From contig NZ_LMUM01000004.1 in assembly GCF_009765985.1 (NCBI RefSeq), positions 62,001 through 126,000 on the forward strand: a stretch of DNA of 64,000 bases. Reading direction: 5' to 3'. A model generated the notes under the pieces. It was given only the letters and a program-made list of their open reading frames with translations, ran no database searches and was not told the DNA's origin. Source of the DNA: Acidobacterium sp. S8. Its GTDB lineage: Bacteria > Acidobacteriota > Terriglobia > Terriglobales > Acidobacteriaceae. Position numbers and translations under genes: made by a program. Positions 1 through 64,000 of the stretch are shown here, one piece after another; the first letter of the stretch is position 1, and each line of letters starts with the position of its first letter.

Positions 1-1477
1 ATGAACTGGCAGTGCGCGCGGCCATTGGAGCAAGTCGCGGAAGAATCGTGCGTCAATTGCTGACCGAGTCGCTGCTGCTTGCGCTTACTGGAGCTGCGAT
101 GGGTGTGCTCGTGGCCTACGGAGCAGTGGCGGCGATGAAGGCGATACTTCCTCAGTATTCTTTCGCGCCGGAAGTTGTTGTCCGCCGGCGCTGCAGCTTT
201 CTAGGCCTGAGGTTGGCAAGGTCGTTCAGTCAGGCGTACGCACGATTGCCGGAACCGTTCACGGACGCAGGACGCATAGTGCGCTCATCTCCGGCCAGAT
301 TGCGTTGACGTTATTGCTACTGGCCAGAGCAGGCGCTGCGAGCGAGGGTTTCCTGCGGCTGCTGCACGCGCCGCTTGGCTACGACCCGCACAACGTTATT
401 TCGATATGGGTTCCGTTTCACGAGAATTCGTATACGACCTGGGCAGCGCGGCTGGTTTACTTTGAACAGCTTCAGTCCAAATTGCGCGACGTGCCGGGCG
501 TTACCATGACGGCTACCGCGACCAATGCCACGCCGCCGCAGGCGGGAGCGAATCTGCCATTCAGGCTTTTAGGCGAACCTGCGCTGGAAGAGCAGACGGC
601 GCTGGTGAATCTGGTAGACCCGGAGTTCTTCCGTACGCTGCGCATCGCTGTCGAGCAGGGAAGAATCTGGAATGGAACGGAGAATCACAATGCTGCTCAT
701 CTCGCTGTCATCAATCAAACTATGGCGCATCTCTATTTTCCGAAAGGCGATGCCGTAGGCAAATCCATCAAAATTCCGAGTCTCGAAAACCAACCGCCAG
801 AGAATCTTGCCGCTTCGGGAATAGCAGATTCGTGGCTGCAGATTGTGGGTGTGGTGGGAGACAGCCGCAATGATGGATTGCGCAATCCCATCCGGCCAGC
901 CATCTTTGTGCCTTATACCTTCTACATGCCGGGAGCTACACAGATTCTCGTCTGATCAGAAGTGCCGCCGCTCACGCTGCTGCACCCGATCCGTCTGGCG
1001 CTCGCCTCACTGAATCCTGATCAACAAGCAGCGCGCGTAGTCTCCGACCTCGACCACTGGATCAGCGATCAACCAGAGTGGCGGCATGAACATTTGATCG
1101 CATGGCTGTTTTCCTCCTTTGCCATACTGGCTCTTGCTCTGGCTTCAATTGGACTTTACAGCGTGGTGTCCTATTCCGTGGAGCAGCGAATGAATGAGTT
1201 CGGCATCCGCATGGCGCTGGGCGCGCAGCGCATACATGTGATGAAAATCGTTTTTGCATCGATCGCAGCGAGTATTGGCGGCGGCGTTCTGGCCGACCTC
1301 ATACTCACTCTGTCGTTGAATGCCTTTCTCTCCAGGTGGGTAGGAAGCAGGTTGCATGAGCCGGTCATGCTGCTGACGTGTGTTCTTCTGCTCGGGATGG
1401 TGGCGGCAATAGCTTGTTTTATGCCTGCTCGACGCGCCTCTCGCGTCGATCCGATGACTGCATTGCGCTGTGAATGA
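1..1477 (+). pseudogene. ADOP-type (MacB/FtsX) permease, decayed, 5' end outside window
   Basis: This is the C-terminal part of an orphan ABC permease of the MacB/FtsX type. Reading starts at base 3 with [20 protein letters not shown], the typical cytoplasmic loop next to an FtsX transmembrane bundle. The frame is lost near base 180-190: the protein reads to PEVVV in one frame and resumes as [10 protein letters not shown] in another. Roughly 30 expected residues are missing, which suggests a small internal deletion. The second half continues through a MacB-like periplasmic region (PEFFRTLRIAVEQGRIW) to an in-frame TGA at 953-955, where the family normally has Arg (CGA to TGA is the simplest cause). 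It then resumes in the same frame through the last FtsX domain (EFGIRMALGAQRIHVMKIV) and ends in RRASRVDPMTALRCE. Two independent lesions make this a pseudogene. No ATPase gene is adjacent, as expected for ADOPs. Confidence 0.85.
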
Positions 1478-1483
1478 CAGGCG

Positions 1484-2740
1484 CTATCCCCGAAGAATAT
1501 TCAGAAACCGCTGTGAGCCCATATTGGCGTTGGGGAAGATTAGATTCATATCCCGCGCGCCGACCTGCTTGTAAGCCGTCTCGCCCAGCACCTGGCGAAA
1601 ATCCGTAGTGACGGTTAGGTCGCGCCCTTCGTTCAGTTGCTCTGGAGCGAGTCCCGGCCAGCGTCCGTAGACTCGTCCGCCCTGAACCGGGCCGCCCATG
1701 ACAAACATCACGTTGGCATGTCCGTGATCAGTGCCGCGTGTGCCGTTTTCGCGCGCAGTACGGCCAAATTCTGACATGGTGACGACGACAACATCTTCCG
1801 CCTGCGTTCCCATGTCGGTCCAAAATGCCGAGAGCGATTGGGAAAATTCGCGCAGCCTTTCCGCCAGCTGGCCGTTAACGCTGCCCTCGTTCTGATGATG
1901 GTCCCATCCGCCGATATCGGCAAAAGCCGCTTCAACACCCAGATTTGCCTTCAATAGCTGTGCGATCTGTTTCATGCTGTCGCCGAAAGCGCCTCTGGGA
2001 TAATTCGCTCCCGGAGCTGGCATGTATCGATTCGGATCGGTTGCCTTCAACATCCTGACCGCCTCAAATGTCTCCTGCCCGGTGCCGCGAAGGGCTGTAT
2101 CCACGGTCTGTGCGTAGATAGCTTCGAAACTTGCATTCGCAGAATCCGCGCCAGATCCGCCGCCCCTCAGCTGGAAGTCCCGCAGGTTATTCAACGCAAT
2201 CGCGGGAACTCGTCCCTGCAGAGTGCGCGGCATCTGCGCGCTCAGTGCCACTGCGCGAAATGGAGTTTCACGCACGCGATGCGTTTCATCCTCCGCCTGC
2301 AGTGCGCGGTTCAGCCATCCATCTTCGGTGGCTTTAAATCCCGGCGTGCCGGATTCCATGAAATCCTGCGCATCGAAGTGCGAGCGCGTCATGTCCGGCG
2401 ATCCGACAGCGTGGATGATAGCGAGATGCTTCTGATCCCACAGCGGCTTCAGACTTGCCATCGCCGGATGCAGCCCGAAAAAGCCATCCAGCTCGATGAG
2501 CTGTCCCTGAGGAATGGCAATCGTTGGCCGCATCTGGAAGTACGACGGCTCCGCATGAGGAATCACGATATTCAGCCCATCGGCGGCGCCACGCTGAAAA
2601 ATAACGACCAGCTTCTTATGATTTGGCATGGCTGTCGTCGCCTGGGCCATCACGGCGCGGGTCAAAAAGCTGGGAATCGCAGCCGTGCCTACAAGAGCCA
2701 TCGCTCCGCGTTTCATCAGTGCTCGACGTGTAATTGCCAT
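1484..2740 (-). CDS. DUF1501 family exported protein
   Basis: The 418-residue protein belongs to the DUF1501 family, which is related to the alkaline phosphatase/sulfatase fold. Its biochemical role is not established. The N-terminus has a twin-arginine-like signal (TRRALMKRG, Arg5-Arg6) followed by a hydrophobic stretch ending near residue 33, so Tat export is likely. Recognisable blocks are VVIFQRGAADGLNIVIP, a FGLHPAMASL block, the SHFDAQDFMESGTPG motif, and MSEFGRTARENGTRGTDHGH with conserved Asp/His residues. The ATG at 2740 is preceded by an AGAGGTAGAG purine tract. It lies 17 bases downstream of the DUF1800 gene on the same strand. This pairing recurs in Acidobacteriota and Planctomycetota and suggests the two products work together. 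Confidence 0.88.
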   Translation of the reverse strand: MAITRRALMKRGAMALVGTAAIPSFLTRAVMAQATTAMPNHKKLVVIFQRGAADGLNIVIPHAEPSYFQMRPTIAIPQGQLIELDGFFGLHPAMASLKPLWDQKHLAIIHAVGSPDMTRSHFDAQDFMESGTPGFKATEDGWLNRALQAEDETHRVRETPFRAVALSAQMPRTLQGRVPAIALNNLRDFQLRGGGSGADSANASFEAIYAQTVDTALRGTGQETFEAVRMLKATDPNRYMPAPGANYPRGAFGDSMKQIAQLLKANLGVEAAFADIGGWDHHQNEGSVNGQLAERLREFSQSLSAFWTDMGTQAEDVVVVTMSEFGRTARENGTRGTDHGHANVMFVMGGPVQGGRVYGRWPGLAPEQLNEGRDLTVTTDFRQVLGETAYKQVGARDMNLIFPNANMGSQRFLNILRG

Positions 2741-2757
2741 TCTCTACCTCTTGTTCC

Positions 2758-4719
2758 TCATCGCCGCTGAAAATCAGGCGACCCCAGCAACAGTGCCGCT
2801 GCCAGGTCTGACGCGTTCATGGTGTTGTTGTGCGACGCAACCGGGACGAAGAGATCGCCGCGGTTTCCTGGACGGTTCTGCGCCATTGCCGGAACAGGCA
2901 TCTGGCCGCCCTGAATCAAATCCATTTGCTTCATGACCGTCGTATGCGTGAGCGAACTCACTCGGCCATCCAGCAGCAGAGTCTCAAGCTGGGCTTCATT
3001 CTGCGAGGCATCGGGCTGTGAATTGGGGATGTCGACTTTTACACCCGGAATCCGGTTCGAGGTAAGCGCCAGCGCGAAATTCATACGTGCCAGCAACGCC
3101 TCCGTCCCCAGCCACGGATCGGCTTTCAATGAATATCCATTGGGCTGCTGCACGCCATACAACGGCATGCCCAATTGATTCAGCGAATTCGTCAGCGCCG
3201 TGGCATTCTCCACATCCGCATCGGTCGCCCGCAGCGACGATACCATAAATTCGAACGGCGTCTTCAGCTTTGCGCGGTAGGCATCCTGCGATGCAAACTC
3301 CGGCGAGAAGAACATGGTGCGCAGCACCTGGCGGATATCCCCATGCGATTTCAGAAAGCTCTTCGTCATATGATCCACCAGCGACTTCGGCGGATTGTCG
3401 CTCACGAACTGCATCGCCAACTGCGTCGAAAGAAAATGCGCCGTCGCGGGACTCGTAGCCAGCATATGCAGCACTTCTTCGCCCTCGGCTTCGCCATTCT
3501 CGCGGATCGTATGTCCGAGCACGGTCTTCGGTCCGGGCTCATGGCGGCGTTCGTTGAATTCAAACGTGTAACCGCCATTGGGCTTGCTGTCCACGCCCCA
3601 GCCGGTCAGCACTTTGGCAACTTCGGTGACATCTTTCTGCGTGTAGCCGCCATTGACGCCCAGCGTATGAAGCTCCATCAACTCACGCGCGTAGTTTTCA
3701 TTCAACCCTGACGCAGCATTTTTGGCCTTGGGATTCGTTGCCGCCCGCATCGCGGCCAGCGAATGTGGCCCGATGCTCTGCTGGTTGTCGAGATACACCA
3801 GCATCGCCGGACTGTGAGCGACCGCCTTCAGTAGATATTCAAATTTCCCCATGGCATGCGGGCGAATCACGTCACGCTCATAGCTGGCCAGATACCACGG
3901 CTCTTCACCGTTTTTACGCAGATAAATATTGAAGTGATTGAACCAGAAGTCGGTCATCACTTCTTCCAGCTGGCGATTGCTGTAGATAGCCCGCAGCAGC
4001 TTCTCTTCCTGCAGTTCGCCCGCGACGACGCGGTTCACCTGCGCCAGCGCCAGCACAACCTCTTTCTGTTGAGGCGTCATTCCGTCCGCCAGTTGCTGGC
4101 GTTGTACCGGAGTCATCCTCTGCAGCAACGGCCGCACCGTTCCCGGTTCCATATACAGGAGCGTGTTCCAGCGCTGAGCCACAGGTTCACGCAGAAGAGC
4201 AGGAATATCAGTCGATGGGCTGGGTTTCGGGGTATCGATGGCATCGAGAGGTGGAGGCGCCATGTCGTCACCGGCCTTTCCCCCTTCAGCTTTCTTCTCC
4301 CGCTGCATTCTGTAATTGGCAAGCTCGTTGGAATAGATGGCCCGCTCTACCGGATCATTCGGCATGGCAATGCGGCCCGCATCCAGCTGCCGGATGACAG
4401 GGTTCGGCGGATATTTCCGGATCAGCTCTTCTGTACTGAGCTGCATCGCTGGGAGCATAGCCAATCTCGCGTTGAGGGTAGAGTTGTCGATCTTTTCCGG
4501 GTGCAGCTGGAGTTCGATCCAGCGCTTCCCGCCCATCTTTTCTACCTCAGCCACATCTCCGGGGCGAGGACCGAAGGTCAGCTGGTCCAAAACATGTTCT
4601 GCGCTCTCACGTTCCGTCAGGGGAGCTGGCTTTACCGCTCCGATGCATGGGGTCGTCGTACAGGCGACGCTCAACGCAAGGAAACCGGCGATATTCTTGG
4701 CAAGCCACGAGACGGTCAT
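2758..4719 (-). CDS. DUF1800 family exported protein
   Basis: The 653-residue protein is of the DUF1800 family, whose function is unknown. Diagnostic blocks are HVLDQLTFGPRPGDVAEVEK near the N-terminus, TDFWFNHFNIYLRKNGEEPW, LNENYARELMELHTLGVNGG, VAKVLTGWG and FEFNERRHEPGPKTVLG. A hydrophobic N-terminal segment (IAGFLALSVACTTTP) looks like a signal peptide. The start was set at the ATG at 4719. An in-frame GTG at 4740 with a GAAGGG upstream is an alternative that would add seven residues. It is the first gene of a two-gene unit with the DUF1501 gene. No regulator is adjacent. The length is ordinary for the family. Confidence 0.87.
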   Translation of the reverse strand: MTVSWLAKNIAGFLALSVACTTTPCIGAVKPAPLTERESAEHVLDQLTFGPRPGDVAEVEKMGGKRWIELQLHPEKIDNSTLNARLAMLPAMQLSTEELIRKYPPNPVIRQLDAGRIAMPNDPVERAIYSNELANYRMQREKKAEGGKAGDDMAPPPLDAIDTPKPSPSTDIPALLREPVAQRWNTLLYMEPGTVRPLLQRMTPVQRQQLADGMTPQQKEVVLALAQVNRVVAGELQEEKLLRAIYSNRQLEEVMTDFWFNHFNIYLRKNGEEPWYLASYERDVIRPHAMGKFEYLLKAVAHSPAMLVYLDNQQSIGPHSLAAMRAATNPKAKNAASGLNENYARELMELHTLGVNGGYTQKDVTEVAKVLTGWGVDSKPNGGYTFEFNERRHEPGPKTVLGHTIRENGEAEGEEVLHMLATSPATAHFLSTQLAMQFVSDNPPKSLVDHMTKSFLKSHGDIRQVLRTMFFSPEFASQDAYRAKLKTPFEFMVSSLRATDADVENATALTNSLNQLGMPLYGVQQPNGYSLKADPWLGTEALLARMNFALALTSNRIPGVKVDIPNSQPDASQNEAQLETLLLDGRVSSLTHTTVMKQMDLIQGGQMPVPAMAQNRPGNRGDLFVPVASHNNTMNASDLAAALLLGSPDFQRR

Positions 4720-4969
4720 TGGATCATGGCCCCTGTTCACAGGGAGCTACCCTTCCAGACTGCTTTTCAAATACAAAGTTGCGCGCACGCCTGTTTTTTC
4801 AAAGGCTGTTACGTCTCAAAAGATCAAAAGAAGGAAATTGACAGTTGTTCTGCATTCCGTTATCTTCCCATAAACGATTTATGGAAGTAGCGAATGAGCG
4901 CTTTATTTCTGATCTGCCGCCGCATGTATCCTGCAAGTTTTGTAGGATCAGCAGTTTAAGGAAGCTGTC

Positions 4970-7699
4970 ATGTCGGGAAATCTGAACGAACTTCTACTCC
5001 GGCTGAAGGCTATCTTCCGCAGGGGTCGTATGGATCGCGACATGGCGGATGAGCTGTCGTTCCATCAGGCGATGCTGCGTGAAAAATTGCTGCGTGAGGG
5101 AATGCCGCAGGGTGAGGTCGGTCGGGCGACCCGTCGTGCTTTTGGCAATGCAGATCGCTGGCATGAGCGCTTGCGCGAATTGTGGCAATTTCGTTCAATC
5201 GAAAATTTTGCACGGGATATCAGTTTCTCCGCACGCCTGCTGCGGAAATCGCCGGGCTTTACCGTAGTGGCGTTGCTGACGCTCGCCCTTGGAGTCGGCG
5301 CGAATACTACCGTCTTCTCCATGATCAATGCGCTCTTGCTGCGGCCTCTTCCCGTGCCACATAGCGAAAAATAAGCCATATTGCGAATGGAAGAAGGAGG
5401 TCCCGAAGCCGACTATTCCTTCTGCACGCCGTTCTTTCGCGGTTTAGAGAGCGGACAGGACGCCTTCGACAACGTCTTTGCCTTCAACGGCGATGAGCTG
5501 CAGGTTCGGGATTCGGGCGGCAATGAGACGGTGCACGGAATGCTGGTAAGCGGACAATTCTTTCCGGCTCTCGAAACCGCGCCGCTCATGGGCCGCTACC
5601 TCACCGCTGAAGATGATCGCGAAGGTGGCAGCCCCGAAGGACACGCAGTCGTCATCTCTGAGCATTTCTGGGAGAGCTGGTTTCATCGCGCTCCTGATGT
5701 CGTAGGACGCAAACTCGTCATCGCCAATGTGCCATTTACCGTCGTCGGTGTAATGCCTAAGCGGTTTATAGGAGCTGATCCGCTGCAGCGGCCTGAGATT
5801 TATGCTCCGCTGATAGCCGATCCGATCATCGATGCGCCGCGCAACCATATCGATGCCGGAACGCACGCCTGGTGGCTTACCGTGATGGCTCGATTGAAAC
5901 CCGGCGTCAGCCTTGAGCAGGCGAACGCGGCGTTGCTCACGGTTTCCCGTCCGATCCTGCATGAAAGAGCCGCCAGCGACCCTGATTACATTGCAGATGA
6001 AGACAAGGCGCATTTTCATTTTGACGCCGAAAGCGGTTCCAGCGGATTCACCTTCGCACGATTCCTCTTTCGCAAGCCGTTGATAGCCATGCTGGCCATG
6101 TGCAGCGGCGTTCTTTTGCTGGCTTGCCTCAACCTGGCGAGCCTGCTCATGGCCCGAGGAGCGGCCCGTGAAAGGGAACTGGCCACTCGGTTGGCGATGG
6201 GCGCAATGAGGAGCCGCCTGGTGTGTCAACTCATGGTGGAAAGCTTGCTTCTTGCCCTTCTTGGCACAGCTGCAGGCCTGCTGCTGGCGCCATTTGTCAG
6301 CCGATCGCTTTCAGCTCTCCTCATCGGCGGAAATTCAATGATGCAGATCATGGCCGGCTCGGCGGGAGCGCAGATCGACACCTCCATCGACACGCACGTC
6401 TTCGCCTTCGCCGCGCTGATTGCGACGGTGTCCGCGTTGCTCATTGGCCTCGTACCTGCCCTGCAGGCCACCTCCGGCAATCTGAGCGACCACATCAAGA
6501 ACGGCCAGCATGCAACCCAGGCCAACGAACGCCGCCGGACCAGAATCCTCTCGCGAACGCTTATGTCCTTCGAGGTGGCTCTGGCCCTGGTGCTGGTCAT
6601 GTCGGCAGGACTTCTTGCGACCAGCCTGGTGCGTCTTTACAAATCAGGAGTTGGTTTCGAACCGCATGGCCTTATAAACATCGCGTTCAGCATGGACAAG
6701 CAGCCATTAGAAGGCGACGCGCTGATCTGCCTCTACCAGCAACTGGGCGACGGGCTGAGCCATCAACCCGGCGTAAAAAATGTGAGCTTTCAGTTTATTG
6801 TCCCGCTCTCGCACGGAGGCTGGAACAGAAGTTACGCGGCGCCCGGCAAGACGCCTCAAACTATATTCATGAACAGCGTAGCGCCGAATTATTTTCAGAC
6901 CATGCGGATTCCTATGGTGACAGGTCGCGATTTTCGATGGGACGATACGGCGCCAGCAGGCATGAAAATCATCCTCAATGAATCGGCGGCAAAGCTGCTT
7001 TTTCCCGGACAGAACGCACTCGGTCAGCAGCTCACCCAAACCCAGCAGAAGACAACATTTGAGGTAATCGCCGTGGTCGGCGACACCAAATATAGAGATA
7101 TGCGCGCACCCGCGCCGCCTGTTGGCTATGTGCCCATCGCCCAGGATGAGCAGCCGAAACCTTCGCTGAGCGCAGTAGTGCGAATCGATGGCCCGTCGGC
7201 TCCGCTGACTCAGCCGCCCGATCTCTGGCAGCAAGGCTGGCGCCGACCATTCCGGCTCCCGTCGTGACTTCGATGGATGATGTTGTGAACGGCTCGATGA
7301 CAACGGAACGCCTGATGGCGCTCCTGTTTATGTTTTTCGCCGGCTGCGCTCTTCTTGTCACCGCCATCGGACTCTACGGGACCCTTGCCTACGCGACCGC
7401 CCGCCGTACCAGCGAAATCGGTGTTCGCATAGCACTCGGAGCGCCGCGAAGTGGGGTGCTGTCCATGATTTTCCGTGAAAAATCTCACCACCGCCGCAAT
7501 CGGATCCTTCATCGGAATCCTCGCAGCGGTATGGATCTCAAAAGCGCTGACTGATTTTCTCTACCAGACGACTACGCTCGATCCGTGGATATTGACAGCT
7601 TCCATCACAGCGATCGGAGTCATAGCCAGCGCGGCTTCTTTGCTTCCAGCCATACGGGCTGCAGGAATCGAACCGATATCAGCGATCCGATACGAGTAG
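4970..7699 (+). pseudogene. ADOP-type permease, full length but interrupted three times
   Basis: The sequence shows a complete ADOP layout: an N-terminal soluble segment (MDRDMADELSFHQAML), the first FtsX transmembrane helix (KSPGFTVVALLTLALGVGAN), a MacB periplasmic domain, a central pair of transmembrane regions around residue 230 of the second segment, a second periplasmic domain and a final FtsX domain ending in RAAGIEPISAIRYE. Three lesions break it. There is a TAA at 5372-5374 right after the N-terminal segment. A one-base loss near 7212 shifts the frame (the alternate frame reads AARSLAARLAPTIPAP as expected). An extra A in the run at about 7478-7482 shifts it back. The start ATG at 4970 was chosen from family length. 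The first break is not in a homopolymer, which argues against sequence error as the sole cause. Confidence 0.87.
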
Positions 7700-7703
7700 C
7701 CGA

Positions 7704-8468
7704 TTACTCCATTTCGCGAAGAATATGACTGGCGGCATCCGCCGGGTCGGCGGCCTGGGTAATGGGGCGGCCAACAACCAGATAATCAGCCCCCGCGGCC
7801 AGCGCGGACGCGGGCGTTGCGATCCGCTTCTGATCGCCGATGGCAGCTCCTGCCGGTCGAATCCCGGGCGTGACGAGGGTCGAGGCGGGAAGAATTTTTC
7901 TCATTTGTGCAGCTTCCTCGGGGCTGCAGACCAATCCGGAAATTCCGGAGGAGGCGGCTATCTGAGCAAGAAGAAGCGCGTGCTCACCCGGAGTCGCAGA
8001 AATTCCGATGGTCGTCAGCTGTGCTGCATCCATGCTGGTGAGAACCGTAACCGCAAGCAAACGCGGCGGTTTAGGCACACCTGCCAAAGCTTCAGCGGCG
8101 GCTGTCAGCATGACCGGTCCGCCAGATGCATGGACGGTCAGCATGTCGGCTCCCAGCCGGGCAACGGAACGCATGGCTCCTGCCACCGTGTTCGGAATAT
8201 CGTGCAATTTCAGGTCTAAAAAGACCGAAAAACCTCGCCTTTTGAGCGTTTCTACGACACTATTTCCCGTCGCTAAATACAGCTCCAGCCCAACCTTGAA
8301 CCAGCGGCACTGCCCTTCGAGACGGTCCACGAGAGCGAGCGCCTGCGGGGCGTCGGGAAAATCGAGAGCAACAATAAGTTTTTCTGCTGGCTGGCGATTT
8401 GGATCGGGGCGGCCCTGCGCGGCGTCGCGCGCAGGGGCCTCCTGCGTTACATACTCAGAGGGAACCAT
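7704..8468 (-). CDS. pyrF: Orotidine 5'-phosphate decarboxylase
   Basis: PyrF catalyses the last step of de novo UMP synthesis, decarboxylation of OMP. The 254-residue protein has the (beta/alpha)8 signature: LIVALDFPDAPQAL near residue 31 contains the first active-site Asp, and FLDLKLHDIPNT holds the catalytic Asp85-Lys87-Asp90 set. Near the C-terminus, LVTPGIRPAG and DYLVVGRPITQA form the phosphate-binding part. A 28-residue N-terminal extension rich in Pro and Arg precedes the conserved core. The true start could be slightly internal, but no other ATG with a better ribosome site is seen. It lies 12 bases downstream of the RlpA-like gene on the same strand, so the two may be co-transcribed. 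Its 3' end meets the end of the decayed permease gene. Confidence 0.95.
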   Translation of the reverse strand: MVPSEYVTQEAPARDAAQGRPDPNRQPAEKLIVALDFPDAPQALALVDRLEGQCRWFKVGLELYLATGNSVVETLKRRGFSVFLDLKLHDIPNTVAGAMRSVARLGADMLTVHASGGPVMLTAAAEALAGVPKPPRLLAVTVLTSMDAAQLTTIGISATPGEHALLLAQIAASSGISGLVCSPEEAAQMRKILPASTLVTPGIRPAGAAIGDQKRIATPASALAAGADYLVVGRPITQAADPADAASHILREME

Positions 8469-8480
8469 ATCGAAGACATT

Positions 8481-9035
8481 TTACGGCTTTGCCATCGCTG
8501 GCGTCAGCGGATAGCTCAACTGTGCCAGTTCTGTCTTCGAATTCACCAGATCCAGGCGCACGGGCGCCGTACCTCTGCTACTGAAACCAAGGAAGCGCGC
8601 AGCAGCATAAGAAAGATCGACTACACGATCTTGCGGCATAGGGCCGCGGTCGTTCACGCGCACCACAATAGCCTTGTGATTGCGCAGGTTAGTGACGCGG
8701 ATCAACGAGCCTAATGGAAGGCTGCGATGGGCGCACGTCATCTGGTTCATGTCGAAATCCTCACCGCTTGCAGTCTGCTGTCCCTGGAAGTCTTCGCCGT
8801 ACCACGAAGCGCGGCCAATCTGATACCAGTGGCGCTTCTTTTCAGCGTCGGCTTTGGCATTCAGTTTCTTGCCGGTTGCCTGATCGGGAATTGCGGGCGG
8901 TTGCGAGGCGGAGGCGGTTGGAACATGTGCCTTCAGTCCGAAGAGGCCCATCGCGGCAGCGAGGACAACTCCGGCATAGACCGAGAGCTTGGGAATGAGT
9001 CTGCCTTTATCAATGTCAGTTGCGATAGCGAACAT
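8481..9035 (-). CDS. RlpA-like double-psi beta-barrel protein
   Basis: The 184-residue protein carries an RlpA-type double-psi beta-barrel. In characterised members this fold is a septal lytic transglycosylase acting on peptide-free glycan strands. Visible motifs are RASWYGEDFQGQQTASGE (residues 75-92), His103 in TCAHRSLPLG, VTNLRNHKAIVVRVNDRGP and DRVVDLSYAAARFLG. The catalytic-type Glu of the TASGE block and the NDRGP Asp are present. A single membrane segment at about residues 17-34 anchors or exports it. There is no SPOR domain, so it is shorter than E. coli RlpA. The start is well supported by AGGAGG directly upstream. Enzyme activity is inferred, not shown. Confidence 0.88.
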   Translation of the reverse strand: MFAIATDIDKGRLIPKLSVYAGVVLAAAMGLFGLKAHVPTASASQPPAIPDQATGKKLNAKADAEKKRHWYQIGRASWYGEDFQGQQTASGEDFDMNQMTCAHRSLPLGSLIRVTNLRNHKAIVVRVNDRGPMPQDRVVDLSYAAARFLGFSSRGTAPVRLDLVNSKTELAQLSYPLTPAMAKP

Positions 9036-9187
9036 AGTCCTCCTTTAAAAATTGTATGGAGGCAGAAAGCGTAAGTCAAACTATTATAACCATTTATTTT
9101 AGTTTTCCACTTGCCACAGCAGTAGCATTGTGGTAAATAATTTCAGCCGAACTGCCAACATGTTCTAGCACTTATGATGAAAGAACG

Positions 9188-10054
9188 ATGAAAGAGGCAG
9201 CCTGCAAGCCCTCAAATTCGCAGCCAAATTCGGTTCCTGAGACGCCGATTGCTCTCACCATTGCAGGCTTCGACCCCTCTTCGAGCGCCGGAATCACCGC
9301 CGATCTGAAGGTCTTTGCCGCCCATGGAATCTATGGCATGGCCTGTATCACGGCGCTGACGGTTCAATCGACCCTGGGTGTTCAGCGGGTTGAGGCGGTC
9401 GCGCCAGCCACTATCCGCGAGACCCTGGACTGTCTGCGGGACGACGTTCTGCCAATGGGCGTTAAAATCGGCATGCTTGCCACCTCAGAAGCGGTCGGTG
9501 AGGTGGCGAATTTTCTTTCTCAGTCAGGAATCCATCGGTCGCGGGTGGTGCTCGATCCTGTTCTCCGCTCCAGCTCAGGCCGGGAATTGCTGAGTCCGGC
9601 AGGTATCGAACGCCTCCGTTCGGAGCTGCTGGCATTCGTCGGATGGGTGACGCCGAATCTCGACGAGCTGGCTGTTTTGACCGGAAACGAGACCCTGAAT
9701 AGGGAATCGATTCCATCGGCAGCGGCAAAATTGCAGGGCATAGCAGCAGCGGCGGGAAATTCTGAACTCCATGTTCTTGTCACAGGCGGCCATTTGGAAC
9801 GCCCGGACGACTTTCTTCTCAGTCCAGACGGACAGGCCACCTGGCTCGAAGGCGAGCACGTTGATACCGAAGCGACCCACGGGACGGGTTGCGCGCTCTC
9901 ATCCGCGCTGCTATGCCAGCTGATCGCCGGAAAAAATCCGCTTGCAGCCGCGGAGGGGGCCAAGGCTTACGTCACCGCCGCGCTCAAGGCCGCATACAAA
10001 GTGGGCCGTGGCCGTGGACCGATGGACCATCTATATAAATGGGCTTCCAGGTAG
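9188..10054 (+). CDS. thiD: Hydroxymethylpyrimidine/phosphomethylpyrimidine kinase
   Basis: ThiD phosphorylates HMP and HMP-phosphate for thiamine pyrophosphate synthesis. The 288-residue protein shows the ribokinase-like fold: ALTIAGFDPSSSAGITADL (substrate-binding N-terminal block, residues 22-40), TALTVQSTLGVQ, VLDPVLRSSSGRELL, TPNLDELAVLTG and VLVTGGHL. The anion-hole and catalytic region THGTGCALSSAL lies near the C-terminus. Length and motifs are typical of a single-domain ThiD with no ThiE fusion. It is transcribed divergently from the RlpA-like gene. The 150-base gap between them shows no TPP riboswitch that could be recognised by eye. Confidence 0.94.
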   Translation: MKEAACKPSNSQPNSVPETPIALTIAGFDPSSSAGITADLKVFAAHGIYGMACITALTVQSTLGVQRVEAVAPATIRETLDCLRDDVLPMGVKIGMLATSEAVGEVANFLSQSGIHRSRVVLDPVLRSSSGRELLSPAGIERLRSELLAFVGWVTPNLDELAVLTGNETLNRESIPSAAAKLQGIAAAAGNSELHVLVTGGHLERPDDFLLSPDGQATWLEGEHVDTEATHGTGCALSSALLCQLIAGKNPLAAAEGAKAYVTAALKAAYKVGRGRGPMDHLYKWASR

Positions 10055-10066
10055 CTTCCCGCTGCC

Positions 10067-11383
10067 TCAGCGCTCGGAAAGCTCGATCTGGATTCTCGTA
10101 TTTTGGGGAAACGTGAGCTGTTTTCCTTTGGCGATCCAGCGTTTGTAGACCGACTTGCTCAGCGCATAGTAAGAGAAGCCCATGGCGACATTGCGGTTCG
10201 CCGTGGCCATAGTGGCGATACGGGCCATAAGGCCGAATCCGTTGCCGACTACGCCGTTTTTTACGACGTTGTCGTCGTCTCCAAGGGATGCGGAAGCGGC
10301 GAAAAGGCCCAGCACCAATGGCGCGATGTATTTATCGGGGCCGCCAGTCGCCTGTGCTCCACCTTCTGAATCAATCGCCACATTCTGTCCACGATTGGCC
10401 TCCGATGAGATCATGCGTCCGTGGATGGCATGATCGGCAGAGCGCTCTACCGGTTCAGGCTGCTGTGTGGCTGGAGCCGCCTGCGCGGTCTGGGATTGGG
10501 GAGTGTCGATGCGACGGAAGGTGAATCGCAACTTGCCATTGCGAGCGAACCAGCCGGCAGCCTTCGCTTGCAGAACCACGCCCTCGACATGCGTCCCCTC
10601 GGGCAATACAACCTCTTTCTTCGCGGAATCGAGAAGCGGCCTGGTCAGAACGGCATGGACGACCTCGCCCTGTTTCGCCGTCGCGGAGTTGAGATCTTCC
10701 GTCAGCCTGGCTTCGATGATGCCGGTCAGAGGGCCGCCGGTGTACGGCTCGATCGGCAAGGGGGCAGGCTGATTCTTTTGCTGCAAGGAGAGCGGTTCCG
10801 TGAGTACCGCGTCAAACTGGGTTCCGGGCCAGATGCGTTGCGGATGGTAAGGAAGCTGCGAATAGAGCAATCGCAATGTGCGGTCGGATTTTCCCGGCTT
10901 GGTGATCTGGTCAAGAGCATCCTGCTTGCGCTGCCGGAACTGATCTCCCGCCTGTTGCGTGAGGGAGCGCTTTTTGCCGGAGGACTTCATGCGAACTACA
11001 GTGCCGTCGCGCTCTTTGACCTGGGTGGAGATGGCTGCAACCCTGCCATCGGGCAGCGTGATCTGGTCAAAACGCAGCTCTGGCGTCGCCAGCGGAGTAA
11101 AGTCGCCGTTGAGGATGGCGTCGGTGCGAGTGCCACGATCGACTGGATGGGTGGCAAGGATTGATCCGGTGACGAGGGTGTTGATGGGCAGGACTTCATG
11201 ATCGATCAGGTACACGGGTGCGATCAGGTGGCCTTCTATCTTAGTGCCAGTCTTGAGCAGGTAACGTTTATCGATCCGGACCCGCAACGGCACTCCAGCA
11301 GGAATATCGTTCTGCTGAGCCTGCGCCGCGGCGCCAAGAATACCCGTGAGCAGGCAGAGGGAGGCAATAGATTTTGGGTACAT
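10067..11383 (-). CDS. Exported protein of unknown function with two repeated beta modules
   Basis: The family was not identified. The 438-residue protein has a clear signal peptide (MYPKSIASLCLLTGILGAAA, cleavage near AQA). It then has two similar modules. Residues about 30-125 hold KTGTKIEGHLIAPVYL followed by VLPINTLVTGSIL. Residues about 215-300 hold AKQGEVVHAVLTRPLL followed by VVLPEGTHVEGVVL. The pattern of a G-x-V-x-A-x-L-x-x-P stretch then a LPxGTxVxGxV stretch resembles the beta-barrel repeats of TrbI/VirB10-like proteins. That likeness is an inference by eye. A Gln/Pro-rich linker follows, then a hydrophobic stretch (KYIAPLVLGLFAASASLG). The start has CAAGGAG eight bases upstream. 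It is a single gene pointing toward thiD. Confidence 0.75.
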   Translation of the reverse strand: MYPKSIASLCLLTGILGAAAQAQQNDIPAGVPLRVRIDKRYLLKTGTKIEGHLIAPVYLIDHEVLPINTLVTGSILATHPVDRGTRTDAILNGDFTPLATPELRFDQITLPDGRVAAISTQVKERDGTVVRMKSSGKKRSLTQQAGDQFRQRKQDALDQITKPGKSDRTLRLLYSQLPYHPQRIWPGTQFDAVLTEPLSLQQKNQPAPLPIEPYTGGPLTGIIEARLTEDLNSATAKQGEVVHAVLTRPLLDSAKKEVVLPEGTHVEGVVLQAKAAGWFARNGKLRFTFRRIDTPQSQTAQAAPATQQPEPVERSADHAIHGRMISSEANRGQNVAIDSEGGAQATGGPDKYIAPLVLGLFAASASLGDDDNVVKNGVVGNGFGLMARIATMATANRNVAMGFSYYALSKSVYKRWIAKGKQLTFPQNTRIQIELSER

Positions 11384-11595
11384 CTGCTCCTTGGATGGTC
11401 CAATCTGAAAATATAAAGGCCGGCAAATTCCAAGTTAGCAGTCACGCCTTAAGCCATCATGAAGGCAGGCTCATGGAGATGGAAGCGGCGTGTGCCAGGG
11501 ATTTCAAGCGCTTTGGAATGAACTGCTAATAGGGTGCTTCCATGTCGACCTGCTCTTACCGGAAGTCTTTTTGGAATGGTCCGAAGTCATCCGCG

Positions 11596-12303
11596 CTATA
11601 AATCGAAGATCACGAAGGGATGCGGCTCTTTGCGCGCTCGCAATATGGGAAGGGCTACGTTATATACGCTCACCCCTGACTGCGATTTCGCGGTAAAGGT
11701 CCCATGGTGGGCATGTCCATGGAGAGCCAGCGTTGGCTTGTGCCGGTCGAGGGCTCGCGCCAGTCGGGAACTGCCAAGGAAAGGGAAGATGGGCTCGGGC
11801 TCTCCCGCGACAGTTTCCTGAATAGGAGCGTAGTGCGTGATCGCGACTTTTACCCGGGTCTGCAGTTGCGCCAGCCCGTAATCCAGCTTGATGGCTTCGC
11901 GCTCCGCGATTTCGACGAAGGTTTTAATGCCGCCCTCGCCAAACGGCATCAGCTCATAGGGTGCAAATCCTCCGCAGAATCCCTTCACCCCGGCAAAGCC
12001 TACCCCGTCTATCTCAAAACACTGGCCATCCAGCAGATGGATTCCCGCGACGCGCGCCATTCCCGCCAGTTCATCCTGGTGACCGCTCTCATGATCGTGG
12101 TTGCCGAGCACGGCGATAATCGGAACGTGTACATGCTCCAGAACGGAGAGGCATGCGCGCATCTCCTCAGGCAGACCGTGATTCGTCAGATCGCCGGCGA
12201 TGACCAGAGCATCGGCGAGCTCATTGACCGCCAGAAACTGTCGAATATTCTCTTCACGCTGCTCGTCCTTGAAGTGGACATCGGCCACCGCCGCCAATCT
12301 CAT
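11596..12303 (-). CDS. Calcineurin-like metallophosphoesterase
   Basis: The 235-residue protein carries the full metallophosphoesterase metal-binding set: ADVHF (residues 7-11), VIAGDLTNHG, VLGNHDHESG, a His in ITHYAPIQETV and LHGHAHHG near the C-terminus. This fold uses two metal ions to cleave phosphomono- or diesters. The substrate cannot be told from sequence. The start was placed at the ATG at 12303. It overlaps the stop codon of the preceding nucleotidyltransferase gene as ATGA, so the two are translationally coupled. A longer reading frame starting at 12390 would run deep into that gene and is not needed. No signal peptide or membrane segment is seen, so the enzyme is probably cytoplasmic. 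Confidence 0.9.
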   Translation of the reverse strand: MRLAAVADVHFKDEQREENIRQFLAVNELADALVIAGDLTNHGLPEEMRACLSVLEHVHVPIIAVLGNHDHESGHQDELAGMARVAGIHLLDGQCFEIDGVGFAGVKGFCGGFAPYELMPFGEGGIKTFVEIAEREAIKLDYGLAQLQTRVKVAITHYAPIQETVAGEPEPIFPFLGSSRLARALDRHKPTLALHGHAHHGTFTAKSQSGVSVYNVALPILRARKEPHPFVIFDL

Positions 12304-13133
12304 TCCTTCTCCTTCTGTTTCGATTCGACAGCCTGCAGCAGAAACGGGTGATGCTCGCAATATTCCTTGTAAAGATCGCGCTCGCCCCATTCCTCTACAT
12401 CAATGGCAAACATATTCGGGTCGATCAGCGTTCCGCGAAATGGCTCGTTTGCGGTGGGTTGCTGCATATGTTGCTCAAATCGATGCAACAGGCTGGACCA
12501 TACCTGTCTTGGGACAAGATTTCGGTCGGAAGGATAAACATAAGCGAAGAAAATCAGGCTCCAGAGCAGCATCTCCCAATGCGGCTCAAGAAGCTCCTGC
12601 AGACGCTCCCAGTCCAGCTTTTTTGCACATGCGCGGATGAGATGAGCCACGTCTGCGCCGTCAAATCGTTCGCGGCGCGAAACGAAGATTTTTGATGCGA
12701 TCATCTCTTCCGCGCCGAGCACGCTGCAGGGCACGCCGAAGACTTCATACGGCGTAGCGCGCTTCAGCCAAGTTTCGTCCACCACCAGGACCGCGTTGCC
12801 GAGGGCGGTAATCAGATCAACGAAATACTCTCCGCGAATTGCCTTCGCCAGCCACACAGGGTCCTTGATATAGGTCTCAAAGCCCATCTGCTCAAGACGC
12901 GCCAAAGCATCCGGCACCGATTTCGCTTCCAGCACCACGTCGAGATCCTTTGTGGTTCGCCAGATACCAGTGTGCTTGTGGAGAGCGAAGGCTCCCGCGA
13001 TGGCATAAGGAATCCCCGCCTGCTGTAATGCCTCGAGGACACCTCGATAACAATCCCGGGCTGCAGGCAGAAATTCCGGCTCCGTGGAGGAACTTACAGG
13101 GAGTACCGGCTCATTCTCTTCATACTTCGCCAT
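12300..13133 (-). CDS. Nucleotidyltransferase-fold protein
   Basis: The 277-residue protein has an N-terminal nucleotidyltransferase (NTase) fold. AIAGAFALHKHTGIWRTTKD is the GxF/A helix, and DLDVVLE supplies the paired Asp residues expected to bind metal. A third acidic position may be the Asp in YFVDLITALG. SVLGAEEMIASKIFVSRRER and DGADVAHLIRACAKKLDWER resemble the helical part of AbiEii/MNT-like and DUF6036 NTases that read a protein or RNA substrate. The C-terminal 60 residues are not recognised. It is first in a two-gene coupled unit with the metallophosphoesterase. The substrate and any toxin or RNA-modifying role are unknown. The fold assignment is fairly secure and the specific family is not. 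Confidence 0.8.
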   Translation of the reverse strand: MAKYEENEPVLPVSSSTEPEFLPAARDCYRGVLEALQQAGIPYAIAGAFALHKHTGIWRTTKDLDVVLEAKSVPDALARLEQMGFETYIKDPVWLAKAIRGEYFVDLITALGNAVLVVDETWLKRATPYEVFGVPCSVLGAEEMIASKIFVSRRERFDGADVAHLIRACAKKLDWERLQELLEPHWEMLLWSLIFFAYVYPSDRNLVPRQVWSSLLHRFEQHMQQPTANEPFRGTLIDPNMFAIDVEEWGERDLYKEYCEHHPFLLQAVESKQKEKE

Positions 13134-13254
13134 ACGTTTGGGTGAGACGCAGGTTCGGCGGTGTTATGTCGCCTTGGACCGGAACGCTTTTTATCCCGCT
13201 ATGGATTCGAGGCGAAGTCTTTCATTGGTGAAATTGCGATGCGTGATGGCTGCA

Positions 13255-14841
13255 TCAAGACGACCGCCGCGCCAATCGCCGCAAACGAGCAGGCAATGCG
13301 ATCCCCATCAGAGCAGCGAGCCCGATGTAGCAAATCGCAAAAATAATGAGCACGCTTGGCCCGATGACCAGGGCTTTCTTGATGGGAAAGATCAGCTTGA
13401 CGCCATAGCCGATCAGCGCCGCAATCACCGCAGCCAGCCAGAGTCGAACCGAGCGCGAAGCGGATGAGGGAACGACGCCGATCTGTGCCTGCAACGCGCG
13501 ACGCAGCAGAGTGTATTCGACCCACCCGGCCATGCCCGCCGAAAGCGTCAAGCCTGCGACTCCCCAGCGGTGGTCAATTCCAAGCAGCCTCGGCAGAGGC
13601 AGGGCAAAGAAATAGCCGAGCGCCAAGGTCAATGCCACGCGAATCAGCGCAAAATTCAACGGCGTGCGGGTATTGCGCAGGGCGTAAAACGCTGAAGAAT
13701 ACAGCCGCCCTGAAGTGGAAGCCAGCAAGCCAACGCCCGATCCAGCCAACACCCGCCAGACAATAACAACGTCGCCACCGCCGAAACGTCCAGAGCGGTA
13801 GATGGTTGAGACAATCATGTCGCCCAGAACGACGAAAGCGACCGCCGACGGAATCACGAAAAATGCAATGTTCTGCAGACCAGTGGACAAGCGTTGCCGA
13901 AGAGCCGCCGCGATTTCTTCCTGCGTGCCAATTTCGCTCGACATCGCGGGCAGTTCCGCAGCCGAGATCGCCATGCCAAAGAGGCTTACTGGAAGGGAAT
14001 TCAGCGTCTGCGCGTAACCCAGCGCGGCGAACGCACCGACCGGGAGATAGCTCGAAAGCATGGAGTCGACGTAGGCACTGATCTGCACCACGCCACGGCT
14101 GACAAAGACAGGGAAAAAATTGCGAACCACCGTGCGCACGTGTTCAGTAGCCAGATGCAGCTTGAACCGCAGCGGCCACAGCAGGCGCAGAACCGTCGGC
14201 AATTGCACGGCGAACTGCAAGCCGCTGCCAATGACTGACCCGATAGCCGCCGAGACCGCCAGCTGCGCTTCATCCTGATGGCCGCCCTTCCACAGCAGGG
14301 CGACGATGATCGCCACGTTCCAGATCACCGGAGCGGCGTAGGAAAGAAAAAACTTGCGATGGCTGTTGAGAACTCCCAGGCACCACGCGGAAAAGACCAG
14401 CAGCGCGGCACCGGGAAAAAGGATACGGATAAGGCGAATCGTCAGCAGCCGCGTCTCGCCACGAAAACCGGGGGCGATGGCATCGAGCAGCCAGGGTGCC
14501 GCGAAGACTCCAAACAATACCAGCGCCGACGTAACCAGAAACAGGAGAGCAAAGATCGCCTCAGCGAGCTTCGCAGCGTCCTCATGGCGCTCCTCGGCAC
14601 GCAGCCGCGCATAGACCGGAATAAACGACGCTGAGAGTACGCCTTCGCCAAAAAGATTCTGCAGAAAATTGGGAATGCGGAAGGCGGCACGAAAGGCGTC
14701 GGCGGCAGCGGAGTTCCCGAAGAAATGGGCAAAAGCGCGCTCGCGGACAAGCCCAACCAGCCGGCTGCTGAGAATACCCGCCGCCACGGCCACCGCCGAA
14801 GCGCGGGTAGAGAGTTTTTTGTGTGAAGTTGTCTCGCTCAA
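13255..14841 (-). CDS. murJ: Lipid II flippase MurJ
   Basis: MurJ moves lipid II across the inner membrane for peptidoglycan synthesis. The 528-residue protein is a MOP-superfamily membrane protein with about 14 hydrophobic segments. Diagnostic N-terminal features are SRLVGLVRERAFAHFFGNS (carrying essential Arg positions of TM1 and the following loop), ADAFRAAFRIPNFLQNLFGE and LSASFIPVYARL. Length and motifs agree with MurJ/MviN. The C-terminus is short and basic (RLRRLARRSS). The nearest upstream gene on this strand is more than 800 bases away, so it probably has its own promoter within 14842-15000. Confidence is high because the N-terminal motif block is distinctive. Confidence 0.94.
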   Translation of the reverse strand: MSETTSHKKLSTRASAVAVAAGILSSRLVGLVRERAFAHFFGNSAAADAFRAAFRIPNFLQNLFGEGVLSASFIPVYARLRAEERHEDAAKLAEAIFALLFLVTSALVLFGVFAAPWLLDAIAPGFRGETRLLTIRLIRILFPGAALLVFSAWCLGVLNSHRKFFLSYAAPVIWNVAIIVALLWKGGHQDEAQLAVSAAIGSVIGSGLQFAVQLPTVLRLLWPLRFKLHLATEHVRTVVRNFFPVFVSRGVVQISAYVDSMLSSYLPVGAFAALGYAQTLNSLPVSLFGMAISAAELPAMSSEIGTQEEIAAALRQRLSTGLQNIAFFVIPSAVAFVVLGDMIVSTIYRSGRFGGGDVVIVWRVLAGSGVGLLASTSGRLYSSAFYALRNTRTPLNFALIRVALTLALGYFFALPLPRLLGIDHRWGVAGLTLSAGMAGWVEYTLLRRALQAQIGVVPSSASRSVRLWLAAVIAALIGYGVKLIFPIKKALVIGPSVLIIFAICYIGLAALMGIALPARLRRLARRSS

Positions 14842-15685
14842 AAAATGATTATAAGGTGCGAGTTTTTATTGCGGGCGCACGCTATTCCGGCGCATCCGAT
14901 TTCGGCGTTACATGAAGCGCATCTCCGACATGTCGAGCGGAGGTGCCAAGCGCATGTACCGTATTCCGATAGCTCTTCTCTAGAGCGTTAACCGGTTGAC
15001 TCGTCCGCAACCGAGATGGCCGCAGTTGTGTTGTGACTGCTGTTTGCGAGCGCATCTTCCGTCGAACCGCTGACGGCGATCGCACCCTGAACCGGATGCC
15101 GTCCGGCATTGAACCACGCAATCTCTGAATCGGGCATCTGTTCAAGCCGTGCGATCGAATCAGCCGGGAAGTTCGAGCCGGCCATTTTGCCGGCAAGCGG
15201 CCAGCGGCTCGACATGATGAACGCCGAGCCGTTCATCGGATGACCAGTCTCGCCCAGGTTAATCACACGCGCTTGACGCAGAGGGATTCGGAGTCGGCTT
15301 GGATAGCTGCGATTGGATGCGTATTCTGTGCAAATGAGACATGAATGGCGAGGCAGAGACATGCGGTGATGATCAGGAAAATTGAAAGAGGGCGCACAGG
15401 ATGGATTGAGTGACGATCTGGAACAGGCTTTGCTGGTGCAGTTCGCTCCGACTTTTATGCAGTGGGTTGGATGCGAGTCCCGGTTCTCGATAGGGGAGGC
15501 GCTTGATTCTTGCCGAATGGCGTGTTCAACAACGGACACGGCATGCTCAATAATGGACATCCAGAGAAAGCGGGCAGCCTATTTGTAGTCTTCTTATCAA
15601 TGACTTAGGGAGACTACAACGCCTTTTTTGCTGGTCATAAAATTGCTCAATCAGACTGCGGAGTCGTGTATTTCAGGAGGACGTA
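14842..15685. other. 844-base gap with a possible degenerate reading frame
   Basis: No firm gene is seen. On the minus strand, a frame from about 15320 down to 14988 (WPLAGKMAGSNFPADSIARL and following) is open and has ordinary codon composition. It may continue after a frameshift into the frame ending at 14882 (VNALEKSYRNTVHALGTSAR). This could be a decayed gene, but the protein is not recognised and chance is possible. Near the right end, TTATCAATGACTTA at 15594-15607 matches a motif also present at 41913-41926. The ribosome site of the next gene (AGGAGG) is at about 15676. Confidence 0.35.
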
Positions 15686-16126
15686 ATGGCGCATTTTGAG
15701 AGGATTCGGGATGTCATACATGGACCTTTGAGCCAGGACATGCTTCGTCAGCGGACGGATGCAGGCTGGCAGGTCATTTCGGTCGAGTGGCGGCGCGAGC
15801 TGCCGGGCGATGCTCCCGAGGGCAGTATCGACACTGAAGACGTTCCCTATGGACTGCGTCTTTCTGACGACTGCCTGCGACTGGAGATTGACCAGGAAGA
15901 GAACCGGGCGCTGCTGCAGATGATGGAGCTTCTGGTGCAGGATTTTCCATTCTCCAGCGTAGCCAGCGACCTGAATGAGAAGGGCTATCGCACGCGCGAG
16001 GGAAGGCTTTGGAGCCCCGTAACCGTCTTCAATATGCTGCCGCGGTTGATCGACGTAGGGCCGCGTGTTTTTTCAACCGAAGAATGGGATCGTCGCCGCG
16101 AGCGTTTCGCTGCCAGAGTCGGCTAG
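15686..16126 (+). CDS. Recombinase-domain-like small protein without a catalytic domain
   Basis: The 146-residue protein has no known function. Its C-terminal half (residues about 70-135) reads VASDLNEKGYRTREGRLWSP followed by VTVFNMLPRLIDVGPRVFS. This resembles the helical Recombinase domain of large serine recombinases, in which an asparagine-glycine turn and a G-x-x-W-x-x-x-x-V helix recur. The N-terminal resolvase domain with the catalytic Ser is absent. The first half includes AGWQVISVEWRRELPG, a small beta segment. The start is strongly supported by AGGAGG eight bases upstream. It stands alone between murJ and the padR relict. It may be a domesticated DNA-binding protein, which is inference. 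Confidence 0.75.
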   Translation: MAHFERIRDVIHGPLSQDMLRQRTDAGWQVISVEWRRELPGDAPEGSIDTEDVPYGLRLSDDCLRLEIDQEENRALLQMMELLVQDFPFSSVASDLNEKGYRTREGRLWSPVTVFNMLPRLIDVGPRVFSTEEWDRRRERFAARVG

Positions 16127-16141
16127 CGTCACTGAATTCCG

Positions 16142-16168
16142 CTCTCTCCTATCTCAAATAGGAGAGAG
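16142..16168. promoter_or_regulatory. Palindromic operator-like element of the padR relict
   Basis: CTCTCTCCTAT (16142-16152) and ATAGGAGAGAG (16158-16168) form a perfect 11-base inverted repeat with a CTCAA loop. It ends three bases before the relict start codon and matches the element in front of the intact padR gene. No upstream -35-like box comparable to the intact copy is evident. A role as a PadR binding site is inferred from position and symmetry. Confidence 0.6.
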
Positions 16169-16171
16169 CCT

Positions 16172-16280
16172 ATGACCCGGCAGGTCGATCTTCGGCAGGG
16201 CGCATAGAGAAATACTCATCCTGAAAGCCGTATCCTTGGACCTCTCACGGATACGGCTTTCTTTTGCGCATTCGAGTCAT
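16172..16280 (+). pseudogene. Truncated 5' copy of padR
   Basis: Bases about 16142-16275 align with 17918-18052, the leader and first 35 codons of the intact padR, at roughly 85-90 percent identity by eye. The copy starts with ATG at 16172, reads MTRQVDLRQGA and hits TAG at 16205-16207, where the intact gene has GCATTAGAA. Several single-base indels follow (TATCCTTGG for TATCCCTTGG, CTCTCACGG for CTCTCCACGG). Similarity fades after about 16275, so only the 5' end survives. It is a direct repeat of the padR leader lying 1.78 kb upstream of it. A complete nucleotidyltransferase gene now occupies the space between the two. Confidence 0.85.
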
Positions 16281-16312
16281 TATGAGTGCAGAACTTCGTC
16301 GTGATGTAGTTG

Positions 16313-17638
16313 CTAGCGATCAGCGGCTCTCACTTCTGCGATTGCCGCGGCCGGACGGAACGGGTGGTGGAGCGACAGATACCATCGGAGGCCACGCGTG
16401 ATAGCAATCAGGTTGGCGCGGCCGTGAGCGGCGAGGCGAGAGAGAAGATATGCGATGTATTCTCTCCAGGGATGGTTTCCACTGGATGGCGCCAATCGCT
16501 TGTTGCGTATCCGGACCGATGGGGAACCAAAAGACAGCACCCGGGATGGAACCAGGGCTTGCCTTAGTATCTTCCACTTTTCTCGGCATGAGGACAGGAG
16601 GCTGAGATGCAACCAAAGCGAGTCCTTATTCTCCTGGAACATGACCTCAAGGGCTGAGCCAGAGAATCGCCGGAGCCAGCTCTGGCGTGCGGCGGTAAGG
16701 CTGGCGATTTCTCGTTCTACCTGGGGATGGAGTTGGCAACCAAACCATTCGCGGGCGTGATAAAACGCGATCACTTCAAAGGACCGCAGCGATGGAGAAT
16801 GGGTGTCGCTCCAGCTCTGCCAGAAGGCATCGTTGTTTGCGTGAGAGTGAAGGAAGACGGCTAGCTCGCGAACGTGATGGACCACCCAGTCGTGAAGAAA
16901 GAGGTTGCGAAGAATGTGTAGTGCGAGATGACCAAGGTGGTCAACGGGGTTGAGGCACGGAAACGAGAGGCCGTCGACCTCTCGCATTATCCGGCGCTCC
17001 CAAAAGCGTGTGACTTGCGGGATACGGATTAGCGAGACGTCTTCGTTCCAGAGGCAGAAGTGCAGCTCGATTCCGAGGGGCATTTCTGGATCGAAGCGAT
17101 TGCCTCTCCACTGCCAGCTGCCGAGCCGAACCAGCGCTGACACGTGATCCGCGCTCATGGTGGTCTTATCGTCGGAGATGTAGCCAATGGCCTGCAGCGC
17201 GGTTCGCGCGGCCTCGATGCTTTCTCGCGGGCAGAATATGTCGATATCGCTTTGGGCGCGGAAACCTGGTTTCGCAACATATTCCGGGGCCTGCGTGAAG
17301 CCTTTAATTACGATATGGTCGACACCTGCTTTGGCGAGCGCATCAGCAACCTCACGATAGATAGCTTTAACGGACTCGAAACGGAGTGCATTGTCGGCGA
17401 GGTTCGTATCGAGGCGCTTTACGACCCAGTGGGGAAAATCGTTGCCAGGTAGGAGCGCCAGGGGGAGTGTCAGATGCGAAATATCACAGAAGGCGAGGAG
17501 ACTATGCCACTCATCATCGCTAAGCGATTTCAGGAGGGTCATGTCGGGCTTTTGTAAGTGAAGCGCGGTGAGAAGCGCTCTTACTTCGTGCGGGATATGC
17601 AGGAGCTCGATGGCAGTTTTGGGTGGATGGACAGCCAT
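16313..17638 (-). CDS. NTP_transf_5-like nucleotidyltransferase family protein
   Basis: The 441-residue protein resembles the uncharacterised nucleotidyltransferase family NTP_transf_5 (PF14907). The N-terminal helical region is followed by the core: EVADALAKAGVDHIVIKGFT, then FRAQSDIDIFCPRESIEAAR with the Asp-x-Asp metal motif (SDIDIF), then GIELHFCLWNED. Downstream helices contain CLNPVDHLGHLALHILRNLF and a His-rich FLHDWVVHHVRELAVFLHSH, typical of the family. The start was placed at the ATG at 17638. An open frame extends further upstream but its extra residues do not fit. Members elsewhere often sit in lasso-peptide or polysaccharide clusters, but none is here. It is transcribed against padR and lies between the two padR copies, so it may have arrived by insertion or been captured in a duplication. 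Confidence 0.78.
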   Translation of the reverse strand: MAVHPPKTAIELLHIPHEVRALLTALHLQKPDMTLLKSLSDDEWHSLLAFCDISHLTLPLALLPGNDFPHWVVKRLDTNLADNALRFESVKAIYREVADALAKAGVDHIVIKGFTQAPEYVAKPGFRAQSDIDIFCPRESIEAARTALQAIGYISDDKTTMSADHVSALVRLGSWQWRGNRFDPEMPLGIELHFCLWNEDVSLIRIPQVTRFWERRIMREVDGLSFPCLNPVDHLGHLALHILRNLFLHDWVVHHVRELAVFLHSHANNDAFWQSWSDTHSPSLRSFEVIAFYHAREWFGCQLHPQVEREIASLTAARQSWLRRFSGSALEVMFQENKDSLWLHLSLLSSCREKWKILRQALVPSRVLSFGSPSVRIRNKRLAPSSGNHPWREYIAYLLSRLAAHGRANLIAITRGLRWYLSLHHPFRPAAAIAEVRAADR

Positions 17639-17883
17639 AGACCCTGGTTTCCTTTCTTTTAATGTGCAGAGCCGATCTGTTCGATGCCCGGTCCGCCCAG
17701 TCCCCTTGCACTGCCGATGCAAACACAACGAGACGAAACCACAAAATTGCCAAAGGTGGTTGTGGTACACGCATGTTTTCAGAGGCGATGTCGTCGTTCC
17801 AAAAAAACGATTATATGCGTCGGCATTCTGCCGCGTACGTTTGCTTTCGATGACACGCCAAAGTCAGGTAGTGTCATTAAACT

Positions 17884-17946
17884 CGCTCTCTGCTTGACCA
17901 AATAGGAGAGAGCGGCGTACTCTCCTATCTCAAATAGGAGAGACCT
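17884..17946 (+). promoter_or_regulatory. padR promoter with two inverted repeats, one covering the ribosome site
   Basis: A -35-like TTGACC (17894-17899) and -10-like TACTCT (17918-17923) are 18 bases apart. One inverted repeat, CGCTCTCT (17884-17891) with AGAGAGCG (17907-17914), overlaps the -35 and spacer. A second, CTCTCCTAT (17920-17928) with ATAGGAGAG (17934-17942), overlaps the -10 and contains the Shine-Dalgarno AGGAG (17936-17940). The second could act as a DNA operator, as an mRNA hairpin that hides the ribosome site, or both. PadR proteins commonly repress their own operon. Binding here is inferred. The rest of the gap, 17639-17883, shows nothing further. Confidence 0.6.
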
Positions 17947-18288
17947 ATGACCAGGCAGGTCGATCTTCCGCAGGGCGCATTAGAAATGCTCATCCTGAAA
18001 GCCGTATCCCTTGGGCCTCTCCACGGATACGGTATTCTTTTGCGTATTCAGCAGATTTCCGGCGAGCGGCTGGAGATTCTGCAGGGCTCGTTCTATACCG
18101 CCGTCTATCGCCTTGAGCGTAATGGCTGGATCGAAGGCGAGTGGGGCGAGTCGGAGAACAACCGCCGCGCCAAGTTCTACCGCCTGACCGCCACTGGAAA
18201 GCGCCAGCTGAAAACCGAGACGGCAAAATGGTCCGATATGACCAGCGTTGTCGCTGCCATCCTCCAAGCCGAGCCGGAGGAGATATGA
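17947..18288 (+). CDS. PadR family transcriptional regulator
   Basis: The 113-residue winged-helix repressor has the PadR signature: LPQGALEMLILKAVSLGPLH followed by GYGILLRIQQISGERLEIL, then QGSFYTAVYRLERNGWIEGE, the recognition helix and wing, and RAKFYRLTATGKRQL near the C-terminus. It is the short type typical of Acidobacteriota PadR proteins that precede ADOP permeases. Its stop TGA overlaps the ATG of the next gene (ATATGA at 18283-18288), so translation is coupled. The leader carries two palindromes suggestive of autoregulation. The gene itself is intact although its partner permease is frameshifted. Confidence 0.93.
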   Translation: MTRQVDLPQGALEMLILKAVSLGPLHGYGILLRIQQISGERLEILQGSFYTAVYRLERNGWIEGEWGESENNRRAKFYRLTATGKRQLKTETAKWSDMTSVVAAILQAEPEEI

Positions 18289-20983
18289 GCATCCGGGCTA
18301 CGCTGCGCTGCTGGTGGAAAGCTGTTGTGAATCGCAATCGCGTTCACAGTGAAGTCGATGAAGAGTTTCAGTTTCACATCGATGCTTACGTGCAGGACCT
18401 CGTCAGTCAGGGAATGACGCCTGAAGAAGCAGAGCGCAAAGCGCGTATCGAGCTTGGTCGGCCCGACACGCAGCACGAAAAATATAGAGATGCTATCGGC
18501 CTGCGAGCCTTCGACGAGTTGGGTGCCGACATTCGCTACGGTGCGCGTTCACTCTTCAAGAATCCGGGCTTTTCTGCGGTCGCCATTCTATCGCTGGCCC
18601 TCGGCATCGGCGCGACGACGGCGATGTTCAGCCTGATCTACGCAGTTCTCATACATCCCTTTCCTTATGCGGGTGCAGACCGCATCATGAATCCTGCGCT
18701 TGTCAACGAGGATCGTCCGGATGAGCGGCGCTGGTTCGCCATGTACCGATCGCAGTTCGAGACATTTGCGAAAGGTAAATCCATCGAAAGCCTGCTGGGA
18801 TTTAGGGCTGTCAACACAGAGCTGACGGGCAACGATCTTCCCGAAGATGTCTCAGCGCTCTATGTGACGGAGAACGCTGGTACGTTCTTTGGCGTGAACC
18901 CCCTGCTTGGGCGTTCGCTGCAGCCTTCGGACGCTCAGGGCGGAGGGCAGCCTGTAGCTGTGTTGAATTACAAATTCTGGCAGCGCCATTTTCGTGGTGA
19001 CCCGACAGTGATTGGTCGCTTCCTAAAGCTCGATAATGCGAATTACAACATCGTAGGCGTGATGCCGCGCGGGTTTGCTTTCAATGACACTACCGGCGTA
19101 GGCGATGTATATCTGCCCATAAGCCTTCTCCACGATACCGTGAACCCGCCCGTTCGTTGGCCGTATATTCCATGGGTCAAACTGAAAGCAGGCATTTCCC
19201 CAGTCGAGGCCAGCGCTGAGTTGAATGTGCTGGTGCACCAGTTCGCGAAGGAGAATCCGCACCCTTTTCCAAAGAAATTTCATCTGCAGCTTCAGCCCAT
19301 CATCGTTCCTTATGAACAGAACACCGGTCACACGCTAACGCTACTGCTCGCCGGAGTTTTGCTGCTCCTCGCTATCGGGTGTGCCAACTGCTCCATTCTT
19401 CTGCTTGCGCGCGGCGAAGCCCGTCAACACGAGCTAGCGGTGCGTAGCGCCATTGGAGCCAGCCGCTGGAGAATCATTCGACAACTTTTGGTGGAAGCGA
19501 TTGTCATCTCATTTTCCGGCGCGATACTGGGCGTAGCCGCTTCTTACTGGTTGGCGAACTTACCACTGCAGCTCTCGCCGAATTCTTTTCCGCCAGAATC
19601 GGTGATTCGCATCAACCTTCCTATCCTTGCGTTTTCTGTCGGACTGGCTCTTCTGTGTGGGTTGCTCTTCGGTTTGTTTCCGGCGCTGCGTTTGTCCCGT
19701 CCTGATCTGGCTCGCACCATGCAGGCAAGTCTTCGCCGGACTGCCGGGAATGGCAGCAAACGCAGGCTGAACATTCTCATCGCTGGCCAGATCGCTTTCA
19801 CCTTGTTACTGCTGGCCACGGCAGGAACGGCGATCGGCGCATTTCTCCATCTCGGCAAAGTTTCGCTTGGTTATGATCCGGAAAACGTCATGGGGGCGGC
19901 ATCGTGATGCACTGGAACAACCCCAATGACTGGAAGGGCATCGAGTCACGCGAAGGTCGAGCCGCCTTTGTCAGTCAAATTCGCCAGAAGATTGCGTCGA
20001 TCCCCGGAGTCATCTCAGTCGCTGTGGGTACAGATTCTACCCCACCGTACAGCGGTATAGCGCGTCCTGTGGAAATTTTCGGCAGGACAAGCAGTCAGGT
20101 ACAGGAGGCGCGTGTTCATCTCGTCAGCCCTGAATTCTTTTCGACGCTGCGAATTCCCCTGGCCGCCGGACGGCTCTGGGATCAAACAGAAAATGCTCGT
20201 GGCGATTCCGTTGCCATCGTGAATGAAGCCTTCGTGCAACAGTATTGGCCGAATGTAAATCCTCTCGGCCAGCAGTTTCGTATGCCCACACTGAAAGCGT
20301 CCGGATCGATAGAAAAGTCCTCTGAAGACAGCTTTGGCTGGCGGCAGGTGATAGGTGTCATTGCAGACCTGCGCAACGATGGTGTCGACCGGCCTGCCGT
20401 TCCCGCGGTGTATGTGCCATACACAACCTTCATGGCGCCATATGCTCAGTTCGACATACGCACGCAGGGCGAGCCGTTGGCATTGCTGCACTCCGTCAGG
20501 GAAGCTGTGCAAGCTGTCGCGCCCGATCAGCAGGTTTCCAATGGAGTGTCGGAGCTTAAAGATGACATCGAGCGCGATGCACAGTGGACCAGGCAGCGCC
20601 TCTTTTCCATTCTCTTCGGCTTCTTCTCCGGTATGGCGCTTATCCTTGCGCTTGTGGGGCTGTTCAGCGTCGTCTCTTACAGCGTCGCGCAAAGGACCTC
20701 CGAATTTGGCGTTCGCATAGCTCTCGGAGCCTCGCGACGGCATGTTTTATGGGTCGCGGCGCGCGTTGCTCTTCTGAGCGTCAGTACAGGCATTACGATA
20801 GGAATTCTGATCGATCTCTTTCTCGGGAAAATCCTGGCAAAGTGGATGGAAAACACGGGATTTGGCTCCCGCAGCCTTCTGGAAGCCACATTGCTGCTTT
20901 TCCTCTGTGCGATTGCCGCATGCCTGCTGCCTGCGCAGCGCGCCGCCTCCGTTCATCCGGTGGAAGCTTTACGTTACGAATAA
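18285..20983 (+). pseudogene. ADOP-type permease downstream of padR, single frameshift
   Basis: This encodes a full-length ADOP permease of about 899 residues if one base is restored. It starts MSIRATLRCWWKAVVNRNRV with an N-terminal ADOP soluble domain (EVDEEFQFHIDAYVQDLVSQ), then KNPGFSAVAILSLALGIGAT, a MacB-like periplasmic domain, central transmembrane segments around LLLLAIGCANCSILLLARGE, a second periplasmic domain and a final FtsX domain (EFGVRIALGASRRHVLWVAA) ending AASVHPVEALRYE. Near 19893 one base is missing in a G-rich stretch. The frame reads VMGAAS then stop, whereas the other frame gives IVMHWNNPNDWKGIESREGR. This may be a genuine lesion or a homopolymer sequence error. The ATGA overlap with padR shows they form one operon. 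There is no ABC ATPase nearby. Confidence 0.85.
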
Positions 20984-21041
20984 GCTGAAGAAACGTCTGT
21001 CGTCCAAACCGGGGGTGATCTTCGTCTAAGATGACAGACGA

Positions 21042-22259
21042 ATGATGTGGAGACGGACGCTCTCATACCTCGCCCTGCTGGGCGGGCTTTTATTCTCTTT
21101 CCCCCATGGGGCGTTTGCTGCTGCCGTGGATACCGATCCACTGAATCACGACCCGCAGGTGCGTGAAGCTTTTGACCGCTTCTACATCATGGATTACGAC
21201 GGGGCGATCGCTGGTTTTCAAAAGGTGCAGAGCGCGCATCCTAACGACCCCATCGCAACCGACTATCTGCTGTACACCATGCTCTTCAAAGAGCTGTATC
21301 GTCTCGATCTGCTCGACACCACGTTTTACGCCAACGATGGCTTTCTCACCGGGCGACATACCGTCATTGAAGACACGCAGGTGCGCGATCAGCTCAGAGC
21401 ACTGTCAGACAAAGCTGTCGGTCAGGCCACACAGCAACTCAAGGCCAACTCGAATGATATAAATGCGCTTTTTGCCCGTGGCTGGGCGAAGAGTCTTGAA
21501 GCGACCTATCTCGCCATGGTGGAGCGTGCGTTCAGTCCCGCGCTTAAGCTGGCAACGCAGGGACGCAGCGATCATGCTCAGGTTCTGAAGCTCGATCCGA
21601 ATTATGTGGATGCCAAGCTGGTCGTCGGCAACTACGAATACGTCATCGGAGCGCTTCCGCTGCCGTTCAAGATTCTCATGGGATTTGTAGGCATCCACGG
21701 CTCGAAGGCGACAGGCCTGGAGATGCTGCACGATGCAGCCGCGCGCGGCGTCATCACATCCGTAGAAGCGCGTGTCTGTCTCATGCTCTTTCTTCGGCGG
21801 GAAGCAAAATATCAGGAAGCGCTGCAAATCTCACAATCGCTGCTCACGCAGTATCCCCGCGACTTTCTCTTCCATCTCGAAGCAGCCAACCTGCAGAAAG
21901 ACGCAGGGCAGGGACTGACTGCGATTTCGACCTACCGCGAGGTAATAGCGCTGGCAAGAAAGCCGGGCTACTTTGTCACCACGCACCTCGAGCTGGTTTA
22001 TTTCGGTCTGGGCGACAGCCTGCGAGGGCAGCGGCTTTACGCCGATGCGGTCGAAGCCTTCCGTGAGGGAGCCGTGCAGCCTACCACCAGCCCTGAACTG
22101 AAACGCCGCTGTCTGCTTGCAGCCGGAGAGGTCTACGATCTGATGCACGACCACGACAAGGCCACGCAGCAGTATCAGGCTGTCATAGACGCTGGAAGCG
22201 AATCAGTGCAGGCCGATGTGGCGCGCAAGTATACGAAGGCCGCATATACAGGAAAGTAG
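21042..22259 (+). CDS. Exported TPR-containing protein
   Basis: The 405-residue protein is not assigned to a named family. It has an N-terminal signal peptide (MMWRRTLSYLALLGGLLFSF, cleavage near GAFA), then helical repeats of TPR type. AFDRFYIMDYDGAIAGFQKV begins the first unit, and QVLKLDPNYVDAKLVVGNYE, ALQISQSLLTQYPRDFLFHL and DAVEAFREGAVQPTTSPELK mark others. The last repeat contains DKATQQYQAVIDAG. It probably acts in the periplasm or outside the cell as a scaffold. It lies 27 bases upstream of another exported TPR protein with a zinc-peptidase motif, and the two are probably one operon. Its role is unknown. Confidence 0.8.
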   Translation: MMWRRTLSYLALLGGLLFSFPHGAFAAAVDTDPLNHDPQVREAFDRFYIMDYDGAIAGFQKVQSAHPNDPIATDYLLYTMLFKELYRLDLLDTTFYANDGFLTGRHTVIEDTQVRDQLRALSDKAVGQATQQLKANSNDINALFARGWAKSLEATYLAMVERAFSPALKLATQGRSDHAQVLKLDPNYVDAKLVVGNYEYVIGALPLPFKILMGFVGIHGSKATGLEMLHDAAARGVITSVEARVCLMLFLRREAKYQEALQISQSLLTQYPRDFLFHLEAANLQKDAGQGLTAISTYREVIALARKPGYFVTTHLELVYFGLGDSLRGQRLYADAVEAFREGAVQPTTSPELKRRCLLAAGEVYDLMHDHDKATQQYQAVIDAGSESVQADVARKYTKAAYTGK

Positions 22260-22285
22260 CCGCAAAATGATCTTGATGACTGGCG

Positions 22286-24145
22286 ATGTCGGCATTGCGT
22301 AATAGAACGGGGATGATCATGCTGTGCCTTGCGCTGTTCGTCGGTCAGGCGCAGGCGGCAGAAAATTGGGTGCAGGTACGGACGCCGCATTTTGTGGTGA
22401 CAACCAATGCGGGCGAGAAGCAGGGACGTCATATCGCCTCCCAGTTTGAGCAGATGCGGTGGGTCTTCCACACATTGTTTCCGAAGGCCGTCGTCGATCC
22501 GCCGGCTCCCATCGTTATCCTTGCGGTGAAGAATCAAAAAGATTTTCAAACACTTGAGCCCGAAGCTTATCTCGCGAAGGGGCAACTGCAGCTCGCGGGC
22601 TTTTTCCTTCGCGGTCCCGACAAGAATTACATCCTCGTTCGGCTCGACGCCTCAGGCGAGCATCCCTTTTCCACCGTCTATCACGAGTACACGCATCTGC
22701 TGAACAGCAAAGCCGAGGCATGGATGCCGATATGGCTCGATGAAGGATTAGCTGAATTTTTTCAGAATACCGAGATCGGCAACAAGCAGGTGACGCTGGG
22801 CGAGCCCAGTGCAGACGACATTCTTTTTCTCCGTCAGAACAGCACCATTCCGCTTCCGGTGCTGCTTAAGGTCGATCACGAATCGCCTTACTATCATCAG
22901 GAACAAAAGGGTTCTGTCTTTTACGCCGAATCGTGGGCGCTGACGCACTATCTGGAGATCAACGACTTCACCGCTCACACGCATCGGCTATCGGATTACT
23001 CAGAGCTCGTCCGCGGAGGAGAGGATTCGGTCACAGCGGCCGCAAAAGCATTCGGCGATCTGAAGCAGCTTCAAAACGCACTCTACGGATATATCCATCA
23101 GGGCAGTTACCAGCAATTCGTCATGCACAATAGCTCAGGATCAGTAGATGAAAACACCTTCACCGCCGTGCCCTTGTCTGCGAACGCAGCCGATGCGGTG
23201 CGCGCCGATTTTCTGGCATACGATGGCCGTGCGAAGGATGCCGAGACCCTCCTGGAACACATCTTGAGTGAAGATCCGAAGAATGGTCCGGCTCACGAGA
23301 CGATGGGTTACCTGCAATTTCGCCGGGGCGATCTGAAGGCGGCCCGCGACGCATACGAGCAGGCGGTGCAGCTTGATTCGCAGAGCTATTTGGCGCACTA
23401 CTACTACGCGGCCATTACCATTCAGCAGGGAAAAGTCGACCACCCCGAACAGGTGGAAGCCAGCTTGCGCGCTTCCATCAAGCTCAATCCGCAATTCGCG
23501 CCCGCATATGACAGCCTGGCAACCTTCTATGCCGCAAGGCAGGAAAAGCTAGAGGATGCTCATCTTCTCGAATTACAGGCAATCGCACTTGAGCCCGAGA
23601 ATTTTAACTACCGCCTGAATACGGCATTGATATTGGAAGAGCAGCAGAAGTATTCCAATGCTGAGCATGTGCTGAACGCCGCACTACCCCTGGCGAAATC
23701 CGCGGCTGAGACCTCTGCTGTACAGATGCGGCTCAAAAACCTGCAGGATTACGAAGCTGCCGCTGCGCAGTCGCAGTCGTCTGCTGCCCCGGCTTCGTCG
23801 GTGGCAACGCAGGCGGTCGCCTTATCCCACCCGGCGGGAGATGCCGCACCTCGCCACCCGACCGAAACGCCGCATGGGCCTACCCTGACGGCCAAGGGCG
23901 TCATCCGCGAGGTGCAGTGCAGCGGAGCCGCCGCGTTTGAGTTGAAGGTAAAGGGTCAGAGCAGCCCGGTCAGCGTCTATACCAACAATTACTTCAAGCT
24001 GGATTTCAGGGCGGCCAACTTCACTCCAAAAGGCGAGATTCATCCCTGCAGCGATCTGGACGGCATGCGCGCCGAAGTGAAGTATTTTGCAACTGCGGAC
24101 AAGACATCCGACGGTCAAATTGTTTCCATCGAACTCTGGAAATAG
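22286..24145 (+). CDS. Exported peptidase-MA-like (DUF1570-type) protein with TPR repeats
   Basis: The 619-residue protein has a signal peptide (MIMLCLALFVGQAQAA, after nine extra residues if the first ATG is used; an in-frame ATG at 22313 is an alternative). Residues about 30-230 form a gluzincin-like domain with STVYHEYTHLLNSKAEAWMP, an HExxH zinc-peptidase motif. It is followed by WLDEGLAEFF, whose Glu is the expected third ligand. TPR-like repeats follow from about residue 290 (HETMGYLQFRRGDLKAARDA and ASLRASIKLNPQFAPAYDSL). The C-terminal 100 residues (ATQAVALSHPAGDAAPRHPT onward) are a low-complexity linker and a small beta domain. It is probably periplasmic. The substrate is unknown. 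Confidence 0.83.
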   Translation: MSALRNRTGMIMLCLALFVGQAQAAENWVQVRTPHFVVTTNAGEKQGRHIASQFEQMRWVFHTLFPKAVVDPPAPIVILAVKNQKDFQTLEPEAYLAKGQLQLAGFFLRGPDKNYILVRLDASGEHPFSTVYHEYTHLLNSKAEAWMPIWLDEGLAEFFQNTEIGNKQVTLGEPSADDILFLRQNSTIPLPVLLKVDHESPYYHQEQKGSVFYAESWALTHYLEINDFTAHTHRLSDYSELVRGGEDSVTAAAKAFGDLKQLQNALYGYIHQGSYQQFVMHNSSGSVDENTFTAVPLSANAADAVRADFLAYDGRAKDAETLLEHILSEDPKNGPAHETMGYLQFRRGDLKAARDAYEQAVQLDSQSYLAHYYYAAITIQQGKVDHPEQVEASLRASIKLNPQFAPAYDSLATFYAARQEKLEDAHLLELQAIALEPENFNYRLNTALILEEQQKYSNAEHVLNAALPLAKSAAETSAVQMRLKNLQDYEAAAAQSQSSAAPASSVATQAVALSHPAGDAAPRHPTETPHGPTLTAKGVIREVQCSGAAAFELKVKGQSSPVSVYTNNYFKLDFRAANFTPKGEIHPCSDLDGMRAEVKYFATADKTSDGQIVSIELWK

Positions 24146-24203
24146 TGGAACCGCGCGGAACAAGATTGCGTAGAATCTGAAGGGGAAGAAAAGGAGCAGG
24201 CAA

Positions 24204-24539
24204 ATGGCAGTATTTTGCAGCAACTGCGGCAAGTCACTTGGCGACGAGGCGCGTTTCTGTTCGGGATGTGGGCGACCGATCTATGCCACTCAGCCGCCTG
24301 TATTTGTGCAGACTCGGCTGATCCGTCCCCGTGAAGGACGCATGGTTGCCGGAGTGTGCCAGGGACTGGCAAACAATTATCACTGGGACGTGGTCTGGGT
24401 GCGTGTCATCACCGTGCTGGCGACCATCTTTTCCAGCGGAGCCGGGCTGATTGCTTACATCGTCTTCTGGCTGGTTATGCCGGAAGAACCGCTTGCGTTG
24501 CCACCTGTCACCACCTACACGCAGACAAACGGCAGCTAG
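24204..24539 (+). CDS. PspC-domain protein with N-terminal zinc ribbon
   Basis: The 111-residue protein combines an N-terminal zinc ribbon (CSNCGK at residues 5-10 and CSGCGR at 19-24) with a PspC domain (RPREGRMVAGVCQGLANNYH, then VRVITVLATIFSSGAGLIAY and IVFWLVMPEE). PspC proteins act in envelope-stress signalling in enterobacteria, but many standalone PspC-domain proteins have no assigned role. The start has AAAAGGAGCA 14 to 5 bases upstream. It is the first of three closely spaced genes (3 bases to the hydrolase, 50 to the next). The fusion of zinc ribbon and PspC is common in Acidobacteriota. Confidence 0.9.
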   Translation: MAVFCSNCGKSLGDEARFCSGCGRPIYATQPPVFVQTRLIRPREGRMVAGVCQGLANNYHWDVVWVRVITVLATIFSSGAGLIAYIVFWLVMPEEPLALPPVTTYTQTNGS

Positions 24540-24542
24540 TCT

Positions 24543-25349
24543 GTGTTTTATCGCTCCGGCGGTACAAAACTTTTCGCAGAAACCGTGGGTGAGGGGCAGG
24601 AGATCATCCTGCTCCACCCCACACCGGTGCATCATGCCTTCTGGCTGCCGGTAGCCGAGATGCTTGCTCAGCACTACCGTGTCATCCTGCCCGATCTACG
24701 CGGCCATGGCCAATCCGAAGCCGGAGAAGGCCCCATCACGGTAGAAAAAATCGCGGAAGATATTGAGCGCCTGATGAATGAGCTTGAGATCGGCAAAGCC
24801 ATGTTTGCCGGATGCTCTGTCGGAGGCTACACACTCTACGAATTATGGCGGCGCATGCCCCAGCGCATCAGCGCGCTGGCCTTTTGCAGCAGCAGGCCGC
24901 AGGGTGATGCTGATGCCAACCGCGCAAAACGGCAGGAGTGGATCGAGATCATCCGCCAGCGCGGCGCCGGAGATTTTTTCGAGATCATGTTGAACAGCCT
25001 TATCGGGCCGACAGCGCGCAGCCGCTTCCCGCAGAAAATGAGCGAGGCGCGGGAGTGGATGCAAACCATGCGTCCCGAAGCAGTTATCGCCATGCAGCAG
25101 GGTCTCGCCGCCCGTCCTGATTCGGTGGCGACTGCGAGGACTATCCGCGTGCCCACATGCGTAGTGGCAGCAGCCGAAGACAGCGGCAGCACCGTCGAAG
25201 ATATGAAGCTGCTGACCGAGCAGATTCGCAATGGAGGATACGGAGCAGAGTTCCATGTGCTGCCCGATGCCGGCCATTATGCCCCATGGGAGCAGCCGGA
25301 AACCGTTGGCCCGATCCTGCGCCGCTTTTTTGATTCAGTCGTTGGCTGA
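24543..25349 (+). CDS. Alpha/beta hydrolase
   Basis: The 268-residue protein has an alpha/beta-hydrolase fold: LLHPTPVHHAFWLPVAEMLA (oxyanion region, with HPTP in place of the usual HGxP), VILPDLRGHGQSE, then AGCSVGGYTLYELWRR with the nucleophile Ser in G-x-S-x-G (GCSVG). A probable acid Asp is in VVAAAEDSGSTVEDM, and the His is in LPDAGHYAPWEQPE. It starts at GTG (24543), three bases after the pspC stop, so it is likely co-translated. There is no signal peptide, so it is cytoplasmic. The substrate cannot be read from sequence. The motifs fit esterase, lactonase or C-C hydrolase members. Confidence 0.88.
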   Translation: MFYRSGGTKLFAETVGEGQEIILLHPTPVHHAFWLPVAEMLAQHYRVILPDLRGHGQSEAGEGPITVEKIAEDIERLMNELEIGKAMFAGCSVGGYTLYELWRRMPQRISALAFCSSRPQGDADANRAKRQEWIEIIRQRGAGDFFEIMLNSLIGPTARSRFPQKMSEAREWMQTMRPEAVIAMQQGLAARPDSVATARTIRVPTCVVAAAEDSGSTVEDMKLLTEQIRNGGYGAEFHVLPDAGHYAPWEQPETVGPILRRFFDSVVG

Positions 25350-25399
25350 CGGGGAACTTCAACGGGGTCTCCTGCGTACTGAAACCTTGAGGAGTGGCC

Positions 25400-25885
25400 A
25401 TGTCACGTCGTTGGCTCTATCTGTGCTTCATCTTTTTGCTGGCAACGGTCTGCGCATCGCGTGCGCATGCGTCTACTGACCGCGTTTCCTTCCTGCACGA
25501 CATTGTGGTCGACAACGGTGAGGAAGCCGATGACGCCGTATGCTTCCTCTGCTCTATCCGCGTCAACGGGGGCAAGGTGAATGGCGACGCCGTAGCCTTT
25601 CTCGGCAGTATTCATCTCGACGGCGAAATCAGCGGTGACGTTGTTTCATTCCTGGGAGAGGTATCACTGCGCGACCAGTCTCACATCGGCGGCGACTGCG
25701 TGGTCTTCGGTGGTCCGCTTCGCACAGACGGGCACGCCTCGATCGACGGAAGCCGGGTGAATTTCCCTTTCCTGCTGATCATGATGCCGTTCGTCATACT
25801 GGCATTGCTGATTTATGGAATCGTCTCGCTCTTCCGCCGCAGGCGCTACGCCGCTTATCCTATGCCGCCACCGCCCATGCGGTAA
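25400..25885 (+). CDS. Exported bactofilin-like membrane protein
   Basis: The 161-residue protein has a signal peptide (residues 1-25, SRRWLYLCFIFLLATVCASR), a repetitive beta region and a C-terminal membrane helix (residues about 117-137, FPFLLIMMPFVILALLIYGI) followed by basic residues. The middle shows short repeats of about 10-20 residues with the pattern G-x-(V/I)-x-G-D-x-V-x-F-L-G (NGDAVAFLGSIHLDGEISGD, VVSFLGEVSLRDQSHIGGDC). These suggest a parallel beta-helix of the bactofilin/polymer-forming kind. The start was set at ATG 25400 because GAGGAG sits just upstream at about 25388. It is third in the pspC unit. No enzymatic motif is seen. Confidence 0.78.
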   Translation: MSRRWLYLCFIFLLATVCASRAHASTDRVSFLHDIVVDNGEEADDAVCFLCSIRVNGGKVNGDAVAFLGSIHLDGEISGDVVSFLGEVSLRDQSHIGGDCVVFGGPLRTDGHASIDGSRVNFPFLLIMMPFVILALLIYGIVSLFRRRRYAAYPMPPPPMR

Positions 25886-25956
25886 TACAGCTAGCTGGAC
25901 TCAAAATGGAAAGATAGTTAGGCTCGAAGCAATACTTCTTTTCATTTTGAGGCCGC

Positions 25957-27234
25957 TTGATTTCGACACGCCCCTTCGCCTATCCCGCCACTCAATCTCC
26001 GCTTGCCTGCGATGGCGTAGCGCTCGATGCGCTGGCTAAAAAGTACGGCACGCCCCTGTACGTCTATTCCGCCAATCAGATTCTTACCCGGCTGCAGCTC
26101 TTTCAAAAAGCATTTGAGACCATACCGCATCTCGTCTGCTATTCAGTGAAGGCCAACTCTGCGCTGGCTATTCTTAAGCTGCTCGACGCACATGGAGCAG
26201 GCTTTGACATCGTCTCCTGCGGCGAGCTGGAGCGTATTCTGCGCGTCAACCGCAAGGCTGCGCAGCGCGTCGTATTTTCCGGAGTAGGCAAGACCGCCGC
26301 TGAAATCGATCTCGCCCTTCGTTCCGGCATCCTCATCTTCAACGTGGAAAGCGCAGGCGAGCTCGACCTGCTGGCCGAGCGCACGAGCAAGCTGCGCAAA
26401 CGCGCCCGCATCGCTCTGCGCGTCAATCCCGATGTTTTCGCCGAAACGCACCCATATATTTCTACAGGTCTGCGCGAGCACAAATTTGGAATCGATATTC
26501 GCCAGGCACGCACCGTTTATAAGACAGCCGCGAAGCAAAAATATCTCGATCCCGCCGGAGTCAGCGTGCACATCGGCTCGCAGATTCGCAGCACCGACCC
26601 TTTCGGCGCGGCAGCCGAAAGAGTGGCGCAACTTGTGCTTGATCTACGCAAGGATGGTCTGCCAATCAACTCCGTAGATGTAGGCGGCGGCCTTGGCATC
26701 GAATATCACAGCGATCACACTTTCGAACCCGAAGCAAAGATGCAGCAGTATGCTGACGCTCTGCTGAAGGCGCTCGGTCCCATCGAAGGACTTCAATTGC
26801 TGCTCGAACCGGGCCGCTTCATCGTGGCCCAGGCAGGTGCGCTGCTCACACGCGTTCTCTATGTAAAGAAAAACGGCGAGAAGACTTTCGTTGTAACCGA
26901 CGCAGCCATGAACGATCTCATTCGTCCGGCGCTCTATCAGGCCTACCACGACATCGTTCCCGTAGTTCGCCGCAAAGGTGCTCGCAAAAAAGCCGTCGAC
27001 GTGGTGGGACCGGTTTGCGAAACGGGAGATTTCTTCGCTCGCGACAGGGAACTGCCCGAACTGAAACCCGGAGAACTCGTCGCCATCCTCGACACCGGAG
27101 CCTACGGCCTTTCGCTCAGCTCAAACTACAATTCGCGTCCGCGACCGGCAGAAGTGCTGGTCGAAGGCAAACGCGCTCGTCTCATCCGTCGCCGCGAGAC
27201 GATAGATGATCTGCTTGCAGCAGAGAAAATGTAG
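25957..27234 (+). CDS. lysA: Diaminopimelate decarboxylase
   Basis: LysA makes lysine from meso-diaminopimelate. The 425-residue fold-type III PLP enzyme shows YGTPLYVYSANQILTR, the PLP lysine in LVCYSVKANSALAIL, DIVSCGELERILRV and the VHIGSQI block. GGGLGIEYHSDHTF is the glycine-rich phosphate loop, followed by LLEPGRFIVAQAGALLTRVL, and the C-terminal CETGDFFARDRELPELKPGE contains the active-site Cys and Glu. It starts at TTG (25957), with GAGG four bases upstream. No in-frame ATG gives a complete N-terminus. Length and motifs are typical. Confidence 0.95.
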   Translation: MISTRPFAYPATQSPLACDGVALDALAKKYGTPLYVYSANQILTRLQLFQKAFETIPHLVCYSVKANSALAILKLLDAHGAGFDIVSCGELERILRVNRKAAQRVVFSGVGKTAAEIDLALRSGILIFNVESAGELDLLAERTSKLRKRARIALRVNPDVFAETHPYISTGLREHKFGIDIRQARTVYKTAAKQKYLDPAGVSVHIGSQIRSTDPFGAAAERVAQLVLDLRKDGLPINSVDVGGGLGIEYHSDHTFEPEAKMQQYADALLKALGPIEGLQLLLEPGRFIVAQAGALLTRVLYVKKNGEKTFVVTDAAMNDLIRPALYQAYHDIVPVVRRKGARKKAVDVVGPVCETGDFFARDRELPELKPGELVAILDTGAYGLSLSSNYNSRPRPAEVLVEGKRARLIRRRETIDDLLAAEKM

Positions 27235-27309
27235 CCGGCGTCTTCCGCAAAGAAAGGATCTGTCTATTCGCCGCGCTCTGAATGACAATGCAGTGAGATT
27301 CTTCTGGAA

Positions 27310-27849
27310 TTACTTCACGCCCTTCGCCGGATTCCAGGAGCCTTGTTCCTTGCGAATGTAGACAATCTGCCCGACGTGATAAGCGTTATGCGCGCCGATA
27401 TGCGCAATCAGGGAAGCGTTGGCCGCGATTTTCTGGTCATCGGCTGCTTCCACGGCTTTCTCCCATTCGGTGAGCACTTCATCGAGCTGCTTGACCAGCT
27501 CCGGCCAGCTTTTGCTGTCAAAGCTGTTGAAAGTCTCATCGTTATTGCCGCTGAATTTTGGTAGGGGCTTGTCTTCAAATTGAGCCAGCGAATGCCGGTC
27601 CCAGAAAATCAGGTGCGCCGTCAGTTGTCCGATAGAGTGATTGTCTTTCCCGCTCTTCCAGCTTGCCTGTTCTGGCGTGATGCCCTCTACCGCAAGATTC
27701 GCTGGCGCAAACCAGTCCTCCTGGTTATGCGTCGTGCGTAGCTGTTCCAATAGCACTCCCTTCAGCGTTGTAGGTTTCGGGCTTGGCTGATTCTGGGCAT
27801 AAGCACCGGATGCAAGCAACGCGGCAAGCAGACAGACGGCATATTTCAT
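27310..27849 (-). CDS. Exported DinB-like protein
   Basis: The 179-residue protein has a signal peptide (MKYAVCLLAALLASGAYAQ) and then a DinB-type four-helix bundle: EQLRTTHNQEDWFAPANLAV, DNHSIGQLTAHLIFWDRHSL and AHIGAHNAYHVGQIVYIRKE. The helix-bundle His residues expected to bind metal are present in HLIFWD, HNAYH and upstream. DinB-like enzymes are usually cytoplasmic (thiol- or damage-related), so the export signal is unusual. The ATG is supported by GGAG in the leader. The metal-binding activity is inferred. Confidence 0.82.
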   Translation of the reverse strand: MKYAVCLLAALLASGAYAQNQPSPKPTTLKGVLLEQLRTTHNQEDWFAPANLAVEGITPEQASWKSGKDNHSIGQLTAHLIFWDRHSLAQFEDKPLPKFSGNNDETFNSFDSKSWPELVKQLDEVLTEWEKAVEAADDQKIAANASLIAHIGAHNAYHVGQIVYIRKEQGSWNPAKGVK

Positions 27850-28027
27850 TTTGAACAGGTCTCCTCGAAAAATATCCTGCGCAAGCGTAGCTCCGAAAAT
27901 AACAATCCTGCGGGTCTTCCGGTAAGGCGTTTGCGTACTGGGATAAGTAGTAGTTTTTCGTCTACAATCCGGTGGTCAGACCAGATAGTTCAAAAAAACA
28001 TTGAAATACAGGAAGGATTTCCAAGGA

Positions 28028-29596
28028 ATGCGGGTAATGCTCAAAAGTGCCGTGTGTGTGGCTCTGGCTGCTGCCAGCGCCGCTCTATTCGCTGCGGATG
28101 GACCAACAGTAAAAACCGACAAGGGAAAGGTGCAGGGCGCTGTAAGCACCGATGGACTGATACGCATCTTCAAAGGCATTCCCTATGCCGCGCCGCCCAT
28201 CGGGCTGCTGCGCTGGACGCCTCCACAACCCGCGGCCAAGTGGCATGGCACGAAAGAGGCCACAGGCTTCGGCTCGCGCTGCATGCAGCTGCCAGTTTAT
28301 GACGATATGGTCTTTCGCGATCCCGGCATAAGCGAGGACTGCCTGACCCTGAACGTCTGGACGCCGGCCAAAGACAAGAAGGCAAAGCTCCCGGTCATGG
28401 TCTGGATTTACGGCGGCGGTTTTGCCGGAGGCACCACCTCCGAGCCGCGCCAGGACGGCGAAAATCTCGCCCACAAAGGTGTAATCGTCGTATCCATGAA
28501 CTACCGCCTCGGTATCTTCGGCTTCTTCGTGCATCCTGAATTGACCGCCGAATCGCCCCATCATGCCTCCGGCAATTACGGCCTCATGGACCAGACCGCC
28601 GCTCTTCGGTGGGTTCACCAGAACATCAAAAATTTCGGCGGCGATCCGAATAACGTGACCCTCTTCGGTGAGTCTGCCGGTTCCTTCTCGGTCAGCGCAC
28701 AAATGGCTTCGCCGCTGGCGCAGGGCCTATTCGTTCGAGCTATCGGCGAGAGTGGCGGAGCTTTCAGCACGACGTTGCCTTTCGGGTCGCGTGAAGAACG
28801 CGAGCAGAGTGACCAGGAGGCCGTGGGAAAAAGTCTCGGCACAACTAAGCTCGCTGACCTGCGCGCCATGACCTCCGCACAGATCATAAAAGCGGCTATG
28901 CCGCAGGCCGACGGCAGCCGCGTTCGCTTTGGCCCCGACGTCGACGGATACTTTCTGCCGGAAAGCGTTCCCGCCATCTATGCGGCAGGTAAGCAGGCGC
29001 ATCTTCCTTTAATCGCTGGATGGAACGCCGACGAAGGCGGAATTCCGCAGAAAACGCTCACCGTAGCTGAATTTCACGAAACGGCACAGAAGGATTTTGG
29101 CGACCAGGCCGACAAATTCGTCTCAGCCTACGGCGTCACCACTGACGACGAAGCCCTTGCCGCCGCCAAAGATTACGCCGGTGCCCGATTCATCGCCTAT
29201 TCCACCTGGAAATGGCTTGACGCGCATGTAGCTACCGGAGGCCAGCCCGTCTACCGCTATCACTTTGAGCTGCCGTCGCCGGGAGACAAATTCCACACCG
29301 CTGGTACCACCTTCCATTCCGACGATATCGAGTATGTCTTCGGCAATCTTGATTCGCGGCAGGGCATGGTCGTCCGTCCTGAAGACCGCAAGATGTCGGA
29401 GATTATGCAGACCTACTGGACGAACTTCGCCAAAACCGGCGATCCGAACGGCGGCGAATTGCCAAAGTGGCCAACCTATAACCCGGCGGGCAACTGGCAG
29501 GTCATGCACCTGGCCATCCCTCCCGAGGCTCGTCCCGACACTCAGCGTGCCCGCTACGAATTTTTGCAGCAGGCGTGGCAGAAGGCCGGTCAATAG
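28028..29596 (+). CDS. Type B carboxylesterase, exported
   Basis: The protein has about 522 residues and belongs to the carboxylesterase type B family. A signal peptide (MLKSAVCVALAAASAALFA) precedes KGIPYAAPPIGLLRWTPPQP, SEDCLTLNVWTP, VMVWIYGGGFAGGTT (oxyanion hole) and VTLFGESAGSFSV, with the nucleophile Ser about residue 216. Later are WNADEGG and FHSDDIEYVFGN, which hold the other triad residues. The start is uncertain: ATG at 28028 (MRVMLK) or ATG at 28037 (MLKSA), the second with AAGGA nine bases upstream. Its 3' end is followed by a strong hairpin. It probably acts in the periplasm on small esters. Confidence 0.9.
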   Translation: MRVMLKSAVCVALAAASAALFAADGPTVKTDKGKVQGAVSTDGLIRIFKGIPYAAPPIGLLRWTPPQPAAKWHGTKEATGFGSRCMQLPVYDDMVFRDPGISEDCLTLNVWTPAKDKKAKLPVMVWIYGGGFAGGTTSEPRQDGENLAHKGVIVVSMNYRLGIFGFFVHPELTAESPHHASGNYGLMDQTAALRWVHQNIKNFGGDPNNVTLFGESAGSFSVSAQMASPLAQGLFVRAIGESGGAFSTTLPFGSREEREQSDQEAVGKSLGTTKLADLRAMTSAQIIKAAMPQADGSRVRFGPDVDGYFLPESVPAIYAAGKQAHLPLIAGWNADEGGIPQKTLTVAEFHETAQKDFGDQADKFVSAYGVTTDDEALAAAKDYAGARFIAYSTWKWLDAHVATGGQPVYRYHFELPSPGDKFHTAGTTFHSDDIEYVFGNLDSRQGMVVRPEDRKMSEIMQTYWTNFAKTGDPNGGELPKWPTYNPAGNWQVMHLAIPPEARPDTQRARYEFLQQAWQKAGQ

Positions 29597-29614
29597 TTGG
29601 ATATGACCGCAAAC

Positions 29615-29646
29615 AGTAAAGGCTGCGCACAAGCGCAGCCTTTACT
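29615..29646. terminator. Hairpin between convergent genes
   Basis: AGTAAAGGCTGCGC (29615-29628) pairs exactly with GCGCAGCCTTTACT (29633-29646) around a four-base loop. It lies between the esterase gene and the convergent peptidoglycan-binding protein gene. The 14 base pairs would stop transcription from either side. No long T tract follows, so efficiency is inferred. Confidence 0.75.
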
Positions 29647-29664
29647 CGTATGGCAGAAGATCGG

Positions 29665-30114
29665 TTAGTTCTGAATCGAATGTGCGGAGGCCAGCGTATT
29701 GGTTTCTGCTATCGCAGAAGATTTGGGGCTCGGAGCCTCCAGGCTCTTACCCGCCGTAGTTGGCAGCGCATCCGAATGATCCGGGCCTAGTCCCAGCTTG
29801 ATAAGAGCGCGAGAGTCGGGAGTAAGCTTGGTTTGCCAGCCGTGGTCGGACTGGAATTTCTGCATCGCGGACTGGGTTTCTGTGTCCCATTGCCCGGTGG
29901 GCTCGCCGCTAAGGTAGTTCTGTTTGATTAGGGCTGTCTGGATCTCACGTGCGCGATCGGTATCAATACCGCGCTGACCCTGCACCTTGTGAGATACGGT
30001 TTTCTTCTTACTGTGGCCGGATGTCGGCGTGCGATGGCTGCGTCCCGCAAATGCAGGGGTGACCAGCAACGCCGCAGTTAAAAGAGCGGTCTGGCAGGCT
30101 CGAACAAAAAGCAT
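29665..30114 (-). CDS. Exported peptidoglycan-binding domain protein
   Basis: The 149-residue protein has a signal peptide (residues 1-23, VRACQTALLTAALLVTPAFA) and a basic, low-complexity linker. A PG_binding_1-like helical domain follows: RAREIQTALIKQNYLSGEPT, GQWDTETQSAMQKFQSDHGW and LTPDSRALIKLGLG. That fold binds peptidoglycan, and here it is the only recognisable domain. No catalytic domain is attached, which points to an anchoring or regulatory role. The C-terminus is Ser/Ala-rich. It lies between two strong hairpins and is probably monocistronic. Confidence 0.85.
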   Translation of the reverse strand: MLFVRACQTALLTAALLVTPAFAGRSHRTPTSGHSKKKTVSHKVQGQRGIDTDRAREIQTALIKQNYLSGEPTGQWDTETQSAMQKFQSDHGWQTKLTPDSRALIKLGLGPDHSDALPTTAGKSLEAPSPKSSAIAETNTLASAHSIQN

Positions 30115-30199
30115 GCAGTGAAAACCTCATGGGGGACAAGATAGATCGACCTTTGTGTGAGGTTAAAGGCGATCTCTTTTAATTGCAAGTAAATCCGGC

Positions 30200-30230
30200 C
30201 CCGGCGCCTATTGTTTCTCTAGGCGCCGGG
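30200..30230. terminator. GC-rich hairpin downstream of the HtrA gene
   Basis: CCCGGCGCCTA (30200-30210) pairs with TAGGCGCCGGG (30220-30230) around a nine-base loop. It lies 23 bases beyond the HtrA stop codon, on the strand where that gene ends. No T tract is visible on either side, so a termination role is inferred from position. Confidence 0.65.
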
Positions 30231-30253
30231 TACCAGTTTGGTACAGGTTCCGT

Positions 30254-31912
30254 TTACGGCAGCGTACCGCCCAACAGCGTGCCACCATCCTTTGGATGCT
30301 GCGGATCGACGATGTTGAAGACCACATCTGAACCGGATTTCAAGCCGGAGACGATGGTGTTGTATTCCGCCTTGTTATGCACCTGCTGCTTGTTAACCGA
30401 CGTGATAACCATGCCTTCCGTGCCCGTCATGTTGATCTCGTCAGCGAACGAGCCCGGCTTCACGCCCTGGATCAGCACACCGTGCAGCGATGGAGGAGCG
30501 TTCGACGGCAGGTCAGTGACCGTGATGCCAAGCCTGCTCTGTGAGGCATCCGTGCCATTGTTCGGTGCGTTTTCTTCCTCATCGCCGCCACTCTGGCCGA
30601 GCGCCGCTTCCATTTTGGCGCGGTCAATAATCGATACCGTGGCCGTGGCTTGCTTGCCGTCGCGGAGATAGCCCAGTTCGACCGTGCTTCCCGGCTTGCG
30701 TGCCGAGATATCACCCACCAGATCGTCGCCATCCTTTACCGGACGCCCGTTGATCGTAGTGATCACATCGCCCGGCTTCAGACCGGCCTTGTCGGCAGGC
30801 ATGCCCGGCTGTACACCGCGAACGATAACGCCATTCTTCACGCCATAGACGCGTTGTACCGCGCTCGAAATCGAGGGCTGGAATGTGATTCCAATGGAGC
30901 CGCGGACCACCTTATGTTCCGGTCCGATGATGGCGTTATAAACATCCACCACCGTGTTCGACGGCATGGCAAAGCCGATGCCCTGGTACCCGGCTGACTG
31001 CGTGAAGATCGCCGTATTCACGCCAACCACCTCGCCCGCCATGTTGACCAGCGGACCGCCGGAATTGCCGGGGTTAATGGCGGCATCCGTCTGGATGAAG
31101 TGCTGGAACTGGCCGCGCGCGCCCGGCTCAATGGTACGGTTCTTGGCGGAGACGATGCCGGCTGTGACCGTTCCGGTCTGTCCGAAGGGGCTGCCGATGG
31201 CAACTACCCAGTCTCCTACCTGCGCTCCTTCAGAATTGCCCAGCTTGACGGTTGGCAGCGGACGGTCTGCGTCAATCTTGATCACTGCAAGATCGGTCGC
31301 CTTATCTACGCCGATCACCTTCGCCGGATGGCCGGGGCCATTGCCATCGGGATCGTTGGCCAGCTTTACATAAATGCGGTCAGCTTTGTCCACGACGTGG
31401 TTATTGGTGACAATGTAGCCCTTCGGATCGACGATAAAGCCGGAGCCGAGTGCTTCGTGCGCCTGGTCATCAGGCTGCTGGTCAGGTCCCATGCCGAAGA
31501 AGCGGTTGAAAAAGTCCTGCATGCCGCCCTGGCCGCCTTGACCACCCTGACCCTGATCCTGGTTGTCGTCATCGTCGTCGCCCTGGCCGTTATCCGGAGG
31601 ATTCTGTGGTGCCTGGCGGAAACGCTGGCCTCCGCGCTTGCGTCCCTGCTGCTGTTCCTTGGGTAGCGTCTCGGTGTTGATATTCACGACCGCCGGACCC
31701 ACTTCTTTGGCAATCTTCGTAAAATCCGTGGACAAATCGCGTGGGGCGGGAACCTTCAGCGGTGCCGCATCCGAGCTGTCTACCTTTGTCTCCTGCCCGC
31801 GCACTCCGTGGGCTGCGATGGAGCCAATCAAAATTCCGGCCGAGAGCGTCGTCAGAATCGTAAAAGTAGTCGTAAGACGACGTACGCGAAGCCGTTCAAG
31901 CAGCGATTTCAT
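30254..31912 (-). CDS. HtrA/DegP-family periplasmic serine protease
   Basis: The 552-residue protease has an N-terminal membrane/signal segment (residues about 13-33), then a trypsin-like domain with a His172-Asp207-Ser284 triad (TNNHVV, ATDLAVIKI, GNSGGPL). Two PDZ-type domains follow, the first around KPGDVITTINGRPVKDGDDL and the second around VITSVNKQQVHNKAEYNTIV. A linker of unusual composition lies between the signal and the protease domain (residues about 85-130). It is Gln/Arg-rich, then has five consecutive Asp (residues 112-116) and QGGQGGQGG. The family acts in periplasmic protein quality control. The start has GAGGTTAG upstream. DegP, DegQ or MucD cannot be distinguished by eye. 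Confidence 0.94.
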   Translation of the reverse strand: MKSLLERLRVRRLTTTFTILTTLSAGILIGSIAAHGVRGQETKVDSSDAAPLKVPAPRDLSTDFTKIAKEVGPAVVNINTETLPKEQQQGRKRGGQRFRQAPQNPPDNGQGDDDDDNQDQGQGGQGGQGGMQDFFNRFFGMGPDQQPDDQAHEALGSGFIVDPKGYIVTNNHVVDKADRIYVKLANDPDGNGPGHPAKVIGVDKATDLAVIKIDADRPLPTVKLGNSEGAQVGDWVVAIGSPFGQTGTVTAGIVSAKNRTIEPGARGQFQHFIQTDAAINPGNSGGPLVNMAGEVVGVNTAIFTQSAGYQGIGFAMPSNTVVDVYNAIIGPEHKVVRGSIGITFQPSISSAVQRVYGVKNGVIVRGVQPGMPADKAGLKPGDVITTINGRPVKDGDDLVGDISARKPGSTVELGYLRDGKQATATVSIIDRAKMEAALGQSGGDEEENAPNNGTDASQSRLGITVTDLPSNAPPSLHGVLIQGVKPGSFADEINMTGTEGMVITSVNKQQVHNKAEYNTIVSGLKSGSDVVFNIVDPQHPKDGGTLLGGTLP

Positions 31913-32099
31913 TCGGGTCTAACCTCATGTCTTGGTTGGGAGCTAAAAAAGAACTGCCAGCGCAGCACCTGTCCATATCTCAGTATACCGAGGAACATGA
32001 AGCAGATGCCCAGCGGGTGGGCAAGTTTTGCTTTCTCTTCTCATGCAGTTAGACGCAGAAAACGGCCAGCGAGTCACATCCGCTCGCCGCGTCCAGTGT

Positions 32100-33020
32100 C
32101 TATGGAAGTGGAACCGCTTCATGCGCCGTGGGTTGTATGGCATTTGCCAGGAACTCCGTACACCCGATTCCGGCGAGAATCAGCAGCGCACCCGCGGACG
32201 CGCGCAGGCTCAGCCGCTCTCCCAGCACTACAAAGGATGTAAGCCACGCAAACACCGGTTCCAGTGCGATGATCAGCGCCGTATGGGTCGCCGGCAGAAA
32301 CTGTTGTGCCCAGCTCTGCACCGTGAACGCCGCCGCTGTCGCCAGCAGAGCGGCAATCAATAGCGCGATCACCACCCGAGGCGTCCAGTGAATCCAGGGA
32401 TGTTCAAACAGCGGCCCGCTCATCGCCATGAAGAGCGCGCAAAAGCCGATCTGCAGCATCGCCAGCTGCTTGTAATCAACACGCGGCAGCGTATGCGCCA
32501 GCGCCAGAACATGCAGCCCAAATCCAAGCGCGCAACCCAGCGTAAGAATATCGCCCAGGTTCACTGAGCTGAAATCGAACCCCGCGTGCGCCGGCGTAGT
32601 CAGCAGAACAATCCCCGCAAATGCCAGCAATGCGCCGGCATATGCATTCCATCGCGGAGCATGCGCTCCCGCGCGCCGCAAAAAAGGAATTGCTGAAAGC
32701 AGCGGTACCAAGACAACAACTAATCCTGTAATGAAGGCCGATTTCGAAGGAGTCGTCAGCCGCAACCCGGCCGTCTGAAACTGATAGCCCATCGTCAGGC
32801 AGAATCCGACGACGGCGCCACTCACCAGTGCACGCCTCGTCAGGTGTTTCCAGTGCGAACGGTAGACGACGGCAAGACATGAAAATGCCAGCGCCATGCG
32901 AATGAAATTGAAGAGCAGCGGGGAAACATCCCGCAGCGCATCTTTTATCAGGACAAAGGTCGCGCCCCAGATAAAAACCACGCTGATGAGCAGTAAGTGA
33001 GCACGCAGGGAGCGGGACAT
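32100..33020 (-). CDS. EamA/DMT-family membrane transporter
   Basis: The 306-residue protein has about ten hydrophobic segments in two repeated halves, the EamA (DMT superfamily) pattern: LISVVFIWGATFVLIKDALR at the N-terminus, LLFNFIRMALAFSCLAVVY and, in the second half, HTALIIALEPVFAWLTSFVV with the conserved LEPVFA motif, then LSLRASAGALLILAGI. Members export or take up small metabolites, sugars or amino acids. The substrate is not predictable. It is a single gene. A repeat element lies just upstream of its start region. Confidence 0.9.
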   Translation of the reverse strand: MSRSLRAHLLLISVVFIWGATFVLIKDALRDVSPLLFNFIRMALAFSCLAVVYRSHWKHLTRRALVSGAVVGFCLTMGYQFQTAGLRLTTPSKSAFITGLVVVLVPLLSAIPFLRRAGAHAPRWNAYAGALLAFAGIVLLTTPAHAGFDFSSVNLGDILTLGCALGFGLHVLALAHTLPRVDYKQLAMLQIGFCALFMAMSGPLFEHPWIHWTPRVVIALLIAALLATAAAFTVQSWAQQFLPATHTALIIALEPVFAWLTSFVVLGERLSLRASAGALLILAGIGCTEFLANAIQPTAHEAVPLP

Positions 33021-33102
33021 GAGGGAAGAGTAGCAGAGCAGAATTCAACAGCTGCGGGCAAATCTGCCAATCGTTGTAGCGGCGTACCTGGTCCGGCGAG
33101 AG

Positions 33103-33144
33103 AACCGGGTGCCCCAGGTTCGCGAAGCTAACCTGGGTCTTTTT
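33103..33144 (+). repeat. Palindromic repeat family A, copy 1
   Basis: The 42-base unit contains CCCAGGTT and AACCTGGG flanking CGCGAAGCT. It is followed by TCTTTTT. Copy 2 at 34601 differs by only a few bases and an inverted copy lies at 56131. The first two are direct repeats flanking the GH18 gene. Confidence 0.85.
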
Positions 33145-33234
33145 CGATCGAATAGCAGGCGCTGTGAAAAATACGAGATGTATCGACAGAGAACCTGCTG
33201 CCGATACATCTCATACGATTAGCCGTGACTGAGG

Positions 33235-34380
33235 TCAGAGATTTTTCTGAATGACATTCAGCAGCGAATGGGGAGGATAGCCATCCTGGGAAAGCTCCCA
33301 TATCATGATGCCGCCATAGTGCTTGCCTAGCCTGGTCTCCTTCGCCATCGTCGCTTCGCCCACATAGTAAAGGGGTATCCCGCCGTCCAGCGATCCACCG
33401 CTCACTACGTCGGTCTGCCATGCATCGGGATAGGCCGCGAGGACTGTACTGTATGTTTCCTCAATGTTGCCGTCGGCGCTCTGCGCAAAGAACGGCACAC
33501 CGAGCGTCATGCGGTCCCTGGGCACATGCTTCTGTTCTGCGTAATACTGCATGGCTTCTTCGGCATCGGACAAATTCGAGTAATTCATCACATTAACAAA
33601 GTCGAACTGGTGAAGCGCTTCGTCGGGCATCGAGTCCTGCAGGTATTCCGCTACAGCAGCTGTGATGACTTTGTCTTGTGGGCGGAATTCATTGACGAGC
33701 GCTTTCACGAACGTGGCATAAGGCTCGCCCATATTATTGGGGTCTTCGATATCGAGATCCACACCATCGAGATTGTGCGCCCGAATGTATTTGTTGAGCG
33801 ATTTCACCAGTGGCTTCGAAAGGCCCGCATTATAAAACTGCAGAATCTGTTGATCGCCGCCACCGCCGCCAATGGAAAGCACGACCTTTACATGATGGGA
33901 ATGTGCCTTATCGACGAGGGTCTTAATATCTGCATCCGTCTGGCCGAGCGAAAAAGTCATATCGCTGCTCGTGGTGCATGTGCCGTTGCACCACGGAGGC
34001 AAACCAAACGCCAGATATAGATGAGTCATCTTTGTGAAGTCCAACGTCTGGGCAAAATCAGCATAGCTCCCGTCATAGTCAGGCAGATAGCCGACCAGCA
34101 GCGGTCTATGAGAGGGTCTGTGCCATGAGTCAAACGAGTCCTCACCCTCAGCAGCGTTGATAGCAGGGCTGCCTGCAGAGGTCGATGGGGAAGAAAGAGT
34201 GGAGGGGACAGCACCGCTCGACACATGTGCTGTTGCTGATGCGGAATTTGTAGGAGTGGAAAGCATGGTGCGGCCGGTACTACAGCCGCTTATTCCAACA
34301 GCGAGAGTCATCATCGCCGCTGTGCATACGGGCCATGATCGTGAAAATGTGAGCTTGCATATAGTGGGGTAGGTGGGCAT
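33235..34380 (-). CDS. GH18 family lipoprotein (chitinase-like)
   Basis: The 381-residue protein has a lipoprotein signal peptide with a lipobox (TLAVGISGC, Cys33), a Ser/Thr/Ala-rich linker to about residue 80, and a GH18 TIM barrel. Key motifs are VVLSIGGGGGDQQI (residues 166-179, SxGG) and HNLDGVDLDIEDP. The latter holds the full DGxDxDxE with catalytic Glu212, so the active site is intact. FVNVMNYSNLSD supplies the Met-Asn-Tyr block. The family includes chitinases, endo-beta-N-acetylglucosaminidases and non-catalytic lectins, and the complete motif favours an active enzyme. It is flanked by the two direct copies of repeat family A. Confidence 0.9.
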   Translation of the reverse strand: MPTYPTICKLTFSRSWPVCTAAMMTLAVGISGCSTGRTMLSTPTNSASATAHVSSGAVPSTLSSPSTSAGSPAINAAEGEDSFDSWHRPSHRPLLVGYLPDYDGSYADFAQTLDFTKMTHLYLAFGLPPWCNGTCTTSSDMTFSLGQTDADIKTLVDKAHSHHVKVVLSIGGGGGDQQILQFYNAGLSKPLVKSLNKYIRAHNLDGVDLDIEDPNNMGEPYATFVKALVNEFRPQDKVITAAVAEYLQDSMPDEALHQFDFVNVMNYSNLSDAEEAMQYYAEQKHVPRDRMTLGVPFFAQSADGNIEETYSTVLAAYPDAWQTDVVSGGSLDGGIPLYYVGEATMAKETRLGKHYGGIMIWELSQDGYPPHSLLNVIQKNL

Positions 34381-34600
34381 CGTCAGTTCTCCAAACGCGT
34401 GGGGGTTGGATACGTCGGTTCAGTAGTGCCACTTCTCAACGAAGATTCACGGGCTTTGAATCAGCGACATAGTATCCGGAGACAGACTATGTTTGTCAAC
34501 TTCAATTAGTAAGTTTCTAAGCTTCGAAGACAATCGCTTGTTTTCCGGAATAAAATCCAACCAAAAGATAGAGAATAAGACTACAAAGTCCATCCGATAA

Positions 34601-34645
34601 AACCGGGTGCCCCAGGTTCGCGAAGCTAACCTGGGGCTTTTCGAT
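34601..34645 (+). repeat. Palindromic repeat family A, copy 2
   Basis: Near-identical to 33103-33144, with the same orientation. Here the arms are CCCCAGGTT and AACCTGGGG. It lies between the amidohydrolase and GH18 genes. The rest of the gap 34381-34670 shows no further feature. Confidence 0.85.
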
Positions 34646-34670
34646 TTACAGACCAGAGAACACCAGCAAC

Positions 34671-36428
34671 CTACCGCACCTTGATACCTGAAACATAAAC
34701 AGTATTTCCACCCACCACAGTCCGCAGCACCTGCGTCTTCAAAATCTCGGCGGGAGCCACTACCGTAATGTCCCGATCGAGCACAACAAAATCGGCGTAG
34801 TATCCATTCGCCAGCTTACCCTTTTTGCTTTCGGCAAATTCTGCATACGCCGATCCCTGCGTGTATGCATCAATCGTCTGCCAGATATTCAGCTTCTGCT
34901 CTGGATGAAAACTCTGCGTTCCCGCTTCATTCATGCGCGTAATCGATGCGTACACGCCACGAAAAGGAGTGATCGGCTCGACCGGATAATCCGTCCCGAA
35001 GGCCAAGGGCACGCCTGCATCGAGAAACGACTTCCATGCATAGGCATATTTTGACCGCTCCGGCCCAAGCCTCTGCTCGGCCCAGTTCATATCGGTCAGC
35101 AAATGATTCGGCTGCATCGACGCAATTACACCCAATTGCTTGTAGCGAACAAAATCCGCCGGGTCGACTACCTGTGAATGCTCAATACGATTGCGCGGCA
35201 CGGTGAGCGTGGCATGCACGACTCTGCGACCGCCGCTGCCTCCATGCATGTGTCCGACCTGCATCGTAGCTTGCAACGGGCCCGCACCTTGTGCAAAGGC
35301 AAAAGCATCGAGGGCCATGCTTACTGCACGGTCGCCTATCGCATGAAATCCCATCTGAAAACCACCCTGCGCCCGTTCCACGGCCATCTGGTTCAGCTTC
35401 TGCTGGTCATATCGCGGGATACCCGAATTTCCCGGGTCATCGCTATAAGGAGCTTTCATCGCTGCGGTGCGCGAGCCCAGCGAGCCATCCATAAAGCCCT
35501 TCAGCATCGTCGTGTGCAGCATCGGATCATCCGCCGGATGCGAAGCGCGATATTGATTCAGTTGATTGACCGTCAAATCGAACGGCATCCATTCGCTGAC
35601 GCGGACAGGCAATTTGCCCTCACGCTCCAGCTGTTCGTAGACAAGAAAATCCTCATGATCCGAGAAGTCCTGCACCGAAGTCACACCATGCGCCGCAGCA
35701 TCCGCCAGCGCCAACTCAACACCGCGACGCCTGAGCTTCGGCGTCGGCGGCGGAATATGCTTGTCAACCAGTGCCTGCGCCGTTTCGCGGATGATCCCCG
35801 TGGCCTCTCCATTCGAGTCGCGATCAATCTTCCCGCCCTGCGGATCAGGCGTTGCCTTCGTAATTCCGGCCGCAGCAAGCGCAGCCGAATTGGCAATCGC
35901 AATATGCCCATCCACTCGCACCAGGAACGCCGGGTGGCCATTCGTAGCCGCATCAAGATCGGCCCTCGTCGGCAGCGTCTTCGAAGCCCACAGCGTGTGG
36001 TCCCAGCCGCCGCCGGTAAGCCACGCCCCCGGAGCCGCCGTTTTCGCCGCAGCCTTTACTCGCTCCTGCATCTCTGCCAGCGATTGAGTGCCTGTTACAT
36101 CTACCGAGAGCTTGATGCGCCCCGCATCGCCCAGATGAGCATGCGCATCGTTGAATCCCGGCATCACGAATGCGCCGCCCAGATCCACCATCTTGGTTGA
36201 CGATGCCCGAAGCTTCTCCACCTCGGCGTCCGATCCCGCAGCGACCACCACTCCACCGCGAACAGCAATCGCTGAAACCCTTTGTGGCTGCGCCGATTCA
36301 AGATCGACACCGGTAAGAATGTTGCCATGGAAATAGATCGCGTCGACAGGAGCCGGCGTCTGCGCGGTCGCACAAACAGAGCCAGCTGAAATCAACAGTG
36401 CAGGGAAGAGAAGTAGAGTTCGTCTCAC
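34671..36428 (-). CDS. Exported amidohydrolase (YtcJ-like)
   Basis: The 585-residue protein has a signal peptide (RRTLLLFPALLISAGSVCAT) and a metal-dependent amidohydrolase fold of the amidohydrolase-3 kind. The HxH metal motif is in MPGFNDAHAHLGDAG, followed by a large TIM-barrel insert (WLTGGGWDHTLWASKTLPTR, MGFHAIGDRAVSMALDAFAF) and MQPNHLLTDMNWAEQRLGPE. LAFGTDYPVEPITPFRGVYA gives the last catalytic Asp. The substrate is unknown. It starts at GTG. It is followed by M20 peptidase and truA genes upstream on the same strand (transcription order truA, M20, this). Confidence 0.9.
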   Translation of the reverse strand: MRRTLLLFPALLISAGSVCATAQTPAPVDAIYFHGNILTGVDLESAQPQRVSAIAVRGGVVVAAGSDAEVEKLRASSTKMVDLGGAFVMPGFNDAHAHLGDAGRIKLSVDVTGTQSLAEMQERVKAAAKTAAPGAWLTGGGWDHTLWASKTLPTRADLDAATNGHPAFLVRVDGHIAIANSAALAAAGITKATPDPQGGKIDRDSNGEATGIIRETAQALVDKHIPPPTPKLRRRGVELALADAAAHGVTSVQDFSDHEDFLVYEQLEREGKLPVRVSEWMPFDLTVNQLNQYRASHPADDPMLHTTMLKGFMDGSLGSRTAAMKAPYSDDPGNSGIPRYDQQKLNQMAVERAQGGFQMGFHAIGDRAVSMALDAFAFAQGAGPLQATMQVGHMHGGSGGRRVVHATLTVPRNRIEHSQVVDPADFVRYKQLGVIASMQPNHLLTDMNWAEQRLGPERSKYAYAWKSFLDAGVPLAFGTDYPVEPITPFRGVYASITRMNEAGTQSFHPEQKLNIWQTIDAYTQGSAYAEFAESKKGKLANGYYADFVVLDRDITVVAPAEILKTQVLRTVVGGNTVYVSGIKVR

Positions 36429-36471
36429 GAATCGCAGTCTAAGCTATTGCAGCTTGATAACGCGAAAAAAC

Positions 36472-37707
36472 TCAGGCAGTACAGCAGGCCAGCAACAGAA
36501 GCAGAATCCGCCGCAGCCCCAACTCGCGTCCGCGAGCATCGTACCACTCGCCGCGCGTATGAATTCCGCCACCATCGCCACCCGCCCCCATGGAGAGCGC
36601 AGGCACGCCCAGAGATAACGGAATATTCGCGTCCGTCGACGCAATCCGCGGTTCCGTGCGAATCCCAAGGTGCCGGTCGACCGCCCGCAGATTTTCAAAA
36701 ACTACAGCCTGTTCCGATAAAGCTCCGGCGGGCCGGTCGCCAATCGTCTCAACCGTGAACCGCAGAGCATGCTCTCGCGGTGCCTGCCTGTTCGCGTCGA
36801 TGACCGCATCTTCTACTGCGCGGTGAATCTCCACCTCCAGCCGGATCAACTGCTCCGCATCCGTGGACCGCGCATCGAAACGTGCCGCAGCTCGTTCCGG
36901 AATCGCATTCACGGAAGTCCCACCCTCAATCGTCCCCACATTCAGCGTCGTGCGAGGCTTCGTGCTCAGCGTGAACTCGCCAAGCCGCGCAATTGCCCGG
37001 CTCAACACCACCACCGGATTCGGCCGCGCCGCATCCGTCCACGAATGGCCTCCCGGCCCGGTAATAGTCACCAGATACCGTCGGCTTCCCAATGCATGCG
37101 TCACCGCAACTTCATGCCCCGCGCCATCCAGCACCACGTGCGCGGCCACGCGCTCGCGCCACGGAGCCTGCTGGTAAAGGTGCCGCATGCCCCGCAGGTT
37201 GCCTTCACCTTCTTCGCCCACGTTGCCGATAAAGATCAAGTCGCGCGCCGGGCGAATCTGCGCCTGTCGCATCGCCGCCGCAATCGCCAGCAACGCCACC
37301 ACACCCGCTCCGTTATCGCATGCGCCGGGAGCTGCCAGCCGCGAGCCGGTCAGCTGCGGAACAATCGGTGTCTCGGCTGGAAAGACAGTATCGATATGCG
37401 CGGAAAGCAATACGCAGCGATCTTCCGCTTCGCCATCGCCGCGATAGATGCCGATAGCATTGCCAATTCCATCGAGCCGCACATCTTCAAGTCCCAGGTC
37501 GCGAAACTTCTCGCTCAGCCACTCCGCCCTTGGCCTCTCGCCAAACGGGGGAGCAGCCACCGCCACCAGCTCCTGCTGCCAGCCCATAATCTGCTGTTCA
37601 TGCAAATGCAGCCAGCCAAAGGCCTCATGCACCCGGCGAAACGCGGCAATCTGCCCGATGCGGGCAAACGCCGTAGCCGAAAATGCAGGTAAACCCGTGA
37701 CAGCCAT
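36472..37707 (-). CDS. M20-family peptidase-like metallohydrolase
   Basis: The 411-residue protein has the M20 two-metal signature: LLSAHIDTVFPAE (His-x-Asp), GACDNGAGVVALLAIA (bridging Asp), FIGNVGEEGEGNLRG (catalytic and metal Glu), and STDANIPLSLGVPALSMGAG near the C-terminus. The lid domain with TITGPGGHSWTDA is typical of dipeptidase/tripeptidase-like enzymes. No signal peptide is seen, so it is cytoplasmic. It shares a strand with truA (22 bases upstream) and the amidohydrolase (43 bases downstream). The substrate (peptide, acyl-amino acid) cannot be read. An antisense open frame across it is a shadow. Confidence 0.9.
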   Translation of the reverse strand: MAVTGLPAFSATAFARIGQIAAFRRVHEAFGWLHLHEQQIMGWQQELVAVAAPPFGERPRAEWLSEKFRDLGLEDVRLDGIGNAIGIYRGDGEAEDRCVLLSAHIDTVFPAETPIVPQLTGSRLAAPGACDNGAGVVALLAIAAAMRQAQIRPARDLIFIGNVGEEGEGNLRGMRHLYQQAPWRERVAAHVVLDGAGHEVAVTHALGSRRYLVTITGPGGHSWTDAARPNPVVVLSRAIARLGEFTLSTKPRTTLNVGTIEGGTSVNAIPERAAARFDARSTDAEQLIRLEVEIHRAVEDAVIDANRQAPREHALRFTVETIGDRPAGALSEQAVVFENLRAVDRHLGIRTEPRIASTDANIPLSLGVPALSMGAGGDGGGIHTRGEWYDARGRELGLRRILLLLLACCTA

Positions 37708-37729
37708 ACGATTCAGCCTAGCATTTGCA

Positions 37730-38530
37730 CTAATAATCCACCGAAACCAGAAACAATCCCCGAGCCGGAGCCGTAGCGCCCGCCGCCGTCCGCGACCGCG
37801 ATTCCATAATCGTCTTCATCGATCCGGCGGCCACATGTCCACGCCCCACATCCAGAAAAGTCCCCACCAGATTCCGCACCATGTGGTGCAGAAATCCCGA
37901 GCCATGCACCCGATACACCAGCAGCTCGCCTGCCTCTTCCCATGAAGAAGCAAAAATCGTTCTCACCGTCGAAGCCCGCTCTTCCGAACTCATGCCACGC
38001 TGCGCCAGGTCAGGATCGTTCGCCGCAAACGAGACAAAATCATGTTCGCCTATTACCTCCGCAGCCGCTTCCCGCATCGCCGCCACATTCAGCGGCCAGT
38101 TCAGCGCATACACGTATCGCGATAACCACGGCGGGCAGATCTCCCCGCGAAAAATCCGGTACTCATACCGTTTGCCCACGGCGCTGTGCCGGGCGTGAAA
38201 TTCCAGCGGAACCCTGACCGCCTCCAATACTCGAACCGAAGCAGGAAGCGCACGATTCAGCGCTCTTAGGAAATTCCCCTCCGGTATGGCTGCGGCCAGT
38301 GCAAAACTCGCTACCTGGCCCAGCGCGTGAACCCCGGCATCCGTCCGTCCGCTGCCCTGCGGCAGCATGCGTTCTCCGGTAATGCGTTCAATAGCCCCTG
38401 CTAGTGTCCCTTGAACGGTGATTCGGCCCGGTTGCACCTGCCAGCCGCAATAGTCTGTCCCGTCGTAGGTCAGCACTAATTTCCAGCCCGATTCGCCCTG
38501 TTTCCCGGCTTGTTGAAATTCTTCAATCAT
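37730..38530 (-). CDS. truA: tRNA pseudouridine(38-40) synthase
   Basis: TruA converts uridines at tRNA positions 38-40. The 266-residue protein shows LVLTYDGTDYCGWQVQPGRI, the catalytic Asp in GSGRTDAGVHALGQVA, LNRALPASVRVLEAV, then FHARHSAVGKRYEYRI and DFVSFAANDPDL, and FLHHMVRNLVGTFLDVGRGH near the C-terminus. Length and motifs are typical. The ATG at 38530 begins MIEEFQQAGKQGESG. It heads the truA-M20-amidohydrolase strand group and is divergent from the TolC gene. Confidence 0.94.
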   Translation of the reverse strand: MIEEFQQAGKQGESGWKLVLTYDGTDYCGWQVQPGRITVQGTLAGAIERITGERMLPQGSGRTDAGVHALGQVASFALAAAIPEGNFLRALNRALPASVRVLEAVRVPLEFHARHSAVGKRYEYRIFRGEICPPWLSRYVYALNWPLNVAAMREAAAEVIGEHDFVSFAANDPDLAQRGMSSEERASTVRTIFASSWEEAGELLVYRVHGSGFLHHMVRNLVGTFLDVGRGHVAAGSMKTIMESRSRTAAGATAPARGLFLVSVDY

Positions 38531-38679
38531 TTAGAGCGTCCAAGCGCGAGGATAAAACATCCAAAGGCTGCGATATACTCAGCTTTTCCTGTTCAAGGTG
38601 GAATTTTGCGTCTGTTTTCTAGGAGATGTCTGTCGAATCCACGGAACGAACGCCGGATGGGGCTCGTATAGACGAAAAA

Positions 38680-38778
38680 GTAACTCTGAAAGAAGTTACA
38701 CAAAATGAACCTGCGCGCCGGTAAAAGTACCGGCACGCAAAGAGCGGGCAGAGCTTTGTCTCGAGACTGCTATGCCGC
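38680..38778 (+). ncRNA. Structured leader upstream of the TolC-family gene
   Basis: Three possible stems lie within 100 bases: GTAACT (38680-38685) with AGTTAC (38694-38699); TGCGCGCCGGTA (38712-38723) with TACCGGCACGCA (38728-38739), 12 pairs with one C-A mismatch and an AAAG loop; and GCGGGCA (38744-38750) with TGCCGC (38773-38778) as an open stem. The start codon is 31 bases downstream. A riboswitch or attenuator is possible, but no known class was matched. Confidence 0.35.
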
Positions 38779-38808
38779 GTCTTTGGAATGATCGCTCAAG
38801 AGTCTTAG

Positions 38809-41088
38809 ATGGAGAGGCGAATGGAATTTGTTAGCGAACGCCGCGAAGTATTGAAGCCGAAAGGCGCGTTCTTTTTGAAACTGCGGGCCACCACGGCCAT
38901 TGCTATGATTCTGGCCAGCACGGCCCCCACCTGGGCCTTAGGCCAGCAGGCGCAGCCTGCACCTGCACAAGGTACGGTCCAGGCAAATCAGCAGCCTGTA
39001 GATCCTGCTCTGCAGGGATTGCCGCCGGAGCCTGCGCCGAACTTTACCCAGCCGCTCTACATGCGCCCCACCGGTCGCGATTTTTCCAGGCCACGCGGAT
39101 ATTGGCCGAATCCTATCGAGCCTTATAAGACAACAACAGTCCCGGCGTCCCGATTCACCAATTCCGTCCGGCTCACCGATCTGGTGAAGAACGGCAAGAT
39201 TTACCTCAGCCTCAGCGACGCAGTCCTGCTGGCTCTTGAGAACAACTTCGACATTGCCATCCAGCGCATCAACCTGGACATTGCCGATACCGACATTTTG
39301 CGCGCCCACTCCGGAACTAATCTTCTTCTCGGTGTGAGCAGCGGCATAGTCGCCAACACGTTGGGTGGCTCAGGCCAGACCGTAACCGGCGGCGGTGGTC
39401 CCGGTGGAACCAGCACGGCATCGGGCGGCGCAGGAACAGGTGCCGGTGGTCAGGCGCTGACCACGAGCGGTACAGGTCCGGTACCGGAACCACTCGATCC
39501 TACCCTGACCGGCACCATCCAGCTCCAGCGGACGACCGTGCCGCAATCGAGCCCGGCATTCACCGGCACCCCGGCGCTGAACCAGAACCAGAACGAATAC
39601 AACTTCGGCTACAACCAGGGATTCCTCACTGGCACAGACCTGAGCGTAACGTTCAACAACAATTACACGACCACCAACAATGCCTTTACCGCCTACAGCC
39701 CTCAGCTGCAATCGGTTTTCAACGCGCAGCTGACCCAGCATCTTTTGCAGGGCTTTGGATGGGGAGTCAATGGCCGATTTATCGCGCAGGCGAAAAACGA
39801 CCGCCGCATCGCAGATTCGGCCTTCCGTTCGCAGCTGCTCTATACCGTCAATCAGGTGGAGAACATCTACTGGGGCCTGGTGAGCGCCTATGAAGATCTT
39901 CAGGCCAAGCAGCGCTCCCTTGAACAATCCTCCCAGCTGCTTTCCGATGACCGCAAACAATTGGAAATTGGAACACTGGCTCCCCTTGATGTCGTGAGCG
40001 CCAACAGCGCGGTGGAAACCGACAAGCAGGCGCTTATCACTTCGCAGAGCAACCTGGAATATCAACAGCTCGTCATGAAGCAGGCCATCTCCCGCAGTCT
40101 CGATGACCCGACTCTTGCGAATGCTCCGGTCATTCCGACCGATCGCGTAAGTCTGGTCCAGATGCCGGAAGAAAGTCAGTCTGCCGACGATCTGGTCCGC
40201 CTGGCCAATGCAAACAGCCCGGCGATTGAGCAGTCCATCATTACGCTCAAGAACGACGAGATCACGCTCAAAGGCGCGAAAAACGGTCTCTTGCCTGTCG
40301 TGGATGTCTATGCGTTTTATGGAGCTGCTGCGTTGGGCGGCTCGCAGAATCCGGGATGCGTAAACTTCGGCGCCACCGGCGAAACGTCATGCCCGCCAGG
40401 ACAATATCCTACGGTCAACTACGGCAACACTTTCCAGAATTTATTCGACAGCAGCGGTCCGAACAAGGGTGTGGGATTCAATATCAGCGTTCCCATCCGC
40501 AACCGTTTCGCGCAATCGGTCCAGGCGCGTTCTGAGCTGGAATACCGTCAGGCACAGATGCGTTTGCAGCAGCTTTATGTGCAGACTCGCATGAACGTGG
40601 TGAATCAGCAGTTCGCCCTCACCAACGACCGCGCTTCTGTGCAATCGGCAATCGCCACCCGCGACTACGACCAGCAGAGCTTGGATTCCGAGCTGAAGAA
40701 GCTGCACCTCGGCGCCTCGACTACGGCTCTGGTGCTGCAACAGCAGCGCGCTCTCGCGATCGCGGAAAATACCGTGATTTCATCGACGGCGAAGTATGCC
40801 ATTGACCGCGCCCAGCTCTCGCAGATTCTCGCCAGCACACTTGACCGTTACGGCATTAGCCTCGCCGAGGCTGCAACCGGAACGATCACCCAGCAGCCCA
40901 CGATTCCTGGCCTCGAACCAGCCAAGAAGCTGCCGGAAGTGAATCTCCCGGGTCAACAGCAAAACCTGCAACAGCAGCAGCAACAGCCCGTTCCGGAACC
41001 GCAGAACGCACCACATCCACCGCCGATGCCTGAGCAGCCGCCAACAGCACCTGAGCAGCCGCCAACAGCACCTCAGCAGCCGCAATAA
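38809..41088 (+). CDS. TolC-family outer membrane efflux protein
   Basis: The 759-residue protein fits the TolC/outer-membrane efflux (OEP) family. After a signal region (LRATTAIAMILASTAPTWAL), it has the first OEP unit with LSLSDAVLLALENNFDIAIQ, and helical repeats with NDRRIADSAFRSQLLYTVNQ, QLEIGTLAPLDVVSANSAVE and, in the second half, FNISVPIRNRFAQSVQARSE and LKKLHLGASTTALVLQQQRA. Two additions are unusual: a Gly/Thr/Ser-rich insert at residues about 195-222, and a Gln/Pro-rich tail with a repeated PEQPPTA. The start is set at ATG 38809; ATG 38821 is an alternative. No inner-membrane pump gene is adjacent. Confidence 0.88.
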   Translation: MERRMEFVSERREVLKPKGAFFLKLRATTAIAMILASTAPTWALGQQAQPAPAQGTVQANQQPVDPALQGLPPEPAPNFTQPLYMRPTGRDFSRPRGYWPNPIEPYKTTTVPASRFTNSVRLTDLVKNGKIYLSLSDAVLLALENNFDIAIQRINLDIADTDILRAHSGTNLLLGVSSGIVANTLGGSGQTVTGGGGPGGTSTASGGAGTGAGGQALTTSGTGPVPEPLDPTLTGTIQLQRTTVPQSSPAFTGTPALNQNQNEYNFGYNQGFLTGTDLSVTFNNNYTTTNNAFTAYSPQLQSVFNAQLTQHLLQGFGWGVNGRFIAQAKNDRRIADSAFRSQLLYTVNQVENIYWGLVSAYEDLQAKQRSLEQSSQLLSDDRKQLEIGTLAPLDVVSANSAVETDKQALITSQSNLEYQQLVMKQAISRSLDDPTLANAPVIPTDRVSLVQMPEESQSADDLVRLANANSPAIEQSIITLKNDEITLKGAKNGLLPVVDVYAFYGAAALGGSQNPGCVNFGATGETSCPPGQYPTVNYGNTFQNLFDSSGPNKGVGFNISVPIRNRFAQSVQARSELEYRQAQMRLQQLYVQTRMNVVNQQFALTNDRASVQSAIATRDYDQQSLDSELKKLHLGASTTALVLQQQRALAIAENTVISSTAKYAIDRAQLSQILASTLDRYGISLAEAATGTITQQPTIPGLEPAKKLPEVNLPGQQQNLQQQQQQPVPEPQNAPHPPPMPEQPPTAPEQPPTAPQQPQ

Positions 41089-41107
41089 GCAGCGGTAAAA
41101 CGCAAAG

Positions 41108-41140
41108 AAGGCCCGGTTGATCGCCGGGCCTTTGCTTTTT
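41108..41140 (+). terminator. Rho-independent terminator after the TolC-family gene
   Basis: AAGGCCCGG (41108-41116) and CCGGGCCTT (41124-41132) form a nine-pair GC-rich stem with a seven-base loop. TGCTTTTT follows. It begins 20 bases after the TolC stop and has the standard intrinsic-terminator form. Confidence 0.85.
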
Positions 41141-41193
41141 CCGCTGCAAATAAGAAAATCCGCTCTATCATTCGGAGCGGAGAAATTGCCGGA

Positions 41194-41706
41194 ATGGCAA
41201 CCTCAGTTATCACCGTAATACGCCCTCGTCCCCTTGCCACCATCGCAGGCGGTGGCCTTCTTGCCGGTCTTCTCGATGGCGCTCACGCCGTCATCTATTA
41301 CAGCCTTATCTCCGGCATACCGGCACAAAATATCTTCCGCTACATTGCCAGCGGATTGTTCGGCATCCACGCCGCCATCAGCATGGGTTGGCCGGCAGTC
41401 GTTCTCGGCGTCCTGCTGCACTTCTCAATAGCGGTCGGAGCAGCCGCCGTCTACTATTTTTTCGCTTTGAAGGTGCCTTTCCTCATTCGCCAGCCTTTCC
41501 TTGCGGGCACGATCTTTGGGCTGGGTCTGTATGGCTTTATGTACTACGTGGTCATTCCGCTCTCCGCCGTCCCAAAGAATCCTCATCCGACCTTCTCCTG
41601 GGCCAACTTCGCCAGCGAGATATTTGCCCATGTCGTTATGGTCGGTATCCCCATCGCTCTCGTCGCCCGCCATTCTGCCTTGTCAAGCCCCCGCGAGCGG
41701 TTATGA
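41194..41706 (+). CDS. Membrane protein of unknown function
   Basis: The 170-residue protein is not recognised. It has four hydrophobic segments: LATIAGGGLLAGLLDGAHAV, MGWPAVVLGVLLHFSIAVGA with an adjacent AAVYYFFALKVPF, AGTIFGLGLYGFMYYVVIPL, and SEIFAHVVMVGIPIALVARH. It is probably an inner-membrane protein. The start ATG at 41194 has GGAGCGGAG about 15-20 bases upstream. It follows the TolC terminator, so it is a separate unit. Nothing around it suggests a role. Confidence 0.7.
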   Translation: MATSVITVIRPRPLATIAGGGLLAGLLDGAHAVIYYSLISGIPAQNIFRYIASGLFGIHAAISMGWPAVVLGVLLHFSIAVGAAAVYYFFALKVPFLIRQPFLAGTIFGLGLYGFMYYVVIPLSAVPKNPHPTFSWANFASEIFAHVVMVGIPIALVARHSALSSPRERL

Positions 41707-41911
41707 GCATCTAATTGGCAGATTCCAGAAGGCTTAACGTCAAAATAAATTTGGCAGATAATTTCGCTGAATTTGCTATTCTGGATATAGGTAGTTTTTA
41801 GAAAGAAGCACCGGCGTTCAAGGTGGCGAAAGAGGCATACGCGAATGATGCCCACAGCCTTTGGACCCCTCGCTAAGTGTTTGAAAACACTAGAACGGCC
41901 TTAACCATTTT

Positions 41912-41963
41912 CTTATCAATGACTTAACGGGGGATGATCCCCCCGTAAGCTATTGAAAATAAA
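41912..41963. terminator. Long imperfect palindrome between convergent genes
   Basis: CTTATCAATGACTTAACGGGGG is mirrored by CCCCCCGTAAGCTATTGAAA and the bases after it, with ATGAT between. The outer arms carry the AT-rich motif also seen at 15594 and 55871-55962. It lies between the membrane protein gene (plus strand) and the 3' end of aroA (minus strand), so a bidirectional terminator is likely. The rest of the gap 41707-41911 holds nothing recognisable. Confidence 0.6.
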
Positions 41964-41994
41964 CGAAATGGCGAAAGTAAGGGGGAGGGGGGTA

Positions 41995-43293
41995 CTACCG
42001 CTCCGCCACCTGATCCAGCAGTTCATAAAATTCCGGAAATGAAATTGCCGCAGACTCAGCCCCGTTTATCACCGTATCGCCCGAGGCCTTAAGCGCCGCC
42101 ACCGAAAAGGCCATCGCAATCCGGTGGTCGCCGCCCGAGTTAATCTCAGCCCCATGCAGAGTCTGGCCGCCCGGAACATCGAGGCCATCCTCGAACTCCT
42201 CAACCTCAGCGCCCATGGCGCGCAGGTTTGAAGCGACCAGCGCGATGCGGTCAGATTCCTTCACCCGCAGCTCTTTGGCATCGCGGATGCGTATGCCGTT
42301 CTGCGTATAGGGAGCAATCGCTGCCAGCACCGGCAGCTCGTCAATGAGCTGGGCCGAAAGCGCTCCGGAGATCGTCGTGCCGGTCAGCCCAGTGGACGGA
42401 GCATTCACCTGCACCGTTCCCACCAGCTCGCCGTTCTTTTCCTCAAGGTTGAGGACGCCAATGTGTGCGCCGAGAGCGGTCAGCACATCGAGCAGCGTCG
42501 CTCGCGTCGGATTCAGCCCAAGCGAATCGAAGACCAGGTTCGATCCGGGAAAGAGAGCAGCCGCGCAAAGAAAGAAGGCCGCGGAGGAAATGTCACCCGG
42601 AACCGCGGCTTCAATGGCCTGCAGATTCTGGCCACCCGCGATGCTGATCGAATCGGTCGTGCGCTCGATCTGTGCGCCAAAGGCGCGGAGTGCCAGCTCG
42701 CCGTGATCGCGAGTGCGTACGGATTCACGAACGACCGTCGTGCCTTCAGCCTGCAGTCCGGCTAAGAGGACAGCAGTCTTCACCTGCGCGCTGGGAACAG
42801 ACGTGGTGTAGTCGATAGCCTTGAGATTGCCGCCGCGAATCGTCAGCGGTGCATGGCCGTCAGTGAGCGTAATCTCGGCGCCCATCTGCGAGATGGGCTT
42901 GCGAACGCGCTCCATCGGCCGCCGGCTCAGCGACTCGTCGCCGATCAGCGTATAAGTATGCGGCGTGGCGGCAAGCAGGCCGGTGAGCATGCGCATCGTC
43001 GAGCCGGAGTTGCCGCAGTCAAGCGGGGCAGCCGACGCTTGCAGAGCGCCGGTGCCGACGATCTCGATGATGCCGTCGTCCTTGCGCGTCACGGTGGCAC
43101 CCACTGCGGCTGAGCAGCCGAGGCTGCTGGCGCAATCGGCTCCGGTCGAGAAGTTGGTCAGCTTCGTCGTCCCCGAAGCCAGCGCGCTCAACAGCGCGTA
43201 GCGGTGAGAGATGCTCTTATCCCCCGGCAGGCGGAGACTTCCGGCGATATTCAGCGCAGGCTTAACAATGCGTTCAGTTTTCGTGGCAAGCAT
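41995..43293 (-). CDS. aroA: 3-phosphoshikimate 1-carboxyvinyltransferase (EPSP synthase)
   Basis: EPSP synthase is the sixth step of the shikimate pathway. The 432-residue protein has the two-domain inside-out alpha/beta barrel with LRLPGDKSISHRYALLSALA (N-terminal substrate block with Lys, Ser and Arg), DCGNSGSTMRMLTGLLAA, SLSRRPMERVRKPISQMGAE, then VPSAQVKTAVLLAGLQAEG. LRVKESDRIALVASNLRAMG is at the C-terminal side, followed by GDHRIAMAFSVAAL. All expected blocks are present. The palindrome at 41912 lies at its 3' end. It is not in a cluster with other aro genes. Confidence 0.95.
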   Translation of the reverse strand: MLATKTERIVKPALNIAGSLRLPGDKSISHRYALLSALASGTTKLTNFSTGADCASSLGCSAAVGATVTRKDDGIIEIVGTGALQASAAPLDCGNSGSTMRMLTGLLAATPHTYTLIGDESLSRRPMERVRKPISQMGAEITLTDGHAPLTIRGGNLKAIDYTTSVPSAQVKTAVLLAGLQAEGTTVVRESVRTRDHGELALRAFGAQIERTTDSISIAGGQNLQAIEAAVPGDISSAAFFLCAAALFPGSNLVFDSLGLNPTRATLLDVLTALGAHIGVLNLEEKNGELVGTVQVNAPSTGLTGTTISGALSAQLIDELPVLAAIAPYTQNGIRIRDAKELRVKESDRIALVASNLRAMGAEVEEFEDGLDVPGGQTLHGAEINSGGDHRIAMAFSVAALKASGDTVINGAESAAISFPEFYELLDQVAER

Positions 43294-43335
43294 TTCTTCT
43301 TATCGTAAATGAATCAGACGCGATCTTCCTCCACA

Positions 43336-43539
43336 GCCGTCATTCTGAGCGCGTAATCCGAGCGAAGAATCCAGATGGAGTTTCGAGCTGTGTAGTCTTC
43401 AGACTCTTCTGGCAGTGATGTCAGGTAGATCGGACGTACTTGCTAAGAGGAACAGCGTGGAAAAGTGGGGTGACATCTGTCGCAGCCGAGCATCGCATGG
43501 ATTCTTCCCCTTCACTGCGTTCAGAGTCAGAATGACGGC
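43336..43539. repeat. Terminally inverted repeat element (MITE-like)
   Basis: GCCGTCATTCTGAG at 43336-43349 and GAAGAATCC at 43364-43372 recur in reverse complement at 43499-43507 (GGATTCTTC) and 43528-43539 (CAGAATGACGGC). The pair encloses about 125 bases with no gene. A single half of this element lies at 56235-56261, and a degenerate half near 27269. This is a REP pair or a small non-autonomous element. Confidence 0.7.
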
Positions 43540-43556
43540 CTCAAAACGGAGAGCAC

Positions 43557-45428
43557 TCACAAAACGCGGAGAACCACCACAGTCTCGTCATCGAAGCGTT
43601 CGATGCCCTTTTGAAACTTACCGACCTCGTTGAAGATGATCTCGGCAATCTTCGATGCGGACTTGTGCTGATTCTTCTTGACGATGGTGACGAGTCGTTC
43701 ATCACCGAACATATCACCAGCGGCGTTCTGGGCGTCGACGATGCCATCGGAGAAGAAGATGAGTGAGTCGCCCGGCTGCGTCGAGAGCGTGAACTCCTCA
43801 TACTTCACATTCGGAAACATGCCGAGCGGGAAACCCTCAGCCCTGACTGTTTCGACATCGCCCTCGCGACAGAAGATCGGCTGCACAGCTCCAGCGTTGG
43901 CGATCTGCAGCGTCTGGTTTTCGTCGTTCCAGACTGAATAGAGCATGGTCACATACTGCGAATCAACGCGCCGTTCCTGCAACGCATCGTTGAGCGCCTT
44001 CAGCATCTCCGAGGGTGAAAGGTGCGCCGCGGCCTCAGAGCGCATAATGCCGCTGACCAGCGCGGCATACAGTGCCGCCGGAGCCGCCTTGCCGCTCACA
44101 TCGCCCAGCATGATCGCGGTGCGGTTCGCGTCATACGGGATGAAGTCATAGAGGTCGCCGCCCAGAGTGCGGGCAGGCAGAAAGCGTGCCGAGAACTCAG
44201 CCCGCGTATGCTTGGGCTTGAACGGCGGAAGCAGACGCAATTGCACTTCGCGCGCCATCGCCAGATCGCTTTCCAGGCGCTGCTCCTGCTGCGCTACGCG
44301 CTGATAGAGCCGCGCGTTCTCGATCGAGATAGCAATCTGCGCGGCCAGCGTTGTCAGCGCCCGCTCATGGTCCTCGTTGAAGAAGTGTGCGCGCGTGTGC
44401 TCGATGTCGAGAATGCCGATGACCTTGCCCTTGTAGATCAGCGGCATGGCCATCTCTGAACGCGTCTCGGGATTGAACTTGTGGTAACGCGGATCTTTCC
44501 GCACGTCCGGTGCATGGATCAGTCGCCGCTCCGAAATTGCCGCTCCTACCAGTCCTCGATCGAGAGGCAGTTTCTCGCCCGGGTAAAACCGCTCGCCGAA
44601 GCGAATAGCGAACCGGTTTTCCAGCATGTGCTCACGTTCGTCCACGATCCAGATGGAGAACATCTGGTAGTCGATAATGCGGCGCAGCAATGTGCCGATG
44701 CGTTCGAAGAGGGATTCAAGGTCGAGGATCGAAGTCAGCTCGCGGCTGATCTCGTTCAGCACCTGCAGTGTTTGTGCCTGCCGCGAGACGCGCGTGTAGA
44801 GCCGGGCATTCTCGATCGCCTGGCCGATACGCGACGCGGTCAACCGAAGCAGGTGCAGATGTTCCGGCTGGAAGTAGTTCAGCTGCTCAGACTGGATATC
44901 GATCACGCCAATGACGCGGTTCTTGACGATCAGCGGAACTGCCAGCTCGGAACGGACATCAGGGTTGACGTTGATGTAGTTTGGCGACTGCCCAACGTCA
45001 TTGATGAGCACAGCCTCGCGCGTCTGCGCCACTTGGCCAACGATGCCTTTACCCATGCGAATCCGCATGCGTTCGGCTTCCGGCGTATGGCCGATCTGGA
45101 ATCGCATGCGCAGATCGTTGGTACGGTCATTCAGCAGCAGGATGGCGAAGATGCGGTAATCGATGACGGCACGAACCAGGTCAGCGGTCCGCTGCAGCAA
45201 CGTCTGGAGATCGAGAGTAGTATTCAGCGCATCAGCGAGTCGGATCAGGAACTCGGTCTGCAACGGCTCCACGCGCACCTGAACCTGAGGCGTCCCGTCC
45301 TGCGAAGTAGGCCGGTAATCGCCCTCGAATGCCAAGTCAGAGCTTTCGCCAGAAGGACGGACCTCGGGACTGCTCTGCTCAGGTGTAGGTGGCGTTTTTG
45401 GGGTGCCTCGCTGTTGCTCTTTAGTCAC
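43557..45428 (-). CDS. GAF-GAF-SpoIIE phosphatase (RsbU-like)
   Basis: The 623-residue protein begins with a low-complexity Pro/Ser/Glu-rich stretch (residues 1-50). Two GAF domains follow, about residues 60-215 (MGKGIVGQVAQTREAVLIND, SELAVPLIVKNRVIGVIDIQ) and 230-395 (LDRGLVGAAISERRLIHAPD, SEMAMPLIYKGKVIGILDIE). A PP2C-like SpoIIE domain occupies 420-623 (AREVQLRLLPPFKP, GGDLYDFI, GDVSGKAAPAALYA, FFSDGIVDAQ and DDETVVVLRVL, carrying the metal-binding Asp residues). It probably dephosphorylates an anti-sigma antagonist in response to small-molecule or redox signals. It starts at GTG with AGGAG four bases upstream. No anti-sigma partner is adjacent. Confidence 0.92.
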   Translation of the reverse strand: MTKEQQRGTPKTPPTPEQSSPEVRPSGESSDLAFEGDYRPTSQDGTPQVQVRVEPLQTEFLIRLADALNTTLDLQTLLQRTADLVRAVIDYRIFAILLLNDRTNDLRMRFQIGHTPEAERMRIRMGKGIVGQVAQTREAVLINDVGQSPNYINVNPDVRSELAVPLIVKNRVIGVIDIQSEQLNYFQPEHLHLLRLTASRIGQAIENARLYTRVSRQAQTLQVLNEISRELTSILDLESLFERIGTLLRRIIDYQMFSIWIVDEREHMLENRFAIRFGERFYPGEKLPLDRGLVGAAISERRLIHAPDVRKDPRYHKFNPETRSEMAMPLIYKGKVIGILDIEHTRAHFFNEDHERALTTLAAQIAISIENARLYQRVAQQEQRLESDLAMAREVQLRLLPPFKPKHTRAEFSARFLPARTLGGDLYDFIPYDANRTAIMLGDVSGKAAPAALYAALVSGIMRSEAAAHLSPSEMLKALNDALQERRVDSQYVTMLYSVWNDENQTLQIANAGAVQPIFCREGDVETVRAEGFPLGMFPNVKYEEFTLSTQPGDSLIFFSDGIVDAQNAAGDMFGDERLVTIVKKNQHKSASKIAEIIFNEVGKFQKGIERFDDETVVVLRVL

Positions 45429-45532
45429 GCAGCTCCTGGATGGCTCAGTGGATACACGAAGTGTAGACGAGCCATGATATCGCGGCCCAGCGACCTGTGA
45501 TAATCATGTTCGGGTAGCGAAGCTGGTTCCCC

Positions 45533-46294
45533 TCACTTCGTCTGATTCAGCTCGTGCAGTATGTTGACGGAAGCGCTGGCTCCAATGCGGTTGGCTCCGG
45601 CATCGAGCATAGCCCGGGCATCAGCCAGTGTGCGAATACCGCCTGACGCCTTGACCCCGCAGCGCGATCCGGCAACGCCGCGCAGGAGCGCCACGTCTTC
45701 GGGAGTCGCTCCGCCAGTGGAAAAACCAGTGCTCGTCTTCAGGAAGTCAGTTCCGGCGAGGATGGCCAGTTCTGAGGCACGCAGCTTCTCCTCAACCGTG
45801 AGCAGGCAGGTTTCAAGGATCACCTTCACAATGGCGCCGGCATCATGCGCAACCTCGACAACGCCGCGGATATCCTGCTGGACGCGGTCATTCAAGCCGG
45901 ATTTGAGCATGCCGATATTCAGCACCATGTCGAGATCGTGTGCGCCCAGCTTGACCAGCTCTACAGCTTCTTCGCGCTTGGAAACCGAAAGCGACGCCCC
46001 GAGTGGAAAGCCGAGCACCGTTCCTACCGGGACACCGCTCCCTGCGAGAGCGGTATGTGCCGTACTGACCCATGCCGGGTTTACCATTGCGCAGGCGAAA
46101 CCATTCTGCGCCGCTTCCTCGCAGAGACGGATGACCTGTTCGCGCGTTGCCTCAGGTTTCAGCAGCGTGTGGTCGAAAACAGCGGCGAGAGCGTGGCTGC
46201 TCGAAAGTGTGTGATGGGTGAAAGCCCGGGAATCGAACGTCCCGTTGTCCTTCCTTACATCTTTCTCGTGTTCCAATATTGCTGCTTTGCTCAT
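45533..46294 (-). CDS. deoC: Deoxyribose-phosphate aldolase
   Basis: DeoC cleaves 2-deoxyribose 5-phosphate to glyceraldehyde 3-phosphate and acetaldehyde in nucleoside salvage. The 253-residue TIM-barrel enzyme has VFDHTLLKPEATREQVIRLC, MVLNIGMLKSGLND (with a catalytic Lys), VILETCLLTVEEKLRASELA and FLKTSTGFSTGGATPEDVAL (the Schiff-base Lys), and VKASGGIRTLADARAMLDAG. The first 35 residues are an extension before the core. It lies 24 bases from hpt on the same strand, a sensible nucleotide-salvage pair. Confidence 0.94.
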   Translation of the reverse strand: MSKAAILEHEKDVRKDNGTFDSRAFTHHTLSSSHALAAVFDHTLLKPEATREQVIRLCEEAAQNGFACAMVNPAWVSTAHTALAGSGVPVGTVLGFPLGASLSVSKREEAVELVKLGAHDLDMVLNIGMLKSGLNDRVQQDIRGVVEVAHDAGAIVKVILETCLLTVEEKLRASELAILAGTDFLKTSTGFSTGGATPEDVALLRGVAGSRCGVKASGGIRTLADARAMLDAGANRIGASASVNILHELNQTK

Positions 46295-46318
46295 GGTGAC
46301 GCTTACTCCAAGGTTTGC

Positions 46319-46867
46319 CTACTCCGGATAATCGGGAGGCATGAGACGGATATCGGGGAGACTCCGGAAACGCTCAGCATAGTCCATGCCATAACCGAGA
46401 ACAAATTGATTGGGAATCTTGAAGCCTACATAGTCGGCCTCAATCTTTACCAGTCGCCGGGAAGGTTTGTCGAGCAGAGCGGCAATGCGCAGAGAGCGCG
46501 GGTTATGCTGCTGGAAGAGCTTCTGCAGAAATTCGAGCGTGAGGCCTGTATCGAGAATATCTTCCACAACGATGACGTGTTTGCCTTCAATGGGCTGGTC
46601 AATATCTTTGATGAGCTTTACCGCACCGCTGGTTTTCTGCCCCTTGCCGTAGCTGGATACCGCGACGAAATCAAAAGTGCAGTCGACCGAAATATTACGC
46701 GCGAGGTCAGCCAGGAAGATGGCCGCGCCTTTTAGTACGCCCAGCAGCACAATACTCTGTCCTGCGTAATCGCTGTCGATCTGCCGCCCTATTTCCGCGA
46801 CGCGGTCGGCAATCTGCTGGCGGCTGAAAAGTACCTTCAGGTCGGGGGCAGGGACGTGCGTGCTCAT
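46319..46867 (-). CDS. hpt: Hypoxanthine phosphoribosyltransferase
   Basis: The 182-residue type I phosphoribosyltransferase salvages hypoxanthine/guanine using PRPP. Motifs include VLLGVLKGAAIFLADLARNI, KHVIVVEDILDTGLTLEFLQ (the PRPP-binding loop with VVEDILDTG), and KIPNQFVLGYGMDYAERFRS. The GAV-like KGA block supports the purine phosphoribosyltransferase assignment over orotate or uracil types. It is divergently transcribed from lgt with 61 bases between start codons. deoC follows 24 bases downstream, so the two are likely one operon. Confidence 0.93.
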   Translation of the reverse strand: MSTHVPAPDLKVLFSRQQIADRVAEIGRQIDSDYAGQSIVLLGVLKGAAIFLADLARNISVDCTFDFVAVSSYGKGQKTSGAVKLIKDIDQPIEGKHVIVVEDILDTGLTLEFLQKLFQQHNPRSLRIAALLDKPSRRLVKIEADYVGFKIPNQFVLGYGMDYAERFRSLPDIRLMPPDYPE

Positions 46868-46928
46868 TAGTTACTAGCATATCCTCAAAGGGGGCTGTGG
46901 ACGCTATACTCGAAAAGGTAAGCAGTTC

Positions 46929-47717
46929 ATGTATCCCTTTATTCATATTGGCCGTTTTTCAGTCGGCACCTTCGGAATCATGCTCTGGCTCGCGGCAGTT
47001 TGCGCTTGCTGGGTTCTCCATCGCAATTTTCGCCGCTGGGCGGTGGAAGCCGATGCTATCGGCATTGTGGCTGTCGCCACAGTTGCCGGCGTAGTGGGCG
47101 CGAAGCTCTGGCATGTTCTGGAGACTCCGCAACTGCTCATGCAGGATCCTGCCGGATTGCTTCTGGATCGCGCGGGATTTGCCTGGTTTGGCGGCCTGAT
47201 CGCGGGCATCCTCACGCTTCTTCTGCAAAGCCGCAGCTCGGGATTGACCAAGCTAGGGATGCTGGATCTCGCCGCCCCAGCAGCAGCCATCGGTTACGGT
47301 GTCGGACGACTCGGCTGCCTGACCTCCGGCGACGGCGATTATGGTATTCCGACAAACCTGCCCTGGGGAATGAGTTTTCCGAATGGACTGGTTCCAACAA
47401 CACAACGCGTACATCCAACGCCGATTTACGAGTTGATTGCAGCGCTGATTATCACGTGGATTTTGTGGCACCGCGGCCGACCGCAAGCCGCGAAGTCCGC
47501 TGGCGAGATTACCGGCGAATATCTTGTCTTAAGTGGCATTGCCCGCTTTCTGGTGGAGTTTATCCGAATCAATCCGAAAATCTACTGGGGCATGAGCAAC
47601 GCGCAGATGGCCAGCATCGGCTCCATTCTCGCTGGAATCGCGCTGGTCCTCTGGGCTCATCGTACCGGCAGGTCGATTGTGCTGCCGCCTGTCGCTCAAG
47701 CCGTTTCTACAAAATAA
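46929..47717 (+). CDS. lgt: Prolipoprotein diacylglyceryl transferase
   Basis: Lgt transfers a diacylglyceryl group to the Cys of lipobox-containing preproteins at the inner membrane. The 262-residue protein has about seven hydrophobic segments and the family motifs MYPFIHIGRFSVGTFGIMLW at the N-terminus, AGFAWFGGLIAGILTLL, YGVGRLGCLTSGDGDYG (the Lgt Gly-Arg motif) and HPTPIYELIAALII. The last block has FLVEFIRINPKIYWGMSNAQ. It would serve the lipoproteins in this window. It shares a divergent region with hpt. Its 3' end lies four bases from the end of the mscS-like gene. Confidence 0.94.
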   Translation: MYPFIHIGRFSVGTFGIMLWLAAVCACWVLHRNFRRWAVEADAIGIVAVATVAGVVGAKLWHVLETPQLLMQDPAGLLLDRAGFAWFGGLIAGILTLLLQSRSSGLTKLGMLDLAAPAAAIGYGVGRLGCLTSGDGDYGIPTNLPWGMSFPNGLVPTTQRVHPTPIYELIAALIITWILWHRGRPQAAKSAGEITGEYLVLSGIARFLVEFIRINPKIYWGMSNAQMASIGSILAGIALVLWAHRTGRSIVLPPVAQAVSTK

Positions 47718-47721
47718 TGAC

Positions 47722-49635
47722 TTATCCGCGAACCGCTGCGCGTATTTTCGGTAACCCGGAAACGGAAGCCTTCAGCTTTTCATTCGTGGCAATGACTCCT
47801 ATCAGCTTCCGGGTAATTTCGTCGTCGGTTTCCGTGTTGTGCAGCAGACTTACGGGATAGCGCACGATAGCTTCGAGACCGGAATCAGTAAGTTGCAAGT
47901 GAGTCTTTGGTGTCAGCGGAGTAAACGGAATCTCAAATCGCTCATCGATATCCTGTTGCAGCCGTTCGAGCACGGATTTGTATCTCTCAAATACGCCTTC
48001 AATGACCTCCATCAACGCCTGTTCAACGACTGTGTAGTCGGCGGATGGATTCAGCTCAATCGCAATCTCATGCCAGGCGTAGCTCGCACCCGGAAGTTGA
48101 CGGAACATGGGTGAGGTCGCCTGAAAGAGCACCGAATTGGAGAAGGTGACGACGCGCCCCGTTGGTCGGAGATCAATGCCGGTACCAGCCAGCTCAAGCA
48201 AATAAAAGCGTACGATGCCAACCTCGATAACATCGCCGGTAACGCCTGCGATGCTGATTCGGTCGCCGACGCGCAATCCATAACGCCCGATGAGGAAGAA
48301 ATATGCGGCAACCGACAAAAGAATCGTCTGCAGTCCGACGGCAAGGCCCGCAGTGATGAATCCGGCAAAAGTGGCTAGCGCGCTGAACTCGCTAACGAAA
48401 CCAAAAATGAAAACGAGTCCCATGAGAAAGCCGATCACAAAGCGGCGCACGATCAAGAGCTGCCTCCGCCTTCGCGTATCGGTGATGTATTTGAAACTTA
48501 TCCGTTTCCATAGATTGGAAACTAACAGGAGAAAGCCCAGTACGCCGAGAATGAGGGAAACGCGAACGAGAACATCGCGTAGAAGAGCACCATATTCGTG
48601 CTTAATGGAGCCACGCCACTCAGTCATATTGGCCTTGGCCTCATTCAGAGAAAGAATCTCCTGGCTGAGCGGAACTTCAACCGCGGCGATCTGATCGAAT
48701 TTCTGCGCGAGTACATCAAAATCCTGTTTTGTAGGCTCAGGAGCGCCGGGTTGGGGATTGTCTGCCTGAGCCGATAAGACACGTCCCTGATCAATCGTGG
48801 ACCGCATCTTCGCTCGAAGCGGAGCCCGCATGGTGTTGACGAAATCCTGCAGTTGGTTCGTAGAAATGACAAGATTGTCCATCTGGCGCAGGGTTAATGA
48901 CTGGACATAGAGCCTGTGAAGTTTTTCGAAGAGCCCCGATGGATCACTGGCCGTCTTCGCGGCAGCGGGAGCGGGTTGCTGGCTTTTTTTGTCGAATAGT
49001 TCTGGAATAGAACTCTTAAGCTGGGCGATGCTGGCCTGAAAGGTCGTTGTACCGGCTTGATTGCCGTCTCCGTTTCTTTGCATTCTCTGATCGGAAACGT
49101 TCATCAGTTGATTCAGTGAATTCAGCATCGAATTGCCGAGGTCAAGCTCTCCCTGCAACCGGTCTCGCTGATCTGTCAATTGCTGTCGATTGCGCCGCGG
49201 CGCGGATGCGATTTTGCTGTTCAACTGATCGATCTGCGCCTGGAGCTGAGCATCGCGATTGGTTGTGTCGGCGAGCAACTTCACCAGATTCTGTCGAGAG
49301 TTCGACGTCGTTTGCGGAAGCTCGTTCGGTAGAAGTGGAATCGCGCTTTCCGCGGACTGGAAAGCACGGCTAACAACATCGGCTCCGATGCGATTGGCGT
49401 TGCCCTGGTAGATCGTATCGGATGGCAGTCCCGCCGGCTGAATCTGCGTCCGGATATTTCGATACCAGGTGATTACGTTATTCAGGTGTTGGAGAATCTG
49501 CGTTTCTTCGAGCGGAGCCGCGGCTGGGCTTTTCTCCTGAGCAAAGTTCGTCGAAACGGAAGGAATGAATACAACGGCCGCAAGAATAACAGAGCAGCGG
49601 CGGATCAGGCGGCGTAGGGGAGGTCGGATTTGCAT
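47722..49635 (-). CDS. MscS-like mechanosensitive channel with periplasmic coiled-coil region
   Basis: The protein has about 637 residues. It starts with a signal or membrane segment (LIRRCSVILAAVVFIPSVST) and a long helical, Gln-rich periplasmic domain (residues about 40-370; QNLVKLLADTTNRDAQLQAQ, KIASAPRRNRQQLTDQRDRL). The membrane part follows (LVRVSLILGVLGFLLLVSNL, VIGFLMGLVFIFGFVSEFSA, GFITAGLAVGLQTILLSVAA) and then the MscS beta domain with RVGDRISIAGVTGDVIEVGI and GRVVTFSNSVLFQ, and a C-terminal alpha/beta domain. The start is set at ATG 49635. An upstream frame exists, but its residues do not look coding. It probably releases osmotic stress. Confidence 0.88.
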   Translation of the reverse strand: MQIRPPLRRLIRRCSVILAAVVFIPSVSTNFAQEKSPAAAPLEETQILQHLNNVITWYRNIRTQIQPAGLPSDTIYQGNANRIGADVVSRAFQSAESAIPLLPNELPQTTSNSRQNLVKLLADTTNRDAQLQAQIDQLNSKIASAPRRNRQQLTDQRDRLQGELDLGNSMLNSLNQLMNVSDQRMQRNGDGNQAGTTTFQASIAQLKSSIPELFDKKSQQPAPAAAKTASDPSGLFEKLHRLYVQSLTLRQMDNLVISTNQLQDFVNTMRAPLRAKMRSTIDQGRVLSAQADNPQPGAPEPTKQDFDVLAQKFDQIAAVEVPLSQEILSLNEAKANMTEWRGSIKHEYGALLRDVLVRVSLILGVLGFLLLVSNLWKRISFKYITDTRRRRQLLIVRRFVIGFLMGLVFIFGFVSEFSALATFAGFITAGLAVGLQTILLSVAAYFFLIGRYGLRVGDRISIAGVTGDVIEVGIVRFYLLELAGTGIDLRPTGRVVTFSNSVLFQATSPMFRQLPGASYAWHEIAIELNPSADYTVVEQALMEVIEGVFERYKSVLERLQQDIDERFEIPFTPLTPKTHLQLTDSGLEAIVRYPVSLLHNTETDDEITRKLIGVIATNEKLKASVSGLPKIRAAVRG

Positions 49636-49725
49636 CTCCCTTAATCTTAGGTGAATTGATTTTCTGGTGCATCGGGACTGCCTTTTCCGGCGGAACTGCT
49701 TCTTAGTTGCATGGCAAGGAGAAAG

Positions 49726-50283
49726 ATGAAAGGCACGATCAAAAAGCAAGCGTCTGCGTTGTTTATAGGTATTGCACTATTCTCAGTTGGCTGTTCGTCC
49801 AAGACCAAACCTACCAACGAAAACTTTACTGCAGGCTTAAATGCCTACTATGCGACTCATAACGACTGCCTTTTTTCATCGGCTTTGACCTTTCCTTATG
49901 AGGTAAGCCCAGGGCCGCAAGCAAAAGAAGATAAGCAGCGTATGGATGCCCTGACGGACGCGGGACTGATGAAGCGAACCGAGGATCGTAGTATTCACGT
50001 CGATGTCTACGCGCTTACACCGGCTGGTGAACGCGCCGCGGGACGCTTCTGCTATGGACACCGCCAAATTGCGACCGTGGACAGCTCGACGCCGCCTGAA
50101 AAGGTGAATGGCATGCTCCAGACGCATGTTACCTATCACTACACGATGATGGATGTGCCGGTTTGGGCGCGCACAGATGAGATGCTGAAGGCATTCCCCG
50201 ACTTGGCAAAAGCGCTTTCAGGAGAGGCGACGGGCGAGAATACCCTCGCCAATGCAGGCGTGGGCTGGCAGGTCCCAAGTTAG
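49726..50283 (+). CDS. Lipoprotein of unknown function
   Basis: The 185-residue protein has a lipoprotein signal peptide: MKGTIKKQASALFIGIALFS then VGC with lipobox Cys23. The mature part reads TAGLNAYYATHNDCLFSSAL, FCYGHRQIATVDSSTPPEKV and VTYHYTMMDVPVWARTDEML. No family was recognised. A central segment (KQRMDALTDAGLMKRTEDRS, VDVYALTPAGERAAGRF) looks like a small helix-turn-strand unit. The start was set at ATG 49726 because AAGGAG lies ten to five bases upstream. An ATG at 49711 is less likely. It lies next to the FetAB-like genes but on the opposite strand. Confidence 0.78.
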   Translation: MKGTIKKQASALFIGIALFSVGCSSKTKPTNENFTAGLNAYYATHNDCLFSSALTFPYEVSPGPQAKEDKQRMDALTDAGLMKRTEDRSIHVDVYALTPAGERAAGRFCYGHRQIATVDSSTPPEKVNGMLQTHVTYHYTMMDVPVWARTDEMLKAFPDLAKALSGEATGENTLANAGVGWQVPS

Positions 50284-50304
50284 CCTGAGCACGCCTCGAT
50301 ACTG

Positions 50305-51087
50305 TCAGGCACACAACAGCAATTGATCGTGCGCGGAAAAGAGCCGCCTGGTCACCAGGTGGCTCGATACGAAGCAGGTGAGCGCGGCAGCAGAGAATAT
50401 CGTGGCGAGCACGACAAATTGATAGAGGGCTGCAAAGAGGGGCGATGCGCCCGAGAGCACCATGCCAGCCATAATTCCCGGAATCCAGACGATACCGAGT
50501 GAGCGAATGTTATCGATCGATGGAATCAGGCTGGCTCGAAGCGCAGATCTGAGGTAGAACAAGAGCGCTGTGTCGGTTGTGGCTCCCAAAGCCAGTGATG
50601 ATTCAATTTCCCCGACATGCGATGTAACTTCGGCCCGCAATCGGTCAAGAAAAAGGGATTGCGTATTCATTGTGTTCGCGATGATCATGCTGCCGACCGG
50701 CACGAGCATAGTGATCTTCAGCGGGATCACTCCAAGCACAATCATGATGGCCAATATCAGACCTGCTCCGATGCAGATCGATGTCAGGGCCAGAGCAAAT
50801 GCGTGCGGAATTTGTCGAGCACGTTTGCAGACGATGGTTGCAGCCGCCAGCATCATTGCAGTGAGCACAAACAGTGAAGTCCATTGTGGTCCACGCAGCA
50901 TGAACGCGAGGATCGCTCCTACAGCGACGATCTGCACAATGCCTCGCAACTCGGCCAGAGGCAGTTCTTTCAGCAGCCCGGGAGCCCGGTTACGTGCCAA
51001 CAACAGAACCGCGAGCGCCAGCAAGCCGGAGGCTGCGCACTCTGCGATTCCAAGAGCAAGCTGCGAGTGAAAAAAATAATTAAGCAC
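50305..51087 (-). CDS. FetB/YbbM-like ABC permease (UPF0014)
   Basis: The 260-residue permease has about seven hydrophobic segments, with LLKELPLAELRGIVQIVAVG (the cytoplasmic coupling region), LKITMLVPVGSMIIANTMNT and SLALGATTDTALLFYLRSAL typical of the UPF0014/FetB family. RSLGIVWIPGIMAGMVLSGA follows. In E. coli FetAB is an iron exporter. The substrate is inferred. The GTG start at 51087 overlaps the end of the ATPase gene (51080) by eight bases and has GAGG six bases upstream. An ATG at 51111 would overlap it further. The two genes are translationally coupled. Confidence 0.85.
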   Translation of the reverse strand: MLNYFFHSQLALGIAECAASGLLALAVLLLARNRAPGLLKELPLAELRGIVQIVAVGAILAFMLRGPQWTSLFVLTAMMLAAATIVCKRARQIPHAFALALTSICIGAGLILAIMIVLGVIPLKITMLVPVGSMIIANTMNTQSLFLDRLRAEVTSHVGEIESSLALGATTDTALLFYLRSALRASLIPSIDNIRSLGIVWIPGIMAGMVLSGASPLFAALYQFVVLATIFSAAALTCFVSSHLVTRRLFSAHDQLLLCA

Positions 51088-51757
51088 GCAGCACCTCGGC
51101 GGTAGATCCATAGGCTGTCACCCGGCCGGAAGAGATCGAAAGGATCTTGTTAGCCATGGTGCGCGCCTGTTCCAGACTATGCGTCACCCAAACGCACGTG
51201 AGGTGTCGCTGTCGAATCAGCGACTCAAGCAAGACTTCAACGCTGCGACGTGTGTTTTCATCCAATGCCGAGGTTGGTTCGTCGAGCAGTAGAACTTCCG
51301 GTTCATTGGCGAGCGCGCGTGTGATGGCAACCCGTTGTGCTTCTCCCCCGGACAAAGTCAGCGCATCGCGGGATGCGAAACCGGCAAGATCGACCTGTGC
51401 TAGCAGTGCCTCAATTTCCGACTCAGAAAGATTTCGTCCCCACTGTTTTGGCCCAAACGCAACGTTTTCTGCAACCGTTCCGGGGAAGAGATAAGCGCGC
51501 TGCATCACCATGCCGATGCGCCGCCGCAATTCGCGCGGCGCTAGCATACGCGTATCCACACCCTGCAAATGCACAGCTCCACTCGTGGGTTCGTCGAGCC
51601 GATTCAGAAGACGCAGCAACGTGCTCTTGCCCGAACCACTGGGCCCAACCACGCCCAGCACTTCACCACGCTCCAGCTCGAAGTGCACGTCGCCGAGCAG
51701 CGACCGAGAAACCGGCGAAGGCAATGTCCTTCCAAGTTGAAAACAGCTGAGCATCAT
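51080..51757 (-). CDS. FetA/YbbL-like ABC transporter ATPase
   Basis: The 225-residue nucleotide-binding subunit carries Walker A (VVGPSGSGKSTLLRLLNRL), a Q-loop (GMVMQRAYLFPGTVAENVAF), the signature LSGGEAQRVAITRAL, Walker B (EVLLLDEPTSALDEN) and the H-loop (CVWVTHSLEQARTM). It pairs with the permease gene downstream, which overlaps its stop codon. Together they form a compact two-gene transporter of the FetAB type. No substrate-binding protein is nearby, as is usual for that family. The start is ATG 51757. Confidence 0.9.
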   Translation of the reverse strand: MMLSCFQLGRTLPSPVSRSLLGDVHFELERGEVLGVVGPSGSGKSTLLRLLNRLDEPTSGAVHLQGVDTRMLAPRELRRRIGMVMQRAYLFPGTVAENVAFGPKQWGRNLSESEIEALLAQVDLAGFASRDALTLSGGEAQRVAITRALANEPEVLLLDEPTSALDENTRRSVEVLLESLIRQRHLTCVWVTHSLEQARTMANKILSISSGRVTAYGSTAEVLRA

Positions 51758-51851
51758 TTTCTTTCGTGAGTATAGCGGCAGAAATAACTATGAACCGGGA
51801 CAAGTATGTCAGCTTAAGCGGCGATTAGTCCGGATGCGCAGGTTGTAAGGA

Positions 51852-52610
51852 TTATTGGAAGCAGGTCAGCAGAACAAAAAGAAAAATCCAGAAAATACCC
51901 ATGGCGTGCCAGTACCATGCGGCTACATCGACAACGATCTGGCGCATCTGCACACGACGCAGGAGAAAGAGCGCACAAAGCGCGATTCCTAGGGCGAGAA
52001 TGCCGAGAACGAGATGGATGCCGTGGGTCGCCGTTATCAGATAGAAGAAATGACTGTTCTGTGTTGTCGTAAATGTCAGACCTTCAGAGGCGAGCTGACT
52101 CCAGGCGATCCACTGTCCTGCGAGGAACAGAGATCCAAGAGCTACTGTAGCGATGAGCCAGGGAGCCGCACGACGCACGGCCGGGCGACCCAGTCCCAGC
52201 CATTCTTCCATCACATCTACTTCATGAAAAAGATGCCGTCGGGCAATTTCAATGGTGAGACTGCTGAGCAATAGAACTGCGGTGTTGATCCAGAGAATGG
52301 GGGGAATTGTCAGCGGATGCCAATCCGAAACGTAATTCTCGCGAAGATCGAAATGTCCGGCGGTCTGATGCACAAAGAAGGCGCTGACCAGCGCGATAAA
52401 GAAAATCAAGTCGCCAGCTAATGCGCAAGAAAGGCCCAGCCGATAACGGGTTAGCAGTTCCCGCGGGCCGCGACGTCCACTGGGATGATTATCCCAGTTG
52501 TCGTCTCCTCCGCCCCCACCCGTAGGCCGCCTGTCAACCGGCGGTTTGCCGCCGATGCCAGTATCTTTACGCTCAATGTCTGTAGGTGTCCGGCTGAAGG
52601 TAGCGGGCAT
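51852..52610 (-). CDS. coxC: Cytochrome c oxidase subunit III
   Basis: The 252-residue protein has the subunit III fold with seven hydrophobic segments. RLGLSCALAGDLIFFIALVS is the first, FDLRENYVSDWHPLTIPPIL the loop, then LWINTAVLLLSSLTIEIARR, and HFFYLITATHGIHLVLGILA with the conserved THGIHL block, and VAAWYWHAMGIFWIFLFVLL at the end. A 55-residue, Gly/Arg-rich N-terminal extension (RRPTGGGGGDDNWDNHPSGR) is probably cytoplasmic. The start was set at ATG 52610, with AGAGGG nine bases upstream. It is last in the coxB-coxA-coxC group. Confidence 0.92.
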   Translation of the reverse strand: MPATFSRTPTDIERKDTGIGGKPPVDRRPTGGGGGDDNWDNHPSGRRGPRELLTRYRLGLSCALAGDLIFFIALVSAFFVHQTAGHFDLRENYVSDWHPLTIPPILWINTAVLLLSSLTIEIARRHLFHEVDVMEEWLGLGRPAVRRAAPWLIATVALGSLFLAGQWIAWSQLASEGLTFTTTQNSHFFYLITATHGIHLVLGILALGIALCALFLLRRVQMRQIVVDVAAWYWHAMGIFWIFLFVLLTCFQ

Positions 52611-52635
52611 GCGCGAATCCCTCTCGGCTAACAGC

Positions 52636-54342
52636 TTACTCCTGTTCCGGGTCTTCAGCACACTGCGGAATAAAGTCCGGTAAATTTCTGTGAAAACCGT
52701 ATTCATACGGTCCGCGACGGACGATGCAGCCTTCTGCGGGAGCCGCCCACTCGAGCGTGGTGGCGAGCCAGGGATTGTTTCCGGCTGACTGTCCTCGATG
52801 GGCGCTCCAGAAGAGGTTAATGAGGAAAAGGAGTTGTGCGCCAGCGAGCAGAAAAGCGGTGTGAGTGATGCCTGTTTGTAGAGGCAGAAACGAAGCCAGT
52901 GTCGAAGTGCTACCGGTGAGCTGGGCATAGTGGCGGGGCAGGCCGGCTAATCCCGCGAAGTGCATGGGGAAGAAAGTGCCATAGGCACCGATCAGGGATA
53001 GCCAGAAATGCCATTTTCCCAGACGCTCGTTCATGAGTCGTCCGGTCAGCAGTGGGAACCAGTAGTAGACCGCTGCGAAGAGCGAGAAGACTCCGGCCAT
53101 GGCCATGATGAGATGGAAGTGGGCGACGACGAAGTACGTGTTGTGCAGGTAGGCGTCGAGGACGGGCTGGGCGAGGATGGGGCCGGTGAGTCCTCCGGCG
53201 ATAAAGAACGAGAGGAAGCCGAGGGTGAAAAGCATCGGCGTGGGCAGCGGGTGGACACGGCTGTCCCGTCCGCGCCAGAGCATGGCCAGCCAACCGAGGA
53301 CTTTGCCCGAACTAGGGATGGCAATGGCCATGGTCGTCAGGGCGAAGGCGGTTCCGGCATAGGGATTCATGCCGCTGACGAACATGTGATGCCCCCAAAC
53401 GAGCAGGCCGAAGAAGCCGATAAGCAGCGTGGTTGTCACCATGAAGCGATAGCCGAAGACCGGCTTGCGAGTGAAGTTGGCCAGCAAGGACGAGGTCAGA
53501 CCCATCGCGGGCAGGATGGCGATGTAAACCTCGGGGTGTCCGAAGAACCAGAAAAGATGCAGCCAGAGCATGGGCGATCCATTGGCGTGCGGATCGATGG
53601 CGAGGCCGTTGATGACTTCGCCCGACGGGATGAAAAAGCTGGTGGCGAGATGACGGTCGCTGAACAAGAGAACGACGGCTGCAAGCAGAATGCTGAAGGC
53701 GAAGAGGATCAAGATCGCCGTTACCAGCCATGACCAGACGGTGAGGGGCATACGCATCAGCATCATCCCTTGGCAGCGTTTGGCGATGATGGTGGTGAGC
53801 TGGTTGACTGCTCCGAGAATGGATGCGAGGCAGAAGACGCCGATGCTCACCAGCCACAGGTCCATACCTGCCGCTTGTCCCGGGCCTGCGGCGGCGATGG
53901 CGCTGAGGGGTGGGTAGTTGGTCCATCCGGAGATTGGAGCTCCTCCAATTACGAAGAAGGCTGCCAGCAAGACTGCCAGTGAGAGCGTTGTCAGCCAGAA
54001 GGATAGGGCGTTTAGCAGCGGGAAGGCCATGCGTCGCGCGCCGATTTGGGTTGGCAGGATCAGGCTGCCGAATCCGCTGACCGGCGCGGTGGTCAGGACG
54101 AAGAAGACCATCAGCGTGCCGTGCATGGTGACCAGCGCCAGATAGCCTTCCGGCGGAACCACTCCCCAGAAAGGGATCTTCCATCCGGGCGCAATGATGT
54201 GAATCCGCATGAAGAGCGACAGGATCGTGCCGATGGCGACGGCGACGAGCGAGAGCAGGAGGTAGTTGATGCCGATGGATCGGTGATCGGTGGTGAAGAT
54301 TTTGCTTCTGCGTGCAACTTTTTTGTGCATTATTTGGCTCAT
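52636..54342 (-). CDS. coxA: Cytochrome c oxidase subunit I
   Basis: The 568-residue haem-copper oxidase subunit has about 12 transmembrane segments. The low-spin haem ligand is His74 in VTMHGTLMVFF. The His-Tyr crosslink region is FGHPEVYIAILPAMG, and the CuB pair is in WGHHMFVSGMNPY. YFVVAHFHLIMAMAGVFSLF supplies the haem a3 and haem a His residues. All the core ligands are present, so the active site looks functional. The start was set at ATG 54342, which overlaps the coxB stop codon as ATGA. It is an A-type family oxidase by the Tyr in the HPEVY block. No assembly gene (sco, cox10, cox11) is in view. Confidence 0.95.
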   Translation of the reverse strand: MSQIMHKKVARRSKIFTTDHRSIGINYLLLSLVAVAIGTILSLFMRIHIIAPGWKIPFWGVVPPEGYLALVTMHGTLMVFFVLTTAPVSGFGSLILPTQIGARRMAFPLLNALSFWLTTLSLAVLLAAFFVIGGAPISGWTNYPPLSAIAAAGPGQAAGMDLWLVSIGVFCLASILGAVNQLTTIIAKRCQGMMLMRMPLTVWSWLVTAILILFAFSILLAAVVLLFSDRHLATSFFIPSGEVINGLAIDPHANGSPMLWLHLFWFFGHPEVYIAILPAMGLTSSLLANFTRKPVFGYRFMVTTTLLIGFFGLLVWGHHMFVSGMNPYAGTAFALTTMAIAIPSSGKVLGWLAMLWRGRDSRVHPLPTPMLFTLGFLSFFIAGGLTGPILAQPVLDAYLHNTYFVVAHFHLIMAMAGVFSLFAAVYYWFPLLTGRLMNERLGKWHFWLSLIGAYGTFFPMHFAGLAGLPRHYAQLTGSTSTLASFLPLQTGITHTAFLLAGAQLLFLINLFWSAHRGQSAGNNPWLATTLEWAAPAEGCIVRRGPYEYGFHRNLPDFIPQCAEDPEQE

Positions 54343-55076
54343 TTTGTGGCTCCAAGGTGCTCTGGAGCGTGCTTTTTGAGCCATATTTCGTACTCATTTT
54401 CTGAAACTACCTGGAGGTGGGTCTGCATGCGAGCGTGGCCGGAGCCGCAGACCTGCGAGCAAAGGATGGGGTAGTCGCCCGGAGTGTCGGGGGTGAAGTG
54501 GATGTGCATTTCCATGCCGGGGACGGCGTTTTGCTTCACGCGCATGCCGGGGATGAAGAAGCCGTGGATGACGTCGATGCTGCGGATTCCTAGGTCGACT
54601 TCGTGGCCCGCCGGGAGTATGAGGATGCTCGATATGATGTCGTCGGCGCTATGTTCGTCGGTGCGGTCGACGCCGAGGGGGTTTCCTGCCGGAGCATTGA
54701 TGAGTTCGGGGCGGGTGAGGCCGAAGGTGGCGTCGGCACCTGGGTAGCGGAAGTACCACTGGAACTGCTCTCCGGTGATTTCGACTTGCAAGGCGTTTGG
54801 TGCTGCGCCTTGGAAGCGGATGGTAGCCCAGAGTTTCTGGGCGCTGATCGCCATCCATGCGTAGAGAAGCGTGAGCCCAGCCAGCGGCAGGAATTTCCAG
54901 CGGAGTTGCGAGAGATCGTTACCGCTTTTCCTGGTGCGGAAGAGTGCGGCGATGAGGAAGATGTGGGCGAGTAAGAAGAGTGTGGTGAGCGCTGTCAAGT
55001 TCCACCACATCAGGTGGTCGATTGCCGCGCCGTGCAGGGCTCCATTGGGCGGCATCCACCAGATGTGGTCGGTCAT
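54339..55076 (-). CDS. coxB: Cytochrome c oxidase subunit II
   Basis: The 245-residue protein has two N-terminal transmembrane segments (NLTALTTLFLLAHIFLIAAL and KFLPLAGLTLLYAWMAISAQ) and a periplasmic cupredoxin domain. The CuA ligands are visible: His171 in DVIHGFFIPGMRV, Cys206 and Cys210 in LCSQVCGSGHARM, His214 and Met217. Gln208 replaces the Glu found in many oxidases (CSEICG). EITGEQFQWYFRYPGADATF is the Trp/aromatic electron-entry block. There is no C-terminal cytochrome c domain. It is first in the coxBAC group. Confidence 0.93.
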   Translation of the reverse strand: MTDHIWWMPPNGALHGAAIDHLMWWNLTALTTLFLLAHIFLIAALFRTRKSGNDLSQLRWKFLPLAGLTLLYAWMAISAQKLWATIRFQGAAPNALQVEITGEQFQWYFRYPGADATFGLTRPELINAPAGNPLGVDRTDEHSADDIISSILILPAGHEVDLGIRSIDVIHGFFIPGMRVKQNAVPGMEMHIHFTPDTPGDYPILCSQVCGSGHARMQTHLQVVSENEYEIWLKKHAPEHLGATK

Positions 55077-55129
55077 AGAATCATTGTCGCTCAGTGGGGC
55101 TATTTGTGATGCATCATTGGACTTCCCAA

Positions 55130-55187
55130 GGCTAAAGCCCTGAGAAGTTCGCTCATTTTCACCGGCCTAAAGGCCGGTGCTTCTACC
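55130..55187 (+). repeat. Palindromic repeat family C, copy 1
   Basis: GGCTAAAGCCC (55130-55140), then about 20 bases, then ACCGGCCTAAAGGCCGGT (55161-55178) followed by GCTTCTACC. Both parts are short hairpins. Copy 2 lies at 56396-56456 in the same orientation. Confidence 0.75.
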
Positions 55188-55233
55188 CAAAGACCAGGTT
55201 CTACTCTTCTACCTAAGGAGGGGATCTATCGAT

Positions 55234-55839
55234 TCAGCGAGATTGGTTTTGTTGGGATCGGACGAGATCGACGAAGAAGCGATGGACGCGGCGGTCGGTG
55301 GATAGCTCCGGGTGGAATGTGGCGGCGAGAATGTTCTTTTGACGGACCAGGGTGGGAAAGCCGTCGCGTTCGGCGAGCACTTCTACTTCGGGGCCGGTTT
55401 TGATGATGCGCGGGGCGCGGATGTAGACCATTTCGAGCGGTCCGCCTTCGAGCTGCGTAGGAGCCTGGATGATGGCGCTGTCGAGCTGGCGGCCGTAGGC
55501 GTTGCGTTCTACAGTCGCATTGAGGACGGCGAGGCTTTCCTGCGAGGGGTTGCGCACCTCTTTTGCCAGCAGGATGCATCCGGCGCAGGTGCCGAAGGTC
55601 GGCTTCTGGCGGACGAAGCTCTGGAGGGCGTCGAGGAAGCGGTCGCGGGCAAGAAACTTGAGGAAGGTGGTCGATTCGCCGCCGGGGATGATGAGGCCAT
55701 CGATGCTGGCCAGCTCTTCGGGCTTGCGGACGAGGATGGCTTCGGCTCCGGCATCGCGTAGGGCTGAGGCGTGGGCGTCGTAATCGCCCTGAATGGCGAG
55801 GACTCCGATGCGTGGCGGATTTTGCGTTTCGGCGGCCAG
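55234..55839 (-). CDS. pdxT: Pyridoxal 5'-phosphate synthase glutaminase subunit, probable CTG start
   Basis: PdxT supplies ammonia to PdxS for PLP synthesis. The 201-residue class-I glutaminase reads IGVLAIQGDYDAHASALRDA, GLIIPGGESTTFLKFLARDR, GTCAGCILLAKEVRNPSQES with the nucleophile Cys in GTCAG, and ILAATFHPELSTDRRVHRFF with the catalytic His-x-Glu. All triad residues are present. No ATG, GTG or TTG lies in frame between the upstream in-frame TAG and the conserved core, except a GTG well inside it. The best candidate is a CTG at 55839, with GGGGAGGGG about four to twelve bases upstream, giving LAAETQNPPRIGVL. If CTG is not used, the gene may be silent. The TAG is next to an AT-rich repeat cluster. 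Confidence 0.85.
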   Translation of the reverse strand: MAAETQNPPRIGVLAIQGDYDAHASALRDAGAEAILVRKPEELASIDGLIIPGGESTTFLKFLARDRFLDALQSFVRQKPTFGTCAGCILLAKEVRNPSQESLAVLNATVERNAYGRQLDSAIIQAPTQLEGGPLEMVYIRAPRIIKTGPEVEVLAERDGFPTLVRQKNILAATFHPELSTDRRVHRFFVDLVRSQQNQSR

Positions 55840-55857
55840 GGTACCCCTCCCCTATTT

Positions 55858-55974
55858 TGTACGGGGATTGTTTATTTTCAATAATTTACAGGAAATATTC
55901 TGTACGGAGATCGTTTATTTTCAATGGTTTAGTTTTATGCGGCTAAGCTGTTGAAAATAAAAGGTTCCTGTAAA
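55858..55974. repeat. AT-rich palindrome cluster upstream of pdxT
   Basis: TGTACGGGGATTGTTTATTT (55858-55877, then TCAATAATTTAC) and TGTACGGAGATCGTTTATTT (55901-55920, then TCAATGGTTTA) are near-identical direct copies. TAAGCTGTTGAAAATAAAAG at 55943-55962 is the inverted copy. TTTACAGGAA (55885-55894) and TTCCTGTAAA (55965-55974) form an outer inverted pair. The TTATTTTCAAT core also occurs, inverted, at 41951-41963. Bases 55975-56130 show nothing recognisable. Confidence 0.75.
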
Positions 55975-56130
55975 TCATTTGCAGAAGACTATTTTCAGAA
56001 TCTTGTCTCTATATTCAGGATACCTGATTTGGGTGTAATACTCTGCCAATGGTTGTTGCGACGAATAAAATTTAACCGGCACCTTTAATGTGAACGCTTG
56101 CCGTGAGGTGCTCAGCGACTTGGTTAGGAA

Positions 56131-56167
56131 AACCCAGGTTAGCTTCGCGAACCTGGGGCACCCGTTT
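56131..56167 (-). repeat. Palindromic repeat family A, copy 3 (inverted)
   Basis: AACCCAGGTTAGCTTCGCGA with ACCTGGGGCACCCGTTT after it is the reverse complement of the copies at 33103 and 34601, with the same hairpin arms. Confidence 0.85.
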
Positions 56168-56234
56168 CTATGGATGTGGCTAGAGTGACGGATGGTTCGT
56201 GGGCAGGTGTCAAACTATGACCAGCCTGATTTGA

Positions 56235-56261
56235 GATTCTTCGCTGCGCTCAGAATGACGG
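56235..56261 (+). repeat. Single half of the 43336-43539 element
   Basis: GATTCTTCGCTGCGCTCAGA then ATGACGG matches the right half of the terminally inverted element at 43499-43539. It lies alone here. Confidence 0.65.
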
Positions 56262-56307
56262 ATGGTGGATTTTGATGCGCTATGTAACCACATCCGAGTG
56301 CATGAGA

Positions 56308-56347
56308 ATCCCACCCTTTCGCAGAATGCGCGAAAGGATGGGGCACC
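56308..56347 (+). repeat. Palindromic repeat family B, copy 1
   Basis: ATCCCACCCTTTCGCAGAAT with GCGCGAAAGGATGGGGCACC after it. The arms CCTTTCGC and GCGAAAGG form a hairpin. Copies lie at 57645 and, in shortened form, at 59679. Confidence 0.75.
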
Positions 56348-56395
56348 GGCGTCAATCGGTCGCGGTTTTTATATGGAAAATGAGGAGAAGCGCGG

Positions 56396-56456
56396 GGGCT
56401 AAAGCCCGTTCTGATACCGCTGGGGTTCACCGGCCTGAAGGCCGGTGCTTCTACCT
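56396..56456 (+). repeat. Palindromic repeat family C, copy 2
   Basis: GGGCTAAAGCCCG (56396-56408) and CACCGGCCTGAAGGCCGGTG (56429-56448), followed by CTTCTACC. It matches the copy at 55130 and is in the same orientation. Confidence 0.75.
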
Positions 56457-56510
56457 GTTAGCCCGCGAATACTCTACCTGCCAATCCACGAATGCGTGGA
56501 GTGTAAAAGA

Positions 56511-56541
56511 CTCAGCTTTTTGACAAGCTGAGCCTTTTGTT
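56511..56541. terminator. Terminator of pdxS
   Basis: CTCAGCTT (56511-56518) and AAGCTGAG (56525-56532) form an eight-pair hairpin. T-rich bases follow on the plus strand, and the complement of the preceding GTAAAAGA gives a short T tract on the minus strand. It lies 34 bases past the pdxS stop and would stop pdxS transcripts before pdxT. Confidence 0.75.
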
Positions 56542-56574
56542 TTTGCGCGAAGCGGGATTGTCTGAACGGCCAGT

Positions 56575-57540
56575 TCACCAGCCGCGGGTTTGGAGGAGTT
56601 GTTCCTGGTCCAGGGTGGAGATGGCCAGACCCTTCATGGTTCCGGTTACTTGTTCGGAGGCTTCGGCTACTTTCTTGGGATCGTTGTAGTGGGTGGTTGC
56701 TATGACGATGGCGCGGGCGCGGGATACGGCTTCGGCGCGTTCGGCTGCGTCGTGTTCGACGTCGAGCGGGGTGGCGCGCTCCTTCATGAAGATGCCAGAG
56801 CCGACGAAGACGGTTTCTGCGCCGAGCTGCATCATGAGGGCTGCGTCGGCGGGGGTGGCGATGCCTCCGGCGGAGAAGTTGGGAACGGGAAGCTTGCCGG
56901 ATTTTGCGACCATGCGGATGAGTTCGTAGGGCGCCTTATGTTCCTTTGCGGCGACGTAGAGCTCGTCGTCGCCGAGGACGGTGAGCGAGCGGATGTCGCG
57001 GACGATCTGGCGCATGTGCTTCACGGCGTGGACGACATCGCCGGTACCGGCTTCGCCCTTAGTGCGGATCATGGCTGCGCCTTCGGCGATGCGGCGGAGG
57101 GCTTCGCCGAGGTCGCGCGCGCCGCAGACGAAGGGCGTGGTGAAGGCGTGCTTGTCGATGTGGTTGGCCTCATCGGCGGGGGTGAGGACTTCGGACTCGT
57201 CGATGAAGTCGACGCCGATATCCTGCAGCACCTGGGCTTCGACGAAGTGGCCGATGCGGGCCTTGGCCATGACCGGGATGGAGACGGCGGCCATGATTTC
57301 CTTGATGAGCTTGGGGTTGGCCATGCGGGCGACCCCGCCTTCAGCGCGGATCATGGCGGGGACGCGCTCGAGGGCCATGACGGAGACTGCTCCGGCTTCT
57401 TCGGCAATGCGGGCCTGCTCTACGTTCATGACGTCCATAATGACGCCGCCTTTGAGCATTTCGGCGAGGCCGATTTTGAGGCGGAGGCCGGTGGATGTGG
57501 TGCCGTTCTGATTGCCGTTGTTTGCGTGCAGGTCTGCCAT
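56575..57540 (-). CDS. pdxS: Pyridoxal 5'-phosphate synthase subunit
   Basis: PdxS builds PLP from ribose 5-phosphate, glyceraldehyde 3-phosphate and ammonia from PdxT. The 321-residue TIM-barrel shows [40 protein letters not shown], the imine-forming Lys in [16 protein letters not shown], and a second catalytic Lys in [40 protein letters not shown] is the phosphate-binding block, followed by [14 protein letters not shown]. All key residues are present. The start ATG at 57540 has GAGAGGG upstream. A terminator follows, so pdxT appears to be transcribed separately. Confidence 0.96.
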
Positions 57541-57644
57541 GGTGTTTCCCTCTCGACGGCTGCGCGAAGTGTTATATGAGAGCGCAGCTTAAATTCTTCG
57601 GAACACTTAAGTTTATACCGTTTCGGAGGGATCAGGGGATTGCT

Positions 57645-57684
57645 ATCCCACCCTTTCGCAGAGAACGCGAAAGGATGAGCACCC
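57645..57684 (+). repeat. Palindromic repeat family B, copy 2
   Basis: ATCCCACCCTTTCGCAGAGA with ACGCGAAAGGATGAGCACCC after it. It differs by a few bases from the copy at 56308. It lies between pdxS and the DUF4242 gene. Confidence 0.75.
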
Positions 57685-57793
57685 AGTGTTTGCGCGTTGA
57701 AATAAGTGCTGGACTTCACTGGGGGATTGGCGAAGAATTCAGGCTCGATGTTTCTCTTTGCGGGTTGAGGGTTGCATTCAGAGGAGGACAGGG

Positions 57794-58069
57794 ATGCCGA
57801 AGTATTTGATTGAGCGCGAGATTCCGGGAGCTGGGAAGATGTCTGCGGAACAACTCAAGGCGGTTTCGCAGACGTCGTGCGGTGTGCTGCGAAAGCTGGG
57901 GCCGGAGATTCAGTGGCTGCACAGTTATGTGACTGAGGACAAGATTTACTGCGTCTATATTGCACCGAGTGCGGATGTGGTACGAGAGCATGCGGTGCAG
58001 GGCGGATTTCCGGCGAACCGGATTTCACGGATTGAATCGATGATCGATCCGACGACTGCGGACGCGTAG
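57794..58069 (+). CDS. DUF4242 family protein
   Basis: The 91-residue protein matches the DUF4242 pattern: MPKYLIEREIPGAGKMSAEQ with LKAVSQTSCGVLRKLGPEIQ, then WLHSYVTEDKIYCVYIAPSA and REHAVQGGFPANRISRIESM. The family is small and ferredoxin-like and of uncertain function. The HSYVT and CVYIAP strands hold the conserved His and Cys positions. The ATG at 57794 has GAGGAGGAC upstream, which decides the start over an earlier in-frame ATG at 57758. It appears monocistronic. Confidence 0.87.
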   Translation: MPKYLIEREIPGAGKMSAEQLKAVSQTSCGVLRKLGPEIQWLHSYVTEDKIYCVYIAPSADVVREHAVQGGFPANRISRIESMIDPTTADA

Positions 58070-58185
58070 TAGTTCTCCCACTTTAAGGTGTCTTAGTCGA
58101 GAAATTTGCGAGGATTAATATCGCTTGTTGGCGTCTTCTGGATTCTTCGCGCGAATGACTCGCTTCTATCATAAGTGCGGACGGC

Positions 58186-58632
58186 CTATTGTTGCCGGGA
58201 AGCGGATTTGAGAAGGATGCTGCGGTCGATGGCGATGAAGAGGGCTTTTCCCTGAGCCAACACTGTGCCTGCGCCGTCTTTGATTTCGGCTTCGCAGGAG
58301 TGTTTGCGGCCTTGATGCGAGAGGTGGCGACCGGTGATAGTAATCGGCTGCTCCAACGGTACCGGGCGAAGATAGTCGATCTCCATCTGGCGCGTCATGG
58401 CGGTGACGCCGTGCTGGCGGTTGGCTTTGCTCATGGCCTCGTCGAGCAGAGTGGCGATGATGCCGCCGTGGGCGTATCCGGGCGGACCTTCAAAGCTGCG
58501 AGCGAGGCTTGTATTGCAGATGATCTGTTGCTGATCGTCTACGAAAAACTTCAGGTGCAGACCGGAGTGGTTGGCTTCGCCGCAGCCGAAGCAGTTGTGC
58601 GGCGCGCCATGTGAGAGTGGTTTGACGCTCAT
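58186..58632 (-). CDS. PaaI-like hotdog thioesterase
   Basis: The 148-residue protein has a hotdog fold: CFGCGEANHSGLHLKFF at the N-terminus, SFEGPPGYAHGGIIATLLDE with the catalytic-type H-G-G and Asp/Glu helix, MTRQMEIDYLRPVPLEQPIT, and KALFIAIDR near the C-terminus. PaaI-type members hydrolyse acyl-CoA thioesters. The substrate is not predictable. The CFGCG motif is common in this subgroup. Its ATG overlaps the stop of the threonine-dehydratase-like gene upstream as ATGA, so translation is coupled. Confidence 0.9.
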   Translation of the reverse strand: MSVKPLSHGAPHNCFGCGEANHSGLHLKFFVDDQQQIICNTSLARSFEGPPGYAHGGIIATLLDEAMSKANRQHGVTAMTRQMEIDYLRPVPLEQPITITGRHLSHQGRKHSCEAEIKDGAGTVLAQGKALFIAIDRSILLKSASRQQ

Positions 58633-59591
58633 GCCTGGCTCAGCGCGGAGAGGAAGATTTCGCGGTCGACATTGCCTCCGGTTAATACCACGCCAGCGCG
58701 CTTGTCCTTGAGGGCTTCGCGTTCCTTGAGCAGACCTGCAAGGCCTGCGGCGGCTGCGCCTTCGGCGATGTTGTGCGTGTCTTGATAGTAGACGCGCATG
58801 GCGGCGGCGATTTCTTCTTCGCTGACCGTGACGATGTGATCGACATTGGCGAGGATGAGGTCGAGCGCTTCGGGGACAGGAACGCGGCAGGAGAGACCGT
58901 CGGCAAGACGCGAGTTTGCGGCATGCGAGACGGGCTGCTTTTCGCGGAAGGAGAGGGCATAGGCGGGTGCTGCTTCGGCGACGACGCCGATGATTTTTGT
59001 TTTCGCGCCGAGAGCGTTACGAACGGAGACGACTCCGCAGATGGAGGAGCCCATGCCGATGGGCACGTAGACGGCGTCGAGTGCGGGTGCGGTGCTGAAG
59101 AGCTCGTAAGCATAGGTCGCGGTGCCGAGGACGAGCAGCGGGTGGAATGACGGGATCATGTGCAGGCCACGTGACTCGGCGAGTTCTCTGGCGTATTCGA
59201 GCGCAGCCTGGAAGTCGTCGCCATGCTCGATGAGTTCGCCTCCCAGGGATTGCATGGCCTGGTTTTTCTCGCGGCTGTTGCCGTGGGGTACGACGATGGT
59301 CGAGGTCAAGCCGAGACGAGTGGCGGCGAGGGCTACGCCTTGTCCGTGATTGCCGCGCGTGGCTGCGATGACGCCGGTGACTGCCGGGTGGTTCTGCTTC
59401 AGCCAATCCATATAGAGCATGGCCCCGCGGAGTTTGAAAGCTCCCACGGGAGAATGGTTTTCATGCTTGACCCAGACTTCGGCTCCGGCGCGTTTGTTCA
59501 GCAAGGGCCAGGTGTATTGCGGCGTGGGTAGCATAACGGTGCGGACAAGCTCGGTGGCGCGCTCGATTTCAGCGATAGTGGGCGTCTGCAT
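58629..59591 (-). CDS. Threonine dehydratase-like PLP enzyme
   Basis: The 320-residue fold-type II PLP enzyme has HENHSPVGAFKLRGAMLYMD, with the PLP Lys in AFKLRGA, VIAATRGNHGQGVALAATRL and VVPHGNSREKNQAMQSLGGE. VYVPIGMGSSICGVVSVRNA is the glycine-rich phosphate loop, and VVLTGGNVDREIFLS closes the C-terminus. It lacks the C-terminal ACT-like regulatory domain of biosynthetic IlvA, so it resembles catabolic threonine ammonia-lyases or serine/threonine racemase-like enzymes. The exact substrate is uncertain. It is first in a coupled pair with the thioesterase. Confidence 0.88.
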   Translation of the reverse strand: MQTPTIAEIERATELVRTVMLPTPQYTWPLLNKRAGAEVWVKHENHSPVGAFKLRGAMLYMDWLKQNHPAVTGVIAATRGNHGQGVALAATRLGLTSTIVVPHGNSREKNQAMQSLGGELIEHGDDFQAALEYARELAESRGLHMIPSFHPLLVLGTATYAYELFSTAPALDAVYVPIGMGSSICGVVSVRNALGAKTKIIGVVAEAAPAYALSFREKQPVSHAANSRLADGLSCRVPVPEALDLILANVDHIVTVSEEEIAAAMRVYYQDTHNIAEGAAAAGLAGLLKEREALKDKRAGVVLTGGNVDREIFLSALSQA

Positions 59592-59678
59592 GGGGAATGG
59601 ATGTTGGTTGTTACGGGAAAGGTAACAAATTTTTGTTTCGGGATAATGGAGGTTGGTGTCAGGATCGGAGTCTTCGGT

Positions 59679-59717
59679 ATCCCACCCTTCGCCTGCGGCT
59701 CAGAATGGGGCACCCAG
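59679..59717 (+). repeat. Composite of repeat families B and A
   Basis: It starts as family B (ATCCCACCCTTCGC), has GGCTCAGAATG in the middle, like the 56235 element, and ends in GGGGCACCCAGG as in family A. It lies in the miaB leader, 26 bases before its start. Confidence 0.65.
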
Positions 59718-59742
59718 GTTGAGCGATATAATCAGTGTAGTT

Positions 59743-61113
59743 ATGGCGGATTTTGAAATATCGGATGTGCTGCAGTCTAAACCGGACGCGGCGCATGCAT
59801 CGAAAACGTTTTACCTGGAGACCTTTGGCTGCCAGATGAATGTGCATGACTCGGAGAAAGTCATTGGCACGCTGACGCAGCAGGGCTACCACCAGGTAGA
59901 TACGGAAGAGGCTGCGGATCTGATCCTCTATAACACCTGCTCGATTCGCGATAAGGCGGAGCAGAAGGTCTTCAATCGTCTCAATGACTACAAGAAGCTG
60001 GTGAAGCAGGGTAAGCGCTTTGGCGTGCTGGGCTGCGTGGCGCAGCAGGAGGGCGAGCAGATTTTCGAGCGCGCTCCTTATGTATCGCTGGTGTCGGGAT
60101 CGGCTTCGTATCGCAAGCTGCCGGAGATGCTGGTTCGTTTAGAGCTGGGCGAGAAGAGGATTACCGGCCTGGACGACCGGCAAACGGAAGAGACATTTGA
60201 GACGGAGTTCACGGCTCGCAGCAATCAGCATCGCGGGTATATCACCATTATTGAAGGATGTGACAAGTTCTGTGCGTACTGCGTAGTTCCGTATACGCGT
60301 GGCAAAGAGCGCAGCCGCACTTCGACTTCGGTGCTGGCGGAAGCGCAACGCATGGCTGATAGCGGGTACACCGAAATTCAGCTGCTTGGGCAGAATGTGA
60401 ATTCATACCGCGATACGGAAGGGAAGAAGTCTTTCGCGGAATTGCTGGCGGCGGTGGGTGAAATTCCCGGAATCCGGCGCGTGCGTTTTACGACCTCGCA
60501 TCCGAGGGACTTTACGCGGGATATCGTTGAAGCGATCGATGCAGTGCCTACGCTGTGCGACCATGTGCATCTGCCGGTGCAGAGCGGATCGTCGGATGTG
60601 CTGCACATGATGCAGCGCGAATATACGAGGGACTGGTATCTGGAGCGCATCTCATGGATCAAGGCGGCGAAACGCAAGATCAGCATGACGACGGATATCA
60701 TTGTCGGCTTTCCGGGAGAAACTCCGGCGGATTTTGAGCAGACGGTCACGCTGCTGCACGAGGTGCAGTATGACGGCGTTTTTGCTTTCAAGTATTCGCC
60801 GCGGCCCAATACTCCTGCGATCACGATGCCGGATTCGATTTCGGACGAGGTGAAATCGCAGCGGCTGCAGATATTGCTTGAGAGGCAGCGCGAGATTCAG
60901 CGATTCACCTACGAGAAACATGTAGGCGAAGTTCTTGAAGTAATGGTTGAAGGTCATAACCAGGCGCGCGGGCAGGTGATCGGCCGCACATCGCAGAACA
61001 AGACATTGAATTTCACCACTGGCCAGCCGATTCTTCCGGCGGGCGGAAGTTATTTGCCGGTGCGCGTGACAAAGAGTTTTCCGAATAGTCTGGTAGGCGA
61101 ATCCGTCGCATAG
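59743..61113 (+). CDS. miaB: tRNA-2-methylthio-N6-dimethylallyladenosine synthase
   Basis: MiaB adds the methylthio group to i6A37 in tRNA. The 456-residue radical-SAM enzyme has an N-terminal UPF0004 domain with FYLETFGCQMNVHDSEKV, LILYNTCSIRDKAEQKVFNR and VLGCVAQQEGEQIF (three Cys). The radical-SAM Cys triplet is in GCDKFCAYCVVPYTRGKERS, and the TRAM domain closes the C-terminus (RGQVIGRTSQNKTLNF). The start was set at ATG 59743. An in-frame ATG exists at 59653, but it lies upstream of the repeat and would add residues not expected. The repeat composite lies in its leader. Confidence 0.94.
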   Translation: MADFEISDVLQSKPDAAHASKTFYLETFGCQMNVHDSEKVIGTLTQQGYHQVDTEEAADLILYNTCSIRDKAEQKVFNRLNDYKKLVKQGKRFGVLGCVAQQEGEQIFERAPYVSLVSGSASYRKLPEMLVRLELGEKRITGLDDRQTEETFETEFTARSNQHRGYITIIEGCDKFCAYCVVPYTRGKERSRTSTSVLAEAQRMADSGYTEIQLLGQNVNSYRDTEGKKSFAELLAAVGEIPGIRRVRFTTSHPRDFTRDIVEAIDAVPTLCDHVHLPVQSGSSDVLHMMQREYTRDWYLERISWIKAAKRKISMTTDIIVGFPGETPADFEQTVTLLHEVQYDGVFAFKYSPRPNTPAITMPDSISDEVKSQRLQILLERQREIQRFTYEKHVGEVLEVMVEGHNQARGQVIGRTSQNKTLNFTTGQPILPAGGSYLPVRVTKSFPNSLVGESVA

Positions 61114-61124
61114 GGGCGAATTGC

Positions 61125-61610
61125 ATGGAAATCGAGATGAAAATCCGGGGCCTTATGGTCGATCCTGCTACGAATGCGCCGATCGTGATTTTGAAGGACG
61201 TACAGAGCGATACGGTGCTACCGATCTGGGTGGGCCTGTACGAGGCGAATTCGATCGCGCTCGAAGTGGAGAAGGCGACGACTCCGCGTCCGATGACGCA
61301 CGATCTTCTGAAGAATCTTGTCCAGGGGCTGAACGCCACGATCCAACGCGTGGTTGTGACGGAGCTGAAGAATGACACGTTCTATGCCGTGTTGTGGCTG
61401 GAACAGGATGGTGAGCTTGTCACCATAGATTGCCGTCCTTCCGATGCATTGGCTTTGGCATTGCGCGCGGATTGTCCAATTTTTGTGGAAGAAGATGTGC
61501 TGCGTGTCGCCAAGGTGATTCCAAATCCTACAGACCAGGCGACGCAGGAAGAGCTGCGGCGCTGGCTGGAAAACCTCAACGACGAGGATCTCGGCCGTTA
61601 CAAGATGTAG
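61125..61610 (+). CDS. Bifunctional nuclease (BFN/DUF151) family protein
   Basis: The 161-residue protein has the DUF151 core: MKIRGLMVDPATNAPIVILK, LPIWVGLYEANSIALEVEKA, RPMTHDLLKNLVQGLNATIQ, and TIDCRPSDALALALRADCPI. Plant and Thermotoga homologues have nuclease activity; the bacterial role is mostly unknown. The C-terminal segment carries a short acidic tail (ENLNDEDLGRYKM). It lies 11 bases after miaB on the same strand and is probably co-transcribed with it. This adjacency of miaB and BFN recurs in Acidobacteriota, from memory. Confidence 0.9.
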   Translation: MEIEMKIRGLMVDPATNAPIVILKDVQSDTVLPIWVGLYEANSIALEVEKATTPRPMTHDLLKNLVQGLNATIQRVVVTELKNDTFYAVLWLEQDGELVTIDCRPSDALALALRADCPIFVEEDVLRVAKVIPNPTDQATQEELRRWLENLNDEDLGRYKM

Positions 61611-61663
61611 TTTGCACAAAAAGTTTGTTCGGGAGCGACAGCGCCTATGTACGGTGCGCACGT

Positions 61664-62563
61664 ATGAGTTTACGCCGCATTGGAAAGCTATTTGCCGCTC
61701 AGAATTTCGGGCAGCTGGTAACAGTGCTGACGCAGTTATTGCTACCGCCCGCATTTCTTCATTCCTATGGTGTAAGTCTGTATGGCCAGTGGCTGGCGTT
61801 GACGGCTGCCGTGGCATATTTGACTACCTTCAATTACGGCCTGCAGACCTACACCAATATGCAGATGACAATCCACTACAACCGTGGGGAGGTGCAGGAG
61901 ACCCGCGAGGTTCAGTCGGCCGGGTTGAGAATTCTATTCGCTGGGTTCTTCATTATTGGCGCGGCGCTGCTGGTTATATTTCTTATTCCGGTCAATGCGC
62001 TGTTGCATCTGACTATTCCGCAGCTTGCGGCGCAATGGACTCTCTACATTCTCGAATAAGCTCTATGAATTCTCCGAGCGCATTATTCTGCTGATGACGA
62101 CGCCGATCACCTTTGGCTCCATGCTGGCGACTCCGCTGTTGTTACAGATTTGGCTGCACAAGGGCAATCTTTACGATCCGAGCGTCTGCCTGTTATTGGG
62201 ACTCACTGTTTCTGTTCTCAGCATTAAGGAACATAAGTATCAGTTCCAGTTTTCGAGCAACCAGGTGCAAGCCATCTCGTACATGACGATTTTCTCCTAT
62301 AGTCTTCAGCTGGCAATCGCCATTCCGGTGATGATGAGGTTTGGTCTGGCTGGCTACCTTGTGACGTGGCTTGGCAGCGAAATATTGCAGCTTTTCTACC
62401 TGCTTCGCCTGAACGCGAGACTTTTCGCTGACACCGCCAAGGTAGACCGGACACCGGTTTATCAGCTCTTCGGCTTCCTGGCGATCAGCAGTCTTGTTTT
62501 TCTCTGGCCGGTTTACCACATCGCGAGTTTTTCATACCTAGAGCAGGCCGCCATAGCCATTGT
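61664..62563 (+). pseudogene. Polysaccharide flippase (Wzx-like), internally deleted and 3'-truncated
   Basis: The reading frame from ATG 61664 gives MSLRRIGKLFAAQNFGQLVT and several transmembrane segments (VSLYGQWLALTAAVAYLTTF), then stops at TAA 62057-62059 after AAQWTLYILE. The other frame resumes from about 62052 as NKLYEFSERIILLMTTPITF, continues through SMLATPLLLQIWLHKGN and LFYLLRLNARLFADTAKVDR, and reads to about 62563. About 300 residues are left of an expected 420-450, so 130 or more are missing between the two parts, and the frame is shifted there. The 3' end runs into the antisense strand of the transglutaminase gene. It belongs to the MATE-like/Wzx group by pattern. Confidence 0.75.
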
Positions 62564-63592
62564 GGCGGCCAGCAGCGTGTGCTTGTCCTTGCAGTCTCCA
62601 TATTGGTTATCCATGACCGCTTCCGCTGAATGCGGTTGATAGCGTCCAATGCCGAATGCGACACCTATATAACGAACCTGCGTCGAGACATATTCATAGA
62701 TCGCCTGAATCTTCTCGTCGTCGGTCGTCTTGCCTTTGATAAGCTCGTCAGCTTTGGCCTTCAGCTCCGGCGTGGTGGCAGTCCGGTCTTTGGATAAGCC
62801 GCCAAACCATGCGCCCACTTCCTCCCAGCTTTTGAAAGTAGTCCACGCGATCGTAGGCTGAGGATCGGGATCTGGCTTTGGAGCATCCTTCTTGTCTTCC
62901 TTGGTGGGCGTTGGTTCCGGATGCGATGCTTTCCACCGATACACCTTCTTGTCGTTTTCTTCTGAAATGACAGGCTGCGCCTTAGGACTCAGAACAAGCG
63001 CATACTTATCCTTCGGAATGGACAACTCAACACTCTGATCCAGTACTACGGCATTTATTGTGAAATTCTCAGCTCCCCAGAACTGATTCGGAGCCTGTGG
63101 TTTTTCGATGTAAAAGCGAACCTGGTATTCCAGCGAGTCGCCCGGACTCAGCGATTTAACAGGAATCTGCTTCTCCTTCAAGTCGCTGTAAAAAGGAGCG
63201 ATGCGCGAAACTTGCGACGGCATATCCTGCGCATCACCCGGCGGCGTCTCCACCACTGATCCGTCCTTTTTGCGAACGCGGAGATAGACGAGTTCGGGAC
63301 GTTCATTGCCAGCCGCGTAGGGAATATCGATGACACCAAGCTGCCGTACGGCAGCGTCCGATTGGATGCGCGCAGCAAAGGTCAGGATTTTTTCGCCCGT
63401 CCCATCGGCGTTGTATTGATAGCTGGTCACCAGCTTGTCGAAGACCACCGATTCCCGCGAGTAGTCATAAGGTGCCTTGGCAAGTCTTACCCCGGCTGGC
63501 GGTGGCTCCGGTTTCGCTTGAGAAAAACCAGAGGTTGAGGCAACCGATACAACGAGAAACAAGGCAGAAAGAGAAGTCGAGCAGCGGAACAT
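62513..63592 (-). pseudogene. DUF3857/transglutaminase-like exported protein, 3'-truncated
   Basis: The 359-residue frame has a signal peptide (FRCSTSLSALFLVVSVASTS), then the DUF3857 region (SVVFDKLVTSYQYNADGTGE) and a transglutaminase core with YEYVSTQVRYIGVAFGIGRY and VMDNQYGDCKDKHTLLAA. The catalytic Cys is in GDCKDK. After LLAA the protein should continue with the catalytic His and Asp and several hundred residues. Instead it ends with 16 unrelated residues (TMAMAACSRYEKLAMW). The last 51 bases are the flippase sequence read on the other strand, and the change falls at about 62563. It is unlikely to be active. Confidence 0.82.
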
Positions 63593-63757
63593 TGCTCTAT
63601 TTATTACCGTAATGACTTCGCTCCGCGCCAGCAAATTCTCACCGTAGCGCAAATTTGTAACTCACAGCAAACAGCGAATATGATCGTGTGGAGAGTTGCT
63701 ACGCGATTTTCGCAAAAAATTACCCAGTCAGAGTGATTTTTGGAGGAGAACAGAAAG

Positions 63758-64000
63758 ATGCGAGTTGGTTTGCTTACAGGGGGCGGTGATTGTCCCGGAC
63801 TGAATGCTGTGATTCACGCAGCGGTGAAAAAAGGCATTCTTCATTACGGCGATGAATTTGTCGGCTTCCTTGAAGGCTGGCGCGGCGTGCTGGATAACAA
63901 CACCATCCCGCTCACGCTTGAATCGGTGGACGGCATTCTGGACCAGGGCGGCACCATTCTTCGCACCTCGCGCACAAATGTCCGCAAGATCGAAGGTGGC
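63758..64000 (+). CDS. pfkA: 6-phosphofructokinase, 5' part only
   Basis: The first 81 codons read MRVGLLTGGGDCPGLNAVIH, followed by AAVKKGILHYGDEFVGFLEG with the PFK-family GGGDCPGLN motif, then WRGVL and ILDQGGTILRTSRTN. The motif GGTxLxxSR (GGTILRTSRTN) is the fructose-6-phosphate/ATP-binding block. PFK commits sugar to glycolysis. ATP- or pyrophosphate-dependence depends on residues beyond the window. GGAGG lies ten bases upstream. It is divergent from the truncated transglutaminase gene. Confidence 0.9.
   Translation, partial: MRVGLLTGGGDCPGLNAVIHAAVKKGILHYGDEFVGFLEGWRGVLDNNTIPLTLESVDGILDQGGTILRTSRTNVRKIEGG

Follow-up and report, generated by a model that had tools for sequence, protein, structure and literature searches.

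The pdxT gene of the soil bacterium Acidobacterium sp. S8, which encodes the glutaminase subunit of PLP synthase and belongs to vitamin B6 biosynthesis, has no canonical start codon in its sequence; a CTG occupies the same place in three species, and a dispersed repeat, or a relic of it, is present in the pdxT leaders of those three alone among the 102 compared. We think it likely that an old insertion of this repeat at the pdxT start replaced the leader and left a functional CUG start backed by a strong ribosome site. The gene lies in a 64,000-nt stretch of DNA (the window, meaning the whole stretch that was analysed) on contig C6 of a draft genome of 5.44 Mb (38 contigs, 99.99% complete).

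Reading frame and candidate start codon of pdxT

Read from the CTG, pdxT covers positions 55234–55839 of the minus strand and encodes 201 amino acids. The first-pass annotation of the window had reported a complete PdxT, and the profiles bore this out: TIGR03800 was matched over its whole length (model positions 1–184 of 184) with 205 bits (cut-off 105.55), the Pfam SNO profile also matched, and the best-matching solved chains were PdxT/YaaE. Residues G83-T84-C85-A86-G87 and H176-P177-E178 occupied invariant columns across nine relatives; the Cys of GTCAG and the His-Glu of HPE are presumably the glutaminase residues. Upstream of the conserved GVLAIQG core, the frame (55974–55234, minus strand) reads TAG (55854–55852), GRGT, a leucine from the CTG (55839–55837) and then AAETQNPPRIGVLAIQGD. 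The in-frame TAG sets the upstream limit for the start, and the absence of ATG, GTG and TTG noted in the first pass was complete (0 in the 15 open codons from the TAG to the core). With canonical starts only, the longest ORF in this frame has 107 aa. As far as can be judged from the sequence, the CTG, 11 codons ahead of the core, is well supported as the sole plausible start within this open stretch. An internal start at the GTG at 55557 was rejected, as it would cost 94 residues, including the GGES loop and the catalytic Cys.

A ribosome site had been assigned to this CTG, and the pairing energies agree with that assignment. The predicted Shine–Dalgarno sequence, GGGGAGGGG (55844–55852, minus strand), sits inside the G-rich end of the repeat described below and is followed by TACC and then by the CTG, a spacing of 4 nt. 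Computed with the genome's own 16S 3′ end (CCTCC), anti-Shine–Dalgarno pairing was −12.0 kcal/mol in S8 (G000), and −11.0 and −5.8 kcal/mol at the corresponding sites of two relatives that share the CTG (G020 and G001, respectively). As controls we took the strongest candidate start at each of 96 loci with a canonical start (three of the 99 controls had none in range), which gave a best value of −11.0 and a median of −4.6 kcal/mol. The predicted S8 site is stronger than the best of these relatives, and that of G001 is average. A short hairpin between the ribosome site and the repeat unit is possible in all three genomes and might lower translation; the S8 leader fold had no extra stability over shuffled sequences (z 0.61).

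Conservation of the CTG in related genomes

Of 100 genomes searched with the protein, 86 had a match at E ≤ 0.001; a few of these matches, that of G002 at 4.7e-6 among them, are probably other glutaminases. With a profile, 359 of 398 genomes of the family matched at E ≤ 1e-60. Named genomes were scanned as well, and the 80 best of 386 loci were taken; the closest named relatives among them were labelled Acidobacteriaceae, Acidobacteriales, Silvibacterium or Acidobacterium. We compared the leaders of 139 loci (L018–L156), 103 of them distinct, by listing all start codons from the upstream stop to the core. Eight rows, corresponding to five distinct leaders, lacked ATG, GTG and TTG within 45 codons: those of S8 (two rows), of G001 from the same genus (two rows, one being JAATFH010000262.1), of G020 from another genus (two rows), L030 and L102. 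S8, G001 and G020 carry a CTG exactly 11 codons ahead of the core (−11), within 15, 57 and 48 open codons without a canonical start, respectively, and none of the 99 other distinct leaders (L018–L127 set) has an in-frame CTG there. pdxT offers, at the sequence level, a natural candidate for an evolutionarily kept CUG start in a conserved enzyme gene. A sequencing error hiding an ATG near 55839, which the first pass had named as a possible refutation, is unlikely because independent genomes carry the CTG. G001 is a draft genome, 77% complete.

Other relatives start elsewhere. pdxT opens with GTG at −14 in G003 (same genus as S8) and with ATG at −12 in G130 (same genus as G020), in both cases without repeat or CTG, and an ATG at −11 is found in G042 and G266. 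An alignment of leaders from close relatives had been suggested as a way of locating the ancestral start; the listing of start codons revealed the shared CTG, and the ancestral position cannot be fixed because starts across the family vary from −3 to about −29.

As to the two remaining leaders, in L030 (G011) a CTG stands at −15, with TTG codons further out at −51 and −65, and L102 (bin fen_409) has in-frame ATG or TTG codons only at −86 and beyond, with an out-of-frame ATG near the core; both are possibly further non-canonical starts or assembly errors. Among the other loci, L092 and L115 stand on contigs titled Rhodanobacteraceae, their pdxT being 68% and 66% identical to Acidobacteriaceae pdxT, and are probably mislabelled or mixed bins. 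The closed genome of Terriglobus roseus DSM 18391 has two pdxT loci (L089 and L090) ∼460 kb apart that share their leader and have equal identity.

An interspersed repeat at pdxT

The direct and inverted copies that had been noticed near the TAG are well defined. Two direct 36-nt copies on the minus strand, repeat unit 2 (TAAATTATTGAAAATAAACAATCCCCGTACAAAATA; 55853–55888) and, 43 nt further upstream, repeat unit 1 (55896–55931), agree at 86%, and a more decayed inverted copy, a weak profile match, lies on the plus strand at 55943–55972. This cluster is not a product of chance, because further copies of the sequence occur in other parts of the genome. The family is ∼95 nt long and consists of two direct units (CTAAACCATTGAAAATAAACGATCTCCGTAC) 43 nt apart plus a G-rich end. 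The second unit continues into ACAAAA and then into the G-rich end (e.g. AGGGGAGGGGTACCC), which is present in other copies too and in several of them extends to GTACCC. Several dispersed copies with common ends mark it as an interspersed family.

In the S8 genome the sequence matched 17 times at E ≤ 1, and seven of these matches, the pdxT copy among them, were nearly full length. A model derived from 16 copies (G000, G130 and G003; the pdxT copy again included) gave at least 14 matches at E ≤ 0.01 in S8 (150 of 727 first-look candidates scored), at least 23 in G130, at least five each in G003 and G002 and at least three in G001 (150 candidates scored per genome); these cross-genome counts are lower bounds because several hundred candidates per genome were available. 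In the closed genome of G020, none of the 150 candidates scored out of 415 reached E ≤ 0.01, and no other copy was clear, two matches having E values of 0.09 and 0.59. Judged by eye from gene names and pairing, a copy at an epimerase-like gene is common to G000, G003 and G002 (L005, L199 and L231), one at a tatA-like gene to G000 and G001 (L003 and L227), and copies at two convergent gene ends to G000 and G003 (L011/L204 and L017/L205). As apparently the same genes bear copies in several species, the insertions look old. Some copies face the 3′ end of a convergent gene.

Each unit contains TTGAAA-16-CAGAAT/CAAAAT on the pdxT strand; these are two of the four promoter-like sites of the region, where 1.1 were expected on both strands, and would fit a promoter inside the repeat units. 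By eye, an ATTAC-12-TATNNT-like motif also recurs ∼40–110 nt upstream of the first unit in several copies (flanks of L002, L004, L006, L008 and L014, and 56060–56005 of the window), and may be a promoter or a piece of a longer repeat. A related second repeat type occurs at 41939–41990 (plus strand) and in L010, L015, L016, L017, L198 and L205: TGAAAACACTA-like and TTGAAAATAAAC-like units surround a GGGGGATGATCCCCC hairpin, followed by GGGGGAGGGGG, and in several cases it ends close to a convergent gene's stop codon. An Rfam search of 54800–57800 gave one match at E ≤ 1, to HgcC, which lies outside the repeat and, with 19.1 bits against a gathering threshold of 50, was taken as chance.

Association of the repeat with the CTG

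To score the leaders (102 distinct, 150 nt each), we used a profile of the six other near-full S8 copies, with the pdxT copy left out. The S8 leader scored 84.7 bits, G001 14.3 and G020 11.4, the next best being 0.6; the best of 1000 dinucleotide shuffles reached 2.6 bits for G001 and 6.7 for G020. With the G-rich end removed from the profile, G001 kept 14.6 bits and G020 dropped to 4.8 bits (E 0.19), the highest of 1000 shuffles being 3.5. On these scores the relic at G001 pdxT is clear; that at G020 pdxT rests largely on the G-rich end and is probable rather than certain because of the drop to 4.8 bits. The three matching leaders are exactly the three with a CTG at −11 and no canonical start, and all of them fall among the five of 102 whose 45-codon range holds no canonical start (hypergeometric 5.8e-5, where G000 and G001 are not independent). 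The profile scores thus make the link between repeat and CTG real in G000 and G001 and probable in G020.

A comparable arrangement was found at a second gene. In G130, the end of this repeat (AGGGGAAGGGG) directly precedes the opening GTG of tadA, which scored 65.4 bits with the repeat profile; none of the 12 tadA loci of other genomes matched. An ATG lies within a few codons of the same position in 10 of these 12, and the remaining two (G038 and G182) have just GTG/TTG codons at the position and an ATG further in. The GTG start in G130 is likely rather than proven, since an ATG further in exists there as well. From the sequences, the repeat end has apparently taken over a start region on at least two occasions, once at pdxT and once at tadA.

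Placement was surveyed over 46 distinct copies reaching the G-rich end, left from 84 matches in G000, G001, G002, G003 and G130 after 20 short ones and duplicates were dropped. In two of the 46 (pdxT and tadA) the repeat end stands at ribosome-site distance from a convincing start, and arguably in one more, at a gene of G130 that by eye resembles a peptidase. There (L193), the repeat terminates with GGGAGGGTATT (3′ end at ∼1232), CTG AAA AGG ATG follows, and the gene possibly starts at the CTG or the ATG. With two, perhaps three, of 46 copies, we rejected the repeat as a general gene-start element and claim no enrichment at starts.

pdxS, the intergenic region and selection on pdxT

pdxS, the lyase subunit gene of PLP synthase, lies upstream on the same strand (56575–57540). 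It was identified by curated profiles and Pfam, passing NF003215 and falling just under the TIGR00343 cut-off (431.4 versus 438.45). A hairpin with a short T-run follows at 56538–56505 (−20.3 kcal/mol, z −6.5) and, by fold and consensus scan, is a probable terminator for both strands; the scan calls it on the plus strand only, the T-run on the pdxS strand being TTTT. After it come ∼665 nt of minus strand without a called gene, repeats present, and then pdxT, ending at 55234. That a terminator separates the pair, as first described, holds in so far as the hairpin is there; the separation itself is not special, as the gap from a pdxS-like end to the pdxT core is ≥200 nt in 30 of the 85 leaders (out of 103 examined, by a loose motif) that have such an end upstream. 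In G001 the pdxS–pdxT gap (L048, 1–850) contains a hairpin as well as a short ORF whose N-terminus looks signal-like by eye and which was not seen between the pair in S8.

Ungapped position-by-position comparison of the PdxT core gave a dN of 0.082 and a dS of 1.09 between G000 and G001, and 0.153 and 1.16 between G000 and G020; dS was saturated against G003. By this measure pdxT is under purifying selection. The Pfam profile of PdxJ had no match in the S8 genome, in a search where control genomes responded as expected in 4 of 14 cases, and PdxS/PdxT are likely the only source of de novo PLP because PdxJ was not found. Taken from its sequence, pdxT looks functional, working rather than broken.

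Discussion

We infer CUG usage, the insertion as its cause and the origin of the UG from the arrangement of repeat, ribosome site and start. A low-copy interspersed repeat would have inserted at or just before the pdxT start in the ancestor of G000 and G001, probably also of G020, and replaced the native leader. The C of the CUG would lie in or next to the repeat end (GTACCC), replacing the first base of the old start, and the UG is perhaps a remnant of the native start. Because the G-rich repeat end is predicted to pair very strongly with 16S rRNA, it could offset the weak start codon; in the order we propose, the strong ribosome site came first and the weak start was tolerated afterwards. 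The first-pass annotation had already proposed that an insertion replaced the native start. The leader comparison and the position of the ribosome site in the repeat end strengthen that proposal and change its timing: the event was not recent, as the CTG stands at the same place in another species and another genus. Losses or separate gains are required because pdxT of G003 and G130 has neither repeat nor CTG, and their order is not settled since none of the 12 inner branches of a protein tree of 15 PdxT was well supported.

The CTG could instead predate the repeat and have no connection with it: point mutation in the common ancestor would have produced a CUG with a G-rich ribosome site, and in G000 and G001 the repeat would have inserted upstream at a later time. 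Such a history would suit the weakness of the G020 match without the G-rich end and the lack of another clear copy in that closed genome. We nevertheless consider it improbable, given that the full-profile score of G020 exceeds 1000 of 1000 shuffles, that matches are confined to the three CTG leaders and that the CTG is absent from G003 and G130. Silencing, which had been raised as the alternative to a CTG start, is very unlikely. PdxS is able to use free ammonia and could run on it if pdxT were poorly translated, and a weak start, a ribosome site that can pair with the repeat unit and the terminator after pdxS all point that way; the low dN relative to dS, the intact domain and the missing PdxJ argue against it, as does the unusually strong predicted ribosome site. 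We give least credence to initiation at another near-cognate codon (ACG at −7 or ATC at −1) or at a canonical codon masked by sequencing error, given the recurrence of CTG and ribosome site at one place in three genomes and the residues, among them GGES and the catalytic Cys, that the GTG at 55557 would forfeit.

With the CUG start left by an old insertion as the preferred reading, the system resembles the known DXP-independent PLP synthase in being an ordinary enzyme pair, both members complete by curated profiles, and differs in that pdxT appears to open with CTG and that a terminator and a non-coding stretch with repeats lie between it and pdxS. Hecht, in 2017, reportedly measured starts across 64 codons. 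Bacteria rarely initiate at CUG, but given a good ribosome site this codon can function, since the available part of PMC6925171 lists CTG among the start codons giving 31.1–73.5% of ATG with an E. coli lacZ reporter. It does not always do so, since two engineered E. coli strains with CTG on crtI have a value of 0.00 in the same text (PMC6925171). Compared with these engineered starts, the candidate CTG start of pdxT is natural, belongs to a conserved metabolic gene and recurs at the same place in three species.

Our literature search, of partial coverage and so no proof of absence, found neither a pdxT described as starting with CTG nor a description of this repeat. Among known small repeats, REP elements have an associated transposase. 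Like REP palindromes, as characterized in the accessible portion of PMC3733652, the pdxT repeat is short and dispersed, with mostly intergenic copies; its ∼95 nt with two direct units and a G-rich end set it apart, by description, from a GTAG/CGTC-tagged palindrome of 20–40 bp with a tagged end. The pneumococcal BOX element is likewise a small interspersed repeat giving translation signals: according to the available sections of PMC3049150, certain expressed frames take their start codon from boxC, and these frames match hypothetical proteins only and are without good Shine–Dalgarno candidates. The pdxT repeat, in contrast, would give a ribosome site to a conserved enzyme gene.

Gene finders limited to ATG, GTG and TTG would miss pdxT or call it truncated. 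More broadly, and tentatively, a repeat of the Acidobacteriaceae that carries a ready-made ribosome site may take over initiation when it lands at a gene start and free the gene from ATG, as at pdxT (CTG) and separately at tadA (GTG), with the CTG form persisting through speciation. A mobile repeat could alter a start codon by this route, which lends itself to testing.
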